Source of the DNA: Thermococcus sp.
Lineage (GTDB): Archaea > Methanobacteriota_B > Thermococci > Thermococcales > Thermococcaceae
Direction: 5' to 3'
NCBI RefSeq assembly: GCF_017656495.1
Contig: NZ_JACDNS010000006.1
Coordinates: forward strand, 62,001 to 126,000
Length of the DNA: 64,000 bases
In this document: one piece after another, positions 1 through 64,000 of the stretch
Layout of the letters: every line of letters begins with the position of its first letter
Numbering within the stretch: the first letter of the stretch is position 1
The notes under the pieces: model-generated
Seen by the model: the letters and a program-made list of their open reading frames with translations, nothing else
What the model was told of the DNA's origin: nothing
Database searches by the model: none
Made by a program: the position numbers and the translations under genes

Positions 1-248
1 ATGTGGCTTTTCCCATAGCCGCGACTTTACTTAAAAAAGGCGCCCGTATCTCCAACATTATTGCCTTTCTTTCAGCATGGGCATGCATCAAGATTCCTCA
101 AGAGCTAGTGGAGCTCCAATTTCTTGGACTGAAGTTCATGATAACGAGAGTTGTTTTAACTGTAGTTTTTGTAATTGTCATGGGGATAGCAATAGAACAA
201 ATAGTTTTGTGGAGCGAAAAGACAAACAAACATGAACAAACTTCATGA
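1..248 (+). CDS. Permease, DUF318/ArsP-like (3' end only)
   Basis: The gene is cut by the window start; only the last ~81 residues are visible, in the frame beginning at base 3. They include a small-residue-rich segment (FPIAATLLKKGA), a hydrophobic helix and a final membrane span (residues ~47-70) followed by a short charged tail. The segment resembles the C-terminal half of the DUF318/ArsP permease family, multi-span membrane proteins linked to export of metalloids or other solutes. The substrate cannot be told from this fragment. The reading frame stops at 246-248, just before a perfect hairpin shared with the convergent gene that follows. Confidence 0.5.
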   Translation, partial: VAFPIAATLLKKGARISNIIAFLSAWACIKIPQELVELQFLGLKFMITRVVLTVVFVIVMGIAIEQIVLWSEKTNKHEQTS

Positions 249-288
249 AGATGCTGCTACGTTCTCTTTGTAAAGAAAGTTTGTTTGT

Positions 289-308
289 GGGGGAGATTCT
301 TCTCCCCC
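289..308. terminator. Perfect GC-rich hairpin between convergent genes
   Basis: The sequence GGGGGAGA-TTCT-TCTCCCCC forms an 8-bp perfect stem with a 4-nt loop, between the stops of two convergent genes and followed by a short T run on the plus strand. It could end transcription in both directions. Archaeal termination depends mainly on T-rich tracts, so this role is inferred. The central 18 nt recur exactly at 50919-50936. Confidence 0.45.
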
Positions 309-317
309 TTTCATACA

Positions 318-788
318 TCAACCGAAGAAAGCACCCATCATATCCATCTGCTCTTCGCTGAAGCTTTTAACCTTGAACTCTGGCATTTCTGGGATTAATT
401 TCTCATAATCAGTTGGACTTATCTTCTCGGCATTCCCATCCTTAACCCTAAAATAGAGCCCAATTCCTTCACTCCTATAGGCAACTAGGAATTCTTCACT
501 CTCAATGTCGCTCATCTTAACAAATATTGCGTTTCCGCCTGTATAGGGCTTTTTACACTTGAATGGAAAGCTTGCCGAATTTAACATAGCATCTCCAAGA
601 GCCATGTTCGCCTTTTTGCCGTTAATCTCTGTCCAAAACTTAGTCCCTTCAAAATCCCCTTCTACCACGAGGAGGAATTTCTCGCTGTCAAGCTCTATTA
701 TGGGAGCACCTTTCTTTTCGAGAATCTCAAAGAGTTTTTCAATTGTTTCCGCATTCCTCAAACTTGCAACAAATCCTTCAACTTTCAT
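318..788 (-). CDS. Hypothetical protein at the end of the Ni/Co transporter operon
   Basis: Unrecognised soluble protein of 156 residues with no signal peptide, membrane span or cysteine cluster. It starts 2 nt after the stop of the ATPase gene cbiO and is therefore probably co-transcribed and translationally coupled with the metal importer. The sequence is acidic, with alternating strand- and helix-like stretches. Its position as last gene of the operon suggests an accessory role in metal uptake or handling, but nothing in the sequence shows a metal site: there is one cysteine and no histidine cluster. The start ATG at 788 follows a GGGAGG-type ribosome binding site. Confidence 0.7.
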   Translation of the reverse strand: MKVEGFVASLRNAETIEKLFEILEKKGAPIIELDSEKFLLVVEGDFEGTKFWTEINGKKANMALGDAMLNSASFPFKCKKPYTGGNAIFVKMSDIESEEFLVAYRSEGIGLYFRVKDGNAEKISPTDYEKLIPEMPEFKVKSFSEEQMDMMGAFFG

Positions 789-790
789 TT

Positions 791-1618
791 TTAATGCCTC
801 CCGTTATTCACTCTGAGCTTTTGAGTTGAAAGACTTAAAAAGTTAGCTATCTTTTCTCTAGCATCTTCGAGGTTCTTTGGAACACCTAAGTTTAAGCTGA
901 GAAACAGCTCAATGAGAGGAGGAATGTCTAGGTTGTGGGCTTTTAAGAGTTCAACACTTCCCAAAATTTCCTCTGGAGTGCCAACCTTAATTATCTCCCC
1001 TCTATCAATTAATGCAATTCTATCGCAGAGCGTTAAATACTCAGCTTCATGGGAGGCTAAGATTATTGTTTTTTCTCCTCTAAAATGCTCGATCAGTGTT
1101 CTAACTTGTTCTTTTCCTCTAAAGTCGAGGTTTGCAAAAGGCTCATCAAAGACCAGAATTTCCGGATCCATAGCCAAAACAGTGGCTATTGCAATTCTCT
1201 TTTTCTCTCCAAAGCTTAGATGCTTTATCTCTCTGTCAGCATACCTTTCCATTCCAACAGCTCTCAATGCTTCATAAACTTTCTCTTCGAGTTCCTTACC
1301 TCTCAATCCTAAGTTATAAGGCCCGAAGGCGACGTCTTCAAAAACTGTTGGTGAGAAAAGTTGGTCATTTGGGTCCTGAAAAACTATTCCTACTTTTCTC
1401 CTAACTTCCCGTGGATTTTTAACTGGATTTAATCCATCAACCAGAATTTCTCCCTTTTTGGGCTTTAGTATGCCATTCAAATGTAGAATGAGGGTTGATT
1501 TCCCAGCTCCATTTGGGCCTAATAATCCAAAAACTTCCCCTTTCTTGATTTCTAAATTTATGTCTCTGAGTATTTCCCTTTCACCATAGGAAAAATGTAG
1601 ATGCCTTATTTCTATCAT
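791..1618 (-). CDS. cbiO: Energy-coupling-factor cobalt/nickel ABC transporter ATPase
   Basis: A 275-residue ABC ATPase that powers the metal importer encoded upstream. Visible motifs: Walker A GPNGAGKS (residues 34-41), Q-loop VFQDP (Q81), signature LSFGE (134-138), Walker B ILVFDEP (154-160) and the switch histidine in LASHEAEYL. The first residues (IEIRHLHFSYG) fit the A-loop region of CbiO/EcfA proteins. Its start overlaps the stop of cbiQ by 4 nt (ATGA type), so the two are coupled. As the only ATPase gene in the operon it presumably works as a homodimer coupled to CbiQ. Confidence 0.93.
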   Translation of the reverse strand: MIEIRHLHFSYGEREILRDINLEIKKGEVFGLLGPNGAGKSTLILHLNGILKPKKGEILVDGLNPVKNPREVRRKVGIVFQDPNDQLFSPTVFEDVAFGPYNLGLRGKELEEKVYEALRAVGMERYADREIKHLSFGEKKRIAIATVLAMDPEILVFDEPFANLDFRGKEQVRTLIEHFRGEKTIILASHEAEYLTLCDRIALIDRGEIIKVGTPEEILGSVELLKAHNLDIPPLIELFLSLNLGVPKNLEDAREKIANFLSLSTQKLRVNNGRH

Positions 1619-2271
1619 ATTAGGACACCTATCAGCGCAATTACGCTGAAGATTAATGGCATGATGCTTTTATGTCTTTCGAATTTTGGAAATTCGCCAA
1701 AGCATCTTGAAAGCATTGCTTTGTAAATCTTGTCATTTCTGATGTAAGCTCTCACAAAAATCTCGCTGAGTAATGCACCGAGCTTTTGATAATATTCCCT
1801 TTTTCCTATGCCGAAAGCTCTTGAATCTAAGGCTCGTTTCATTCTCAGTGCTTCGTCTTTAAACAAGTCAAGATAGCGGTAAGTGAATGCAAGTGTTAAA
1901 ATTAGTATCCTTGGAAATCTAAGCTCTTCCATTTCAGCCAAAAGCCTTGAGAAGCCTAAAGAGTTAGATGTCACAACAACAGCTGAAGAAGACAAGAAAG
2001 CTCTTCCTAAAAGCAAGAAGAATGAGTGAATTCCTTCTTTTGTTATGGCCCCAATTGGTGTGTTTATTAAAGGCTCACCAGGATTAAAAAGTGCGAGAAT
2101 GAACAATAAGCCTTCAAATCCAAGTAAAAACCCCAAATGTTTAAAAATGCTCTTTTTCGGTCTTAAAAAGATAATCAGTCCAACAAGAACTATCCCAAAA
2201 TATGCGAGCTCACTTAAACTTTTTCTTGTAACAACTGCGAGAGCATAAATTAAAAGAAAAGGCAGATACAA
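1615..2271 (-). CDS. cbiQ: Energy-coupling-factor transporter transmembrane T component
   Basis: A 218-residue membrane protein with about five hydrophobic spans. It carries the family coupling motifs in its cytosolic helices: ALDSRAFG (one of the conserved A-R-G type motifs) and a second one, SRCFGEFP. These helices pass ATP-driven movement from CbiO to the substrate-binding CbiM. The gene follows the small membrane gene by 2 nt and overlaps cbiO by 4 nt. The family covers Co, Ni and vitamin importers; neighbouring cbiM sets the substrate here to cobalt or nickel. Confidence 0.9.
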   Translation of the reverse strand: MYLPFLLIYALAVVTRKSLSELAYFGIVLVGLIIFLRPKKSIFKHLGFLLGFEGLLFILALFNPGEPLINTPIGAITKEGIHSFFLLLGRAFLSSSAVVVTSNSLGFSRLLAEMEELRFPRILILTLAFTYRYLDLFKDEALRMKRALDSRAFGIGKREYYQKLGALLSEIFVRAYIRNDKIYKAMLSRCFGEFPKFERHKSIMPLIFSVIALIGVLI

Positions 2272-2273
2272 GT

Positions 2274-2522
2274 TTAAGCCCCCTTTATCAATTTAGCAAG
2301 CCCATAGCTTACTCCGAAGACTAAAATTATCCCAATCATTCCCATAACTATGCTCTGTCCCCATGTTTCTCCATAATCGAGTGGTGCTTCATAAACTGGA
2401 TGCTCCTCGAGTCCAACTTTTTCCATAGTTGCTTCTAATCCGTCGGGGTTATTTGAAGCGAATGGTAAAGCTATTGCAAGCAAGATGATAATGATAATTA
2501 ATCCCTTGACTATTGTTTTCAT
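2274..2522 (-). CDS. PDGLE-domain small membrane subunit (CbiN/NikN-like)
   Basis: An 82-residue protein with two membrane spans (residues ~5-23 and ~57-78) and an extracellular loop that opens with NPDGLE, the motif that names the PDGLE domain. Such proteins replace or accompany CbiN in Ni/Co ECF importers, where the loop helps load the metal into CbiM. The start ATG overlaps the cbiM stop (ATGA). The loop also holds a histidine (EEHP) that could contact metal. CbiN proper and the NikN type share little sequence, so the exact subgroup is inferred. Confidence 0.85.
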   Translation of the reverse strand: MKTIVKGLIIIIILLAIALPFASNNPDGLEATMEKVGLEEHPVYEAPLDYGETWGQSIVMGMIGIILVFGVSYGLAKLIKGA

Positions 2523-3133
2523 GCAGGAACACCCCCTATCTCAGGGAGCTTAGCTCTAACTGCTTGGACGATTATTATGGTCAATATAGCTTCACCTATT
2601 CCAATTATTGCGTGGTAGCTTGCCATGAGTGTTAAAACCTTTCCAAAGGGTAAGCTTTTACTTATTCCAATTTCGATTGCTGCCAGAACTGCTGCCAGAA
2701 ACACTGAGAGCCATGAAGCTACTCCAATTGCCACAATTTCGTTTATGCCCTTTAGCTTAGTGTAAACTGTATATCCTAAGAATGCGCCCAGTATCCCCAT
2801 GTTGAGTATGTTAGCTCCAAGCGCTGTAATCCCGCCATCTCCAAAAAGCAGTGTCTGAATTATGAGAACAGCAGTCATTATTAACACAGCGGCATAGGGG
2901 CCGAGTAATATTGCTACAAGCGTTGCTCCAAGCAAATGTCCGCTGACTCCTCCGATTATTGGGAAGTTTACCATTTGAGCTGCAAAGATTCCAGCTGCAA
3001 AAAGCCCAAGAAGGGGAATCTTGTTCTCTGGTAGGTTCTTAAGTTTCTTTGCTGAATATGCTACCACTGCTATCATTATGGCATACGTCACAACTATCAC
3101 AGGCATGCTTAAAAGTCCGTCTGGGATGTGCAA
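2519..3133 (-). CDS. cbiM: Cobalt/nickel-binding membrane subunit CbiM
   Basis: The substrate-specificity subunit of the importer, about 204 residues with six or more membrane spans. I set the start at the TTG at 3133, not the upstream in-frame GTG at 3142. The TTG gives an N-terminus of M-HIPDGLLS, matching the family, whose second-residue histidine and free amino end bind the metal; it also lies 6 nt after a GGAGGTG ribosome binding site that would overlap the GTG. Further conserved segments are the GHLLGA and LGANILNMG loops. First gene of the operon cbiM, PDGLE, cbiQ, cbiO, hypothetical. Cobalt and nickel cannot be separated by eye. Confidence 0.92.
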   Translation of the reverse strand: MHIPDGLLSMPVIVVTYAIMIAVVAYSAKKLKNLPENKIPLLGLFAAGIFAAQMVNFPIIGGVSGHLLGATLVAILLGPYAAVLIMTAVLIIQTLLFGDGGITALGANILNMGILGAFLGYTVYTKLKGINEIVAIGVASWLSVFLAAVLAAIEIGISKSLPFGKVLTLMASYHAIIGIGEAILTIIIVQAVRAKLPEIGGVPA

Positions 3134-3158
3134 TACTTCCACCTCCGTGCTAAATAAT

Positions 3159-3182
3159 GCTATCTAAATCTTAAATAGTAGC
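3159..3182. promoter_or_regulatory. Imperfect inverted repeat, possible metal-responsive operator
   Basis: An imperfect dyad with GCTA and TAGC ends around an AT-rich centre. It lies immediately downstream of the cbiM TATA box and spans the expected transcription start, a typical place for an archaeal repressor to block transcription. A nickel or cobalt repressor such as NikR would make sense, but I do not claim a match to a known consensus. Confidence 0.4.
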
Positions 3183-3183
3183 A

Positions 3184-3202
3184 CTATATAAAAACCTTTT
3201 TG
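3184..3202 (-). promoter_or_regulatory. TATA/BRE promoter of the cbi operon
   Basis: Read on the minus strand, an AAAAAGG element (BRE-like) precedes TTTTTATATAG, a good archaeal TATA box about 50 nt before the TTG start of cbiM. Confidence 0.65.
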
Positions 3203-3273
3203 CAACTTTCCCTTGGCAACTGAAGGTTGATAAATTGGAAAAAGACTAAAAACATGGAAAATAGAATCTTACC

Positions 3274-3885
3274 TTGGTGATTAGGATTACACGGGAGAGG
3301 AGGATAATAAATATTGGCAGATTTATGGTACTTATAGGGCTTCTAAGCGGTCTTATGTATATGCGCATTGATCACATTTATAGAAGTGGTGTTGCACTAA
3401 TAGGGCTCTTCATCCCAGATATTTTCCAAAGAAAGTTAAATCCTCCAGAAAAATTAAAGCCCTTCTTGAGCCCGCTTTATAATGATAGGATCATTGCTAT
3501 TCTAGCAGTTTTTATTGCTATTCATGTTTCTCTTGTGAATGTACCCTTCACAACAATTGACTTGTTTCACAAAGAATGGACAGATGCAGATATGATAAGT
3601 CATTTTCTAGGTGGATTGACAGTTTGGGTAATGGTTGCTCATGTTTTGAAAGAACTTTCAGGAAAATATTCAATAACATCAAAGCAAGTTGTAGTATATT
3701 CTTTTCTAATTCTATTTATGCTCAGCGTAGGGTGGGAAATTGCTGAAAAGCTTAGTGAAAGTGAAATCTCCTTTATCCATGAAACATTTGGTAACAAGTT
3801 CAGAGATTTAGTGATGAATACCTTGGGAGCGTTAAGTGGCTTATGGCTTGTTAAAACGAAGAAGTATCCTTTTGAGCTGAACTAA
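3274..3885 (+). CDS. Integral membrane protein, YjdF/DUF2238-like
   Basis: A ~203-residue membrane protein with about five spans. The C-terminal half has a spaced set of charged residues in membrane context: D-x-x-S-HF-x-GG (around SHFLGG), WEIAEK, and FRDLVMNTLGA. The order H-GG, WE-x-x-E, RD-x-x-x-N-x-x-GA is typical of the YjdF/DUF2238 group of unknown function, hence the tentative call. The start is TTG at 3274 or GTG at 3277; neither has a strong ribosome binding site. It is followed 30 nt later by a chloride channel gene and then an Na+/H+ antiporter, which hints at ion or pH homeostasis. Confidence 0.6.
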   Translation: MVIRITRERRIINIGRFMVLIGLLSGLMYMRIDHIYRSGVALIGLFIPDIFQRKLNPPEKLKPFLSPLYNDRIIAILAVFIAIHVSLVNVPFTTIDLFHKEWTDADMISHFLGGLTVWVMVAHVLKELSGKYSITSKQVVVYSFLILFMLSVGWEIAEKLSESEISFIHETFGNKFRDLVMNTLGALSGLWLVKTKKYPFELN

Positions 3886-3915
3886 ATCTTTTAAAATAAA
3901 AGGTGAAATGTCTTT

Positions 3916-5628
3916 TTGATGGAGTGGAAAACAAAGAGATACGCTAAAAAATGGGCAGTTGTTCTAATTTTTTCTTTTATGGCTGGATTAGTTGGAGGAA
4001 TTGGAGCAGTGATGTTTAGGCTCATGATTAGGTTTTTTCACTCATTCTTCTTCTCGACTCTTTTACCTCATATCAGCTTTTATATAGGTGGGGTTAACCT
4101 TGGATACATTATCCTTCCAGCAATTGGGGGTGTTTTAATTGCTCCTCTTATAATGTATGCTCCCAACATTCGGGGAAATGGAATTCCAGAAGTTATTGAG
4201 GCATTTATCTTTAGAGATGGTACAATACATAGTAAATTTGCAATCTTGAAGATAATAGCTACTTCTATAGCTATTGGCTCTGGAGCAAGCCTTGGAAGAG
4301 AAGGGCCAATAGGCTTCATAGGAGCTTCTCTGTCTTCAGTAACTTCTCAGCTTTTTAAACTTCCAAAGGAAATGAAGAAGCTCTTAACAGCTTGTGGCTT
4401 AGCTGCTGGAATAGCTGGCACTTTTAATGCTCCATTTGCAGGTGCAATTTTTGCCCTTGAAGTCCTTTATATGGGGGCTTTCTCTCTTAATTTGGTTCCA
4501 ATTTTTATTGCTTCAATTACGGGAAATGCGGTAACACTTGCCCTCTTGGACTCTGCTTCAGGCATTGTGGTGCCCTCTTCCTTAGGGTATGCCATATCAG
4601 AACTTCCCTTCTTCTTCCTTCTAGGAATCCTCTCTGGACTTTTGGCAGCTCTTTTTGTGAAATCACTTTACCTTACTATTGATAAATTTGAAAGCTCTAG
4701 AGTTCCATTATTGCCTAGACTTGTTATTGGAGGAATGATTGTGGGATTTTTGGGTATGCTATTTCCTGAATATGGGATTTTAGGAATTGGATATGAGGGA
4801 ATGAGGTTAGCAATGTTTGGACTACTACCACTTTATATCCTATTAATGCTTATTGTTCTCAAGATTTTTGCGACCATCTTCTCTGTTGCTTCTGGATATA
4901 GTGGGGGAATCTTTGCACCAAGTTTGTATATAGGAACAGCATTTGGGGCAGCTTTTGGGATGATTCTACGCTTTTTCTTGCCATGGGTGGATCCCTCTTC
5001 ATATGCTCTTGCTGGAATGGCAGCTTTTTTCAGTGGTGTTGCTCAGGCACCTATAAATCAGATTCTCATGGTTGCTGAATTGACTAAAAATTACACTATG
5101 GTACCTCCAGCAATGCTATCCTCTGTTGCAGGTTTCTTAAGTGCAAGAGTCCTCCTGAAGGGCTCATCTATCTATACTCTAAAACTTGAACGCAAAGGTA
5201 TTCAAATTAAAACTGGGAAACCAGTTATCCTCGAAACAATTTCTGTTAAGGACATAATGACAAAAGAACCTGTATTTGTGTATTCTACAGATCCTATATC
5301 TCACGTTGAAAAGTTAATTGCGAAGACAGGACATGATTGTTTTCCCGTGGTTGACGAGAATATGAACGTTATTGGGATAATTGGGGTAAGGGATTTAATA
5401 AAATGTCCGAGCAGAGACATAAAAGTTAGAGAATTCATAAACAGACCGTATACCGTTACATATCCAACTGAGACAGCTCAGCAAGCGTTTGAAAAACTAA
5501 TGGTGTTTAATCAAAATATCCTTCCAGTTGTTGAAAGTCCGAAAAGAAATAGGCTTATTGGTGTGATAACCAAAAGAGACATATACAAGGCATACTATAG
5601 AGGTTTGGAGGGAATGTACATTGAATGA
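3916..5628 (+). CDS. CLC-family chloride channel with C-terminal CBS pair
   Basis: A 570-residue CLC protein. The N-terminal ~420 residues carry the anion-pathway signatures: GNGIP (87-91), GREGP with the gating glutamate E129 (127-131), FNAPFAG, and GGIFAPS before a late helix. The C-terminal ~130 residues hold two CBS repeats (VKDIMTKEP... and VREFINRP...), which usually bind adenine nucleotides and tune gating. At the position of the proton-transfer glutamate of E. coli ClC (E203) this protein has valine (V183 in ALEVLY), as channels do, so it may be a passive channel and not an H+/Cl- exchanger. The start is TTG 3916 or ATG 3919. It sits between two other ion-related membrane genes. Confidence 0.93.
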   Translation: MMEWKTKRYAKKWAVVLIFSFMAGLVGGIGAVMFRLMIRFFHSFFFSTLLPHISFYIGGVNLGYIILPAIGGVLIAPLIMYAPNIRGNGIPEVIEAFIFRDGTIHSKFAILKIIATSIAIGSGASLGREGPIGFIGASLSSVTSQLFKLPKEMKKLLTACGLAAGIAGTFNAPFAGAIFALEVLYMGAFSLNLVPIFIASITGNAVTLALLDSASGIVVPSSLGYAISELPFFFLLGILSGLLAALFVKSLYLTIDKFESSRVPLLPRLVIGGMIVGFLGMLFPEYGILGIGYEGMRLAMFGLLPLYILLMLIVLKIFATIFSVASGYSGGIFAPSLYIGTAFGAAFGMILRFFLPWVDPSSYALAGMAAFFSGVAQAPINQILMVAELTKNYTMVPPAMLSSVAGFLSARVLLKGSSIYTLKLERKGIQIKTGKPVILETISVKDIMTKEPVFVYSTDPISHVEKLIAKTGHDCFPVVDENMNVIGIIGVRDLIKCPSRDIKVREFINRPYTVTYPTETAQQAFEKLMVFNQNILPVVESPKRNRLIGVITKRDIYKAYYRGLEGMYIE

Positions 5629-5670
5629 TAACTGTTATTTTATTATCATTTTGAAGGGTAGGTGATTGCA

Positions 5671-7005
5671 ATGGCATCAAATGTTTTAATACCAGATGTT
5701 GATACTCTTGCTTACATCCTCTTTATGGTTCTTGCAGTTGGAATAATTTCGCTCTTGATCAGCAGAAAATTTAACATATCATATGTTCCTCTCTTTGTGT
5801 TCTTTGGAATCCTTGCTGGTCCAGTGCTTAGTCTCATAAATCGTGAGCTTGCTCATGAGCTTTTTAGCTACATAAGGGTTTTTGGTCTTGTGATGATTCT
5901 TTTTACAGAGGGACACACATTAAGCTGGAGAATGTTAAAGAAGAATATTAGAACAATCGGAATGCTTGACACTATTGGACTTCTCATAACCGCTTTTATT
6001 GCAGGTTTTGCGTTTTCAGTGCTTTTTCATACCCCTTTCATTGTTGGTTTCCTCTTTGGTGCAATCATAAGTGCAACTGATCCAGCGACTCTAATCCCTC
6101 TCTTCAGGCAGTATAAGGTTAGAGAAGACATAGAAACTGTAATCGTGACGGAATCAATCTTCAATGACCCTCTTGGTATCGTCTTAACCTCAGTTGCAAT
6201 AGCCCTCCTCTTACCTCAAGCTCCGACTGCTACAGTTCTGGAATCAATTGCGGAGTATATCTCTTTATATCCAGCAGCTGTAGTCTTTTTCCTTTATGAG
6301 CTAGCTGCATCCATAGGGATAGGCATTGCTCTTGGGGTCTTTGGATACTACTTCATAAAGAAGACGGGAATTAGGGGCTTCCCAGAAATTGAAGTTTTTG
6401 CTCTAATGATTGCTTTTGGTGGCTTTTTAGCTGGAGAGTATGTGAAAGCCTCGGGTTATCTCGTTGCAACAGTCACGGGAATCGTACTTGGGAATCATAA
6501 GGTGTTCTTTAGAGATAATCCGAAAACTGTGAGGAGAATCATGAGGGCAATAGAAAAAGAAGTCCACTTTAATGAAAGCCTAGCAACTTTGGCAACGATA
6601 TTCATATTCGCTTTATTAGGAGCAAGCTTAGATTTGGAAATCATAACTTCAAACCTTTTGTGTGGTGTAATTTTGGCGTTTATTGTAATCTTAGTTGCGA
6701 GACCAATCGCAGTTCTATCAATCCTACCTTGGTGGAAGCCAAAAGAGTACCTTTTCATTGCCCTCGAAGGACCAAGAGGCGTTGTGCCATCAGCACTGGC
6801 GAGCCTTCCTTTAACACTCGGCTTAATTTATCACGATCAACAGATGATCCAGTGGGGTGAAATAATCCTTAGTGCAACTGTAATTACTGTATTGGTTTCT
6901 GTAATAGTAGAAACGCTGTGGGTTCCAATTTTGAGAGAAAAGCTCCTTGAGGTTGAGAGTATAAGGAAGATTATGAAAACAGGATATAAACCAAAGTCAT
7001 CTTGA
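5671..7005 (+). CDS. Na+/H+ antiporter, NhaP/CPA1 type
   Basis: A 444-residue monovalent cation:proton antiporter with about 12-13 spans. Diagnostic motifs are ATDPATL (ion-binding aspartate), SIFNDP (second conserved aspartate) and EGPRGVVPSAL near the end, all typical of the CPA1/NhaP family. Start ATG 5671 follows an AGGTG ribosome binding site; an upstream in-frame GTG at 5662 lies inside that site. It is probably co-transcribed with the CLC channel. Electroneutral Na+/H+ exchange beside a chloride channel fits pH and salt balance in a sodium-dependent marine thermophile. The last 9 nt overlap the end of the convergent ureohydrolase gene. Confidence 0.93.
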   Translation: MASNVLIPDVDTLAYILFMVLAVGIISLLISRKFNISYVPLFVFFGILAGPVLSLINRELAHELFSYIRVFGLVMILFTEGHTLSWRMLKKNIRTIGMLDTIGLLITAFIAGFAFSVLFHTPFIVGFLFGAIISATDPATLIPLFRQYKVREDIETVIVTESIFNDPLGIVLTSVAIALLLPQAPTATVLESIAEYISLYPAAVVFFLYELAASIGIGIALGVFGYYFIKKTGIRGFPEIEVFALMIAFGGFLAGEYVKASGYLVATVTGIVLGNHKVFFRDNPKTVRRIMRAIEKEVHFNESLATLATIFIFALLGASLDLEIITSNLLCGVILAFIVILVARPIAVLSILPWWKPKEYLFIALEGPRGVVPSALASLPLTLGLIYHDQQMIQWGEIILSATVITVLVSVIVETLWVPILREKLLEVESIRKIMKTGYKPKSS

Positions 7006-7854
7006 TAGCATCCCAATGAGATAAAACATCAGCTTTGCTCCAGTTAGTGCAGTAATATCCCCAAGCTCAGTTCCAGCAACTTCCATAATATCAAATCCTA
7101 CAACTTTCTTTTCTTTTGTGAGCCACTCTACTGCCTCTATCACATCCCAGAATCCTAAGCCACCTGCTTCTGGTGTTCCAGTCGAAGGAACCATTGATAG
7201 GTCAAAAACGTCAATGTCAATTGATATGTAAACTGGCTCTGGCATGTCTTTTACGATTTCTTTAAACTTCTCAAAGCTGTATTCCCTTGCATGAACCCAT
7301 CTTATGTTTTTCTCTTTAGCATATTCGACTTCTTCTCTTATGCCGCTTCTTATTCCAAATTCTGCAATCTCTACTCCAAGCTCTGAAATTCTTCTTGCTA
7401 CGCATGCATGATTCCAAGGATTGCTCTCATATTCATTCCTTAAATCTAGATGAGCATCAAAGACGATGTAGCTTTTTGGTTTTAGAGCTCTCACTGGAGC
7501 ATATGTCATTGAATGCTCTCCACCCAACATTATTGGCACGACTTTTGAGTTTGCTTCTTTGAGTTCCCTTATTGTTTCTATTATTCTTTTTATTGTTTTG
7601 AGAGGATTTCCAGCCGCAATATCTATATCACCGATATCTGCAATCTTTAAATCGGCTAAATCAATGTCATAATCCAGAATATAGCTTTCCAAGTTTATTG
7701 TGGCTTGTCTTATTAATGCTGGCCCAAACCTCGCTCCGGGCTTGTAAGAAGTTGTTGAATCAAATGGCACTCCAAATATGGCAAAATCAGCATTTTTAGC
7801 ATCAACCAAAGGTAGGGCAGTTTTTATCGTCTCGTAAGTGTAAAAGAACTCCAT
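6997..7854 (-). CDS. Agmatinase-family ureohydrolase (polyamine synthesis)
   Basis: A 285-residue ureohydrolase of the arginase/agmatinase fold. The binuclear manganese site is visible as GGEHS, DAHLDL, and SIDIDVFD followed by STGTPEAGG. In Thermococcus kodakarensis the homologue acts on N1-aminopropylagmatine, giving spermidine directly; agmatine to putrescine is the alternative. The neighbouring upstream gene is aIF5A, the only known protein whose hypusine is made from spermidine, which supports a polyamine role over arginase. I chose ATG 7854, spaced correctly from GGTGA; in-frame TTG, GTG and ATG codons further upstream are less likely. Confidence 0.88.
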   Translation of the reverse strand: MEFFYTYETIKTALPLVDAKNADFAIFGVPFDSTTSYKPGARFGPALIRQATINLESYILDYDIDLADLKIADIGDIDIAAGNPLKTIKRIIETIRELKEANSKVVPIMLGGEHSMTYAPVRALKPKSYIVFDAHLDLRNEYESNPWNHACVARRISELGVEIAEFGIRSGIREEVEYAKEKNIRWVHAREYSFEKFKEIVKDMPEPVYISIDIDVFDLSMVPSTGTPEAGGLGFWDVIEAVEWLTKEKKVVGFDIMEVAGTELGDITALTGAKLMFYLIGMLSR

Positions 7855-7940
7855 TCTCATCACCAAAGAGAAGGTTGGGAACTTTGGTTATAAGGTTTAA
7901 GGTGTATAAAATTCCAAAAAGAAAGACAAAAGAAAGGAGC

Positions 7941-8351
7941 TCACTCGCCTTTAATTTTCATTATTTTAACTCTTCCTAGGGTTTCCCAGTACTCAACGTT
8001 AATGCCTTCCTTGAGTTGTCCCTTAATTTCGTCGTCAACGCCTGTCTCTATTGGCACATCGAAGATTTCATAAGTCTCCATATCCATGAGCTGGACTGTA
8101 TCTGGAGTTATTGCAATTATCTGGCCAGTTCTCTTGTCAATTATTGGGACATCCACTTCAGCGCTTGTTGGCTTGACAATGCTCCTGACTTTTCCGTCAA
8201 AGACTCCAACTGCCTCAATTCTTGCCTTCGCTGAACCATGCTTACCTGGTGATGAAACTGTGATGTTTACGATTCTGCATGGCTCTCCATCGATTATGAT
8301 GTATCTTCCAGGTTTAAGCTTGCTAACCTGAACTTTAGTTTTGTCTCCCAT
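7941..8351 (-). CDS. eif5A: Translation factor aIF5A (hypusine-containing)
   Basis: A 136-residue translation factor that relieves stalled peptide-bond formation. The hypusine loop [10 protein letters not shown] is intact, with K37 the lysine to be modified by deoxyhypusine synthase using spermidine. An N-terminal SH3-like barrel is followed by a C-terminal OB-like domain, matching the usual archaeal length. The start ATG 8351 has a GGAGG ribosome binding site and its own TATA box. The next gene on the strand is the polyamine ureohydrolase, 86 nt downstream. Confidence 0.97.
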
Positions 8352-8393
8352 TTTTCAAACCTCCAATAAGCGTTCTAAGTGGAGTTTGATTTG

Positions 8394-8408
8394 CTTATTT
8401 AAAAAATT
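8394..8408 (-). promoter_or_regulatory. TATA box of aIF5A
   Basis: On the minus strand TTTTTTAAATAAG lies about 45 nt before the aIF5A start, with A-rich sequence just upstream as a BRE. Confidence 0.55.
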
Positions 8409-8419
8409 TTTGAAAGCAA

Positions 8420-9736
8420 TTAGGCCTTCGTTTTGAGGAGCATCTTGTTTAGAATCAGCGGCAGTACCAGCACAATGCCGGCAATAATGCCAAGTTTCTG
8501 CCAAGTTCCTAATGAGAGAATTTTTATTATCATGCTGATTCCTGTGAAAAGTGAAATTGCACCAATAATTCCGCTGTATGCCTTTGCTTTTTCTCCAAGG
8601 ACTTTTCCACTTAGGATTAATGGGAGTGTTTCAATAGCCACCATTATTCCCAAGAATGAGAAGAACATTGCTAGAAACAATGTTCTTATGTAGCTGGAAT
8701 TTAAAATCAATGAAACTATGAAAACCCCAGTTAAGGCTACCGAGATTGCTTTATTTCTTGAACTTTGCATTGATTCACTTATCATGTGACCTGCCGTTTC
8801 AATCAATGGAATAAAAGTTGTCATTCCTGCTAAATATATGGACATCATTAAGAGATACAAAACGGACTTAGCTTGGGGAGATTTCACTTCAAGTAGTGCT
8901 CCTGCAATTTTTCCAATATACCCAATTGCTTCGTTTATGGTTGTATGACCATAAAGCATTGCAGTTCCGGGAAAGCTTACTGCGAGAGAGTATATCACGA
9001 TGTAAGTTGACAATACTCCTATTAACAGCTGCAAAATATATCCAACACCAATTAGAACTCTGGAGTCTGTTTCTTCGGGCAAAAATGTTCCCAGGACCAT
9101 ATAGAATCCAAATCCCAAACCCAAGCCAAGGAATGCTAAGAGAAGTATTTTCATTATTAATGGTGGAGTTAGGGGCAAAACCGTAGATTTTATATTCCCC
9201 GTTAATGTATCAAGGGCAAACTTGACTGGGATAATTTTTTCTGCAGTTGTAAGGGCAAAGTTTCTGATTATGTAATATGAAATAACTGTAAAGATTAAAA
9301 ACAACACTGAGAACCATCCCATTAATACAATACTCTTTTCTTTAGCTCTGAACAAAATCACTGAAGAGAGCAACAATGATAATACAACAACCAATGCAAC
9401 ATAAAGAACCTCACTCTTTCCAAAGATGGATATCAAACTTACAGATGAATAGTACAAGATTAATGAGGCACCAATGAGGATAAACATTAAGAGGCTTATT
9501 CCTACACCAGGACTTTTAGAGACCTTCGTTAAGTACTCAAAGAAGAAGTATCTGCTTCGTTTTGTCGCTTCCAGACTGTAGTATGGTATAACTGCTAATG
9601 CTACTGAAACTACTATGTATAACGCAAGAGCCTTTAGTCCCCCTGAAATTAGTATCTGTGGAAATAGCAAAAATGTCCAAATCCCTACCATATATCCAAC
9701 TATTAGGAGAATCATTAAAGCTGTCAATTTCTTCAA
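8420..9736 (-). CDS. Multi-span transporter, NSS/LeuT-like
   Basis: A 438-residue protein with about 11-12 membrane spans and no large soluble domain. The segment FLGLGLGFGFYMVLGTFL resembles the glycine-rich sixth span of sodium:neurotransmitter symporters, and the N-terminal spans would fit the LeuT fold. It is therefore probably a sodium-coupled uptake system for amino acids, but divergent, and the substrate is unknown. The start is a TTG at 9736, 7 nt after AGGAGGG; an ATG at 9743 lies in another frame directly against the ribosome binding site. Nep1 lies 63 nt upstream in the same direction. Confidence 0.6.
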   Translation of the reverse strand: MKKLTALMILLIVGYMVGIWTFLLFPQILISGGLKALALYIVVSVALAVIPYYSLEATKRSRYFFFEYLTKVSKSPGVGISLLMFILIGASLILYYSSVSLISIFGKSEVLYVALVVVLSLLLSSVILFRAKEKSIVLMGWFSVLFLIFTVISYYIIRNFALTTAEKIIPVKFALDTLTGNIKSTVLPLTPPLIMKILLLAFLGLGLGFGFYMVLGTFLPEETDSRVLIGVGYILQLLIGVLSTYIVIYSLAVSFPGTAMLYGHTTINEAIGYIGKIAGALLEVKSPQAKSVLYLLMMSIYLAGMTTFIPLIETAGHMISESMQSSRNKAISVALTGVFIVSLILNSSYIRTLFLAMFFSFLGIMVAIETLPLILSGKVLGEKAKAYSGIIGAISLFTGISMIIKILSLGTWQKLGIIAGIVLVLPLILNKMLLKTKA

Positions 9737-9799
9737 GCTTCATCCCTCCTGAATGGAATATCTCCTAAATTTCTTGTTAATCTAGGTATAAAAAGTTAT

Positions 9800-11526
<1,727 letters not shown>

Positions 11527-11588
11527 ATCCTCACCCATTTTGAAGTTATCCTAAAGGTATATATAAGGCTGGTTGAAACTAGCAAATA

Positions 11589-12179
11589 ATGAGGCTCAAC
11601 TTACCGAGTTTTCTGCAAAGGAATAGGCTACCAAAGGCTTTGCTTGATACTAAGGAACGCAAGATAATGCATATAAGCGATACCCCGGACAATATTTATC
11701 CATTCATTTTGAATTTAATTGAAAAGGTTAAGCCAAATTATATAATACATACAGGAGATTTAGTTGATAACATAAAGCTTGAAAGAAAGCCAGAGCTCAA
11801 GAATAGATATGAACATTCTGTTAAGGATCTAATCCACATTCTTGAAAATTCTGGTGCAGAAGTTTATATAATACCAGGAAATGAAGATGACGTTTCAATA
11901 ATAAGAAAATACACGAAATCTGCAAAAATTCTCTCACCGGGAAGTGTTATCGAGATTGAAAGTGTAAAGCTGGCTCTTGGGCATAAGTACATTGAAGTTG
12001 CTGATATTAAGGGAGTTGATTTCAAACTTTACGGACATAACTTTAAGGTGATTCCCTTAGGAGTCAACGGGGTTATTAGAGTGAATTTTATCCTTCTACC
12101 AAGCAAAAAAATCATAGGAGTTAAATACCCAGATGGAACAAATTTTGAAAGAGGGTATAGGACAATGAGGGGATTATAA
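11589..12179 (+). CDS. Degenerate calcineurin-like phosphoesterase
   Basis: A 196-residue protein with the order of motifs of metallophosphoesterases: HISDTPDN, HTGDLVD, PGNEDD, LGHKY and YGHNF. Several metal ligands are altered: the D-x-H of motif I reads DTP, GNH-D/E reads GNEDD, and the final GHxH reads GHNF. Only GD-x-x-D and single histidines remain. It may be catalytically weak or inactive, or may use a changed metal set. The stop is directly followed by the ATG of the next gene, so the two are tightly coupled and may form one functional unit. Confidence 0.7.
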   Translation: MRLNLPSFLQRNRLPKALLDTKERKIMHISDTPDNIYPFILNLIEKVKPNYIIHTGDLVDNIKLERKPELKNRYEHSVKDLIHILENSGAEVYIIPGNEDDVSIIRKYTKSAKILSPGSVIEIESVKLALGHKYIEVADIKGVDFKLYGHNFKVIPLGVNGVIRVNFILLPSKKIIGVKYPDGTNFERGYRTMRGL

Positions 12180-13181
12180 ATGAGACTGCTTAGATTTGGA
12201 CCTTCTCTTGTGTTTATAAGAAGCTCCAAGTTGAGTGAGCTTGAAAACTTCATTGAAAAGTTTTTTGACGTCAGAAAACTATCCGTTAATGAAGCATTGA
12301 AAAAGAGTTGGGAATTTGAGACAATTTTGGTCCCCACTTTAAGTGAAGAGTGGAAAACTTTCATTGAAAATCCAGAGCAGGAGGCATTCCTCATAAAGAT
12401 GAGGTGTGATAGTGTTTTAAAAGAGCTTTTTAATTCAAATGCTCCTGCTGAGAGGATTAATCTCGGTCCACACATTTTGCTCTTTAGAGTCCCTAAGAAT
12501 ATTGAGAAGGCCATAGAAATTCTAAATAAACGGTATAGTGGGGAGAGTGTTTCGCTAATTGAGGGTATTGAGAAAGGCGAAGAGCGAGATACATTGTTAG
12601 TATTGACTGACAAAAAGCTGAATCACCCAATTGGATTTGAGGATGTTAAAGGTACACTCTTGTTTAAAAGGGATTTTGTGGGATTTTACAAAACATTAAG
12701 CATGGACTTACCTGTGATAATGCACAAGATACTCCCGGAAGGATGGAGGGAGATAACGATTAGATTATATGACACAATGAAGAGGTATGAGGATAACATA
12801 GAGAGACTTTTGCTTGTTCTTGAAGATTTAGATTTGGGTTTTGCCGTCAGCGAAGGGTGGGACTGGGATTATCCAAGGCCATTTATGCGTATAAGAGTTT
12901 ACAAAATAAAACTGATTACTTGGGAAGATCCACTCAGAGTTAAGTTTCTCCTTAAAGGGCTGGAATATAAGGGATATAAACGCCTCGCCGACATTGACGT
13001 TTTCCTTGAAGGCAAAAAGCTTCACTGGGTTGACGTATCCAAACAATACAACTCCAAATTTGAACTTGCAAAAGCTGCTAGGGAGGAATTGGAAAAATTA
13101 CTAAGCACGGAAGCGAGGAGGAGACTCTATGAAATAGAAGCTAAACTTCTGAATAAAGAACTTCCTCAGCAGAGACAATGA
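12180..13181 (+). CDS. Hypothetical protein coupled to a degenerate phosphoesterase
   Basis: A 333-residue soluble protein that I do not recognise. It has no signal peptide or membrane span. The middle part has the regular strand-helix pattern of an alpha/beta protein, a WDWDYPRPF segment near residue 225 stands out, and the last ~50 residues look helical and charged. Its ATG abuts the stop of the phosphoesterase-like gene (TAA-ATG), so the pair is probably translated together. The last 41 nt overlap the end of the convergent DUF257 gene, an unusually long 3' overlap for this window. Confidence 0.7.
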   Translation: MRLLRFGPSLVFIRSSKLSELENFIEKFFDVRKLSVNEALKKSWEFETILVPTLSEEWKTFIENPEQEAFLIKMRCDSVLKELFNSNAPAERINLGPHILLFRVPKNIEKAIEILNKRYSGESVSLIEGIEKGEERDTLLVLTDKKLNHPIGFEDVKGTLLFKRDFVGFYKTLSMDLPVIMHKILPEGWREITIRLYDTMKRYEDNIERLLLVLEDLDLGFAVSEGWDWDYPRPFMRIRVYKIKLITWEDPLRVKFLLKGLEYKGYKRLADIDVFLEGKKLHWVDVSKQYNSKFELAKAAREELEKLLSTEARRRLYEIEAKLLNKELPQQRQ

Positions 13182-13815
13182 ATTCTTTTCCATGATCTTC
13201 AATTTTTATAGATTTTTTGATTTTTATCACGAACTGTTTCTTTCCTTTGAGTGCTATCTCTAAGACTCTAGTTGAAATTTCTTCCCATTCAATTAGTAGT
13301 TTCTGAGGAACCATACCAGTGTTTACAAACCATATTGCAACTCGGGAAGGATTGCCTAAAAATTTCTTTAAAAGTAATCCAATGTTCATTTCAAGTGTTG
13401 GTACTTCTGTCAAATATACTCTTGTGAGTTTATCTGCCCCAAGTATCACTACCACGACGTTCTTATTTTGGCGATAGTACTCCTCTAGGAATTTGGCAAA
13501 TTCACTTATATAAATTGGAGGTTCTTTTGAAATGTCTATCTTTTTTAGAACATGACCAACGTTAATTATTCCTCCTCCTTTTATAACATCTAATTTATCC
13601 AGGGTTTCTGTGTCTAAATTGCATGTTTTCAAGTGCTCCTTTATAACATGAAAAGTGTCGAGTATGTCAATTATGAGAATCTTACTGTTGTTTTGTTTTG
13701 CATATTCAAGGACTTTATTAAAAATCATATGGAGGGGTTCAGTGGGCTTATACTCAATTAGTATTGATTCTCCCATTTGTATTGTACGTAGATACTCATA
13801 AAAGCTTGCACTCAC
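13141..13815 (-). CDS. DUF257 family protein (second of a tandem pair)
   Basis: A 224-residue member of DUF257, a family of unknown function known mainly from Pyrococcus and Thermococcus. The pattern is MGESILIEY near the start, then IIDILDTFHVIKEHL, VIKGGG, VVVILGADKL, and KKFLGNPSRVA. The strand order resembles RecA/KaiC-type ATPase cores, with LIDILD in the place of a core acidic strand, but there is no Walker A, so ATP hydrolysis is unlikely. It overlaps the upstream paralogue by 4 nt. A third paralogue lies at 33075-33749. TATA-driven expression starts before the first copy. Confidence 0.85.
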   Translation of the reverse strand: MSASFYEYLRTIQMGESILIEYKPTEPLHMIFNKVLEYAKQNNSKILIIDILDTFHVIKEHLKTCNLDTETLDKLDVIKGGGIINVGHVLKKIDISKEPPIYISEFAKFLEEYYRQNKNVVVVILGADKLTRVYLTEVPTLEMNIGLLLKKFLGNPSRVAIWFVNTGMVPQKLLIEWEEISTRVLEIALKGKKQFVIKIKKSIKIEDHGKEFIVSAEEVLYSEV

Positions 13816-14456
13816 ACTTTCACCTCCGTTCCAATCTCATCTAGCCATGTAGATTTTTCTATTCTAATCTTTTTGCCATATCCGTGCACTTTAATGACTT
13901 TTGTCATACATTCTTTAAGTTCTGCCTCAATTTCTGGAGTTACTAGATGGGGATTTCCAAAGAGAAATGCTATCCTTTGTGGATTTCCAAGGAACTTTCG
14001 GATTACAACTTCAAAGAAGTACTCGACGGCCATAGGTTGATTTTCGTATGCATTAAATGTTTTTTCAACTCCAAGAACTAAAACAATAACTGGTTTTCTT
14101 TTAGCTTGTTGGATAAATTCGATTTGAGCTTCTCGGACTTCCTTGGAATAAATTGAAATATCCTCATATAATCTTGCTTTTCTTATGATATTTCCAATGG
14201 GGGTGCTTCCTCCACATTTTATAACATATACATTTTTTTCAAGAAAAGAAACGTCAAATCCGCTGAGTTTTAAATGGGTTAGGAAAATATGAAATGTGTC
14301 AAGTATATCATGGATTAAAATAGGGAACTCTTTTTCTTTGGCCCATCTTGTTATTGAATAGAATAAAAGCTCTGGGTGATCTAAAGAAGAATATTCAACT
14401 AAAATAGCCTCTCCAGGTTTTATTTTCTCTAGAAATCCATTAAGAGTCTTGTACAT
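13812..14456 (-). CDS. DUF257 family protein (first of a tandem pair)
   Basis: A 214-residue DUF257 paralogue. Shared landmarks with its neighbour: KPGEAILVEYSS, LIHDILDTFHIFLTHL, VIKCGG, VLVLGVEKT and RKFLGNPQRIA. No Walker A motif is present. The start ATG 14456 follows AGGAGGTG; a TATA box lies about 80 nt upstream. The two copies are diverged, so the tandem duplication is old. Role unknown; a regulatory or scaffold function built on a RecA-like core is only a guess. Confidence 0.85.
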   Translation of the reverse strand: MYKTLNGFLEKIKPGEAILVEYSSLDHPELLFYSITRWAKEKEFPILIHDILDTFHIFLTHLKLSGFDVSFLEKNVYVIKCGGSTPIGNIIRKARLYEDISIYSKEVREAQIEFIQQAKRKPVIVLVLGVEKTFNAYENQPMAVEYFFEVVIRKFLGNPQRIAFLFGNPHLVTPEIEAELKECMTKVIKVHGYGKKIRIEKSTWLDEIGTEVKV

Positions 14457-14531
14457 TCTTTGTTCACCTCCTAATGATAATTATAACAGCACTTATTTGA
14501 TCAGCTGCTTTCTGAATGTTTTAACGATCGG

Positions 14532-14546
14532 CAATATATTTATGCC
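14532..14546 (-). promoter_or_regulatory. TATA region of the tandem DUF257 genes
   Basis: On the minus strand GGCATAAATATATTG provides an archaeal TATA-like box about 75-90 nt before the first DUF257 start. The intervening leader contains nothing else obvious. Confidence 0.45.
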
Positions 14547-14607
14547 TATATTTATTGTTTTCTCTTCACTTTTGAAGAATAGAGTAATCATTTTTGCACA
14601 TTTTATA

Positions 14608-15540
14608 TTACTCAAGGTTCTTAATCTTTGCAACAAAAAATCCGCTCGTATTATGTTTGTCTGGATAGAAACGACGTGCTTTTATAATCTCTTCACTCAG
14701 TTCAACTCCAAAAGGCTTAACTAAAGCGGGCTCACCATAGTGAAGGGGCAACAATTCAACTTTAAAGTTATCTAGAACCCATTGAATTACAAATTCATTT
14801 TCCTCTGGCTCGAGGGAGCATGTAGAGTAAATTAAAATTCCACCCTTCTTCAAATTTTCCAGAGCGACTTTAATTAGTTTCATCTGCAAGTTCTGACAGA
14901 ATTTAACATCTTCCAGTGTTCTGTTTGCTTTTCTCTCTGGGTTTTTGTGAATAGTTCCACTCCCAGTACATGGAGCATCAAGAAGAATTTTATCAAACTC
15001 AATTCCAAGTTCGCCCAAGTAAAGCGAGGACTTGTGGAATATTATTGTGTTCGTAACTCCCAAACGAGATAAGTTGAGACGCATTTCTTTTAGCCTTTCT
15101 TCTCCTACATCAAAGGCATAAATTACTCCTTTGTTCTTCATCAGCTGGGCCATATAAGAGGTTTTCCCACCCGGAGCAGCAGCCATATCTGCAACAACAT
15201 CTCCTGGCTTTGGTTCAAGAGCAACGGGTGGATACATGGAAGATGCTTCTTGAATGTAAAGGAGACCGCTTAAGTATTCAGGGGTTGAAGTTATTGAAAA
15301 TGGCTCTCTCGTTAAACAAAATCCCTCTCTTGCCCAAGGAACTCTCTTAAACTGAAAGCCTTTTTTGTTCAACAACTTAGTAAGCTTTGGGATTTCAATT
15401 CTAAGTGTATTTACCCTAAAACATCTTGGCAGAGGCTTTTCCATAGCTTCAGCTATTTTTATTGCTCTTTCTCCCCAGAGCTGATAATATCGTTCAGCAA
15501 AAGTCTTTGAGTATCCAAGGCTGAAGAGTCTTTCGAGCAT
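14608..15540 (-). CDS. RNA cytosine-C5 methyltransferase (NOL1/NOP2/SUN family)
   Basis: A 310-residue m5C methyltransferase. The SAM site is DMAAAPGGKTSYMAQL; catalytic motif IV is LDAPCTGSG and motif VI STCSLEPEE, giving both cysteines of the family mechanism. The N-terminal region (LPRCFRVNTL) is the RNA-binding part usual in archaeal members. The homologous Pyrococcus enzymes methylate tRNA, so tRNA is the likely substrate, although rRNA is possible. The gene runs toward the DUF257 pair, with a 151-nt gap that has its own promoter. Confidence 0.93.
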   Translation of the reverse strand: MLERLFSLGYSKTFAERYYQLWGERAIKIAEAMEKPLPRCFRVNTLRIEIPKLTKLLNKKGFQFKRVPWAREGFCLTREPFSITSTPEYLSGLLYIQEASSMYPPVALEPKPGDVVADMAAAPGGKTSYMAQLMKNKGVIYAFDVGEERLKEMRLNLSRLGVTNTIIFHKSSLYLGELGIEFDKILLDAPCTGSGTIHKNPERKANRTLEDVKFCQNLQMKLIKVALENLKKGGILIYSTCSLEPEENEFVIQWVLDNFKVELLPLHYGEPALVKPFGVELSEEIIKARRFYPDKHNTSGFFVAKIKNLE

Positions 15541-15597
15541 GGTTGAGTAATCTCAGCCTTTATTTATAGAAGTTTTGGAAAAGAAAAGAAGGGAGTA

Positions 15598-16545
15598 TCA
15601 AACCTTAATGCCACCCATAACCAAGGCCAGAGCTGCCTTTTGAGCATGTAATCTGTTCTCTGCCTGATCCCAAACAACGCTGTTTGGTGAGTCAATTACG
15701 TCATCTGTAACCTCTTCGCCCCTATGGGCGGGGAGGCAGTGCATAAAGATGTAGTCAGGCTTTGCGTGCTTGACTAACTCCTTGTTGACTTGGAATGGCT
15801 TGAATATCTTCCTTCTCATCTCAGCCTCAGCTTCTTGCCCCATTGAAGCCCAGACATCGGTATAAATTACATCAGCATCTTTTACGGCCTTAATTGGATC
15901 ATGTAGGAGCTCAAAGCTTCCACCACTTTCTGCTGCGTTCTTCTCAGCCCACTTGATAACTTTCTCATCTGCTTCATATCCTTCTGGTGTGGCAACAACC
16001 ACGTTGGCACCAAGCTTTGTTCCAGCTATCATGAGAGAATGGCAGACATTGTTTCCATCTCCAACGTAAACGACCTTAATTCCCTGTATTTTTCCCTTCT
16101 TTTCCCAGATTGTCATATAGTCTGCTAAAGCTTGGCACGGATGTGAAAAGTCACTCAAACCATTAATCACAGGAACAGTTGCGTACTTTGCTAAGTCTTC
16201 AACATCTTTGTGGGCATAAACCCTTGCCATAATTCCATCAACGTATCGGCTCAATACACGGGCAGTATCTGCTATCGTTTCTCCCCTTCTCAGTTGGAGA
16301 TCTTGAGCGTTCAAATAGAGGGCGTAACCTCCGAGCTGATACATTCCAACTTCGAAACTAATTCTTGTTCTTGTTGAGGGCTTTTGGAATATCATAGCTA
16401 AAGTTTTACCCTCAAGAACTCTGTGGGGTTTTCCTATCTTATTCCAAATCTTCATCATCTTTGCTGTTTCGAGAATTGTCTCGATTTCTTCTCTTGTAAA
16501 GTCCTGTAAGCAGAGAATATCTCTTCCAGCTAAGCTAACTACCAT
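15598..16545 (-). CDS. argF: Ornithine carbamoyltransferase
   Basis: Catalyses carbamoyl phosphate plus ornithine to citrulline in arginine metabolism. The carbamoyl-phosphate loop is KPSTRTRISFE; further sites are SHPCQALAD and MHCLPAHRGEEV. The mature length of 315 residues matches the well-studied Pyrococcus furiosus enzyme, to which the sequence is very close. I set the start at ATG 16545 (MVVSLAGRDIL), which is 5 nt from GGTGA; in-frame TTG, GTG and ATG codons a few residues upstream are weaker. No other arginine genes are next to it. Confidence 0.97.
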   Translation of the reverse strand: MVVSLAGRDILCLQDFTREEIETILETAKMMKIWNKIGKPHRVLEGKTLAMIFQKPSTRTRISFEVGMYQLGGYALYLNAQDLQLRRGETIADTARVLSRYVDGIMARVYAHKDVEDLAKYATVPVINGLSDFSHPCQALADYMTIWEKKGKIQGIKVVYVGDGNNVCHSLMIAGTKLGANVVVATPEGYEADEKVIKWAEKNAAESGGSFELLHDPIKAVKDADVIYTDVWASMGQEAEAEMRRKIFKPFQVNKELVKHAKPDYIFMHCLPAHRGEEVTDDVIDSPNSVVWDQAENRLHAQKAALALVMGGIKV

Positions 16546-16702
16546 TGGCATCACCAAAAATTGGTTATTTTATGAGTTAATAATAGTTTCGTCAGAGAAT
16601 GCACAGATGAGCTGTAAGATTTCCGAAATGCCTTACAAATAGGTTTGCAAACTTAAAACTTCAAAGAAAAATAATTATAGTGGTCAAAAGAAATACAAAA
16701 AC

Positions 16703-17176
16703 ATGAGGCATTACGAAGAACTAGCCCTTAAATTTATGTCTCTCTTGGCACTAACCTTTGGGATGTATGTAGTTTTTAAACCCATTGAAAGCTTGCTAAT
16801 TCTCCCAATTGCAAGAATTTCAACAATGGCACTTCAACTTATAGGTTACAGTGTTTACTCATCCAAATCTGTTATTATAGTAGAGGGTATTGCAAAAATT
16901 GAAATTATTGGTGCTTGCACTCCTGTTTTACCCTTTTTACTCCTTGTCTCTTATGTTGCGATTTTTGGGAAAAAAAGCAAGTATAATGCTATTTTTCTTT
17001 TGTTTGGGTTTATATTTCTGTTTATAGTTGATGTAGCTAGAATAATGTTGATGGTAGTCCTAACCTTTTATGGGTTTGAATTAGAAAAATCTCATCAGCT
17101 TTCTAGCTATCTATTAATTCCCGCATCCTATTTGTTTATCCTTTGGATTTACAATAAATTTTTTGTTTCAAAGTAA
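16703..17176 (+). CDS. Archaeosortase/exosortase-like membrane protease
   Basis: A 157-residue protein with about five or six membrane spans. It has the three spaced residues of the exosortase/archaeosortase family, all near membrane boundaries: Cys72 in GACTP, Arg113 in DVARI and His131 in KSHQL. The C-to-R distance of 41 residues is the spacing I recall for haloarchaeal ArtA. Family members cut a C-terminal membrane anchor and move the protein to a lipid or other carrier. This one is short, close to the bare core. The next gene, 101 nt downstream on the same strand, encodes a secreted protein ending in a sortase-type tail, so this is likely a dedicated enzyme-substrate pair. Confidence 0.75.
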   Translation: MRHYEELALKFMSLLALTFGMYVVFKPIESLLILPIARISTMALQLIGYSVYSSKSVIIVEGIAKIEIIGACTPVLPFLLLVSYVAIFGKKSKYNAIFLLFGFIFLFIVDVARIMLMVVLTFYGFELEKSHQLSSYLLIPASYLFILWIYNKFFVSK

Positions 17177-17233
17177 GAAATTTTGTAAATTTACTCAAAT
17201 TTCATTAGAGAATGCTCACATTTTAGCAGAAAT

Positions 17234-17243
17234 CAATAAATAG
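17234..17243 (+). promoter_or_regulatory. Possible TATA box of the repeat-protein gene
   Basis: CAATAAATAG lies about 40 nt before the start of the secreted repeat protein, so that gene may have its own promoter besides read-through from the archaeosortase gene. Confidence 0.35.
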
Positions 17244-17277
17244 CATTGACAACTAATCCCCAATAGTGGTGGGAAAG

Positions 17278-18546
17278 ATGAGAGGAATTAAAAAAGTTAT
17301 ATTACTCATTATCGTCATGTTAATGACACCTATTGTTAGTGCGGAGACTTATTTGGATATTTTAACGAATATCCATCCTAGTTCGACATCTGGCACTATT
17401 GTATGGTCTCATTATTTACCGGCAAATTGCTCTAAATTGGACAAGCTGGTTCTCACAATTGAGGCCTACGATGTTGATTATGATAATAACATTCCTGTTT
17501 ACCTAAATGATGTGTTCATCGGGTACTTGGAAGGTGGACATAATAATGAATGGGCAAATACAACTTTTATTATTACAGATGAAACCACATTAGAACAGAT
17601 ATTCAATGCTTCAAACTTTGCCATTGTTGTAAAGGTTCAAGGAAAAAGTGGTGACTGGGTAGGAGTTGATGAGTCGATTCTCTACATTGAATATACCGCA
17701 GGAACCCCTGAAGGGGAAAGATACGAGGATACCCAAGAGAATATCCAAGAAAATAGTACTCCTAGCCCTATAGTTTGGACTCATAAGCTTCCTGAGAATT
17801 ATACAAAAATACTTCGTTTTGCATTAATTATTCAGGCTTATGACGTTGACTATGACAACCATGTAGAAGTATATGTAAATGATGTATTCATCGGGTATTT
17901 AAACGGCAATGCCAACAATCAATGGACAACTACAATACTTACGGTCTCTGATGAAAATTTGATCAACCAGATTATTAACAATACTAATGTCTTAGTTGTT
18001 AAAGTTACACCTCATTCAGATGATTGGGTTGCCATCAACTCTTCAAGACTTTTAGTTGACTACATTGCTGGAGAAAATGATGTTAGATCATATGAGGATA
18101 CTCAGGAAGATGTTAGTGATGAAACAACATGGCAGGAGATAACCTGGACCCACACACTCCCTTCAAACTATTCAGAAATCATTAGAATGACTTTCATCAT
18201 TGAGGCCTATGATGTTGATAAGAAGAATTACATCCCAGTTTATGCTAATGATGTGTTTATAGGATACCTGGAAGGTGGTTATAACAACAAATGGTCAACA
18301 ACAGTAATATCAATAAGAGACAGGGGAACCATATCGCAAATATTGGAAAAGGATCCCCATACAATTACAATGAGAGTAGTTCCAGACCGTAGTGATTGGG
18401 TTAAAATTGGAGATGCCAAGCTAATTGTGGATTATCGCACATTGACTAGCGAGGAGGAATCGAGGACAAGTGCTCCAATCCCGTTACCTGTGTATCTGAT
18501 GCTTTTAGCTGTGATACTCTATTATATTCACCAAAGAAAAGAATAA
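17278..18546 (+). CDS. Secreted three-repeat protein with archaeosortase-type C-terminal signal
   Basis: A 422-residue exported protein. I chose ATG 17278, after GGTGG, giving a signal peptide (MRGIKK, a hydrophobic core, then cleavage near VSA-ET). The body is three tandem repeats of about 125 residues. Each has a W-x-H-x-LP strand, EAYDVD or QAYDVD, a NDVFIGYL segment, a W-x-T/N-T strand, a DWV turn and an IEY/VDY end; repeats 2 and 3 open with YEDTQE. Many N-x-S/T sequons suggest glycosylation. The C-terminus is APIPLPV, a hydrophobic stretch of ~12 residues, then HQRKE: a motif, membrane span and basic tail as in archaeosortase targets. It is probably anchored at the cell surface. Ligand unknown. 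Confidence 0.8.
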   Translation: MRGIKKVILLIIVMLMTPIVSAETYLDILTNIHPSSTSGTIVWSHYLPANCSKLDKLVLTIEAYDVDYDNNIPVYLNDVFIGYLEGGHNNEWANTTFIITDETTLEQIFNASNFAIVVKVQGKSGDWVGVDESILYIEYTAGTPEGERYEDTQENIQENSTPSPIVWTHKLPENYTKILRFALIIQAYDVDYDNHVEVYVNDVFIGYLNGNANNQWTTTILTVSDENLINQIINNTNVLVVKVTPHSDDWVAINSSRLLVDYIAGENDVRSYEDTQEDVSDETTWQEITWTHTLPSNYSEIIRMTFIIEAYDVDKKNYIPVYANDVFIGYLEGGYNNKWSTTVISIRDRGTISQILEKDPHTITMRVVPDRSDWVKIGDAKLIVDYRTLTSEEESRTSAPIPLPVYLMLLAVILYYIHQRKE

Positions 18547-18630
18547 GTTTCTTTTTACTTCTTTTGTTTTTCGGAATTTTGAATCAAAAACCTAATAAGC
18601 TCTTATTTTCCTTACTTGATGGGGGTTCTA

Positions 18631-19365
18631 ATGGATAGAATAAAGGTTAGGCTTATCAACTATACTCCGAGGCCTTTAGAAACAGTAACATGGGCTGCAT
18701 TGATTTCTTATTGGGACAAGTGGGAAAGTGAAGCCTTTGAAAGAACAACAAAATCTGATGTGGAGAAACATCTACCAAAAGTTCTCTCATATGGGCATGA
18801 AAGCATCTTAGAACATGCGGTTTTCACATTTGCAATTGAGGGTTGCTCTCGTGTATGCTCACATCAGCTTGTTCGTCACAGAATAGCAAGTTATACACAA
18901 CAATCACATAGATATATAAAATTAAATCCTCAAGATATTGAAGAGACATTTCTAATCCCAGAGAGCATCAAAGAGAAGCCTAAGCTCTACGAGAAGTGGA
19001 AAAAGCTCATGAAAGATGCAATAGAGCTGTATAAGGAAACTTGTGGAGATGACATTCATCAAGAGGATGCCCGCTATATTCTTCCTCAAGCTGTTAGAAC
19101 AAAAATTGTTGTAACCATGAATCTGAGGGAGCTTAAGCACTTTTTTGGACTTAGAACCTGTGAGAGAGCACAGTGGGAAATCAGGGAAGTTGCATGGAAA
19201 ATGCTGAATGAGATAGCAAAAGTTGAGGAGTTACGGCCAATAGTTCAATGGGCAAAACTTGGTCCAAGATGCATTCAGCTTGGCTATTGTCCGGAGAAGG
19301 ATCTTATGCCAAAAGGCTGCTTTAAAAGGACAAGAGAAAAGTGGAGTAAAATTGCTGAAATTTAA
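18631..19365 (+). CDS. thyX: Flavin-dependent thymidylate synthase
   Basis: Makes dTMP from dUMP using methylene-tetrahydrofolate-type carbon and FAD/NADPH. The signature RHR-x7-S motif is present as RHRIASYTQQS, preceded by HESILEHAVFTF and followed by DARYILPQ and NLRELKHFFGLR. About 244 residues. I chose ATG 18631 (MDRIKVRLIN), spaced from GGGGGT; TTG 18616 and ATG 18619 are also in frame. The last 4 nt overlap the convergent HIT gene. Confidence 0.96.
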   Translation: MDRIKVRLINYTPRPLETVTWAALISYWDKWESEAFERTTKSDVEKHLPKVLSYGHESILEHAVFTFAIEGCSRVCSHQLVRHRIASYTQQSHRYIKLNPQDIEETFLIPESIKEKPKLYEKWKKLMKDAIELYKETCGDDIHQEDARYILPQAVRTKIVVTMNLRELKHFFGLRTCERAQWEIREVAWKMLNEIAKVEELRPIVQWAKLGPRCIQLGYCPEKDLMPKGCFKRTREKWSKIAEI

Positions 19366-19862
19366 CTTTTTTCTCCCTTCAAAACTTCTTCCAAAGCCTT
19401 TTTTAGCTCATCGTAGCTCTCTTCTATTGCCTGTGGAATTACTTTCACGTCAGCTAAAACTGGCATGAAGTTTGTATCACCGTTCCATCTTGGAACGACG
19501 TGTAGATGAACATGGTCATCTATACCAGCCCCAGCTACTCTGCCTAAATTCACGCCCATGTTGAATCCATCTGGATTCATTGCCTTCTTTAAAGCTTTTA
19601 TCACCAGTTGAGAAAGCTTCATTATCTCCAAAAGCTCCTCATCAGTTAAGTCTTCCCACTTTCCAACGTGTCTATAAGGAGCAATCATGACATGGCCTGG
19701 ATTATATGGGTAATTGTTCATAATTACAAAGGCGTGCTTTCCTCTATATAGAATTAATCGTTCTTTATCTCTATTCTCTTTCGGAAAATCACAGAAAATA
19801 CAGCCATCATGCTTTGGTGAGCGGATGTATCTGATCCTCCATGGTGCCCATATGATTTTCAC
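19362..19862 (-). CDS. HIT-family nucleotide hydrolase/transferase
   Basis: A 166-residue histidine-triad protein. The triad is HVHLHVVPRW, with the middle histidine the nucleophile. An N-terminal CIFCDF pair of cysteines, found in many HIT proteins, may join a histidine to bind zinc. Members split dinucleoside polyphosphates or nucleoside phosphoramidates. The extra C-terminal helix and the RWNGD after the triad resemble AP4A-type hydrolases or phosphorylases, but the exact substrate is not settled by sequence. ATG 19862 lies after a GGAGGTG site; apgM starts about 100 nt away on the other strand. Confidence 0.9.
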   Translation of the reverse strand: MKIIWAPWRIRYIRSPKHDGCIFCDFPKENRDKERLILYRGKHAFVIMNNYPYNPGHVMIAPYRHVGKWEDLTDEELLEIMKLSQLVIKALKKAMNPDGFNMGVNLGRVAGAGIDDHVHLHVVPRWNGDTNFMPVLADVKVIPQAIEESYDELKKALEEVLKGEKS

Positions 19863-19965
19863 TCTCTCACCTCCATGAGAGGCAACGTTGATACATTAAA
19901 AAGCTTTTCCCAGAAATCTTTAAGAAATCTTATTCTAAACTTGGAGCAAAAATGGGGTGGTCAAA

Positions 19966-21198
19966 ATGAAAAGGAAAGGAATCTTGATTATCATAGATGG
20001 TATCGGGGACAGACCAATAAAGGAGTTTGGCGGAAAAACACCATTAGAATATGCAAACACACCGAACCTTGATAAGCTTGCTAAAATTGGAATTCTTGGT
20101 TTGCATGATCCAATAAAGCCCGGACAGCCTGCTGGAAGTGATACGGCTCATCTCTCAATCTTTGGTTATGACCCATACAAAACTTATAGGGGAAGGGGAT
20201 TCTTTGAGGCATTAGGGGTTGGCTTAGATTTGGATAAGGATGACTTAGCTTTCAGAGTGAATTTTGCAACCATTGAAAATGGAATAATTGTCGACAGAAG
20301 AGCTGGGAGGATTTCAACGGAAGAAGCTCATGAATTGGCCAAGGCAATTCAAGAGAACGTTAAGCTCCCAGTTGAGTTCATATTCAAAGGAGCAACTGGA
20401 CACAGGGCAGTCTTGGTGCTTAAGGGCATGGCCAAAGGTTATCGGATAGGAGATAATGACCCCCACATGGAAGGAGTTCCACCTCTCAAATTTACATATG
20501 AGGATGAAGAAAGCAAACGTGTTGCTGAGATTTTGGAGGATTTCCTAAGGCAGGCATGTGAAATTTTGAAGAATCATCCAATTAATGAGAGAAGAAAGAA
20601 AGAAGGCAAGCCAGTCGCTAACTTCCTGCTCATAAGGGGTGCTGGGATATATCCAAACATCCCCAGGCCCTTCCCAGAACATTGGAAGATTAAAGCTGTT
20701 GCTATTGCAGCTGCCGCTTTAGTTAAGGGTGTTGCAAGAGCTATTGGCTTTGATGTAGTTACACCAGAAGGAGCAACGGCAGAATACAACACCAATGAAA
20801 TGGCTAAGGCTAAGGCAGCCGTTGAACTGTTGAAGGATTATGACTTCGTGTTCCTGCACTTCAAGCCAAGCGATGCCGCTGGACATGATAACAATCCAAA
20901 GCTCAAGGTAGAGATGATTGAAAAAGCTGATAAAATGGTTGGTTACATAATTGAGAACATTGACTTGGAAAAGACCGTTGTGGCAGTTACAGGTGATCAC
21001 TCAACTCCATGTGAAGTTATGAACCATAGCGGCGACCCAGTGCCTCTCTTAATAGCTGGAGGGGGAGTTAGAACGGACTATACAGAGAGCTTTGGTGAAA
21101 GAGAGTGTATGAGAGGAGGCATTGGAAGGGTCAAGGGACATGATGTAGTCCCGATGATGATGGATTTGATGGGAAGAACGGAGAAGTTTGGGGCTTGA
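19966..21198 (+). CDS. apgM: 2,3-bisphosphoglycerate-independent phosphoglycerate mutase (archaeal)
   Basis: Interconverts 3- and 2-phosphoglycerate in glycolysis and gluconeogenesis. It belongs to the alkaline phosphatase superfamily: IIIDGIGDRP is the first metal site, AGSDTAHLSIFGYDP contains the phosphorylated serine, and DAAGHDNN and GDHSTPC supply further metal ligands. The 410-residue length is that of the Pyrococcus enzyme. I chose ATG 19966, after GGGGTGG; the GTG at 19957 is in frame inside the ribosome binding site. It stands alone, with a T-rich downstream region and the convergent L10e gene 136 nt away. Confidence 0.97.
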   Translation: MKRKGILIIIDGIGDRPIKEFGGKTPLEYANTPNLDKLAKIGILGLHDPIKPGQPAGSDTAHLSIFGYDPYKTYRGRGFFEALGVGLDLDKDDLAFRVNFATIENGIIVDRRAGRISTEEAHELAKAIQENVKLPVEFIFKGATGHRAVLVLKGMAKGYRIGDNDPHMEGVPPLKFTYEDEESKRVAEILEDFLRQACEILKNHPINERRKKEGKPVANFLLIRGAGIYPNIPRPFPEHWKIKAVAIAAAALVKGVARAIGFDVVTPEGATAEYNTNEMAKAKAAVELLKDYDFVFLHFKPSDAAGHDNNPKLKVEMIEKADKMVGYIIENIDLEKTVVAVTGDHSTPCEVMNHSGDPVPLLIAGGGVRTDYTESFGERECMRGGIGRVKGHDVVPMMMDLMGRTEKFGA

Positions 21199-21334
21199 TT
21201 TTTACTTCTTTGCCCTCTCTATTTTAATCACACTCAAGTTCTTCAGCCTTTTTCAGAATCAACTGTAACATAGTAGCGTAAAATGGAATAGTTAACCTCT
21301 TTAGGAACTAACATAGAGAGAAGATAAAAAGACA

Positions 21335-21877
21335 TCAAAGTGTTGAGAGGACTTTTGTTGTGATGTCGTTTCCTTGCTTGTCGTAAATCCTGTAGTAGCA
21401 CTTGCATGGGAATTTCATTGCAGCTCTTCTCATTGCTTCAAGAGCAAACTTGAGGTGTTGCCTGTTAACTCTGACTGTGAGGATCTTTTGGTCTTTCTTT
21501 AATCTTGCGGCAAGCCCAATTGGCTTTCCAAAGGGCCTTCTCATACCGTTTCCGTAACGGTCTGCCTTTCTTCCGGTAGCCATCGGGTTCTCTCTAAGGA
21601 CTTGGAATGGGTAAACCCTAATCTTGTAGTGATAGTTGCTCCTACCAACGTTCTTCTGGAGATATCTGTTGACCTGAATTCTGACTGCCTCAAGGGCGTT
21701 CTGTCTTATCTGGACTGGCTCAGCCGTATGTAGGCTTACCTCAAACTCGAAATCTCCAGCTGGGTTCCCCATGTCGAATATTGTAATCTTTGGACCGGGA
21801 GCACCTCTTATATACTCTCTCCTTGTGTAAGCGGGCTTATCAACGTATCTGTCAATCTTGGCTGGTCTCAAAGCCAT
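21335..21877 (-). CDS. rpl10e: Ribosomal protein L10e (uL16 family)
   Basis: Large-subunit protein uL16 of 180 residues, placed near the peptidyl-transferase centre. The opening [18 protein letters not shown], the central [12 protein letters not shown] and CKCYYRIYD near the end are typical of archaeal L10e. In this order it is a stand-alone gene outside the main ribosomal clusters. It has a GAGGTGAG ribosome binding site and a strong TATA box about 50 nt before the start. Confidence 0.97.
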
Positions 21878-21927
21878 TTAACTCACCTCCATAATGAGCG
21901 TAATCTAAACTTAGGAAATCCACTCAG

Positions 21928-21943
21928 CTTATAAAAGTTTTGG
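21928..21943 (-). promoter_or_regulatory. TATA/BRE promoter of L10e
   Basis: On the minus strand AAAA-C-TTTTATAAG gives a BRE-like A run followed by a TATA box about 50 nt before the rpl10e start. Confidence 0.6.
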
Positions 21944-22001
21944 AATGCAGAGTTCTCAGGTTCTCCAATCTATATAAATTTTTTGCAATTAAACTGGTTA
22001 G

Positions 22002-23165
22002 TCAGTGTTCATTCTTAAGTTTCATCACGATTCCAAACAGCAGAAGAGATACTGGGAAAAATATTAACAATGCAGCTTTGAAAACAATCCCCGCTATTAC
22101 AATTTCTCCTAAGGAGTAGGCAAATCCAAAGAGTAATTGTCCGGCGGTTGTAGATAAATTCCTGACAGCATTTATTCCACCAATGGCTACGGAAGCTCTT
22201 CTTGCTGAGGCTAATAAACTCCTTGAAATGGGTCTGAAGGTTTGAGTGGCAAATATTGCCATCAGTATTCCCAAGAAAACTGTTACTGGATTTTTAACTG
22301 CTGCTAGGAGTGGTGACAGCCCTGTTAAGATAGAGATGGTTATTATAACTTTCCTTTCGTTGCCTAAATCAGCGAATCTTGAGGGGATGTATGCCAAGAG
22401 CGTCGCAAGGAAGCTAATAAGACCGATTAACGTTGTTGCTGTTCCTTTGTTTAAGCCTAAGGTTTCGGCAACATAAACATATGTTATCTCGCCAGAAGTA
22501 AAGGCTGAAAGGAGAGAGATTAAAGCAGACAAGATGAGAATTTTCTTAGCATCTATTGGAGCTTTGCTCTCTTTTGAGCTTTTTTCTTTTTTGGGAGTTA
22601 TCCTATTATAGAGAAGCCAATAAGAGACCACCATGAAGAATGCTGTTAGAAAGAAAAACGCCGAAGCAAGATACATCTGTGCTTTTAATCCAAAACCTTG
22701 AGTTAGAGCGTAAGTGTAGTTGCCCAAGAGTCCAGCAAAGTTTCCGAAGATAAAATACAAAGCTGTTACTCTGCTCCTAATTTCTTTTGGAGAGGAAACA
22801 GCGATTACAAACTGAGCAATCGGCCATGCAACACCATTCAGAAAGCCGTTCATTAGCTTGATTCCCATAACATGAACCCATGAGGAAGTGAGGGGATACA
22901 AATTAACGGCTAAAGCATTTCCAATCATTGCCAATGCTCCGAGATATACCAAGCTTTTTTTCTTCTCTAGAAGTAATCCGCTGAAAATGGCGGAAAATGA
23001 GCGTGCTAAAATGAAAGATGCAGAAATTATAGAGAGGTATGCCATTGAAGCCTTGAGAATATCGCGAGTGTAAAATGCAATGGCAGGAACAGCTAACCTA
23101 AAGGCCAACGTTCCGGTAAAAGCTGATGCAATGAGGAGTGCTATCCCAATGTAGTGTCGTCTCAT
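22002..23165 (-). CDS. Major facilitator superfamily transporter
   Basis: A 387-residue protein with 12 predicted membrane spans in two halves, split by a charged cytoplasmic loop (PKKEKSSKESK, residues ~191-201). The loop between spans 2 and 3 and the RSRVTAL segment fit MFS architecture. The sequence suggests drug or metabolite export of the kind common in archaea, but no substrate motif is visible. The start ATG 23165 has only a weak ribosome binding site and may be leaderless. It diverges from the aminotransferase gene. Confidence 0.85.
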   Translation of the reverse strand: MRRHYIGIALLIASAFTGTLAFRLAVPAIAFYTRDILKASMAYLSIISASFILARSFSAIFSGLLLEKKKSLVYLGALAMIGNALAVNLYPLTSSWVHVMGIKLMNGFLNGVAWPIAQFVIAVSSPKEIRSRVTALYFIFGNFAGLLGNYTYALTQGFGLKAQMYLASAFFFLTAFFMVVSYWLLYNRITPKKEKSSKESKAPIDAKKILILSALISLLSAFTSGEITYVYVAETLGLNKGTATTLIGLISFLATLLAYIPSRFADLGNERKVIITISILTGLSPLLAAVKNPVTVFLGILMAIFATQTFRPISRSLLASARRASVAIGGINAVRNLSTTAGQLLFGFAYSLGEIVIAGIVFKAALLIFFPVSLLLFGIVMKLKNEH

Positions 23166-23250
23166 TGTTTTCTAACTGATCTGATTTGAAAAAGTATTAA
23201 AACTTATCTCTTTGCGTGATGATGAAAATGGAAACACATCTAAGAATACC

Positions 23251-23260
23251 TTTTTATACA
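23251..23260 (+). promoter_or_regulatory. TATA box of the class V aminotransferase gene
   Basis: ATACC-TTTTTATACA lies about 40 nt before the ATG at 23293, giving a short leader with a GAGGTGGTG ribosome binding site. Confidence 0.6.
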
Positions 23261-23292
23261 ATCTTTCCACACTATTGAGTGAGGTGGTGTTC

Positions 23293-24444
23293 ATGCAGAT
23301 GCAGTTTGAGGATGCTTACAAGGAAGTTTATGAGATTGTCAAGCCAAAATACAAGCTCTTCACAGCTGGACCAGTTGCATGTTTTCCCGAGGTTCTTGAG
23401 ATAATGAAAGTTCAGATGTTTAGTCATAGAGCAAAGGAATACAAGATAGTTCACATGGACACTGTTGAAAGATTGAAGAAGTTCCTTGAGGTTGAAAAGG
23501 GCGAGGTCTTGCTCTTCCCAAGCTCTGGAACCGGAATTATGGAGGCGAGCATAAGGAACGGTGTTTCTAAGGGCGGAAAAGTCCTTGTTACAATTATCGG
23601 AGCATTTGGGAAGAGATACAAAGAGGTTGTTGAGTCAAACGGGAGAAAAGCTGTTGTCCTTGAGTATGAGCCCGGAAAGGCGGTAAAGCCAGAGGACTTG
23701 GATGAAGCGTTAAAGAAAAATCCGGATGTTGAGGCTGTGACAATTACCTATAACGAGACCTCAACAGGAGTTCTCAACCCTCTCCCTGAGCTGGCCAAAG
23801 TTGCTAAGGAGCACGATAAGTTAGTTTTCGTTGATGCTGTTTCAGCTATGGGTGGAGCTGACATAAAGGTCACCAAGTGGGGGATTGACGTTGTCTTTGG
23901 AAGCTCTCAGAAAGCCTTTGGTGTCCCACCAGGATTGGCAATTGGAGCGTTCAGTGAGGAGTTCATAGAGATAGCCAACAAGGCTGAAGAGAAGGGCTGG
24001 TACTTTGATGTTCCAAAGTATATTAAGTATCAGTACAAAAAGCAAGGAACACCATCAACGCCACCAATGCCCCAGGTCTTTGGTCTCAACGTTGTGCTGA
24101 GAATAATTGAGAAGATGGGCGGCAAGGAAGAGTGGCTCAAGATGTATCAGAAGAGAGCAGAGATAATAAGGAATGGAGTTAGAGAAATTGGTCTTGAAAT
24201 CTTAGCAGAGCCAGGTTATGAAAGTCCCACAATAACTGCTGTCTTAACTCCAGAAGGAATAAAGGGTGATGTGATTTACGAAGAGATGAGAAAGAGAGGA
24301 TTTGAGATTGCCAAAGGTTACGGTGAAGGAATTAAAGAAAAGACATTTAGGATTGGCCATATGGGATACATGACATTTGAAGACATTGAGGAGATGCTCC
24401 AAAACTTAAAAGAAGTTATAGAAGACCTGAAGAAGAAAGCTTAG
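23293..24444 (+). CDS. Class V aminotransferase (alanine/serine-glyoxylate type)
   Basis: A 383-residue PLP enzyme of fold type I. The cofactor site shows FPSSGTGIMEA near residue 80, FVDAVSAMGG with D181 (pyridine nitrogen), and SSQKAFG with K207 (Schiff base). YNETSTGVLNP is the substrate-side loop of the group that includes serine-glyoxylate and alanine-glyoxylate transaminases. In Thermococcales such enzymes probably supply glycine or serine. I chose ATG 23293, preceded by GAGGTG; the in-frame codon at 23212 lies before the TATA box and cannot be the start. Its last 4 nt overlap the convergent ATPase gene. Confidence 0.92.
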   Translation: MQMQFEDAYKEVYEIVKPKYKLFTAGPVACFPEVLEIMKVQMFSHRAKEYKIVHMDTVERLKKFLEVEKGEVLLFPSSGTGIMEASIRNGVSKGGKVLVTIIGAFGKRYKEVVESNGRKAVVLEYEPGKAVKPEDLDEALKKNPDVEAVTITYNETSTGVLNPLPELAKVAKEHDKLVFVDAVSAMGGADIKVTKWGIDVVFGSSQKAFGVPPGLAIGAFSEEFIEIANKAEEKGWYFDVPKYIKYQYKKQGTPSTPPMPQVFGLNVVLRIIEKMGGKEEWLKMYQKRAEIIRNGVREIGLEILAEPGYESPTITAVLTPEGIKGDVIYEEMRKRGFEIAKGYGEGIKEKTFRIGHMGYMTFEDIEEMLQNLKEVIEDLKKKA

Positions 24445-25034
24445 CATACCTTCTCCAGCTTTATTTTTCCTTCTTCTTCAACTACTTTATAAATTGCATT
24501 AACTTTTCTAATCCCGGTTCTTATGTCACGATAGAGCTCAATTATCAGCTCAAACCTCTTTAGAGTCTCATCGTCTATCTTAAGCCAGTGTTTAACTTCA
24601 CTCACTATGTCTCTTGAAAGTATGAGGGATGATATTATGAATGCATAATCGTCTATAAGTTCTCCCAGAATCAGAGGCACGTTAATTGTGTGGAGAGTGT
24701 CTATAACAACGTAGTCGGGATTGAGCTTTTTAATTTCCTCAATTACTTCCCTTGTTCTTGTTCTAACGCTCTTTTTATCGAATTCAGTGTTTATAATTTC
24801 AATGTTTTCTTTGAAAGGCTTGAATTCATTGTAAGCTGTTACAACCGCTATTTTCCACTCATCAGGAATTAAGTGAATCATAGCTTCAATCAGCTTTGTT
24901 TTACCTGTTCTACTTGCTCCGACAACTAAAATGTCGCTTTTTCTGAAAAGGGCGTTTTTAATGACCTCGAGCTGTTCTTTGGTTATGTTACCATATCGAA
25001 GCAAATCTTCTGGAGTGAAGATGTAAACTCCCAT
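24441..25034 (-). CDS. Stand-alone P-loop ATPase, secretion-ATPase (VirB11/PilT)-like
   Basis: A 197-residue protein with a Walker A motif GASRTGKT (39-46), an acidic strand DYVVIDT near residue 105 and a switch-like HTINVPLILGELID segment. This matches the core of type II/IV secretion ATPases (GSPII_E, VirB11), but the protein lacks the usual large N-terminal domain, and no secretion genes lie nearby. It could be a regulatory or conjugation-derived ATPase. I set the start at ATG 25034, after GGTGG; an upstream in-frame codon at 25091 would add a sequence without a ribosome binding site. Confidence 0.75.
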   Translation of the reverse strand: MGVYIFTPEDLLRYGNITKEQLEVIKNALFRKSDILVVGASRTGKTKLIEAMIHLIPDEWKIAVVTAYNEFKPFKENIEIINTEFDKKSVRTRTREVIEEIKKLNPDYVVIDTLHTINVPLILGELIDDYAFIISSLILSRDIVSEVKHWLKIDDETLKRFELIIELYRDIRTGIRKVNAIYKVVEEEGKIKLEKVC

Positions 25035-25185
25035 TTTTGCCACCGTAGAATACTTTGGAAACAGATAATTATAACTGTATTGGTGTATCAACGTTAAGGG
25101 AGACGTTTAAAGTTGTGAATAATTTGAAAATCTCTTTTTAGAAATGCCAATTCTTACTTAATTTCTTGTCGATTGTTTAAAAATT

Positions 25186-25197
25186 CTTATATATAAA
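25186..25197 (+). promoter_or_regulatory. TATA box of archaeal asparagine synthetase
   Basis: CTTATATATAAA, about 85 nt before the start, is a near-ideal TATA box. The predicted leader of ~60 nt ends in AGGTG. Confidence 0.6.
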
Positions 25198-25279
25198 TGC
25201 CAAAATTTGTCCAAATTCCAAAGTTTTTTGCATAAAAGACATAAACCATGAATGTGGTGTCAAAAAATAGGTGATAAAT

Positions 25280-26194
25280 ATGAACGCTGTTCAATTAATT
25301 AAAAGAGATATTGTCCCAGCTATGGAAATTCAGACTAAAGTCATTGAATATATGACAAGATTTTTTGTTGGCAAGGGGTTTAAGTGGCTGCTTCCAGTGA
25401 TGCTTAGCTCAATAACTGACCCTCTCTGGCCAGATCCAGCAGCGACTGAAGCCCTAAAACCTCCAGAGATAGAAGTGTATGGTGGAAAGCTTAGATTAAT
25501 GCATAGTATGATTTTGCACAAGCAATTGGCGGTTGCTATGGGAATAGACAAGCTATTCATACTTTCTCCAAACATAAGACTCGAAGGGAGAGAAGCTGAC
25601 GATGGAAAGCACGCATATGAATTCACCCAGCTTGACTTTGAAATAGCCTATGCAACCATGGACGATGTCATGAGCTTAATCGAAGAGGCAATCTCTGGGC
25701 TTTTCAAAGAGGCAAGAAAGTGGGAAATTCTTGAGGAACTGGGCAGAGAAGTTCCAAAGGCCAAGCCACCATTTAAGCGGTTCACTTTAGAGGAAATCAA
25801 AGCAGAATTTGGTGATGAAGATAAAGCAAGTGAAGCAATGGATGAGCCATTCTGGATTACTGATATTGAGAGAGAATTCTACGATAGAGAAGACCCAGAG
25901 AGGCCAGGGCACTTCAGAAACTATGACTTATATCTGCCTTGGGGTTACGGTGAAGTCTCAAGCGGCGGTGAGAGAGAGTGGGAATACAAGGTAATTGTTA
26001 GGAAGATGAAGAAAGCTGGGATAAGCCTTGAAGCATTCAAGCCATACTTAGAGGTTGCCAAAGCTGGTTTGCTCAAGCCTACAGCGGGGGCTGGCATAGG
26101 CATGGAAAGGCTGGTAAGGTTCATCGTCGGAGCAAAGCACATAGCGGAAGTTCAGCCATTCCCAAGAATTCCGGGTATTCCAGCGATTATTTAA
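25280..26194 (+). CDS. Archaeal asparagine synthetase (AsnRS-like, AS-AR)
   Basis: A 304-residue protein built from the catalytic core of class II aspartyl/asparaginyl-tRNA synthetases without an anticodon-binding domain. Visible landmarks: the motif 2 region (RLEGREADDGKHAYEFTQLDFE) and motif 3 GAGIGMERLVRFI. Pyrococcus abyssi has such a paralogue that makes asparagine from aspartate and ammonia instead of charging tRNA, and the length matches. The start is ATG 25280, correctly spaced from AGGTG. Its end overlaps the convergent nitroreductase gene by 8 nt. Confidence 0.9.
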   Translation: MNAVQLIKRDIVPAMEIQTKVIEYMTRFFVGKGFKWLLPVMLSSITDPLWPDPAATEALKPPEIEVYGGKLRLMHSMILHKQLAVAMGIDKLFILSPNIRLEGREADDGKHAYEFTQLDFEIAYATMDDVMSLIEEAISGLFKEARKWEILEELGREVPKAKPPFKRFTLEEIKAEFGDEDKASEAMDEPFWITDIEREFYDREDPERPGHFRNYDLYLPWGYGEVSSGGEREWEYKVIVRKMKKAGISLEAFKPYLEVAKAGLLKPTAGAGIGMERLVRFIVGAKHIAEVQPFPRIPGIPAII

Positions 26195-26723
26195 GGCGAT
26201 TTCCAAATCTATTTAAATGCACCCTCTCCCACATTATTTCTTCTTTTCTGTGCTCTGGTTTTTCTTCAGCTGGGTATCCAATCCCAATGATGCAAAGAAT
26301 CCTTATATGCTTAGGGATTCCCAAGAGGTTCTTGACGTAATCTTCAGCCGTCTTCTCATCATCGTGCATCCTTTCGTGTATATGGCCCCAGCAGGCGCCT
26401 AAACCCAAGGCAGTTGCTGCCAGCTGAATGTGCTCAGCGGCTATTGAGCAGTCATAAACCCATGCATTGCTTATCCTCTCATCCCCACAGACAACTATCG
26501 CTAAAGGCGCTGTTTCGAGGAACTCTACAGCAGGTCTTGTTTTAGAAAGCTTTTTTATTAACTCCTTATCTTTAACAACTACAAAGTGCCAAGGCCTTCT
26601 GTTCTTTGAGCTTGGAGAATAGAAGGCAGCTTCGAGGATTTTCTCAATAAGTTCATCTGGAACTTCTTTATTTTGAAATTTCCTAATACTCCTTCTTTTT
26701 CTTACAACTTCAAAGAACTCCAT
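26187..26723 (-). CDS. Nitroreductase-family FMN oxidoreductase
   Basis: A 178-residue nitroreductase-fold protein. The FMN-phosphate motif RKRRSIRKF is at the N-terminus; further marks are AAFYSPSSKNRRPWHFVVV and the GLGACWGHI region. Such enzymes use NAD(P)H to reduce nitro compounds, quinones or flavin; some reduce protein or coenzyme disulfides in Thermococcales. The natural substrate is not known. I chose ATG 26723, spaced from GGTGAG. The next gene downstream on the strand is separated by the convergent overlap, so it is a single-gene unit behind nfnL. Confidence 0.9.
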   Translation of the reverse strand: MEFFEVVRKRRSIRKFQNKEVPDELIEKILEAAFYSPSSKNRRPWHFVVVKDKELIKKLSKTRPAVEFLETAPLAIVVCGDERISNAWVYDCSIAAEHIQLAATALGLGACWGHIHERMHDDEKTAEDYVKNLLGIPKHIRILCIIGIGYPAEEKPEHRKEEIMWERVHLNRFGNRLK

Positions 26724-26762
26724 GTTGCTCACCAAAATTATTAGAAAAGAGGAAATTTAAAG

Positions 26763-28175
<1,413 letters not shown>

Positions 28176-29012
28176 TTAAACCATCCCCCTTTCGCGTTTC
28201 CATTTCTCAAAAGAAATCTTCTCTAAATCCTTGTAATAGTCCAGACGCTTCATCAGCTCATCCCAGTTCACTTGGTGTGCATCAAACTCTGGGCCGTCAA
28301 CGCAAGCGAACTTTATCTCTCCTCCCACTGTGACTCTGCAAGCTCCACACATTCCAGTACCGTCAACCATAATTGGATTCAAGCTAGCAACTGTCTTTAT
28401 GCCATATGGCTTCGTGAGCTCTGCAACGAACTTCATCATTATCGTTGGTCCAACTGCATGAACTAGATCAATCTTTCTCCCTTCATCTATGAGCTTTTGA
28501 AGTGCGTGAGTTGTGAATCCTTTCATGCCGTAACTCCCATCGTTTGTTGTCACTATGACTTCATCACTAACTTGTTTTAGCTTATCCTCCCAGAACACAA
28601 GTTCTTTTGTTCTGAATCCAAGAATTGAGATCACATAGTTGCCAGCTTCTTTCATCGCTCTTGCAACTGGGTAAATTTCTGCAACACCAACTCCACCACC
28701 TATTATCACAACTGTCCCAAACTTATCAATATGACTGGGCTTCCCAAGAGGGCCAAGAATATCGAGAATATAGTCTCCTGCTTCATACGTTCCCAGTTCG
28801 TGGGTTGTTTTTCCGACTTCTTGAGCAACTATTGTAATTGTGCCATTTTCAGGATTTGTGTCTGCTATGGTTAAAGGGATTCTCTCACCTTTTTCGTGGA
28901 GTCTGAGAATCATAAATTGTCCTGGTTTGGCCTTTTTTGCGATTTTTTCAGCCTTGATTTCAAAGAGATTTATTCCGGGAGCTAATTTTTCTTTATGCAA
29001 AATTTCAAACAT
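28176..29012 (-). CDS. nfnS: NfnS: small subunit of ferredoxin:NADP oxidoreductase
   Basis: A 278-residue protein of the ferredoxin-NADP reductase fold that carries FAD and one [2Fe-2S] centre. The FAD site is near RIPLTIAD; VVIIGGGVGVAEIYPVA is the nucleotide-binding turn; GTGMCGACRV plus a later FACVDGPEFD gives the cysteines of the iron-sulfur site. In the Nfn complex this subunit takes electrons from or to NAD(H), while NfnL handles NADP(H) and ferredoxin. It is the first gene of the operon, with a TATA box and a shared SurR site upstream. ATG 29012 follows GGTGAG. Confidence 0.94.
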   Translation of the reverse strand: MFEILHKEKLAPGINLFEIKAEKIAKKAKPGQFMILRLHEKGERIPLTIADTNPENGTITIVAQEVGKTTHELGTYEAGDYILDILGPLGKPSHIDKFGTVVIIGGGVGVAEIYPVARAMKEAGNYVISILGFRTKELVFWEDKLKQVSDEVIVTTNDGSYGMKGFTTHALQKLIDEGRKIDLVHAVGPTIMMKFVAELTKPYGIKTVASLNPIMVDGTGMCGACRVTVGGEIKFACVDGPEFDAHQVNWDELMKRLDYYKDLEKISFEKWKRERGMV

Positions 29013-29044
29013 TTAAGCTCACCAAACACTAAATTAGTTTTGCA

Positions 29045-29055
29045 GATATAAAATT
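29045..29055 (-). promoter_or_regulatory. TATA box of nfnSL
   Basis: On the minus strand AATTTTATATC lies about 33-43 nt before the nfnS start, so the transcript has almost no leader. Confidence 0.55.
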
Positions 29056-29068
29056 CTTTTCACTATTA

Positions 29069-29085
29069 GTTGATAACTAACTGTT
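29069..29085. promoter_or_regulatory. SurR binding site between nfn and shy promoters
   Basis: The sequence GTT-GAT-AAC-TAACT-GTT matches exactly the extended SurR consensus GTTn3AACn5GTT. SurR is the redox-sensitive Thermococcales regulator that, without sulfur, activates hydrogenase and related genes. The site lies between the two divergent TATA boxes, ~14 bp from that of nfnSL and ~28 bp from that of shyBGDA, a place from which it could activate both. Confidence 0.85.
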
Positions 29086-29113
29086 GCAAAAACCCTTAAA
29101 TCAGAAATTTGAC

Positions 29114-29124
29114 AAATATAAAAA
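29114..29124 (+). promoter_or_regulatory. TATA box of shyBGDA
   Basis: AAATATAAAAA lies 28-38 nt before the preferred TTG start of shyB, implying a very short leader. Confidence 0.55.
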
Positions 29125-29151
29125 GAAGAAATAATTTCAAGGGTGATTATC

Positions 29152-30156
29152 TTGAGGTATGTAAAGCTTCCATCTGAGAATTTTGAAGAATTCTTTAATT
29201 CTCTAAAAAGATGGGGGACGGTTTATGCTCCAGTAAAGCAGGGAAATATTTATGCTTTTAAGCGAGTTGATACCTTAGGAGAAGTTTCATTAAATTACAC
29301 CCGCACCATGCTACCTCCAAAAAAGTTCTTTGTTCGTCCAAAAGATACTCTTTTGAAGCTAAAAAACGGCAGATGGGAAGAAATCAGAGAGGTTAAAAAG
29401 ATAGTCCTCTTTGGCGTTCATTCATGTGACATTCATGGATTGCAAATATTGGATAAAGTTTATCTTAATGATCCTGTTGACCCATACTATAAAGCAAGGA
29501 GGGAAAATACAATCATCATCGGTATTAGCTGTATGCCAGATGAATATTGCTTCTGTAAGAGCCTAGGAACACACTTTGCAATGCATGGCTTTGACTTGTT
29601 CTTGCATGAGCTTCCAGACGGTTGGCTTGTCAGAGTCGGAAGTGTAAAAGGGCATGAAATAGCATGGGTTAATGAAAGTCTTTTTGAGGACGTTACGGAA
29701 GAAGATTTAAAACACTTCAAAGAGTTTGAAGAGAAGCGCTCTGCTTCATTCAAAAAGCATTTGAATAAAGAAGGATTAGCTGATATGCTGGATTTGGCAT
29801 TTGATAGTCCAGTGTGGAAAAGATATGAGCGTATTTGTCTTGGTTGTGGAAACTGCAACATGGTATGTCCAACATGCAGATGCTACGAGGTCTGTGACTA
29901 CTGGATAAATGCTTACGAGGCTGTAAGAGTCAGGAGATACGACTCATGCTTCATGGAAACTCATGGACTTGTTGCAGGAGGACATAATTTCAGGCCAACG
30001 CGTTTGGATAGATTTAGGCACCGATACTACTGTAAAAGCTATTTTGATCCCTCTGCGGGCTTCAACTGCGTAGGTTGTGGAAGATGTGATGAATTCTGTC
30101 CAGCTAAGATAGAGCATGTGAAAGTTCTTGACGAGGTTAGGGAGGCATTGAAATGA
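29152..30156 (+). CDS. shyB: Sulfhydrogenase beta subunit (iron-sulfur electron transfer)
   Basis: A 334-residue subunit of cytoplasmic [NiFe] hydrogenase (sulfhydrogenase II type). The C-terminal half has two 4Fe-4S clusters: CLGCGNCNMVCPTC-x-C with further cysteines, and CVGCGRCDEFCPAKI. The N-terminal half, with GVHSCDIHGLQILD and ISCMPDEYCFC, is the asrA/hydB-type domain. It relays electrons between ShyG and the hydrogenase dimer. I chose TTG 29152 (MRYVKLPSEN), spaced from GGGTGA; GTG 29143 is in frame but overlaps that site. First gene of shyBGDA; its stop overlaps shyG by 4 nt. Confidence 0.93.
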   Translation: MRYVKLPSENFEEFFNSLKRWGTVYAPVKQGNIYAFKRVDTLGEVSLNYTRTMLPPKKFFVRPKDTLLKLKNGRWEEIREVKKIVLFGVHSCDIHGLQILDKVYLNDPVDPYYKARRENTIIIGISCMPDEYCFCKSLGTHFAMHGFDLFLHELPDGWLVRVGSVKGHEIAWVNESLFEDVTEEDLKHFKEFEEKRSASFKKHLNKEGLADMLDLAFDSPVWKRYERICLGCGNCNMVCPTCRCYEVCDYWINAYEAVRVRRYDSCFMETHGLVAGGHNFRPTRLDRFRHRYYCKSYFDPSAGFNCVGCGRCDEFCPAKIEHVKVLDEVREALK

Positions 30157-31022
30157 ACCCGTTTCAAACTTATGACGCAAGGATTTTGGAAGTTAAAGAG
30201 CTTACACCAAGGGAGAAGCTTTTCACACTGAGATTCGTCGATCCAGAGATTAACAAGGAATTTACATACAAGCCCGGTCAGTTCGTCATAGTTGATATTC
30301 GAGGCTTTGGGGAGTTTCCAATAAGCCTATGTTCCTCTCCAACCAGAACTGGATACTTCCAGCTATGTGTCAGAAGGGTTGGAAGGATGACAAAATACAT
30401 GCATACCCTTAAGGAAGGGGACATTATCGGCATTCGTGGCCCCTATGGCAATGGATTTCCAATGGAAGAGATGGAAGGTTCCAATTTGCTATTAGTTGCT
30501 GGTGGCCTAGGAATGGCACCATTGAGGAGTGTTCTTTGGTATGCACTGGATAGCGGGAAATACGAGCAGATATATTTGTTCTATGGAACCAAAAGCTATG
30601 AAGACATTCTGTTTAGAGATGAAATTATCCACCTCCTGAAGCATGGAGAAGCCATGAATTGCAGAGTAAAGCTTGCTTATGAAGTTGAAAGCCCCTCATG
30701 CATTTATCTGGAAAAGGGCTTTGCTCCTAAGGTCTGTAAAGGTGTTGTAACAGATTTATTCAGAGGAGAAGAGTTTGACGTAGAAAACACGTATGCTTTA
30801 ATCTGTGGGCCTCCGGTGATGTATAAATTCGTGATAAAGGAGCTTTTGGACAGAAAGCTCTCTCCAGGCAGGATTTACATGACACTTGAGAGGAGAATGA
30901 GATGTGGAATAGGCAAGTGCGGTCACTGTATTGTGGGGACAAGCACGTCAATAAAGTATATCTGCAAAGATGGGCCAGTCTTCACTTATTGGGAAGCTCT
31001 TTCTACAAGGGGGTTGATTTAA
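30153..31022 (+). CDS. shyG: Sulfhydrogenase gamma subunit (FAD/NAD(P)H diaphorase)
   Basis: A 289-residue ferredoxin-reductase-type subunit through which NAD(P)H exchanges electrons with the hydrogenase. It shows the FAD motif PISLCSSP after YKPGQFVIV, the nucleotide turn LLLVAGGLGMAPLRS, LICGPPVMYK, and a C-terminal [2Fe-2S] set (MRCGIGKCGHCIVG plus a later CKDGP). ATGA overlap with shyB, and shyD begins right after its stop. In Pyrococcus the SHII enzyme can use both NADH and NADPH; which is preferred here is not visible. Confidence 0.94.
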   Translation: MNPFQTYDARILEVKELTPREKLFTLRFVDPEINKEFTYKPGQFVIVDIRGFGEFPISLCSSPTRTGYFQLCVRRVGRMTKYMHTLKEGDIIGIRGPYGNGFPMEEMEGSNLLLVAGGLGMAPLRSVLWYALDSGKYEQIYLFYGTKSYEDILFRDEIIHLLKHGEAMNCRVKLAYEVESPSCIYLEKGFAPKVCKGVVTDLFRGEEFDVENTYALICGPPVMYKFVIKELLDRKLSPGRIYMTLERRMRCGIGKCGHCIVGTSTSIKYICKDGPVFTYWEALSTRGLI

Positions 31023-31760
31023 ATGCTCAAGCTGGGAGTTTTTGAGCTGACAGACTGTGGAGGCTGTGCACTTAACATACTTTTCCTCTATGACAAGCTC
31101 TTTGATTTACTCAAGTTTTATGAGATAAAAGAATTTCACATGGCATCAAGCTTTAAGGAGCATGATCACCTTGATGTTGCCATTGTTACTGGAACGGTGT
31201 CCTCTCAAAGAGATTTAGAAGTGTTAAAGCATGCAAGAAATTACTCCAACTACTTAATTGCTTTAGGAACGTGTGCGACTCATGGCTCTGTTCAGGGGGC
31301 TGTTGAAGGGAAGATTAGGGATAAGCTTGAGAAAGTTTACGGGACGAGAGCCAATCCAATGAGGGCTTTGGATTCGAAACCTGTAGTAGAATATGTAGCT
31401 GTTGACTTCGCTCTGCCTGGCTGTCCATATGATAAGATGGAGCTTTATCAACTCCTCATTGACTTAGCAAAAGGCATTGAGCCAGTGAAGAAGGATTATC
31501 CAGTCTGTATTGAGTGTAAGCTCAATGAATACGAATGTGTTCTTGTGAAAAAAGGAGTACCTTGTTTGGGTCCGATAACCCTTGGTGGGTGTAATGCAGT
31601 GTGCATTAGATCGGGATTGGGTTGCATTGGATGCAGAGGGCCTCTGCCGAAAGAAGCGAATCCAACAAGTGAATTTGAGATTCTTAAGGAGTTGGGATAT
31701 GATGAGGAATACATACGAAAGAAGTTCAAGACATTTGCAAGGGGTGAGCTGAGATGGTGA
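31023..31760 (+). CDS. shyD: Sulfhydrogenase delta subunit ([NiFe] hydrogenase small subunit)
   Basis: A 245-residue small subunit carrying three iron-sulfur clusters. The proximal cluster cysteines are in TDCGGCALN, ALGTCATHGSVQG and PGCPYDK; more cysteines follow in PVCIECKLNEYEC, CLGPITLGGCNAVC and CIGCRGP for the medial and distal clusters. It conducts electrons from the NiFe site in ShyA toward ShyB and ShyG. It has no Tat signal, consistent with a cytoplasmic enzyme. The ATG follows the shyG stop, and its end overlaps shyA by 7 nt. Confidence 0.95.
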   Translation: MLKLGVFELTDCGGCALNILFLYDKLFDLLKFYEIKEFHMASSFKEHDHLDVAIVTGTVSSQRDLEVLKHARNYSNYLIALGTCATHGSVQGAVEGKIRDKLEKVYGTRANPMRALDSKPVVEYVAVDFALPGCPYDKMELYQLLIDLAKGIEPVKKDYPVCIECKLNEYECVLVKKGVPCLGPITLGGCNAVCIRSGLGCIGCRGPLPKEANPTSEFEILKELGYDEEYIRKKFKTFARGELRW

Positions 31761-33004
31761 TTCTTGAAGTCGGTGAGTTCACGAGAGTTGAGGGAAATGG
31801 TAAAGCAGAGATTGTCATTGAAAATGGAGAAGTTAAAGAAGTTAGAGTTAAGATAGTCGAGGGGCCAAGGTTCTTCGAATTGCTAACCCTTGGCAGGTAT
31901 TATTGGGACGTTCCAGATTTAGAAGCAAGAATTTGTGCAATCTGCTATTTAGCACATTCATTTGCCTCAGTCCTTGGCATAGAAAGAGCTTTTGGAGTTA
32001 AAGTTCCAGAGGAAATTCAACTTTTGAGGGAACTTGGCCTGATTGGGGAATTTCTTGAAAGTCATGCATTGCATTTGTACCTCTTAGTGGCTCCAGATTT
32101 ATTTGGATATCCAGATGCAATTAGAATGGCGAGTAAGCATGGTGAACTCGTAAAAGAAGGACTTACTATCAAAAGCTTTGGAAATTACATTAGGGAGATA
32201 ATTGGGGGAAGAGAGATTCATGGTATTAACATAAAACCCGGTGGATTTGGAAGATTTCCAACAGTGGAAGAGCTTGAAAAAATCGAGAAGAGCTGCGATG
32301 AGCTCTTAAGGATGGCAAAGAGGGCTGTCAACATTTTTGCAACTCAAGAAGTTTTCGGAGCTGTGCCAAAGTATCACATTGCTACGGATGAATATCTCTA
32401 CGGAGAAAAGCTGATTGCATCAGATGAAGAAAGGTTTGACTATCTCGAGCATATCAAAGAGAAAGCTCTGCCATATAGTTTTGCAAAGCAAAGCAAATAC
32501 AAGGGAGAAATCTTCATGGTTGGTGCATTGTCACGATTAATACTCAAAGCTGATAGGCTGACACCTGAGGCGAAGGAGTTATTTGAGCAGAATAAAGAAA
32601 AGCTTTCTCAAGGTTATGTCAGCTTAAACAATTTGGCCCAAGCAATTGAGCTAGTATATGCAATTGAGAGAGCAAAAGAGATTGTCAGCAGACTTTTAGA
32701 TAAAGGTATCGAGGGAGAGAACGTTCCAATTGAGCCTAAAGAAGGAGAAGGTATAGGTTATGTTGAAGCTCCAAGAGGTGCATTAATTCATCACTACAAG
32801 ATTGATGAAAACGGGAATATAACTTATTCAAACATAATAACTCCAACTGCCTTGAACCATGCTTTAATGGAGCTGAGCCTTTACGAAGAAACCAGAAAGA
32901 ACTATGGCACTTTGAATGAGAACTCATTGATACGTAAATTAGAAGAGACTGTTAGGGCATTTGATCCATGTATTTCATGCTCTGTGCATCTCGTTAGGAT
33001 TTAA
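31754..33004 (+). CDS. shyA: Sulfhydrogenase alpha subunit ([NiFe] hydrogenase large subunit)
   Basis: The 416-residue catalytic subunit. The NiFe ligands are the two R-x-C-x-x-C-type pairs: RICAICYLAHS near residue 59 and DPCISCSVH at the C-terminus. Only four residues (LVRI) follow the last histidine, as in the Pyrococcus enzyme, where a maturation protease removes the short tail after nickel insertion. No protease or hyp genes lie in this window, so maturation is encoded elsewhere. The start overlaps shyD; a T-rich stretch follows the stop. Confidence 0.96.
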   Translation: MVILEVGEFTRVEGNGKAEIVIENGEVKEVRVKIVEGPRFFELLTLGRYYWDVPDLEARICAICYLAHSFASVLGIERAFGVKVPEEIQLLRELGLIGEFLESHALHLYLLVAPDLFGYPDAIRMASKHGELVKEGLTIKSFGNYIREIIGGREIHGINIKPGGFGRFPTVEELEKIEKSCDELLRMAKRAVNIFATQEVFGAVPKYHIATDEYLYGEKLIASDEERFDYLEHIKEKALPYSFAKQSKYKGEIFMVGALSRLILKADRLTPEAKELFEQNKEKLSQGYVSLNNLAQAIELVYAIERAKEIVSRLLDKGIEGENVPIEPKEGEGIGYVEAPRGALIHHYKIDENGNITYSNIITPTALNHALMELSLYEETRKNYGTLNENSLIRKLEETVRAFDPCISCSVHLVRI

Positions 33005-33074
33005 TCTTTTTCCTCTTTTCTTAAATCAAAATTGTTATAAAACATAAATGCTCGAATATAAATCAGTGGGAGTA

Positions 33075-33749
33075 ATGAAAAGAGTATCTGAAAGCATAAC
33101 TCGAATTATGGACTCATTGAAAATGGGAGAAACTGTGTTATTCATCTATGAGGAATCTTTGATTCCTGAATTTTCGTTTCTGTTTTTCGTTGAATATGCC
33201 TCTAGAAGAGGCATACCGATTATTGTAGACGATATTCTTGACTCACTTTATGTTGTCAAGCAGCATTTGGAGTTTATTGGAATTGATACGAGCTTTTTTG
33301 ACGACGTTACTGTGGTAAAAGTTGGAGGCACAAATAAAGTTGGAAATGTCTACAAACATATACCCCTTGAAGGGGCTTATAGAGAAAAGTATCGCTTGGC
33401 AGTTAAAGAGCTGTACAAGGAGAAAACAAACATTTTAAACATTGTATTGGGGATTGAAAACCTCTTTTATTTATCTACAAAACCTACTGACGTCCTTGGA
33501 GTAGTATCAGAGTTGATATCTTTCCTAGGTGAAAAGAGTCGCATAGCAATATATTTGATTAACAAAAACATTGCGGAAATGGCTCCTATAAATCCACTTC
33601 CCATCTTTGAGAGAATTGCGAGCACAGTTATATACACAGAATCTCATCCAAGAAAAGCTGTTATAAGAATTGACAAGTGTTCGTCTCTTGAGTTAGTCGG
33701 GAAGTCCTTCATCATAGAGATTGAAGACATACTTCAGTATTGGAGATGA
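33075..33749 (+). CDS. DUF257 family protein (third copy, beside the hydrogenase operon)
   Basis: A ~224-residue DUF257 paralogue: MGETVLFIYEES, VDDILDSLYVVKQHL, VVKVGG, ILNIVLGIENL and FLGEKSRIA line up with the pair at 13-14.5 kb. No Walker A. I preferred ATG 33075, which gives an N-terminus like the paralogues; an ATG at 33048 is also in frame, but a TATA-like TTATAAAA at 33036 makes it likely that transcription starts after it. It begins 70 nt after shyA and is followed by the small beta-barrel gene, which it may drive. Confidence 0.8.
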   Translation: MKRVSESITRIMDSLKMGETVLFIYEESLIPEFSFLFFVEYASRRGIPIIVDDILDSLYVVKQHLEFIGIDTSFFDDVTVVKVGGTNKVGNVYKHIPLEGAYREKYRLAVKELYKEKTNILNIVLGIENLFYLSTKPTDVLGVVSELISFLGEKSRIAIYLINKNIAEMAPINPLPIFERIASTVIYTESHPRKAVIRIDKCSSLELVGKSFIIEIEDILQYWR

Positions 33750-33751
33750 AA

Positions 33752-34072
33752 ATGGGGCTTTTTGGAAAAATCTTCAAAAAATCAAAGGAGGATATTGATA
33801 AAATTGAAATAGTCTCAAGAACGCCAGTAGGTAGGTTTAGGGTTCTTCGGGTATTTCAAATTACAGGAAGACAAGTTTTAAGCGGAGAAGTTATTGGTGG
33901 AGTTATTTATCCAGGATACAAGCTTAAAGGAAAAGATGTTGGGGTTATAATGGCAATTGAAAGACAGCATAAGAGAGTAGATTTTGCAATTTCTGGTGAT
34001 ACTGTTGCATTAATCCTTGAGAACAATATGAAAGTTGAAAAAGGCGAAGTTCTTGAAGTTTACCAGTCCTAA
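33752..34072 (+). CDS. Small protein resembling EF-Tu domain 2
   Basis: A 106-residue protein with a short basic N-terminus (GLFGKIFKKSKED) and then a beta-rich module: VGRFRVLRVFQITGRQVLSG, GGVIYPGYKLKG, VGVIMAIERQ, VDFAISGDTVALILE and GEVLEVY. The order G-x-I-x-x-G, then A-x-x-GD-x-V, then KGEVL is typical of domain 2 of translation GTPases, here standing alone without a GTPase domain. It might bind RNA or a ribosomal factor. ATG 33752 is 6 nt from GGAG and lies just after the stop of the DUF257 gene; an ATG at 33746 overlaps that stop. Confidence 0.65.
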   Translation: MGLFGKIFKKSKEDIDKIEIVSRTPVGRFRVLRVFQITGRQVLSGEVIGGVIYPGYKLKGKDVGVIMAIERQHKRVDFAISGDTVALILENNMKVEKGEVLEVYQS

Positions 34073-34120
34073 CTTAAGGCTTAAAAGTTCATAAGCTTAG
34101 CTCTTTTTTAGGTGGTAGGG

Positions 34121-34966
34121 ATGATAATCTTTGACAATCACCTTCACGTTGACCCTTATAAGGGTCTCTTCATTGAGGCAGTTAAACAGTTTCACAGAGC
34201 GGGTGGAACACATCTCAATGTGGTCTACAAAACAGCTCACGATTACGGCTTTGCTGGGATGAAAGCAGAGGACTTCATAAAGGCTATGGACTTCCATATA
34301 AAACTCGTTGAGAAAATAAACAAAGAGACTCCGGTGAGGGCTTTTGCAGTTGTTGGCGTTCATCCAGCTGAGTTTGTATGTTTAGCTGAAAAGAAGGGCT
34401 TGGAATATGCTAAGGATGAGGTCATGAAAGCTCTGGAATATGCTCAAAAGCTGTGCCTTGAGGGTAAAGCAATAGCCATTGGAGAAATTGGCAGACCTCA
34501 TTTTGAGGTTAGCGAGGAGATTTGGAATGCAAGCATTGAGCTGATGAAGTATGGAATGGCGCTGGCTAAAGAAGCTGATTGTGCTGTCCAATTGCATACA
34601 GAGAGCTTCACAGAAGAGAAGTTCAGAGAGCTTGGAAAAATAGTTAGGGAAGTTGGAATAAAGCCGTATAAAGTTGTCAAGCATTATTCTCCACCTCTTG
34701 TGAAAATTGCAGAGGAAGTTGGAGTTTTTCCCTCAATCCTGGCGAGCAAAAAAGCTATGATGGAGGCTATAATGCAGGGGAACAGGTTTTTCATGGAGAC
34801 CGATTATATTGATGATAAAAGAAGACCTGGAGCCGTGTTAGGCCCAAAAACTGTACCAAAGAGAACGAAAGCTTTCCTCCAGCAGGGAATCTTCACTGAA
34901 GAAGATGTTTACAAAATCCATGTTGAGAATCCAAAAAAAGTGTATGGAATGGAGATGGAGGAGTAG
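34121..34966 (+). CDS. TatD-family metal-dependent hydrolase
   Basis: A 281-residue amidohydrolase-fold protein. Metal-site residues are visible: FDNHLHVDP at the N-terminus, AIGEIGRPHFE, VQLHTES, KHYSPP and a late METDYIDD aspartate. TatD proteins are nucleases or phosphohydrolases; this Thermococcales branch is diverged from bacterial TatD, so substrate is unknown. I chose ATG 34121, 5 nt after GGTGG; the GTG at 34112 lies in that site. It stands apart from the hydrogenase genes by its own short gap. Confidence 0.85.
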   Translation: MIIFDNHLHVDPYKGLFIEAVKQFHRAGGTHLNVVYKTAHDYGFAGMKAEDFIKAMDFHIKLVEKINKETPVRAFAVVGVHPAEFVCLAEKKGLEYAKDEVMKALEYAQKLCLEGKAIAIGEIGRPHFEVSEEIWNASIELMKYGMALAKEADCAVQLHTESFTEEKFRELGKIVREVGIKPYKVVKHYSPPLVKIAEEVGVFPSILASKKAMMEAIMQGNRFFMETDYIDDKRRPGAVLGPKTVPKRTKAFLQQGIFTEEDVYKIHVENPKKVYGMEMEE

Positions 34967-35069
34967 TTAATTCCTTATCTCTTTTTCTGTCTTAGTGGAT
35001 TAATATCAAGTTATACAAGAGAAGGAAAAATGAGCTTTGGTACTATTTGACATTATAGATCACAAAAAC

Positions 35070-35078
35070 CTTATTAAC
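35070..35078 (+). promoter_or_regulatory. Probable TATA box of vapBC
   Basis: AAAAACC-TTATTAAC, ~35 nt before the vapB start, fits a BRE/TATA pair. The short AT-rich sequence between it and the start is where VapB would be expected to bind for autoregulation, but no clear dyad is seen. Confidence 0.45.
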
Positions 35079-35111
35079 CTACATTGGTAAAACATTTATG
35101 GTGAAAGTAGG

Positions 35112-35344
35112 ATGGTTACTGTAAAAGTTTCCTCAAAAGGGCAAATTGTTTTACCAAAATCAATTCGAGAAAAGTTTGGGATAAAAGCAGGGGATGAAGT
35201 GGAGATATTAGACTTAGGGAATGAACTGATTATAGTACCTATTAAAAAGGACATAAAGCTCAGAGGACTTGTGAAGTTTGACAAACCGGTGATAGAAATT
35301 CTCAAAGAAGTTAGAGAAGAGGAAGAAAAGCTGGAGGCAAAGAA

Positions 35345-35348
<4 letters not shown>
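35112..35348 (+). CDS. vapB: VapB-type antitoxin with AbrB/SpoVT domain
   Basis: A 78-residue protein. Residues 1-45 form a swapped-hairpin AbrB/SpoVT DNA-binding domain (VKVSSKGQIVLPKSIREKFG, AGDEVEILDL), and the charged tail (EEEEKLEAKK) would wrap the toxin. It would neutralise VapC and repress the operon. The end overlaps the next gene by 4 nt, the standard toxin-antitoxin layout. Confidence 0.9.
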
Positions 35349-37957
<2,609 letters not shown>

Positions 37958-38006
37958 ATCCCTTACCTTTTTTCTTTTTTGTTCCCAGGATTTATAGCAT
38001 TTTTCA

Positions 38007-38519
38007 CTAAAGGCTCATAAACCCGAGAGGTTCTTCGGTATCGAGATTGATTATCTTTATCTCTCTTTTTTTTGTGTCAAGAAATGCAACACTCTTGATT
38101 CCAGTAACATACCCACATACTTCTCCTGGATTAACTATTATAGTTCTTGCACATTCCCTAATTTCATATTTGTGGGTGTGGCCTCTAATGACAACATCGT
38201 ACAGCTGGCTTTTTGCAAAAGCCTCAACTATTTTTTCATTTGCTCCATGAAGGACTATAATTCTCATACCATCTGCTTCAATCTCAAGTATTTCTTCTGA
38301 GATTCCTAGCACTTTGTTTAATCCTTTTCGCTCTCCATCGTTGTTTCCAAAAACTCCTTTTAACGGTGCTTTCAGTTTTGAGAATTCTCTTTTAACGAAA
38401 GGAGCTACATAATCTCCCGCATGAATTACTAGATCAACTTTTTCCCTATTAAAAAGCTCAACAGCTTTTGCTATAGCAGGTAGATTGTCATGAGTATCGC
38501 TCATTATCCCAATTAACAT
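38007..38519 (-). CDS. YfcE/MJ0936-type phosphodiesterase
   Basis: A 170-residue calcineurin-like phosphodiesterase with an intact metal site: MSDTHDN, HAGDYV, GNNDG, VLHGAN and IRGHTHKYE. The family splits phosphodiester bonds in small model substrates or cyclic nucleotides in the presence of Mn or Ni; its natural substrate is unknown. I chose ATG 38519, after GGTGA. It is a useful contrast with the degenerate relative at 11589. Divergent from the replication genes that follow. Confidence 0.92.
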   Translation of the reverse strand: MLIGIMSDTHDNLPAIAKAVELFNREKVDLVIHAGDYVAPFVKREFSKLKAPLKGVFGNNDGERKGLNKVLGISEEILEIEADGMRIIVLHGANEKIVEAFAKSQLYDVVIRGHTHKYEIRECARTIIVNPGEVCGYVTGIKSVAFLDTKKREIKIINLDTEEPLGFMSL

Positions 38520-38643
38520 GATTATCACCTTAGTTCTCTTTTTCCTCAGGGTTTATAGAGTTTCCTCTGACAATGTTGTTCATGTGGGAAAGTTTAAGAA
38601 ATCTTAGCATCCACATACTAGATGACACAACCAGGTGATGCTC

Positions 38644-39138
38644 ATGCTCACGGGTAGAACTCTAGTTGCCGTAAAGTTGCTTAAACCCTTTGGTGATTGG
38701 AAAGCCGGAGATACGGTGTTAATTGAAGACTGGAAAGCTAAAGAACTCTGGGAAAGTGGAGTAGTTGAGATAATAGACGAATCAGATAAAGTGATTATTG
38801 AACTTGAAAAAGCCATCACAGAAGAAAGAGAAAATAAACCATTAACGGATATTGATGAATCCTTATATGAGCGTGCAGAATTTTATATTTACTATCTCTC
38901 AAAACTCCTCCAAGATGGTCAGTCCTTGCCTCCAGAATCTTTGAAATCCTATTTGGCTAAATTGAGCAATCTTAAAGAGAAATATGAAGAATTAAAAACT
39001 ATACGGTTTGGGAAGATCCTAAAAACTGTGATGTTGAGACCAAATAGCCTTGAGGTGTTATCAAAACTAGCTCCAGAAGAGAGAGAAATCTATCTTCAAA
39101 TGTCAAAAATTAGAATCAAATGGCTTGGTGAGGGCTAA
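38644..39138 (+). CDS. gins23: GINS complex subunit 23
   Basis: A 164-residue GINS protein. The small beta-rich B domain comes first (VAVKLLKPFGDWKAGDTVLIEDWKA, split here by W and G turns) and the helical A domain second, the order of the Psf2/Psf3-type Gins23. GINS joins MCM and the RecJ-like nuclease in the replication helicase complex. Its stop (TAATG) overlaps the MCM start by 1 nt, so the subunit is made with its partner, as in Pyrococcus. I chose ATG 38644, spaced from AGGTGATG. Confidence 0.88.
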   Translation: MLTGRTLVAVKLLKPFGDWKAGDTVLIEDWKAKELWESGVVEIIDESDKVIIELEKAITEERENKPLTDIDESLYERAEFYIYYLSKLLQDGQSLPPESLKSYLAKLSNLKEKYEELKTIRFGKILKTVMLRPNSLEVLSKLAPEEREIYLQMSKIRIKWLGEG

Positions 39139-42100
39139 TGGATAAGGAGGAAATGATTAAAGGGTTTCTTGAGTTTTTTAATAGTTACTCCGATGAGAGA
39201 GGCAATAAAATCTACTTAAACAAGATAAAGGACTTATTAACAATTATCCCCAAGCGTTCACTTTCAATAAATTGGGCACATCTAAACTCTTTTAATCCAG
39301 AGTTAGCCAAATGCCTCATAAACAACCCCGAAGAGGTTATTTTAGCAGCTGAGGATGCTATCAGGACTATTCTTCAAGAAAAATTTATGGAAGAGGACCT
39401 GCATATTCATGCACGCTTTTATAATTTGCCAAAAACCCTCTTAGTCAAAGAGCTAGGTAGTGAGCATATAAATAAGCTTATACAAGTTGAAGGGATCATC
39501 ACAAGAATGAGTGAGGTTAAGCCATACGTTGCTAAAGCTGTTTTTATATGTAAGGATTGTGGAAATGAAATGATTCGTTTGCAGAAGCCCTTTGCTTCCC
39601 TAATTAAGCCCTCTAGGTGTGATCAATGTGGAAGTAAAAACATTGAGCTCGATGTTGATAAGAGCAATTTCATCAATCTGCAGACATTCAGACTGCAAGA
39701 TAGACCTGAGAGCTTGAAAGGCGGGCAGATGCCTCGTTTTGTTGATGCAATCCTGTTAGACGATTTAGTTGACACCGCCCTGCCGGGTGATAGGGTTGTA
39801 ATAACTGGCATTTTGAGAGTTATTTTAGAGCAGAGAGAAAAAAGGCCAATATTCAAAAAGATACTTGAGGTCAACCACATAGAGCAGATAAGCAAAGAGA
39901 TAGAGGAACTTGAGATAACTCCAGAGGATGAGCAGAAGATTAGAGAGCTGGCAAAGAGGAAGGACATAGTTGATGCGATCGTGGACTCAATAGCTCCTGC
40001 TATTTACGGCTATCGCGAGGTTAAGAAGGGAATAGCTCTCGCCCTGTTTGGTGGTGTTACGAGGCAGTTGCCTGATGGGACTAAGTTGAGAGGTGAGAGC
40101 CACGTTCTGCTTGTTGGAGATCCTGGTGTGGCAAAGTGTGTTGACTATGATACAAAGGTAGTTCTATCTGATGGTAGCTTAGCAAAGATTGGGGATATTG
40201 TTGAAGAGGCTATAAGAAAAGCAGAAGCCTCTGGAACACTTGGTAAAGTAGATGATGGTGTCTATGCACCAATTAATTTAGAGCTGTATGCATTAGACGC
40301 CAAAACTCTCAAAGTTAGAAAGGTCAAGGCAAACATAGCTTGGAAAAGAATGGCACCTGAAAAGATGTACAAGATAAGAACAAAGAGTGGAAGGGAAATT
40401 AAAGTAACTCCAACTCATCCATTCTTTATCTTTGAAAAAGGACAGTTCAAGACAAGAAAAGCAGAGGAGCTTAAAGTTGGTGATTTAATTGCAGTTCCAC
40501 GCGAGATTAAGGTAAATGGAAAGCCTGTTAAATTAAGTGGAATTCAAATTAGAGAGTCCAAGGCAAACAATGGTGTTCATCTTAAGCTCCCTGAGTTTGC
40601 TGATGAGGAGTTTTGGTATGTTATTGGATTGCTTGTTGGGGAAGGATATGCTCAAAACCATGATGGAAGTGCTACTGTCTACTTCACCAATGATGACAGC
40701 ATATTAATATTGACGGTTTATAACTACCTCAGAAAACTCGGTCTTAATCCAACTATACGGAACTCTCACAAAGGAAAGAGTGCTAAGGAAGTCTATGTAT
40801 GTAGCATAGAGTTCTACAGCCTATTGGAGGCTTTGAGAATAGCAACAAAGTCAGCTGAAAAGGTTGTTCCACCTCAGCTATTTGGTGCAAGGCTATCAGA
40901 TATAGTTGCATTTCTTAGGGGTTACTTTGATGCTGAAGGAACTGTAGACAGGAAGAGGCCAAAGATTACTGTAGTTTCAGCGTCAAAAGAACTTCTCAAA
41001 GGAATTCAGCATCTTCTCCTAAGATTGGGTGTGAAATCTCAGCTTCATGCTACTAAAGCAAGAGCCACAAATGGCAAAATGAAAGAGACAAAAACTTACT
41101 ATCGCTTGTTCATAACTGGTGAGGATGTAACTAAGTTTGTCAAAAATGTTGGCTTTAGCATTGAAAGAAAGAAGGAGTTATTAGAGTCTGTTATAGCAGT
41201 TGACTTTAACACGAATACTGACGTTATTCCGGGAGTGGGGAGTCTATTAAAAGAAATCCGTCTTGAGCTTGGACTTAGACAGAAAGATATGGGAATGAAT
41301 CGTTCAACTTATCTTCACTATGAGAGGAATGACAGACGACCAAGTAGGGAAAAGCTAAAGAAAATAGTTGAAACCCTAAAGCATTGTCAGAATGAAAAAG
41401 TTGCCGATAAAGTAGCATTGCTTGATCTTCTTGCCAATTCGGATATTTACTGGGATGAGATTGAAGCAATTGAGGAATACGCTCCTGAACATCCATGGGT
41501 ATATGACTTGCAAGTTCCCGAGCATCACAACTTTATCGCAAACGATTTCTTTGTCCATAACAGCCAAATTTTACGCTATGTTGCTAATTTAGCTCCGAGG
41601 GCAATTTATACCAGTGGTAAGTCAAGTTCGGCAGCCGGTCTTACGGCCGCAGCTGTCCGCGACGAGTTCACAGGCTCTTGGGTTCTTGAAGCGGGTGTTT
41701 TGGTCTTGGCAGATGGTGGTTTTGCACTAATTGACGAGTTCGATAAGATGAGCGACAGGGATAGAAGTGCTATACACGAAGCGCTTGAGCAGCAAACAAT
41801 CAGCATCTCGAAAGCAGGCATCACAGCAACTCTAAACGCCAGAACAACCGTTATAGCAGCTGCAAATCCAAAACACGGAAGGTTCAACAAGATGAAGCCT
41901 CTTCCGGAGCAGCTTGACCTCCCACCAACTCTGCTCAGCAGATTTGACCTCATATTTGTCCTCATAGATGAGCCAAATGAAAAGCTTGACTCTGAAATTG
42001 CATCGCACATTTTGAAAGTTAGAAAAGGAGAAGCTGAAGCTATAACTCCAAAGATTCCATATGATTTGCTCAAAAAATACATAGCTTATGCAAGAAAGAA

Positions 42101-42605
42101 TGTTCATCCCGTTCTCAGCAGGGAAGCTATGGATGAAATTCTCCATTATTATGTCAAAATGAGAAAGGGTCTTAAGAAGACTACGGAGACTGAAGGTGTA
42201 AAGCCAATCCCAATAACTGCTAGACAGCTTGAGGCGTTGATAAGATTGGCTGAAGCTCATGCGAGAATGCGCTTGAGTGAAGTGGTTACAAGAGAAGACG
42301 CGAGAGAAGCGATAAAGCTTGTAGAATACACTTTGAGGCAGATAGCTGTTGATGAAGAAGGTGTCATTGATATTTCAATCCTCGAAGTTGGTAAGTCTGC
42401 AAGGAAAATAAATAAGGTTGATAAAGTGTTGGAGATAATTGAGGCTCTTCAAGATCAATCAGAATATGGTGCTCCAATAGATGACATAATTAAGGAGGCC
42501 ATGAGGGCGGGAATTGACAAGAAAGAAGTTAGAAAGATTATTGAGGATCTCAAAGCCACTTCAAGAATTTATGAGCCAAGAAACGGCTACTATAAAATAC
42601 TGTGA
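39138..42605 (+). CDS. mcm: Replicative helicase MCM with an intein in the Walker A motif
   Basis: An 1155-residue precursor. The mature helicase would be 680 residues after removal of a 475-residue intein (residues 334-808). Extein landmarks: a zinc finger with C138, C141, C161 and C164, Walker A GDPGVAK (327-333) joined to S809 after splicing, Walker B ALIDEFDKM, sensor 1 VIAAANPKHG, arginine finger LLSRFDLIF, and a C-terminal winged helix. The ATG overlaps the Gins23 stop. Because the intein separates K333 from the serine of the P-loop, the helicase cannot work until splicing occurs. Confidence 0.97.
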   Translation: MDKEEMIKGFLEFFNSYSDERGNKIYLNKIKDLLTIIPKRSLSINWAHLNSFNPELAKCLINNPEEVILAAEDAIRTILQEKFMEEDLHIHARFYNLPKTLLVKELGSEHINKLIQVEGIITRMSEVKPYVAKAVFICKDCGNEMIRLQKPFASLIKPSRCDQCGSKNIELDVDKSNFINLQTFRLQDRPESLKGGQMPRFVDAILLDDLVDTALPGDRVVITGILRVILEQREKRPIFKKILEVNHIEQISKEIEELEITPEDEQKIRELAKRKDIVDAIVDSIAPAIYGYREVKKGIALALFGGVTRQLPDGTKLRGESHVLLVGDPGVAKCVDYDTKVVLSDGSLAKIGDIVEEAIRKAEASGTLGKVDDGVYAPINLELYALDAKTLKVRKVKANIAWKRMAPEKMYKIRTKSGREIKVTPTHPFFIFEKGQFKTRKAEELKVGDLIAVPREIKVNGKPVKLSGIQIRESKANNGVHLKLPEFADEEFWYVIGLLVGEGYAQNHDGSATVYFTNDDSILILTVYNYLRKLGLNPTIRNSHKGKSAKEVYVCSIEFYSLLEALRIATKSAEKVVPPQLFGARLSDIVAFLRGYFDAEGTVDRKRPKITVVSASKELLKGIQHLLLRLGVKSQLHATKARATNGKMKETKTYYRLFITGEDVTKFVKNVGFSIERKKELLESVIAVDFNTNTDVIPGVGSLLKEIRLELGLRQKDMGMNRSTYLHYERNDRRPSREKLKKIVETLKHCQNEKVADKVALLDLLANSDIYWDEIEAIEEYAPEHPWVYDLQVPEHHNFIANDFFVHNSQILRYVANLAPRAIYTSGKSSSAAGLTAAAVRDEFTGSWVLEAGVLVLADGGFALIDEFDKMSDRDRSAIHEALEQQTISISKAGITATLNARTTVIAAANPKHGRFNKMKPLPEQLDLPPTLLSRFDLIFVLIDEPNEKLDSEIASHILKVRKGEAEAITPKIPYDLLKKYIAYARKNVHPVLSREAMDEILHYYVKMRKGLKKTTETEGVKPIPITARQLEALIRLAEAHARMRLSEVVTREDAREAIKLVEYTLRQIAVDEEGVIDISILEVGKSARKINKVDKVLEIIEALQDQSEYGAPIDDIIKEAMRAGIDKKEVRKIIEDLKATSRIYEPRNGYYKIL
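40137..41561 (+). mobile_element. Intein with LAGLIDADG homing endonuclease domain inside MCM
   Basis: The intein starts at a cysteine codon (CVDYDTKVVLSDG) and ends in FFVHN before a +1 serine, giving all splice-site residues. The N-terminal splicing block has THPFF, the usual block-B histidine. Two DOD-type endonuclease motifs lie at about residues 497 (LLVGEGYA) and 595 (GYFDAEGTV), so the endonuclease may be active. Between the endonuclease and the C-terminal block there is a helix-turn-helix-like stretch (RLELGLRQKDMGMNRSTYL and onward). Inteins at this Walker A site (CDC21 class) are known from Pyrococcus; this one is 475 residues. Confidence 0.93.
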
Positions 42606-42650
42606 AAAGGTTATAAAGGGAAACGGATAGCTTCCTACGGGGGTGTTGGT

Positions 42651-43079
42651 ATGGGAGAGAAATACGACTATTACGATTATGAGAAACTCTTAGAGAAAGC
42701 TTATGATGAATTGCCAGAGAATGTTAAGCACCATACGTCAAGATTTGAAGTGCCAGTTGCCATAGTTACGATTGAGGGTAACAAGACTATCATAGAGAAC
42801 TTTAAGGACATAGCCGAGGCTATGAATAGAGATCCAAATCACCTGCTCAAGTTCATTCTGAGAGAAGTCGCTACCGCTGGAACTCTTGAGGGAAGAAGAG
42901 TCGTTCTCCAAGGTAGGTTTACTCCATATCTCATAGCAAACAAGATGAAGAAGTACCTCAAGGAATACGTCATCTGTCCAGTGTGTGGTTCACCAGATAC
43001 GAAGATCACCAAGAAGGGTAGATTCCACTACCTCAAGTGTGAAGCATGTGGTGCAGAAACGCCAATAGCTCACCTGTGA
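42651..43079 (+). CDS. eif2B: Translation initiation factor aIF2 beta subunit
   Basis: A 142-residue factor with an N-terminal helix that binds aIF2-gamma, a central alpha/beta domain ([14 protein letters not shown]) and a C-terminal zinc ribbon (CPVCGSPDT with CEACG). It assists delivery of initiator tRNA to the ribosome. It lies 46 nt after mcm, with GGGGGTG before its ATG, and may be co-transcribed with the replication genes, a link between replication and translation genes that is common in these genomes. Confidence 0.96.
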
Positions 43080-43228
43080 TATACTTCATGGAATTCTTTA
43101 TCTTTCATATTTTCGTTGCTATCCTTTTTTCTTCAACTTTGTTCATTGAGTTTACAAAATTAATTGTATTCTCTTGAATTTTGATTACCCAATTATGGGT
43201 AGCTTTACTTATTGGGTTCTTATTTTGC

Positions 43229-43240
43229 GAGTATAAAAAC
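43229..43240 (+). promoter_or_regulatory. TATA box of the methylmalonyl-CoA decarboxylase operon
   Basis: GAGTATAAAAAC lies about 55 nt before mmdA. The 215-nt gap before mmdA also holds a small dyad, ACCCA-ATTA-TGGGT, at 43187-43200 upstream of the TATA box; its role is unknown. Confidence 0.6.
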
Positions 43241-43294
43241 TCTTTTAAACTTTACAAACTACAAATTTTAGACTAATGCTAATGGGGGATTTCT

Positions 43295-44863
43295 ATGAGC
43301 ATGGAAGAGAAGGTGAATGAACTGTATGAAAAGAAGAAGAAAATCCTGCAGATGGGAGGAGAGGCTAAGGTTCAAAAGCAGCATGAGAAGGGCAAGCTCA
43401 CTGCAAGAGAGAGAATTGAGAAGCTTCTCGATCCGGGGAGCTTTGTTGAGATTGGAATGTTCGTTAAGCACAGGAACACTGAATTTGGTCTCGACAAGAT
43501 GGAACTGCCCGCTGATGGAGTAATAACAGGTTATGGAACAATCGATGGTAGATTAGTCTTTGTCTTTGCGCAGGACTTTACAGTGATGGGCGGGTCGTTA
43601 GGAGAAATGCATGCAATGAAAATTAAGCGCGTCATGGAGCTTGCACTTGAAGCTGGAGCTCCAATAATTGGCTTGAATGATTCTGGTGGTGCTAGGATTC
43701 AAGAAGGTGTTGATTCGCTTAAGGGATACGGTGAAATCTTCAAAATGAACACAATTTTAAGTGGTGTTGTGCCACAGATTACAGCCATCATGGGGCCCTG
43801 TGCTGGTGGTGCAGTTTACAGCCCAGCCATTGGAGATTTCATCCTCATGGTTGACAATCCAGCCACCTTCATGTTCATCACAGGGCCGCAAGTAGTTAAA
43901 GCAGTTACCGGAGTAGAGGTCTCGCCAACCCAATTGGGTGGAGCAATGGTTCATGCCCAGAAGAGCGGACAAGCTCACTTAATTGGAAAGAGCGACGAAG
44001 AAGTGCTCATGCTTATAAGACGTCTGTTAAGTTACTTGCCATCAAACAACATGGAAAAGCCTCCAAGAGTCAAGACAAACGACCCACCATTTAGAAAGAG
44101 CGACAAACTTTATGAAATCGTACCAGACGACCCGAACAAGGGTTATGACGTTAGGCAAGTAATTTACGAAATCGTTGATAGGGATGCAAACGGAAACCCA
44201 GACTTTCTCGAGATCTTGCCTTATTACGCGCCAAACGCTGTTGTCGGCTTTGGAAGAATGAATGGGCAGACAGTTGGAATTGTAGCGAACAATCCAATTC
44301 ACCTTGCTGGTGTTCTTGACATTGATAGCTCAGACAAAATAGCAAGATTTGTCAGGACTTGTGATGCGTTTAACATTCCAATTGTTACACTCGTTGACGT
44401 CCCAGGCTATCTGCCAGGAGTTCAGCAAGAATACGGTGGTATAATCAGACATGGTGCGAAAGTTCTCTATGCTTATGCGGAGGCAACAGTTCCAATGGTT
44501 ACTGTTATCCTAAGAAAAGCTTATGGTGGAGCTTACTTGGCCATGGGTAGCAAGCATTTGGGAGCAGACTTTGTCTTCGCCTGGCCAACGGCAGAAATTG
44601 CCGTTATGGGTCCAGAGGGGGCTGCAAACATAATCTTTAGGAAGGAGATTGCTAAGGCTGAGAATCCAGAAGAGTTCAGACAGCAGAAGATTAAGGAGTA
44701 CAGAGAGAAGTTTGCTAACCCCTACATTGCAGCTGGAAGAGGGTACATTGATGATGTTATTGATCCAGCGGAAACAAGAGGAAAGATTATCATGGCTCTT
44801 GAAGCTTTAGAGAGCAAGAGGGTTAAGCTTCCACCAAAGAAGCATGGAAACATCCCACTGTGA
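43295..44863 (+). CDS. mmdA: Methylmalonyl-CoA decarboxylase alpha subunit (carboxyltransferase)
   Basis: A 522-residue carboxyltransferase of the acyl-CoA carboxylase family. The two halves each show the crotonase-like oxyanion signatures: DSGGARIQEG with GPCAGGAVYSPA in the first, and VDVPGYLPG with KAYGGAYLAMGSKH in the second. It moves the carboxyl group of methylmalonyl-CoA onto biotin carried by MmdC. Because the operon also has the membrane beta subunit MmdB, the complex should be a sodium-pumping decarboxylase and not a soluble propionyl-CoA carboxylase. The start ATG 43295 follows GGGGGAT. Confidence 0.95.
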   Translation: MSMEEKVNELYEKKKKILQMGGEAKVQKQHEKGKLTARERIEKLLDPGSFVEIGMFVKHRNTEFGLDKMELPADGVITGYGTIDGRLVFVFAQDFTVMGGSLGEMHAMKIKRVMELALEAGAPIIGLNDSGGARIQEGVDSLKGYGEIFKMNTILSGVVPQITAIMGPCAGGAVYSPAIGDFILMVDNPATFMFITGPQVVKAVTGVEVSPTQLGGAMVHAQKSGQAHLIGKSDEEVLMLIRRLLSYLPSNNMEKPPRVKTNDPPFRKSDKLYEIVPDDPNKGYDVRQVIYEIVDRDANGNPDFLEILPYYAPNAVVGFGRMNGQTVGIVANNPIHLAGVLDIDSSDKIARFVRTCDAFNIPIVTLVDVPGYLPGVQQEYGGIIRHGAKVLYAYAEATVPMVTVILRKAYGGAYLAMGSKHLGADFVFAWPTAEIAVMGPEGAANIIFRKEIAKAENPEEFRQQKIKEYREKFANPYIAAGRGYIDDVIDPAETRGKIIMALEALESKRVKLPPKKHGNIPL

Positions 44864-44873
44864 GGTGCGTGCA

Positions 44874-45254
44874 ATGATTACAATGCAGGAATTCCTCGAA
44901 GGGCTTTATATTACAATCTTGGGTGTTACAGTAGTTTTCGCTGTTTTAACCATTTTGGCTATTGCAATGTATGGGATTGGTTATCTGGAGAGATGCTTGC
45001 TTGAAAAAGAGAAGCCGAAAGAAGCACCTGTGGTTGAGGTTAAGGAAGAAGCTAAAGCTGAGGAGAAGCCAAAGATTGAACCTAAAAAGCTCGCTGTTAT
45101 CACAGCCGCGATTCTGGCATACATAGCTGAGAAAAATGCTCAGCTGAGACCTGTTCCATTTAGGAAAAAGCCTTCTGATGCTTGGCGTTTGTATGGTATT
45201 CAAACTCAAATGGAGGAAGTTGAGGATTTCAACTATGAGTTAGGGAAGTGGTGA
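44874..45254 (+). CDS. mmdD: Methylmalonyl-CoA decarboxylase delta subunit (OadG-like)
   Basis: A 126-residue protein with one N-terminal membrane span (residues ~10-32) and a charged linker of Lys, Glu and Pro. It belongs to the OadG/MmdD type, which ties the carboxyltransferase to the membrane beta subunit. The C-terminal WRLYGIQTQME segment is the conserved end of the archaeal group. I set the start at ATG 44874, 6 nt after GAGGTG; upstream in-frame codons overlap mmdA. Confidence 0.85.
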   Translation: MITMQEFLEGLYITILGVTVVFAVLTILAIAMYGIGYLERCLLEKEKPKEAPVVEVKEEAKAEEKPKIEPKKLAVITAAILAYIAEKNAQLRPVPFRKKPSDAWRLYGIQTQMEEVEDFNYELGKW

Positions 45255-45256
45255 AG

Positions 45257-45727
45257 ATGAAGGGCAAAGTTAAGGTCATTGTTGATGGTGTCACTTATGA
45301 AGTTGAAGTTGAAGAATTCGGCATGGGTAAGTTCAGAGTATCATTTGAAGGGGAAAGCTATGAAGTTGAGGCTAAAGACCTAGGAATTCCGTTAAGTGCT
45401 ATGGAGATGCCGGCTCAGGTGCAAGTTCCTTCTGCGCCTGCACCAGCTCCAATTTCATCTGCGCCTCCATCTGTTCCGTCTGTTCCTTCAGCTCCTTCGG
45501 CAGTGCCGGTGGGTGAGAATGTTGTTTCTGCTCCAATGCCTGGTAAGATTTTGAGGATTTTGGTGAATGAGGGGGATCAGGTTAAGGTTGGTCAGGGTTT
45601 GCTTGTGCTTGAGGCCATGAAGATGGAAAACGAAATTCCAGCACCAAAAGACGGCATCGTAAAGAAAATCCTCGTAAAAGAAGGCGACACAGTCGACACC
45701 GGACAACCACTAATAGAACTAGGGTGA
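45257..45727 (+). CDS. mmdC: Biotin carboxyl carrier protein of the decarboxylase
   Basis: A 156-residue biotin carrier. Residues 1-50 are a small beta domain, 52-85 a Pro/Ala/Ser-rich flexible arm, and 86-156 a biotinyl domain with EAMKM, where K122 receives biotin. It shuttles CO2 from MmdA to MmdB. ATG 45257 comes right after the mmdD stop. Codon third bases switch from mostly T/G to almost only A/C exactly at the EAMKM codons (see findings). Confidence 0.93.
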   Translation: MKGKVKVIVDGVTYEVEVEEFGMGKFRVSFEGESYEVEAKDLGIPLSAMEMPAQVQVPSAPAPAPISSAPPSVPSVPSAPSAVPVGENVVSAPMPGKILRILVNEGDQVKVGQGLLVLEAMKMENEIPAPKDGIVKKILVKEGDTVDTGQPLIELG

Positions 45728-45733
45728 GGAAAC

Positions 45734-46858
45734 ATGGGATTAGAACAGGCAATAATTGACTTCTTTGCACACATGGGTTTACTTAACCTGGCAGTGGGAA
45801 ACGTGATCATGATACTTGTCGGCCTGACATTAGTTTACTTGGCAATCAAGTACAAGATGGAGCCTCTCCTCTTATTGCCGATAGGCATAAGTGCTGTGCT
45901 TGTGAATTTGCCATTTACTGGAATAGCTGATCCACCACATGGTTTGTTCTATTTAATTCACCACTATCTTATTAGCACAGAGATAGTTCCTCTGTTGATA
46001 TTCTTCGGTCTTGGAGCGATGACTGACTTTGGGCCTATGATAGCTGATCCTAAGACGGCACTACTCGGTGCAGCTGCTCAGATTGGTGTTTTTATAGCAA
46101 TGCTCACAGCAGTTGCTTTAGGCTTTACTCTCCCAGAGGCAGCTTCAATTGGTATCATCGGCGGTGCTGATGGGCCTACGACAATTTATTTAACAACAAA
46201 ATTAGCTCCTCACTTGCTCGGTGCAACAGCAGTTGCAGCTTACTCTTACATGAGTTTAGTCCCCTTGATTCAGCCGCCAGTTATTAAGGCATTGACAACT
46301 CCAGAAGAGAGAAGAATTAGGATGGAGCAGCTAAGGCCAGTATCAAAACGTGAAAAGATTCTTTTCCCAATCGCTTCGATGTTAATTATTGGTTTACTCG
46401 TTCCTTCAGCAGCCCCACTAATTGGTATGCTCATGATAGGCAACCTCTTCAGGGAGAGCGGGGTTGTGGAGAGGCTTAGTAAGGCGGCAAGGGAAGAGCT
46501 TATGAACATCGTTACGATCTTCCTTGGACTTGGCGTCGGTTCAACAATGAGGGCAGAATACTTCCTAACAGCGAAAACCCTAATGATTCTTGCCCTCGGT
46601 GTTGTTGCATTTGCAACGGCAACAGCTGGTGGTGTTCTCTTAGGAAAGCTCATGATGAAACTCAGTGGAGGAAGAATAAACCCAATGATAGGAGCGGCTG
46701 GAGTTTCAGCAGTTCCTATGAGTGCAAGAGTTGTTCAAAAGTTAGCGGCTGAAGAAGATCCAGGAAACTTCATCCTAATGCATGCTATGGGTCCAAACGT
46801 TGCTGGGGTTATAGGGACTGCAGTTGCTGCTGGAGTTTTGCTTTCAGCTCTTGGTTGA
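45734..46858 (+). CDS. mmdB: Methylmalonyl-CoA decarboxylase beta subunit (sodium pump)
   Basis: A 374-residue membrane protein with about nine to eleven spans that decarboxylates carboxybiotin and exports Na+. The [14 protein letters not shown] segment holds the aspartate needed for sodium coupling in OadB/MmdB proteins; a GTMR-type late motif (GSTMRAEYF) and the polar HAMGPNVAG turn are also typical. The start is 6 nt after the mmdC stop, with GAGG. The operon could link branched amino-acid or propionate breakdown to a sodium gradient. Confidence 0.94.
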
Positions 46859-46930
46859 TTCCTTTCTTTTCTATTCATTTAGCAAATTTCGAAAATAATT
46901 CAGGTCAATTTTTGACGATTTGCCAATGAA

Positions 46931-46942
46931 AAGTTTAAATAG
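46931..46942 (+). promoter_or_regulatory. TATA box before the CBS protein gene
   Basis: GAAA-AGTTTAAATAG lies ~30-35 nt before the CBS gene start. Just upstream, GTCAA-TTT-TTGAC (46904-46916) forms a small perfect stem; it may end the mmd transcript or be an operator. Confidence 0.5.
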
Positions 46943-46967
46943 TAGGAGGTCATTTTAGTTAAGACCG

Positions 46968-47825
46968 GTGGTGAAAGTGAAAGTTAAAAGCATAATGACG
47001 CCAGATCCTGTAGTTATTGAGTTGCCAGCAACAAGAAGCTATGCTCTTGAACTTTTTAAAAAACACAAGGTTAGGTCTTTTCCTGTCGTTAGGAGAGGGA
47101 CTAAGGAATTGGTTGGTATTGTAAGTATTAAACGGGTTCTTGTGAACCCTGATGAAGATCAGTTAGCAATGCTTGTAAAGAGAGATGTTCCTGTAGTCAA
47201 GCCCACCGATGACCTTAAGAAAGCTGTCCGTTTAATGCTCGAGTATGACTATAGGAGGGTAATTGTTGTTAATAATGATGGTAAAGTTGTTGGGATCCTA
47301 ACAGTTGGTGACATTATTAGGAGATATCTGGCAAAGAATGAAAAGTATAGAAATGTTGAGATTGAGCCTTATTACCAGAGGAATGTGAGTGTAGTATGGA
47401 GAGGTACTCCGTTAAAGGCTGCTTTGAAGGCTTTACTCTTGTGCAATGCAATGGCAATCCCCGTAATTGATGATGATGGGAACCTAATTGGAATAGTTGA
47501 CGAAACAGATTTGCTTAAAGATAGTGAGGTTGTTAGAGTAATGAAGAGCTCCGCTTTAGCAGTCTCAAGCGAAGAGGAGTGGATTCTTGAAAGTAACCCA
47601 ATTCTGCTCTTTGAGAAGGCTGAACTCCAGCTGCCCAAGAAACCTGTTGAGGAGATAATGACAAAGAACCCAATAATTGCAACACCTCATATGAGCGTCT
47701 ACGATGTTGCAAACAAAATGGCTAAATACAGGATTGAACAGCTTCCAGTCATTAGGGGAGAAGGTGACCTCGTGGGATTAATTAGAGATATGGACTTAAT
47801 AAAGGTCATTGTGAACAGAAAATGA
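46968..47825 (+). CDS. Protein of four CBS domains
   Basis: A ~285-residue protein made only of CBS repeats, in two Bateman pairs: VKSIMTPDPV, VKRDVPVVKP, VEIEPYYQRN and VEEIMTKNPI each open a repeat. CBS pairs bind AMP, ATP or SAM and usually act as energy or metabolite sensors. The last bases overlap homoserine dehydrogenase (ATGA), so it could sense a metabolite of that branch of amino-acid synthesis, for example SAM; this is inferred from position only. GTG 46968, 46971 and 46977 are all possible starts; the last is best spaced from GGTGGTG. Confidence 0.9.
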   Translation: MVKVKVKSIMTPDPVVIELPATRSYALELFKKHKVRSFPVVRRGTKELVGIVSIKRVLVNPDEDQLAMLVKRDVPVVKPTDDLKKAVRLMLEYDYRRVIVVNNDGKVVGILTVGDIIRRYLAKNEKYRNVEIEPYYQRNVSVVWRGTPLKAALKALLLCNAMAIPVIDDDGNLIGIVDETDLLKDSEVVRVMKSSALAVSSEEEWILESNPILLFEKAELQLPKKPVEEIMTKNPIIATPHMSVYDVANKMAKYRIEQLPVIRGEGDLVGLIRDMDLIKVIVNRK

Positions 47826-48823
47826 CTGAGATTCTCCTTTCTTTTATAGGTTTTGGAAACGTGGGCAGAGGAGTTGCGAGAGTTCTTCTAGAAAAAGCAG
47901 AACAGTTTAGGATAAAGTATGGTTTAAAGTTTAGAGTTGTCAGCATTTCTGATTCTAAAGCTACTATCTGGGATGAAAGTGGAATAGACTTGAGAGAGGC
48001 GTTAATGGTTAAGGAAACTTTTGGAAGCTTGGACAAATGGGGCAATGATTATGAGGTCTATGAGATGTCCCCACCGGAAGTTGTGAAGGAAGTTGAGAGT
48101 GACGTTGTTGTTGATGTAACCAATGACGTAAACGCGTGGAAGTGGCATATGGAGGCTTTCAGACATGGTAGGCACGTTGTGACTTCAAACAAACCTCCGT
48201 TAGTTTTTCATTTCATGGAGCTTACCCAAGAGGCTTACATGCGAAGAGTGAATTATAGATTTGAAGCAACAGTTATGGCCGGAACTCCAATAATAACACT
48301 TTTGCAGGAAAGTCTCTTAGGTGATGAAATTTTGAGCATTCAGGGAGTTTTAAACGGCACAACGACTTTCATTTTGAGCCAGATGGAAAGAGAACTTAGC
48401 TTTGAGGATGCATTAAAAAAAGCCCAAGAGCTTGGAATAGCTGAGAGGGATCCAAGCATGGACATTAAGGGTATAGATGCCGCCTATAAAGCTGCAATTC
48501 TCCATAATGTTGCTTTCTATCCAATAAGCTTTGAGAAGTTGAGGATTAGAGGCATTACTGAAATATCAATGGAAGATGTAGAAAGAGCTAAGAGAGAAGG
48601 TAAGATCATGAGATTAATTGCTGAGGTTAAAAAAGGTGAAGTCTCAGTTGAGCCGAAAGCAATTCCAAAGAATTCACCATTAGCTGTTTATGGAACACAA
48701 AACGTTGCAGTCATAGAAACGGACTTATTAGGAGAGCTTATAATTAAAGGTGCTGGTGCTGGAGTTAAGGAGACTGCTTCAGCCGTTGTGAGTGATGTCA
48801 TCAAAGCCGTGAGGAGAGAATAA
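47822..48823 (+). CDS. hom: Homoserine dehydrogenase
   Basis: A 333-residue enzyme that reduces aspartate semialdehyde to homoserine in threonine and methionine synthesis. Rossmann motif LSFIGFGNVGRGVA at the N-terminus, TSNKPPL with the catalytic lysine region, VMAGTPI, the GVLNGTTTFIL signature, and the DPSMDIKGIDAAYKAAIL block with catalytic K and D residues. It lacks the C-terminal ACT domain of bacterial enzymes, so feedback may come through another protein; the overlapping CBS gene is a candidate. Confidence 0.94.
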   Translation: MTEILLSFIGFGNVGRGVARVLLEKAEQFRIKYGLKFRVVSISDSKATIWDESGIDLREALMVKETFGSLDKWGNDYEVYEMSPPEVVKEVESDVVVDVTNDVNAWKWHMEAFRHGRHVVTSNKPPLVFHFMELTQEAYMRRVNYRFEATVMAGTPIITLLQESLLGDEILSIQGVLNGTTTFILSQMERELSFEDALKKAQELGIAERDPSMDIKGIDAAYKAAILHNVAFYPISFEKLRIRGITEISMEDVERAKREGKIMRLIAEVKKGEVSVEPKAIPKNSPLAVYGTQNVAVIETDLLGELIIKGAGAGVKETASAVVSDVIKAVRRE

Positions 48824-48829
48824 CCAAAT

Positions 48830-48840
48830 CTTTATATTTT
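48830..48840 (+). promoter_or_regulatory. TATA box of the DUF365 gene
   Basis: CTTTATATTTT, ~30-40 nt before the ATG at 48869, with AACCAAAT upstream as a weak BRE. Confidence 0.5.
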
Positions 48841-48868
48841 CATAGTCAAGCTTTTCTTCGGTGAGAGC

Positions 48869-49396
48869 ATGGAGCATGTGATTGCACTCCATCAAGTGTA
48901 TGGCGAGCTCATATTCAGAGGGTTAAAGTCTCATGAAATTAGACGCTCACGTGTGTTTAATGAGGGGGACATTGTCTTCCTTTACATAGCGAGAGGAAAT
49001 TTATTCACCCTTAAGAGAACACTTGAAAAACTCGGCTTAACTGAGGAACAGCTGTTGACTAAGAGGGGAACAATTGCGGGCGGCTTTGAGGTGGGAGAAG
49101 TCATAAAAGCTGATTTTGAAACCCTTTGGGAGCTTACAAAAGATACAAGCGGCTTAACCTTTGTTCATGGAGAAGAGAGAGGCAAGCAGTGGCTTAAGGA
49201 ATATATCAAAAATTATGGCTACGCCTTCACTATCGAGAAGCCTTTCCTCTTCAAGGAGCCTATAAGCAGGGAAGAGATGAAGGAAAAGTACGGTGTTTTT
49301 GTGGAAGGTATTATTCACCTCTCAAGCAGGACGAGGCAACCTTGGGTTAAAGCTCTGCTTGAAGATTTAATGAGTAGAGAAGCAGTGTTCATTTAG
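48869..49396 (+). CDS. DUF365 family protein (ASCH/PUA-like)
   Basis: A 175-residue protein whose first 60 residues (HVIALHQVYGELIFRGLK, then HEIRRSRVFNEGDIVFLYIA) resemble the ASCH/PUA-like RNA-binding fold seen in DUF365 proteins. The pattern K-S-x-E-I-R with a following GD-x-V is that of the ASCH core. It could bind modified RNA. The last 8 nt overlap the convergent ZPR1 gene. Confidence 0.75.
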   Translation: MEHVIALHQVYGELIFRGLKSHEIRRSRVFNEGDIVFLYIARGNLFTLKRTLEKLGLTEEQLLTKRGTIAGGFEVGEVIKADFETLWELTKDTSGLTFVHGEERGKQWLKEYIKNYGYAFTIEKPFLFKEPISREEMKEKYGVFVEGIIHLSSRTRQPWVKALLEDLMSREAVFI

Positions 49397-50018
49397 CCTC
49401 TTCGTTTTCAAGTTCTTCGGGTTCAATTATCACATAAGGTCCCGTGCTGAGCTTTTTGATTTCTTCCTTTGTCAAAAGCCTGCTCTTGACCTTTTCACCT
49501 ATCAAAGCGCTGTTTCCAAAGGGATCCAGGACCTTAACAGTCAGTGGTTTTCTGCCCTCCTTGACATCTTCAATATACTCCAAGAGCTCATCAATCTTCT
49601 TTACTGCTTCCTTGTCGTTTTCTTGTTCTTTGAAGTTCCTTGCCATCAAAAGGGTTTCCCTAACTCTCTCTAAAACTCCTTCAACATTGCTTACGAATCC
49701 TTGACTCGCTGGGCCGGGTTCAATCTTTATGCCAAGTTCTTCCAATTCAATTGTCCCGCTTTTGCTCCTCACGACTCTTGTAAACAGGTCTTTTTCCTCC
49801 TCAACTTTCACTGTGTATAGCTTCGGCTCCTTCTCTTCTAATATCATCACATCTGCACTTCTGTAGCCGCATTTTTCGCAGATAATTGTTGATTCCATGA
49901 CTTTGCCAAAATAGGGAATATCGTGGATGTATTGAATAACCTTGAGCGTGTTTTTGCCACCACAGATTGGACAGTCTCCCAGTCTAATCTCTTGAATATT
50001 GGGCTTTTCTTCATTCAT
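49389..50018 (-). CDS. ZPR1-type zinc finger protein
   Basis: A 209-residue archaeal ZPR1. The N-terminal zinc finger is CPICGG-x(n)-CEKCGYR, with YFGKVMESTIIC leading to the second pair; the C-terminal beta domain includes SGTIELEELGIKIEPG and LDPFGNSALIG. ZPR1 in eukaryotes helps fold EF1A, and a translation-linked role in archaea is possible. I chose ATG 50018, after GGTGAC; an in-frame ATG further upstream is unlikely. SepF lies upstream on the same strand, 64 nt away. Confidence 0.88.
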   Translation of the reverse strand: MNEEKPNIQEIRLGDCPICGGKNTLKVIQYIHDIPYFGKVMESTIICEKCGYRSADVMILEEKEPKLYTVKVEEEKDLFTRVVRSKSGTIELEELGIKIEPGPASQGFVSNVEGVLERVRETLLMARNFKEQENDKEAVKKIDELLEYIEDVKEGRKPLTVKVLDPFGNSALIGEKVKSRLLTKEEIKKLSTGPYVIIEPEELENEEAK

Positions 50019-50082
50019 GAATGTCACCAATAGAAGAGGCAAAAAGGAGTTTATAAAGTCATGGTAGGAAAGGAAAGAAGAG

Positions 50083-50484
50083 TCAACCCTTGTATATCTT
50101 TATGTCTGGTGGAGTCACTATGAGCTTAATTTCATATTTTGAGATCTTTGCAACATCTCCACCAAGAGCGTGGACCATGCCCTTTATTTGTTCAGCCACT
50201 TTTTCTAAAACATCTGTTTTTGATTCAAGTGGTGTTAAATCAACAATGACAATATTTCCTTCTTGTATCTCTTCTGAGATTTTCTCTAAATCGGTGTAAC
50301 TGGTAACAACAATCTTTTTAATGTATCTTATCTCGGGCTTTATGAGCTCCTTTGCAAGCTCATCCTCTTCAAGAGGAATAACATCGATATCAACTCTTGG
50401 TGTGCCCTCAACTTCCTTCCTGATGGACTTTAATGGCTTTCTTTTTGGCTCCTCTTTCTTAATAATTTTGTCAAACAATCCCAT
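50083..50484 (-). CDS. sepF: Cell-division protein SepF
   Basis: A 133-residue SepF (DUF552) homologue. The N-terminus MGLFDKIIKKEE is the amphipathic membrane-anchoring helix, followed by a linker and the SepF core (VVTSYTDLEKI, GNIVIVDLTPLES, GMVHALGGDVAKI). In archaea SepF anchors FtsZ at the division site. I set the start at ATG 50484, after GGAGGG, since the anchoring helix must be terminal; a longer reading from 50529 would bury it. It is separated from the ribosomal operon by the palindrome region. Confidence 0.92.
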   Translation of the reverse strand: MGLFDKIIKKEEPKRKPLKSIRKEVEGTPRVDIDVIPLEEDELAKELIKPEIRYIKKIVVTSYTDLEKISEEIQEGNIVIVDLTPLESKTDVLEKVAEQIKGMVHALGGDVAKISKYEIKLIVTPPDIKIYKG

Positions 50485-50559
50485 TAGTTTTCCCTCCATG
50501 AACTTTAGGCTGAATTTATTTTTGTGCATTGGTGTTTATATTTCTTGTGGAAGGGCGAC

Positions 50560-50576
50560 AAGGGGCTTCGCCCCTT
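50560..50576. repeat. Palindrome, 7-bp stem (AAGGGGC-TTC-GCCCCTT)
   Basis: A perfect inverted repeat with a 3-nt loop, first of a cluster. It lies 76 nt upstream of the sepF start, on the side where sepF transcription would begin, so it is not a simple terminator of sepF. Confidence 0.7.
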
Positions 50577-50613
50577 ATCTCCCTTTACCCTCAATCCCCA
50601 TCTTTCTCTATTG

Positions 50614-50630
50614 GGGAAACTACGTTTCCC
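50614..50630. repeat. Palindrome, 7-bp stem (GGGAAAC-TAC-GTTTCCC)
   Basis: A second perfect inverted repeat of the same geometry (7 + 3 + 7) but different sequence, 54 nt after the first (centre to centre). Confidence 0.7.
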
Positions 50631-50657
50631 TCACCCTTCCTTTTTTCTTATCTACCG

Positions 50658-50674
50658 GGGGAGCATAGCTCCCC
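50658..50674. repeat. Palindrome, 7-bp stem (GGGGAGC-ATA-GCTCCCC)
   Basis: A third perfect 7 + 3 + 7 inverted repeat, 44 nt after the second. It falls within the last codons of the gene remnant that follows on the minus strand. Confidence 0.7.
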
Positions 50675-50918
50675 TCGCCCCTCATAATTTTTAAAACTAA
50701 TTCCCGAAAATCCTTTCGATTTTTCCAGTTTTCTTTTCTGAATCAGCCTCAGCAGAGCAGAGTAGTAAGCAATTTTAAGAGCATTCTTTTCTATGTCTTG
50801 TTCTATGAGTGCATCGACCTGTGGATTATTTCTCCTTCAGCTTTCTTTAGGGCTTCCTCAGAATAGCCGGCAAATTTGAGTCCCATCGCGATGGCAAGGA
50901 CTTGGTAAGATAGGAGAT

Positions 50919-50936
50919 GGGGAGATTCTTCTCCCC
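50919..50936. repeat. Palindrome identical to the core of the hairpin at 289-308
   Basis: GGGGAGA-TTCT-TCTCCCC, a 7-bp perfect stem with a 4-nt loop. The same 18 nt occur at 290-307. Here it lies inside the gene remnant and not between convergent genes. Confidence 0.7.
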
Positions 50937-50994
50937 CGTCCCTGCATTGCAAAAATTTTTCACACTTTAAAGACAGAAAAAGGGTGGAAGGGTT

Positions 50995-51012
50995 CGAAAG
51001 CCTTTTAAATAC
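50995..51012 (+). promoter_or_regulatory. TATA/BRE promoter of the ribosomal superoperon
   Basis: CGAAAG-CC-TTTTAAATAC gives a BRE-like element and a TATA box, placing transcription start near 51035 and a leader of ~33 nt before the SPOUT gene. It is the only clear promoter seen before L3. Confidence 0.6.
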
Positions 51013-51067
51013 TTTCCTTTTACTCCATCACAGCTTCCCTATGTGTATAAGTGAAGGATGAGCAAAA

Positions 51068-51844
51068 ATGATCCTACACATCTTCATTCCAGATTCACTC
51101 CTTGAAGAAACAACTGACCCGAAAATAAGGACATATAAGGTTGGACAGATAGCAAGGGCAGCCGCAATCTTCGGCGTTGAGCACATATGGATTTACAAAG
51201 CAGGTGGCAAGGATGGAAAGTTCATAAAACTAATCCTTGAATACGCAGAAACTCCCCAATACCTCCGTAAAGCATTGTTCCCGATAAGGAAGGAACTTAA
51301 ATACGTTGGTGTGATCCCTCCCTTAAGAACTCCCCACCATAAGCTCAAGGGGAAACCCAAGCTGGGGGAAATTCGGGAGGGCGTAATTATTAAAAAGGGA
51401 AAGCGGCTTTACGCGGACATTGGCCTTGACGAACTTGCTCTCGTTGAAGGCTCTGGAGAAGGACGAATGACGTTCAAGATAGTCTCAGTAAATCCCCTGA
51501 AGGTGGTTCCAGCAAAACCCGTTGAATACTGGGGATACAGAGTTCATCTCACAAACAAACCACTAGCAAAAACACTTAAAAAGGCAAGACTTGACTTAGC
51601 AATCGCGACCTCACGTAAGGGTGAGGATGTAAGAAAAGTTAAGCTCCCTCCGCTGGAGGGAGAGATTGGATTCGTGTTCGGATCGCCGAGAAAGGGTGTG
51701 ATGGAGATCCTGAGAGACTTCAATGAGGATTATCCCTTTGATTTAATCCTCAATACAATTCCAAATCAAAAGACGAAAACCGTTAGAACCGAAGAAGCCG
51801 TGTTGGCGACTTTGGCTGTGTTTAATTTCATAAGGAGGGATTGA
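51068..51844 (+). CDS. SPOUT-class RNA methyltransferase (DUF171/C9orf114 type)
   Basis: A 258-residue SPOUT methyltransferase with an inserted OB-like domain (residues ~85-150). The knot is visible at the end: [39 protein letters not shown]. It should use SAM to modify an rRNA or tRNA base; the target is unknown. In many archaea this gene heads the L3 operon, which suggests a role in ribosome assembly. ATG 51068; L3 begins 1 nt after its stop. Confidence 0.85.
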
Positions 51845-51845
51845 T

Positions 51846-52886
51846 ATGGGTAAGATTAACAAGCCAAGAAGAGGTTCATTGGCGTATTCCCCAAGAAAAA
51901 GGGCTAAGAGCATAGTTCCGAGAATTAGAAAGTGGCCTCAGGAAGATGAGGTAAGGTTACTCGGATTTGCTGGCTACAAGGCAGGAATGACTCACATACT
52001 CATGATAGACGACAGACCAGGGCTTACAAAGGGCAAAGAAATATTCATGCCGGTTACAATAGTTGAGACTCCACCAATGGTTGTCTTTGGAATCAGAGCA
52101 TACAAGCAGGGTTATCTTGGCCTTGAAACAGCAACAGAGGTCTGGATTCCAAATCTCAACCCCGACTTAAAGAGAAGAATCAAAACACTTCCAAAGAACT
52201 ACGATGAAGAGGCATTCCAGCAGAAGCTTGGCGAGCTTGAAGACCTCGTTAAGAGCGGTGAAATCGTCGAAGTTAGGGCTTTGGTTCACACTCAGCCAAG
52301 GCTTATCAAGCTCAAGAAGAAGCCGGAAGTTATGGAATACGCCGTTGGTGGAAAGAGCGTGGAAGAGAAGTTTACCTATCTCAAGGAGAAGCTTGGAAAG
52401 GAAATCAGGGCAAAGGAGGTTCTCAAGGAAGGTGAGCTTTTAGACGTCATAGCTGTTACAAAAGGTAAGGGAACTCAAGGTCCAGTTAAGAGATGGGGAA
52501 TCAAAGTTCAATTCCATAAGGCTCAGAGAGCTGGAAAGGGAAGACACGTTGGTAACTTAGGTCCATGGCATCCAGCAAGGGTTATGTGGACAGTTCCACA
52601 AGCCGGTCAGATGGGCTTCCACCACAGGACAGAGTTCAATAAGAGGTTGATTGCTATCGGTGAGAACGGAGTTCTTGAGCTTGATGGGAACAAGATTGAG
52701 ATTACACCAAAGGGCGGCTTCCCACACTATGGCATCGTTAGAAGTGACTTCCTCATGATTGCAGGTTCAATCCCTGGTGCAATTAAGAGAATCATTAGAG
52801 TTAGACCTGCAATCAGACCACCAGCTAAGAAGCCACCTGTTGAGAGACCACAGATTACATACATTAGTAGAGAATCAAAGCAATGA
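51846..52886 (+). CDS. rpl3p: Ribosomal protein L3 (uL3)
   Basis: The 346-residue archaeal L3, longer than bacterial L3. The start [33 protein letters not shown] and the tryptophan-rich loop reaching the peptidyl-transferase centre ([17 protein letters not shown]) are typical. Second gene of the superoperon. Confidence 0.98.
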
Positions 52887-52896
52887 GGTGAGTTAG

Positions 52897-53664
52897 ATGA
52901 AGGTTAAGGTATTTTCACTCAACGGCGAGCCAATTGAGGAGATTGAGTTGCCCAAGGTATTTGAGACTCCCTTCAGACCAGATTTGATTAGAAGAGCGGT
53001 CATCGCTTCATGGACACACAGGATTCAGCCCCAAGGTAGAGATCCAATGGCTGGTAAGAGAAGGGTCACAGAGAACATTGGTAAGGGTCACGGAATGGCA
53101 AGAGTTGAAAGAATAAAGACTGCTCCAAGGTTTGCCGCATTTGTCCCATTTGCAAGAGGCGGTAGAAGGGCTCACCCACCAAAGGTCGAGAAGATAATCT
53201 GGGAAGATATCAACAAGAAAGAGAAGAAGCTTGCTCTTATGAGTGCAATTGCAGCAACAGCTAACTATGATTTGGTTAGAGCAAGAGGGCACATAATTGA
53301 CAACGTTCCACAGATCCCCCTCATCGTTGAGGATGAGCTCGAGAAGATAGGTAAGACAAGGGAAACAAGGGAGATATTCAAGAAGCTTGGCATTTGGGAC
53401 GACATTGAGAGAGCTAAGAAGAACACAAAGGTTAGAGCTGGAAAAGGTAAGATGAGAGGAAGGAGATACAAGAAGGCTAAGGGTCCACTCATCGTCGTTG
53501 CAAAGAACGAAGGAATACTCTTGGGCGCAAGGAACCATCCAGGTGTTGATGTTGTATTAGTCGACAACCTTGGAGTTGAGATGCTTGCTCCAGGTACACA
53601 CCCCGGAAGGTTAACCGTGTGGACAAAGGGAGCAATTGAGAGATTGAGGGAGATTTACGGGTGA
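52897..53664 (+). CDS. rpl4p: Ribosomal protein L4 (uL4)
   Basis: The 255-residue archaeal L4. The exit-tunnel loop region is [20 protein letters not shown], followed by [19 protein letters not shown]; the C-terminal half is the globular domain. It is preceded by GAGGTGAG and its stop overlaps the L23 upstream region. Confidence 0.98.
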
Positions 53665-53669
53665 TGAAG

Positions 53670-53930
53670 ATGGATCCATACAAAGTTATTATCAGGCCTG
53701 TCGTTACAGAAAAAGCTGTGTCACTGATTGAAAAAGAGAACAAGCTCACATTCATTGTTGACAGAAGAGCTACAAAGCAAGACATCAAAAGGGCTGTGGA
53801 GGAAATCTACAAGGTTAAAGTTGAAAAAGTCAATACACTTATTACAATGAAAGGCGAGAAGAAGGCATATGTTAAGCTCAAGCCTGAGTACAACGCAAGT
53901 GAAATTGCTGCTAGAATAGGATTGTTCTGA
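53670..53930 (+). CDS. rpl23p: Ribosomal protein L23 (uL23)
   Basis: An 86-residue protein at the peptide exit, where SRP and translocon dock. [16 protein letters not shown] and [15 protein letters not shown] are the family blocks. ATG 53670 is preferred over the ATG at 53664, which lies inside GGTGATG. Confidence 0.97.
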
Positions 53931-53941
53931 GGTGGGTGAGA

Positions 53942-54661
53942 ATGGGTAAGAGTTTGATTCAACAGAGGAGAGGTAAAGGAAGTACAACTTTCAGAGCTCC
54001 ATCTCACAGGTATAGGGGAGCTGTAAGATATGTTCCCCTTAACCTGACAAAGGAGAAGACACTTGTCGGTAAGGTCGTTGAAATCCTCCACGATCCTGGA
54101 AGAACGGCACCAGTTGCAAGAGTTAAGTTTGAGAACGGTCTTGAGAAGCTCATCATAGCTCCAGAAGGGCTTTTGGTTGGAGATGAAATAGCCATCGGAC
54201 CAAATGCACCAATTAAGATAGGCAACACACTTCCATTGGCAATGATTCCCGAGGGAACTTACGTTTACGACATTGAGGCAGTTCCAGGAGATGGAGGAAA
54301 GTTCGTCAGAGCTGGCGGTAGTTATGCACTGGTTGTTTCAAGAGAAAAGGACAAAGTCATTGTTCAGCTTCCAAGCGGTGAACTTAAAGCCTTCAACCCA
54401 ATGTGTAGAGCAACAATCGGTGTCGTTGCTGGTGGTGGAAGGTTAGAGAAGCCACTCGTCAAAGCCGGTAAAGCCTACTACGTCATGAAAGCAAGAAACA
54501 GGTTCTGGCCGAAGCCAAGAGGTGTCAAGATGAACGCTGTAAACCACCCACACGGTGGTAAGGAGCACCACATTGGTAGACCAAGTACAGTTTCAAGGAG
54601 AGCTCCACCTGGAAGAAAGGTTGGTCATATCGCTGCGAGAAGAACGGGTAGGAGAAAGTGA
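53942..54661 (+). CDS. rpl2p: Ribosomal protein L2 (uL2)
   Basis: The 239-residue L2, which supports peptidyl-transferase activity. [20 protein letters not shown] at the start and the [13 protein letters not shown] loop with the key histidine near the end are diagnostic. ATG 53942 is spaced from GGTGGGTG; a GTG at 53936 is in frame but too close. Confidence 0.98.
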
Positions 54662-54671
54662 GGTGATTTGA

Positions 54672-55070
54672 ATGGCAAGGAAGGAGTTTAGATATCGCGG
54701 TTACACTCTTGAAGAACTCTTAAACATGCCTCTCGATAAGGTAGCTGAGCTCTTCCCTGCAAGACAGAGGAGGAGTTTAAAGAGAGGATTTAGTCCAGAG
54801 CAAAAGAAGCTCTTAAGAAAGATTAGATTGGCTAAAAAGGGCAAGTACAAGAAGCCAATTAGAACACACTGCAGAGACATGGTAATCCTCCCAGAGATGG
54901 TTGGAATAACAATCTACGTCCACAACGGGAAGGAATTTGTACCAGTTGAAATCAAGCCTGAGATGATAGGACACTACTTGGGTGAGTTTGCATTAACAAG
55001 AAAGAGGGTTCAGCACGGTTCACCTGGTGTTGGTGCAACAAGATCATCAATGTTCGTTGCAATCAAGTGA
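54672..55070 (+). CDS. rps19p: Ribosomal protein S19 (uS19)
   Basis: A 132-residue archaeal S19, with an N-terminal extension beyond the bacterial form ([17 protein letters not shown]). [16 protein letters not shown] and [12 protein letters not shown] form the core. Follows L2 with GAGGTG at its start. Confidence 0.98.
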
Positions 55071-55080
55071 GGTGGTATGA

Positions 55081-55551
55081 ATGCCTAGAGGGAGATTTGG
55101 CTACTCTTTCCAAAATTTTGACCCAGAGAGGATGGCAAGGGCTAGTGGGAGAGATTTGAGGATTTCACCAAAGTTTTCAGTTGAAATATGCAGAGAGATT
55201 AAAGGAATGATGCTCAACGATGCAATAAAATTCCTTGATGATGTAATTGCAATGAGGAGACCAGTTCCATTGAGAAGATTCAACGACTCACAGGGACACA
55301 AGAGAGGAAAGGGCTTCGGGCCAGGAAGATATCCAGTCAAGGTTGCAAAGGCAATCAAGAAGGTTCTCTTAAATGCAAAGAACAACGCAGAGCAAAAGGG
55401 CTTAGACCCGGACAAGCTTAAGATCATCCATGCAGCAGCCCACAGAGGCCCAGTGCTCAGGGGCTATATTCCAAGAGCTTTTGGAAGAGCTACACCATTC
55501 AATGAAGAGACAACACACATTGAGATAGTTGTTGAAGAGGTAAGGAGGTGA
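55081..55551 (+). CDS. rpl22p: Ribosomal protein L22 (uL22)
   Basis: A 156-residue L22 whose long loop lines the exit tunnel. [38 protein letters not shown] and the closing THIEIVVEE are typical. 10 nt after S19. Confidence 0.98.
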
Positions 55552-55555
55552 GCTC

Positions 55556-56179
55556 ATGGCTATTGAGAGATACTTCATTAGAGAAGCAGTTAGGGAAATG
55601 CTCATCGACGAGTACCTTGAGAAAGAATTAAGAAGAGCGGGTTATGGCGGTTTGGATATCAAAAAGACACCTCTTGGAACAAAGGTCATAATCTTTGCAG
55701 CAAATCCAGGTTACGTTATAGGTAGAGGTGGAAGAAGAATCAGAGAGCTCACAAGAGTTCTTGAGAGACAGTTCGGATTGGAAAACCCACAGATTGAAGT
55801 TGAGGAAATTAAGAATCCCTATCTAAACGCAAAGGTTCAGGCCGTTAGGCTTGCCCAAGCTTTAGAGAGGGGAGTTCACTTCAGAAGAGCTGCCTATGCA
55901 GCAATTAGGGCAATTATGAGAAACGGTGCAAGAGGTGTCGAAATCAGGCTCAGCGGAAAGCTTACAGGCGAGAGAGCAAAGAGCGTTAGATTCTACCAAG
56001 GCTACCTCGCAAAGGTTGGAAACCCAGCAGAGACACTCGTTAGTAAGGGATACGCCCAAGCTTTGCTCAAGCTTGGTGTTATCGGTGTTAAAGTTGCAAT
56101 AATGCCACCAGAGGCAAAGCTTCCAGATGAGATTGAAATTATCGAGAAGCCAATTGAGGAAGAGGTGAGCGAACAATGA
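55556..56179 (+). CDS. rps3p: Ribosomal protein S3 (uS3)
   Basis: A 207-residue S3 with a KH domain ([14 protein letters not shown]) and the C-terminal RNA-binding domain ([20 protein letters not shown]). It sits at the mRNA entry site. Its end overlaps L29 by 4 nt. Confidence 0.98.
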
Positions 56180-56376
56180 AGCCTAGTGAAATTAGAGAGA
56201 TGAGCTTGGAGGAGATTGAGCAGAAAATTAAAGAACTTAGGCTTGAGCTTGCTAAGGAGAGAGGAATGCTCACAATGGGAACATCTTTGGAGAACCCGAT
56301 GGTTATTAGGAACCTAAGACGGGATATAGCCCGTTTGTTAACAATTAAGAGGGAGAAGTTGAGAGAAAGAAGGTGA
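56176..56376 (+). CDS. rpl29p: Ribosomal protein L29 (uL29)
   Basis: A 66-residue, all-helical protein at the exit site ([20 protein letters not shown], then [13 protein letters not shown]). ATGA overlap with S3. Confidence 0.96.
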
Positions 56377-56382
56377 TGTTTG

Positions 56383-56679
56383 GTGCCAAGGATAGTAAAC
56401 CCTCTGGATGAGATGTTATTTAAGGAGGTATTGAAGGAACAACAAAGGATTAAGGTCTATATTGAGCGTGCAAGGTATGGAAAGCTGAAGACAATAATCG
56501 AGGGTATAGATGAGAAGGAGTTTGACCTTGAGGAGATTGCAAAAAAACTGAAGGCGAAGCTGGCATGCGGAGGAACAGTAAAGAAAGGAAGAATAGAGCT
56601 TCAAGGGGATCACAGGGAAAGGGTCAAACAATTGTTGGCGGAGTATGGATTTTCAGAGGACTTAATAGAGATCGAGTGA
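56383..56679 (+). CDS. Translation initiation factor aIF1 (SUI1 family)
   Basis: A SUI1-fold protein of ~98 residues: [20 protein letters not shown], then [20 protein letters not shown] and [15 protein letters not shown]. It guards start-codon choice on the small subunit. The start is GTG 56383, 6 nt after AGGTGA, or TTG 56380. Its 3' end overlaps the RNase P protein gene; if the longer Rpp29 start is used, the overlap is 115 nt. Confidence 0.94.
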
Positions 56680-56942
56680 CTAAGAAAACATTAATATGGC
56701 ACGAGCTAATAGGACTAAAAGTAAAGGTCAGAAAAAGCTCTCATCCAGAGTTGGTTGGCATTGAAGGGTATGTAATAGATGAGACCAAAAATACGCTCAC
56801 AATCGTCGGGGAGAAAGTTTGGATAATCCCTAAGAACGTTGCTGAGTTTGAGTTTGAAGTTGGCGATAAAAAAATCGTGATTGATGGAAAGGAACTGATT
56901 GGAAGACCCGAGATGAGATTGAAAAAGAGGTGGAAAAAATGA
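56676..56942 (+). CDS. rnp1: RNase P protein component 1 (Rpp29/Pop4)
   Basis: Protein subunit of RNase P, which trims the 5' ends of tRNA. The Sm-like barrel is [49 protein letters not shown] and the ending [13 protein letters not shown]. The start is uncertain. GTG 56676 gives 88 residues and overlaps aIF1 by 4 nt; ATG 56565 would give 125 residues starting [12 protein letters not shown], very like the longer Pyrococcus version I recall, but it needs a 115-nt overlap in another frame and lacks a good ribosome binding site. S17 follows with ATGA overlap. Confidence 0.85.
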
Positions 56943-57274
56943 GAGACATTGGGTTGAGAATTCAACCTCCCGCTGAAAAATGTGACGATCCCAAGTGCCC
57001 TTGGCATGGGCACCTTAAGATACACGGTAGGGTATTTGAGGGAATAGTTGTTAGCGACAAGCCAAGAAGAACCGTTACAGTTGAAAGACAGTATTACCAC
57101 TATCTTAGAAAGTACGAAAGATACGAGCTCAGAAGGAGCAAAATACATGCACACAATCCCCCATGCATCAATGCAAAAGTTGGCGATAAAGTTTTGATTG
57201 CTGAGACAAGGCCATTAAGCAAGACAAAGCACTTTGTTGTCGTTGCAGTTTTGCAGAAAGCTGGTGAGAGGTGA
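56939..57274 (+). CDS. rps17p: Ribosomal protein S17 (uS17)
   Basis: A 111-residue archaeal S17 with its OB-fold ([20 protein letters not shown]) and an N-terminal [10 protein letters not shown] segment that resembles a zinc site. ATG 56939 is spaced from GAGGTGG; the GTG at 56930 lies in that site. Confidence 0.97.
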
Positions 57275-57279
57275 TTGCG

Positions 57280-57714
57280 ATGGCAAAGAGAGGAAAGAAG
57301 GGTGCTGGTGCAACCAGGGGTGTTTCACCTGTAAGGCCTACAAGGGCTTTGCCTGTTGGTGCTTACCTTAAGGTTGCTGACAACAGTGGTGCAAAGGTAA
57401 TCCAGATCATTGGTGTCGTTGAATACCATGGTGTTAGAAGAAGGCTAGCAAGCGCTGGCGTTGGAGACATGGTAGTTGCGACAGTTAAGAAAGGAAGACC
57501 GGACATGAGACACCAAGTCGTTAGAGCAGTGATTGTTAGGCAGAGAAAAGAATACAGAAGACTGGATGGCATGAGAGTCAAGTTCGAGGACAATGCAGCT
57601 GTCATTACAACAGAAGATGGAGTTCCAAGAGGAACTGAAATCAGAGGTCCAATTGCAAGAGAGGCAGCTGAGAAGTGGGTTAGATTAGGGGGTATTGCGA
57701 GCATAGTATTGTGA
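57280..57714 (+). CDS. rpl14p: Ribosomal protein L14 (uL14)
   Basis: A 144-residue L14 with the archaeal N-terminal extension. [30 protein letters not shown] and [19 protein letters not shown] are family blocks. ATG 57280; upstream in-frame GTG 57271 is the ribosome binding site. Confidence 0.98.
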
Positions 57715-57724
57715 GGTGAGAGAA

Positions 57725-58087
57725 ATGGAGCTTAAGAGTAAGCAACCAAGAAAGCAGAGGAAGTTTTTATATAACGCTCCTCTCCACTTGAGGCACAAGA
57801 TAATGAGTGCTACACTTTCACCAGAGCTTAGACAGAAGTATGGTGTAAGGAACTTACCAATAAGAACTGGTGACAAGGTTAGAATTATGCGCGGAGATTA
57901 CAAGGGCATCGAGGGTAAAGTAGTTGAAGTTGACTTAAAGAGATACAGGATTTATGTTGAAGGAGTTACACTTAAGAAGGTCAACGGAACTGAAGTATTC
58001 TACCCAATACACCCCTCAAACGTCATGATTGTTGAGCTTAATCTTGAGGATGAGAGAAGGAAGAAGATAATTGAGAGGAGGGCTTGA
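57725..58087 (+). CDS. rpl24p: Ribosomal protein L24 (uL24)
   Basis: A 120-residue L24 with a KOW motif ([20 protein letters not shown]). An assembly initiator for the large subunit. ATG 57725 follows GAGGTGAG. The stop is 2 nt before the S4e start codon. Confidence 0.97.
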
Positions 58088-58089
58088 AT

Positions 58090-58836
58090 ATGGCAAGAAA
58101 AGGTGCTAAGAGGCATCTAAAGAGACTTGCTGCTCCAACTCAATGGTATATTGAGAGGAAAGCCTATAAGTGGGCTGTGAGACCAAGGCCAGGACCACAT
58201 AACATGAGAACATCAATTCCGCTTCTCTACATCGTTAGAGATTATCTTGGCTATGCAAAGACTGCAAGAGAAGCAAGAAAAATACTCAACGAAGGCAAAA
58301 TCCTTGTAGATGGAAAGGCAAGAAAGGACTACAAGTTCCCAGTTGGAATTATGGATGTTATTTCAATTCCAGAGACTGGTGAACATTACAGAGTTTTACC
58401 AAACAGAATTGGTAAGCTCATCCTTCACCCAATAAGCGAGGAAGAAGCCAAGATAAAACCGCTCAGAATTAACAGAAAGGTCATGGTTAAGGGAGGAAAC
58501 CTCCAGATTGGTTTCCACGATGGAACCAACTACCTTGTAAAGCTCAGCTCACTTACCGATGAAGTCAAAGACCGCTTCAAGACATCGTACACAGTCCTCA
58601 TGAAGATACCGGAGAGAGAAATCGTTGAGATACTTCCGTTTGAAATCGGCGCATACGTCTTCGTTACACAGGGTAAGAACGTTGCAAGAATCGGTAAAAT
58701 GGTAGAGGTCAGACACTTCCCAGCGGGCTGGCCAGATGTCATTACAATTGAAGACCAAGAAGGCGAACTCTTCGACACACTCAAAGAGTATGCCTTCGTT
58801 ATTGGAAAGGACAAGCCAGAGATTTCACTGCCATGA
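58090..58836 (+). CDS. rps4e: Ribosomal protein S4e (eS4)
   Basis: The 248-residue archaeal/eukaryotic S4e. N-terminal [19 protein letters not shown], an S4-like RNA-binding segment ([20 protein letters not shown]) and a C-terminal KOW-type domain. ATG 58090; the TTG at 58084 is in frame but less likely. Confidence 0.97.
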
Positions 58837-58847
58837 GGTGAATTGAA

Positions 58848-59399
58848 ATGATAGCAAATAGAGAGCAAATTTTAGCTGATTGGGAAGCTCATCCAATGAG
58901 AAGGCCAAGGATAGCCAAGGTTACAATCAACATTGGTGTTGGTGAGAGCGGAGAGAGATTAACAAAAGCAGAGATAATGCTCCAGCAACTTGTCGGGCAG
59001 AAGCCAATTAGGAGAAGGGCAAAGAAGACAAACAGAGACTTTGGAATTAGAAGGGGAGAACCAATAGCTGTAAAAGTTACACTCAGAGGAAAGAAGGCAT
59101 ATGAGATGCTTAAGAGACTTTTGGCAGCAGTCGACAACAAGTTAAAGGCTTCAAACTTTGACGAACATGGAAATGTCTGCTTTGGAATTGATGAGCACAT
59201 AAACATCCCAGGTGTTGAGTACGATCCAGAGATTGGTATCTTCGGTATGGATGTCTGTGTCACACTTGAAAGACCAGGATTTAGAGTTGCAAGAAGGAGA
59301 AGAAAGAGGCATAAGATACCCACAAGGCACAAACTCACAAAAGAAGAGGGTATAGTTTTCATGCAAGAAGAGTTTGGCGTTGAGATTGTGGAGGGATGA
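58848..59399 (+). CDS. rpl5p: Ribosomal protein L5 (uL5)
   Basis: A 183-residue L5 that contacts 5S rRNA and P-site t[39 protein letters not shown] and [20 protein letters not shown] are typical. Follows S4e with GAGGTG. Confidence 0.98.
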
Positions 59400-59402
59400 T
59401 GA

Positions 59403-59573
59403 ATGGCAAAGGCAGACTACAATAGGAGAAAGCCGAGAAAGTTTGGTAAAGGCGCGAGAAGGTGCATTCGTTGCGGACAATACGGGCCAATCATCAGAAT
59501 CCACGGACTTATGTTGTGCAGACACTGCTTTAGAGAGATAGCTCCAAAGTTAGGATTTAGGAAATACGAGTGA
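59403..59573 (+). CDS. rps14p: Ribosomal protein S14 (uS14), zinc-binding
   Basis: A small, 56-residue gene in the gap between L5 and S8. The protein begins [15 protein letters not shown] and carries a zinc ribbon (CIRCGQYG with LCRHC), then [14 protein letters not shown], the standard archaeal S14. It matches the expected place in the spc-type order L5-S14-S8. ATG 59403 has GAGGGATG ahead of it. Confidence 0.97.
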
Positions 59574-59584
59574 GGTGAGAGAAG

Positions 59585-59977
59585 ATGACTTTACTTGACC
59601 CATTGGCAAATGCCCTATCACATATTACAAACAGTGAGAAGGTTGGGAAGAAGGAGGTTTACATAAAGCCAGCCTCAAAACTTATTGGAGAAGTTTTGAG
59701 GGTTATGCAGGAGAACGGTTACATTGGTGAATTCGAGTTCATTGACGATGGAAGGGCTGGAATTTACAGAGTTCAACTCATAGGTAAGATAAACAAGGCT
59801 GGTGCAATAAAACCAAGATTTCCAGTTAAGGCAAGAGATTATGAGTACTGGGAGAAGAGATTCCTTCCAGCATTCGAGTTTGGAATATTGATAGTTTCAA
59901 CATCCCAGGGTGTAATGACTCACAAGGAAGCAAGAGATAAAGGAATTGGTGGAAGGTTGATAGCTTACGTCTATTGA
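59585..59977 (+). CDS. rps8p: Ribosomal protein S8 (uS8)
   Basis: A 130-residue S8: [20 protein letters not shown] at the start, and [20 protein letters not shown] near the end, the helix-strand block that binds 16S rRNA. Confidence 0.98.
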
Positions 59978-59987
59978 GGTGAGAGAG

Positions 59988-60542
59988 ATGCCAATTGACG
60001 CGTGGGTAAGAGAAGAAGTTGAAATTCCAGAGGGAGTTGAAGTCACTGTTGAAAATAACGTTGTCAAAGTAAAAGGTCCAAAGGGAGAGCTCGAGAGAGA
60101 GCTGAAGTATCCAGGAGTCAAGATATTCACAGAAGACGGTAAGGTTGTGATTTACAAGGACTTTCCAAGGAGAAAGGACATAGCAATTGCAAGAACCTTC
60201 AAGGCACACATAAACAACATGATTAAGGGTGTAACTGAAGGATTCACATACAAGCTTAAGGTTGTTTACAGCCACTTCCCAGTCACTGTTAAGGTTCAAG
60301 GGGACAAAGTTATCATTGAGAACTTCCTCGGTGAAAAAGCTCCAAGAATTGCTCAGATCTTGCCGGGAGTGAAAGTCAAGGTCATGGGACAGGAAATCAT
60401 TGTTGAAGGAATTGACAAAGAAAAAGTTGGACAAACAGCTGCAAACATTGAGCAGGCAACGAGAATCACAAAGTGGGATAGAAGAGTGTTTCAAGATGGA
60501 ATTTACATTGTTGAGAAGGCTGGCAAGCCTATAAAGTTCTGA
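59988..60542 (+). CDS. rpl6p: Ribosomal protein L6 (uL6)
   Basis: A 184-residue L6 made of two repeated alpha/beta modules ([14 protein letters not shown] in the first, [20 protein letters not shown] in the second). ATG 59988 follows GAGGTG; the upstream GTG 59979 is inside that site. Confidence 0.98.
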
Positions 60543-60552
60543 GGTGTGAGAA

Positions 60553-60933
60553 ATGAATGAGAAAGCGAGACTCTTAAGAATTAGGGCAAAGCTCAAGAGG
60601 AAAAAGCCAAAATTCCTCAGGCAAGAATGGTGGCGCTTTCCAAAGTTCAAGAATGATCCAAAGTGGAGAAGGCCAAAAGGAATTGACAGCAAGATGAGGC
60701 TCAAGAAGAAGGGTAAGCCAAGGTCACCAAGCATTGGATGGAGCTCACCTAAACTCGTTAGAGGTCTGCACCCAAGCGGATACGAGGAAGTGTTGGTCCA
60801 CAATGTCAAAGAGCTTGAAACTCTTGACCCAGCAAGACAGGCAGCAAGAATTGCAAGAACTGTCGGAAAGAAGAAGAGAATTATGATAATTGAGAGAGCT
60901 AAAGAGTTAGGTATTAAAGTGCTTAACGGGTGA
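60553..60933 (+). CDS. rpl32e: Ribosomal protein L32e (eL32)
   Basis: A 126-residue archaeal/eukaryotic large-subunit protein: [19 protein letters not shown], then [20 protein letters not shown] and [17 protein letters not shown]. Its place after L6 is the archaeal arrangement. Confidence 0.97.
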
Positions 60934-60938
60934 GGATC

Positions 60939-61382
60939 ATGAAGATGCAGAGAAGAATTGCTGCCGAGATTTTAAAATGCGGCGAGAACAGAATTTGGAT
61001 TGATCCTGAGAGAATTGAAGATGTCAAATCTGCAATCACAAGAGAAGATATTAAGCGTTTGATAAAAGAGGGGGTCATTAAAAAGAAGCCAATCAAGGGG
61101 CAGAGCACTTACAGAGCTAAGATAAGGCACGAGCAGAGGAAGAAGGGAAGACACAGGGGACCAGGAAGCAGAAAGGGTAAAAAGACAGCAAGAATGGGCA
61201 AGAAGGAGAGATGGATTATGACCATCAGGGCATTGAGAAGGGAGCTCAGAAAGCTCAAGGCAGAGAAGAAGATAGATGTTCACACCTACAGGAGATTGTA
61301 CATAAGAGCAAAAGGTGGACAGTTCAAGAACAAGCACCAGCTCTACCTGTTCCTTGAGGAGAAGGGAATATTGAAGAGGTGA
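60939..61382 (+). CDS. rpl19e: Ribosomal protein L19e (eL19)
   Basis: A ~147-residue, mostly helical and basic protein: [20 protein letters not shown], then [21 protein letters not shown] 60939 is spaced from GGGTGAGG; the GTG at 60930 overlaps the L32e stop. Confidence 0.97.
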
Positions 61383-61387
61383 TATAA

Positions 61388-61993
61388 ATGGCACACGGAC
61401 CAAGATATAGGGTTCCATTCAGAAGGAGGAGAGAAGGTAAGACTAACTATCACAAGCGCTTAGCCTTACTCAAGTCAGGCAAGCCAAGGTTAGTTGTTAG
61501 AAAGACTTTAAACCATCACATTGCCCAAATCATTGTTTACGATCCAAAAGGTGACAGAACTTTAGTTTCAGCTCACACAAGGGAATTAATGAGGGACTTT
61601 GGCTGGAAGGGACACGGAGGAAACACGCCAAGTGCATACCTCTTAGGTCTGCTCATCGGTTACAAGGCGTTGCAGAAAGGCATAGAGGAAGCCATCCTTG
61701 ATATAGGCTTGCACCCACCAACAAGAGGTTCAAGCATCTTTGCAGTCCTTAAAGGTGCAGTTGATGCTGGTTTAAACGTTCCACACAGTGAGGAGATTTA
61801 CCCAGATGAGTATAGAATCAGAGGAGAACACATAGCCGAATATGCCAAAATGCTCAAAGAGGAAGACGAGGAGAGATATAGAAGACAGTTTGGCGGTTAC
61901 CTTGTTAAGGGCCTCGATCCTGAAAAGCTTCCAGAGCACTTTGATGAAGTCAAAGCGAGAATAATTGAAAAGTTTGAGGGGGCGAGAGAATGA
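61388..61993 (+). CDS. rpl18p: Ribosomal protein L18 (uL18)
   Basis: A 201-residue 5S rRNA-binding protein, longer than bacterial L18: [20 protein letters not shown], then [19 protein letters not shown] and [20 protein letters not shown]. The stop overlaps S5 (ATGA). Confidence 0.97.
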
Positions 61994-62697
61994 GCCAAGA
62001 CTGGAGGGAATACGCTCAAAGAGTATTAGAGGAATGGCAGCCCAAAACTAAATTGGGTATGCTCGTTAAGGAAGGACAAATTACCGACATTCACGAGATC
62101 TTCAGAAAGGGTTACCAGATTAAGGAGCCAGAGATTGTTGACGTTTTATTGCCAGAAGTCAATGCAAGAGAAAACCAGCAAATTCTTGACATTGCTCTGA
62201 CAGTTAGAATGACCGACAGCGGTAGAAGAGTAAGATTCAGGGTCTTGGCGGCAGTTGGTAACAGAGATGGCTATGTTGGATTGGGCATTGGTCACGGAAA
62301 GGAAGTTGGTATCGCAATTAGAAAAGCAATAAACTATGCCAAGATGAACATCATCGAAATTAAGAGAGGCTGTGGTTCATGGGAGTGCAGATGTAGAAGA
62401 CCCCACTCAGTTCCATTCACCGTTGAAGGAAAAGAGGGAAGCGTCAGAGTCAAGCTTATACCAGGGCCAAGAGGTCTTGGACTTGTCATTGGTGATGTTG
62501 GCAAAAAGATACTAACCTTAGCAGGAGTTAAAGACGTATGGTCACAGAGCTTTGGTGAAACAAGAACAACAGTTAACTTCGCAAAGGCAGTGTTTGATGC
62601 ACTCTACAACACCAACAAGGTTGCCATTAAGCCCGACATGATCGAGAAGTACGGCATCGTTGTTGGTAGAGAGATGCCACAGAGCTTTGAACTGTGA
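61990..62697 (+). CDS. rps5p: Ribosomal protein S5 (uS5)
   Basis: A 235-residue S5 with its double-stranded-RNA-binding-type N-domain ([34 protein letters not shown]) and the C-domain ([17 protein letters not shown]). A CGSWECRC cluster is part of the archaeal version. Confidence 0.98.
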
Positions 62698-62708
62698 GGT
62701 GAGCAAAG

Positions 62709-63176
62709 ATGGCAAAAATAGCAATAATTAGGGTTAGAGGAAGGGTTGGAGTTAAGAGGCCAGTGAAGGATACACTCGCAATGCTCAGACTCCACAAGGT
62801 CAACCATCTCGTTATAGTTGACGATACACCAAGCTACAAGGGAATGATTCAGAAGGCAAAGGACTACATTACATGGGGCGAAATTAACGCGGAAACACTT
62901 GCAAAGCTCATAAGAAAGAGGGGCAGATTAATCGGGAACAAGAAGGTTACAGATGAATACGTTCAGGAGAAGCTTGGAATGACAATTGAAGAGTTTGCCG
63001 AAAAAGTCATTAACGGAGAAATGAAGCTCAGCGACTTACCAAACCTCAAGCCAGTCTTTAGGCTCCACCCACCAAGGGGTGGCTTCAAGGGAAGCAAGAA
63101 GAGAACATTCAAAGAGGGCGGAGCTTTAGGTTATAGAGGCGAGAAGATTAACGAGCTTATAGAGAGAATGCTGTGA
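62709..63176 (+). CDS. rpl30p: Ribosomal protein L30 (uL30)
   Basis: A 155-residue archaeal L30, with the core [20 protein letters not shown] and a longer C-terminal part ([18 protein letters not shown]). Follows S5 with GAGGTGAG. Confidence 0.98.
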
Positions 63177-63186
63177 GGTGCTTGCG

Positions 63187-63630
63187 ATGATTAGGAGAAG
63201 AAAGAAAGTGAGAAAGCTTCGTGGTTCCCACACTCATGGCTGGGGATGCAAGAAGAAGCACAGAGGTGGAGGTCACAAGGGCGGTAGAGGAATGGCTGGA
63301 ACTGGAAAGAGGAAGAAGACAAAGTGGACTTGGGTAATCAAATATATGCCCGACCACCTCGGTAAGAGAGGATTCAGTAGACCAAAGGCTGTTCAGAGGG
63401 AGGTTATAGCGGTCAACTTGAAGTTTATTGATGAGCACTTAGATGAGCTCATGCAAATGGGAATTGCATATGAAGAGAACGGAAAAATCATCGTTGACAC
63501 AACACAGTTCGCTGACAAGGTTTTGGGAACTGGAAAGCTCACAAAGCCTTTGGTCATCAAGGCCTATGCCTTCTCCCCCAAGGCTCAAGAAAAGATTGAA
63601 GAAGCAGGGGGAGAGGCAATCCTCGCTTAA
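63187..63630 (+). CDS. rpl15p: Ribosomal protein L15 (uL15)
   Basis: A 147-residue L15: basic, glycine-rich N-terminus ([20 protein letters not shown]), then GKRGFSRP, and a globular end ([19 protein letters not shown]). ATG 63187 follows GAGGTG. A T-rich stretch (TCTTTTTATTTT) after the stop may lower read-through into secY. Confidence 0.97.
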
Positions 63631-63663
63631 TCTTTTTATTTTAAATTTTGGTAGGTGTTAATC

Positions 63664-64000
63664 ATGGGCGCAAGGGATATAGTTTACGCGTTAGAGAGAT
63701 GGTTTCCAGAAATTGAAAGACCAAAAAGACATGTTCCTTTAAAGGAAAAGTTTGCTTGGACTGGAATTGTATTGTTGTTGTACTTCATCTTGGCAGAGAT
63801 TCCTTTGTTTGGTTTGCCTCCAACTGTGCAGGACTATTTTGAAACTTTGAGAGTTGTTTTGGCTGGTAAGAGTGGAAGCATCCTTACCCTGGGTATTGGT
63901 CCTATAGTCACTGCTGGAATTATCATGCAACTCTTAGTTGGTTCTGAAATTATCAAGCTTGATTTATCAAACCCTGAGGATAGGAGGTTTTATCAAGCAA
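63664..64000 (+). CDS. secY: Protein translocase subunit SecY (5' part only)
   Basis: The first ~112 residues of the translocon channel subunit; the rest lies beyond the window. It starts [20 protein letters not shown], then the first span ([14 protein letters not shown]), the plug helix region after PLFG, and the second span with [16 protein letters not shown]. It follows L15 as in most archaeal spc-type clusters. ATG 63664 has GGTAGGTG ahead. Confidence 0.95.

Follow-up and report, generated by a model that had tools for sequence, protein, structure and literature searches.

Do the two plus-strand genes that lie between argF and thyX in the analyzed window, which is the whole stretch of 64,000 nucleotides of Thermococcus sp. 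DNA (genome G000), encode a sorting enzyme together with its own substrate, and to which family would such a pair belong? The first gene (16703-17176) encodes a membrane protein of 157 aa and the second (ORF 17266-18546) a secreted protein of 426 aa; a sequence-only reading of this DNA had described both the membrane protein, with Cys72, Arg113 and His131, and the ORF of the repeat protein, and their positions and residues were confirmed. The cassette is flanked on one side by argF (15598-16557, minus strand), for which PDB 1pvv, an ornithine carbamoyltransferase, is a close match (651 bits), and on the opposite side by thyX (18616-19365, plus strand). Since argF and thyX are only ~170-175 bases apart in four congeners, representing the site without the cassette, the enzyme and substrate genes are, judging from these spacings, an insertion in an otherwise empty argF-thyX site. 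The substrate ORF opens at GTG 17266, and a Shine-Dalgarno-like GGTGG (17268-17272, plus strand, by direct reading) was found five bases ahead of the in-frame ATG at 17278, the latter being the more probable start.

The membrane protein scored over the curated cut-off of PF09721 (34.3 vs. 25.7 bits, E = 2.1e-8). Its score against the TIGR04178 signature was just under the cut-off (21.1 vs. 23), which the congener orthologue surpassed (26.6), and none of the named NCBIfam subfamilies was reached (ArtE, 41.7 bits for a cut-off of 95; ArtD, 28.8 for 125; XrtX, 42.5 for 170). The orthologue, from genome G004, is intact and 51-53% identical to the window enzyme, with an NG86 dN/dS of ~0.12 between G000 and G004 at a dS near saturation. 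Because of the PF09721 E-value, the intact congener orthologue and the low dN/dS, the window enzyme is considered, on sequence grounds, a member of the exosortase/archaeosortase family well beyond chance. Its AlphaFold model (pLDDT 90) consisted of long helices and its sequence was hydrophobic, as in a polytopic membrane protein; a fold search with this model returned nothing meaningful, and no PDB sequence matched the enzyme profile.

Relatives of the enzyme were rare, the clade being represented by six genes in only 5 of the 94 Thermococcaceae genomes, and direct scans of genome contigs with the enzyme or a four-sequence alignment as query found no relatives. In the tree, the six Thermococcaceae enzymes formed a single clade (support 99/99) in the ArtD/ArtE neighborhood, apart from ArtF and from the long-type archaeosortases. 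Cys72, the presumed nucleophile within an ACTP motif (16916-16918), and the presumed catalytic His131 (17093-17095) were invariant in the six relatives, and Arg113 (17039-17041), also presumed catalytic, was kept in five of them and replaced by Lys in the sixth. The proposed membership in the exosortase/archaeosortase family was thus borne out by the PF09721 score and by these residues. The enzyme with Lys (L066:5911-6360 in G102, minus strand) adjoins two intact genes with APIP-type tails. The ArtF enzymes of Thermococcaceae (TIGR04293) are likewise short archaeosortases of the same archaeal family, but they form a separate clade and their neighbors lack an APIP tail, ending in VPEFPF. At the Thermococcaceae ArtF loci (L047-L055), the adjoining secreted proteins end in VPEFPFL..., a possible ArtF target with no basic end. 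In G024, a long archaeosortase (L058:6053-11497; ArtC 49.8 bits, below cut-off) adjoins two secreted proteins ending in VPFFSSLAVG...FRR, a possible further enzyme/signal pair.

The second protein was confirmed by its sequence to have the architecture previously described: a signal peptide (MRGIKKVILLIIVMLMTPIVSA, 17278-17343, by inspection), three repeats (17344-17703, 17716-18075 and 18085-18450) and a tripartite tail (18466-18543). Over ~120 aa, identity to repeat 2 was 49% for repeat 1 and 46% for repeat 3, and repeat 3 was ~77-78% identical in G004. Repeat 2, the copy that was modeled, gave a confident beta jelly roll (pLDDT 92.8), and repeats 1 and 3 were assigned to the same type of domain by alignment to it. 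The best structural matches were BcsB, CBM35 and CBM36; the likeness to CBM35/CBM6/CBM36 and BcsB jelly-roll domains is one of fold (E 1e-4 to 1e-3, TM ~0.5-0.66), with only 6-20% sequence identity, and sugar binding by the repeats would be a reasonable guess from the model. No Pfam family reached its cut-off for the repeat protein, in agreement with the suggestion that the repeat family may be undescribed; Peptidase_M26_N and BetaGal_ABD2, weak Pfam matches below cut-off, were rejected as names. Among the 396 genomes searched, the repeat domain was limited to G000, G004 and a single further, clear occurrence in G216 (E 6.4e-7). As for the many sequons that had been noted, eight are present, only a mild excess over the 4.5 expected from composition.

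The tail of the window substrate, TSAPIPLPVYLMLLAVILYYIHQRKE, has the form SAPIPLP-TM-QRKE, in which TSAPIPLP is followed by a hydrophobic span and HQRKE; this combination of motif, hydrophobic span and basic end, in a protein that also has a signal peptide, is what generally characterizes CTERM signals. All six enzyme loci adjoin one to three secreted proteins with a tail of the A-P-[IVL]-P type: one in G000, two in G004, three in G036, two in G092, and two at one locus and one at the other in G102. Two of these tails depart from the type (ASLP in G036 and APLS at the second G102 locus). The tail is common to unrelated protein bodies: besides the jelly-roll repeats, it occurs on a small NAxEIKVYN family and on two further bodies. 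A profile built from the eleven Thermococcaceae tails at enzyme loci scored 30.9-44.3 bits at those eleven sites, which are its training data (44.1 bits for the window tail), and at most 19.2 bits elsewhere in the 94 genomes, where the best matches were not C-terminal. When the G000 and G004 tails were removed from the profile, the window tail still ranked top, at a modest 10.8 bits (E ~0.1), and in the leave-out test the APLS tail of G102, a poor fit, was not recovered. No CTERM model of NCBIfam release 20.0 matched the tail found here. In the window genome, the profile search found no APIP-type tail beyond that of the neighboring substrate, which agrees with the earlier proposal of a dedicated neighbor.

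An orthologous enzyme and repeat-protein pair was found in only one other genome, G004. The expectation that the two genes would be adjacent elsewhere held there in part: the pair is present, but the signal peptide and two of the repeats are gone from the repeat gene, which keeps the tail and lies beside an intact enzyme. The same locus carries a second, unrelated APIPLP-tailed gene (L016:5317-5876, minus strand), divergent from the archaeosortase, frameshifted before the tail and with no counterpart in the window. Both G004 substrates thus look broken and the enzyme intact, so that the enzyme may have other targets there, or none. Because the repeat gene has decayed and the second substrate is frameshifted next to an intact enzyme, the cassette may be in turnover, as far as these sequences indicate. 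None of the outcomes named beforehand as contrary to the proposed pairing (no match to a family model, residues not conserved, tail missing beside the enzyme) was observed.

The tail was also found together with ArtE. Genomes with ArtE were defined by TIGR04124 (cut-off 95 bits), which no genome of the phylum reached and which 15 genomes exceeded; these are probably methanogens, since Methanocaldococcus jannaschii was the only control genome over the cut-off. With the profile trained on Thermococcaceae and a threshold of 17 bits, C-terminal APIP-type tails were found in 8 of the 15 ArtE-bearing archaea, the other seven having no tail at that threshold, compared with none of 80 ArtE-negative archaeal genomes, in which the best match (16.8 bits) proved internal on inspection. 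This co-occurrence gave a Fisher p of ~5e-8, in which independence is overstated, as the genomes with ArtE belong to two families. In G216, the one short archaeosortase detected is ArtE and four APIP-type C-termini are present; in one of these, the repeat domain and a subsequent KAPIPLG share a single reading frame, and the signal peptide lies in a neighboring frame, apparently owing to a frameshift in the draft assembly. G268 likewise has APIP tails alongside a single detected short archaeosortase, ArtE. Several other tailed bodies in ArtE genomes resemble the small Thermococcaceae substrates, and a small substrate family is apparently common to both groups. ArtE therefore resembles the window system in its short enzyme, and in the APIP tail on proteins of its genomes, and it includes the nearest archaeal relatives by profile (66 bits for the G216 ArtE). 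The window enzyme differs in its score (41.7 bits vs. the cut-off of 95), in its separate clade (99/99) and in its adjacent substrate, whereas no tailed neighbor was present at the ArtE loci examined.

Across unrelated bodies, and among the genomes searched, the tail was found only where the window clade or ArtE is present. The locus is very probably an ArtE-type archaeosortase cassette with a dedicated neighboring substrate, whose tail would be cleaved and the protein probably anchored to lipid. Within this reading, the pairing of enzyme and substrate appears well supported by genomics, and the chemistry of cleavage and anchoring is deduced by analogy. The repeat protein would be exported by Sec and parked in the membrane by its hydrophobic tail; Cys72, with Arg113 and His131, would then attack at the APIP motif or just beside it, removing the hydrophobic span and the basic residues. 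In Haloferax volcanii, ArtA cleaves a tail composed of a motif, a span and basic residues, and a lipid is attached to the new C-terminus (PMC7157517). By analogy only, the new C-terminus of the window protein would be passed to a membrane lipid, and three sugar-binding-like jelly-roll domains would be displayed on the cell surface. The ArtA/PGF-CTERM system belongs to the same family and follows the same tripartite-tail logic as the window pair, but its motif differs and it has many substrates per genome.

An alternative in which cleavage of the tail ends in release of the protein, or in its attachment to a non-lipid partner, with the enzyme working as a simple protease or as an unknown kind of transpeptidase, would fit the fact that, in the literature searched, a product is described only for ArtA; it is considered unlikely, given that the Haloferax precedent within the family couples cleavage to lipid attachment. 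More doubtful still is a reading of the tail as a normal, permanent C-terminal membrane anchor, with the adjoining enzyme acting on other targets: a hydrophobic tail with basic residues of any kind can anchor a protein, and the G004 enzyme is intact beside its decaying repeat gene, but a plain anchor needs no motif, whereas A-P-[IVL]-P is confined to loci and genomes that have this type of enzyme and recurs on an unrelated body at the G004 locus. The ArtD/PIP-CTERM label suggested by the sequence-only reading was rejected as scarcely credible, despite P-I-P in the tail, a short enzyme with an adjacent substrate and the proximity of ArtD in the tree, since ArtD (TIGR04175) gave 28.8 bits against a cut-off of 125 and PIP_CTERM (TIGR04173) matched no APIP tail (none for the window tail at E up to 10), both models recognized the control pair of G286 (ArtD, 200.7 bits; adjoining PIP_CTERM tail, 24 bits, for a whole-protein cut-off of 30), and the APIP tails of G216 and G268 occur with ArtE as the single detected short archaeosortase. 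The substrate of that bona fide G286 pair (L156:3430-7149) has PKD domains and the tail SIPIPPPIEIIIF.

Taking the ArtE-type cassette as the preferred reading, it appears rather more probable than otherwise that APIP-CTERM serves the entire ArtE lineage as its sorting signal, unassigned until now, and that the Thermococcaceae cassette is gained and lost, with the body of the substrate swapped and the tail and enzyme kept constant. In NCBIfam release 20.0 and the searchable literature, ArtE has no named target signal, and NCBIfam names ArtE and ArtF merely 'archaeosortase family proteins'. A likely target signal is thus offered for ArtE, and the searchable tail, together with a one-enzyme, one-substrate cassette in one archaeon of the Thermococcaceae, opens the question of the ArtE target to direct testing. 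The cassette further suggests an exchange of surface proteins as a unit with their own anchoring enzyme.
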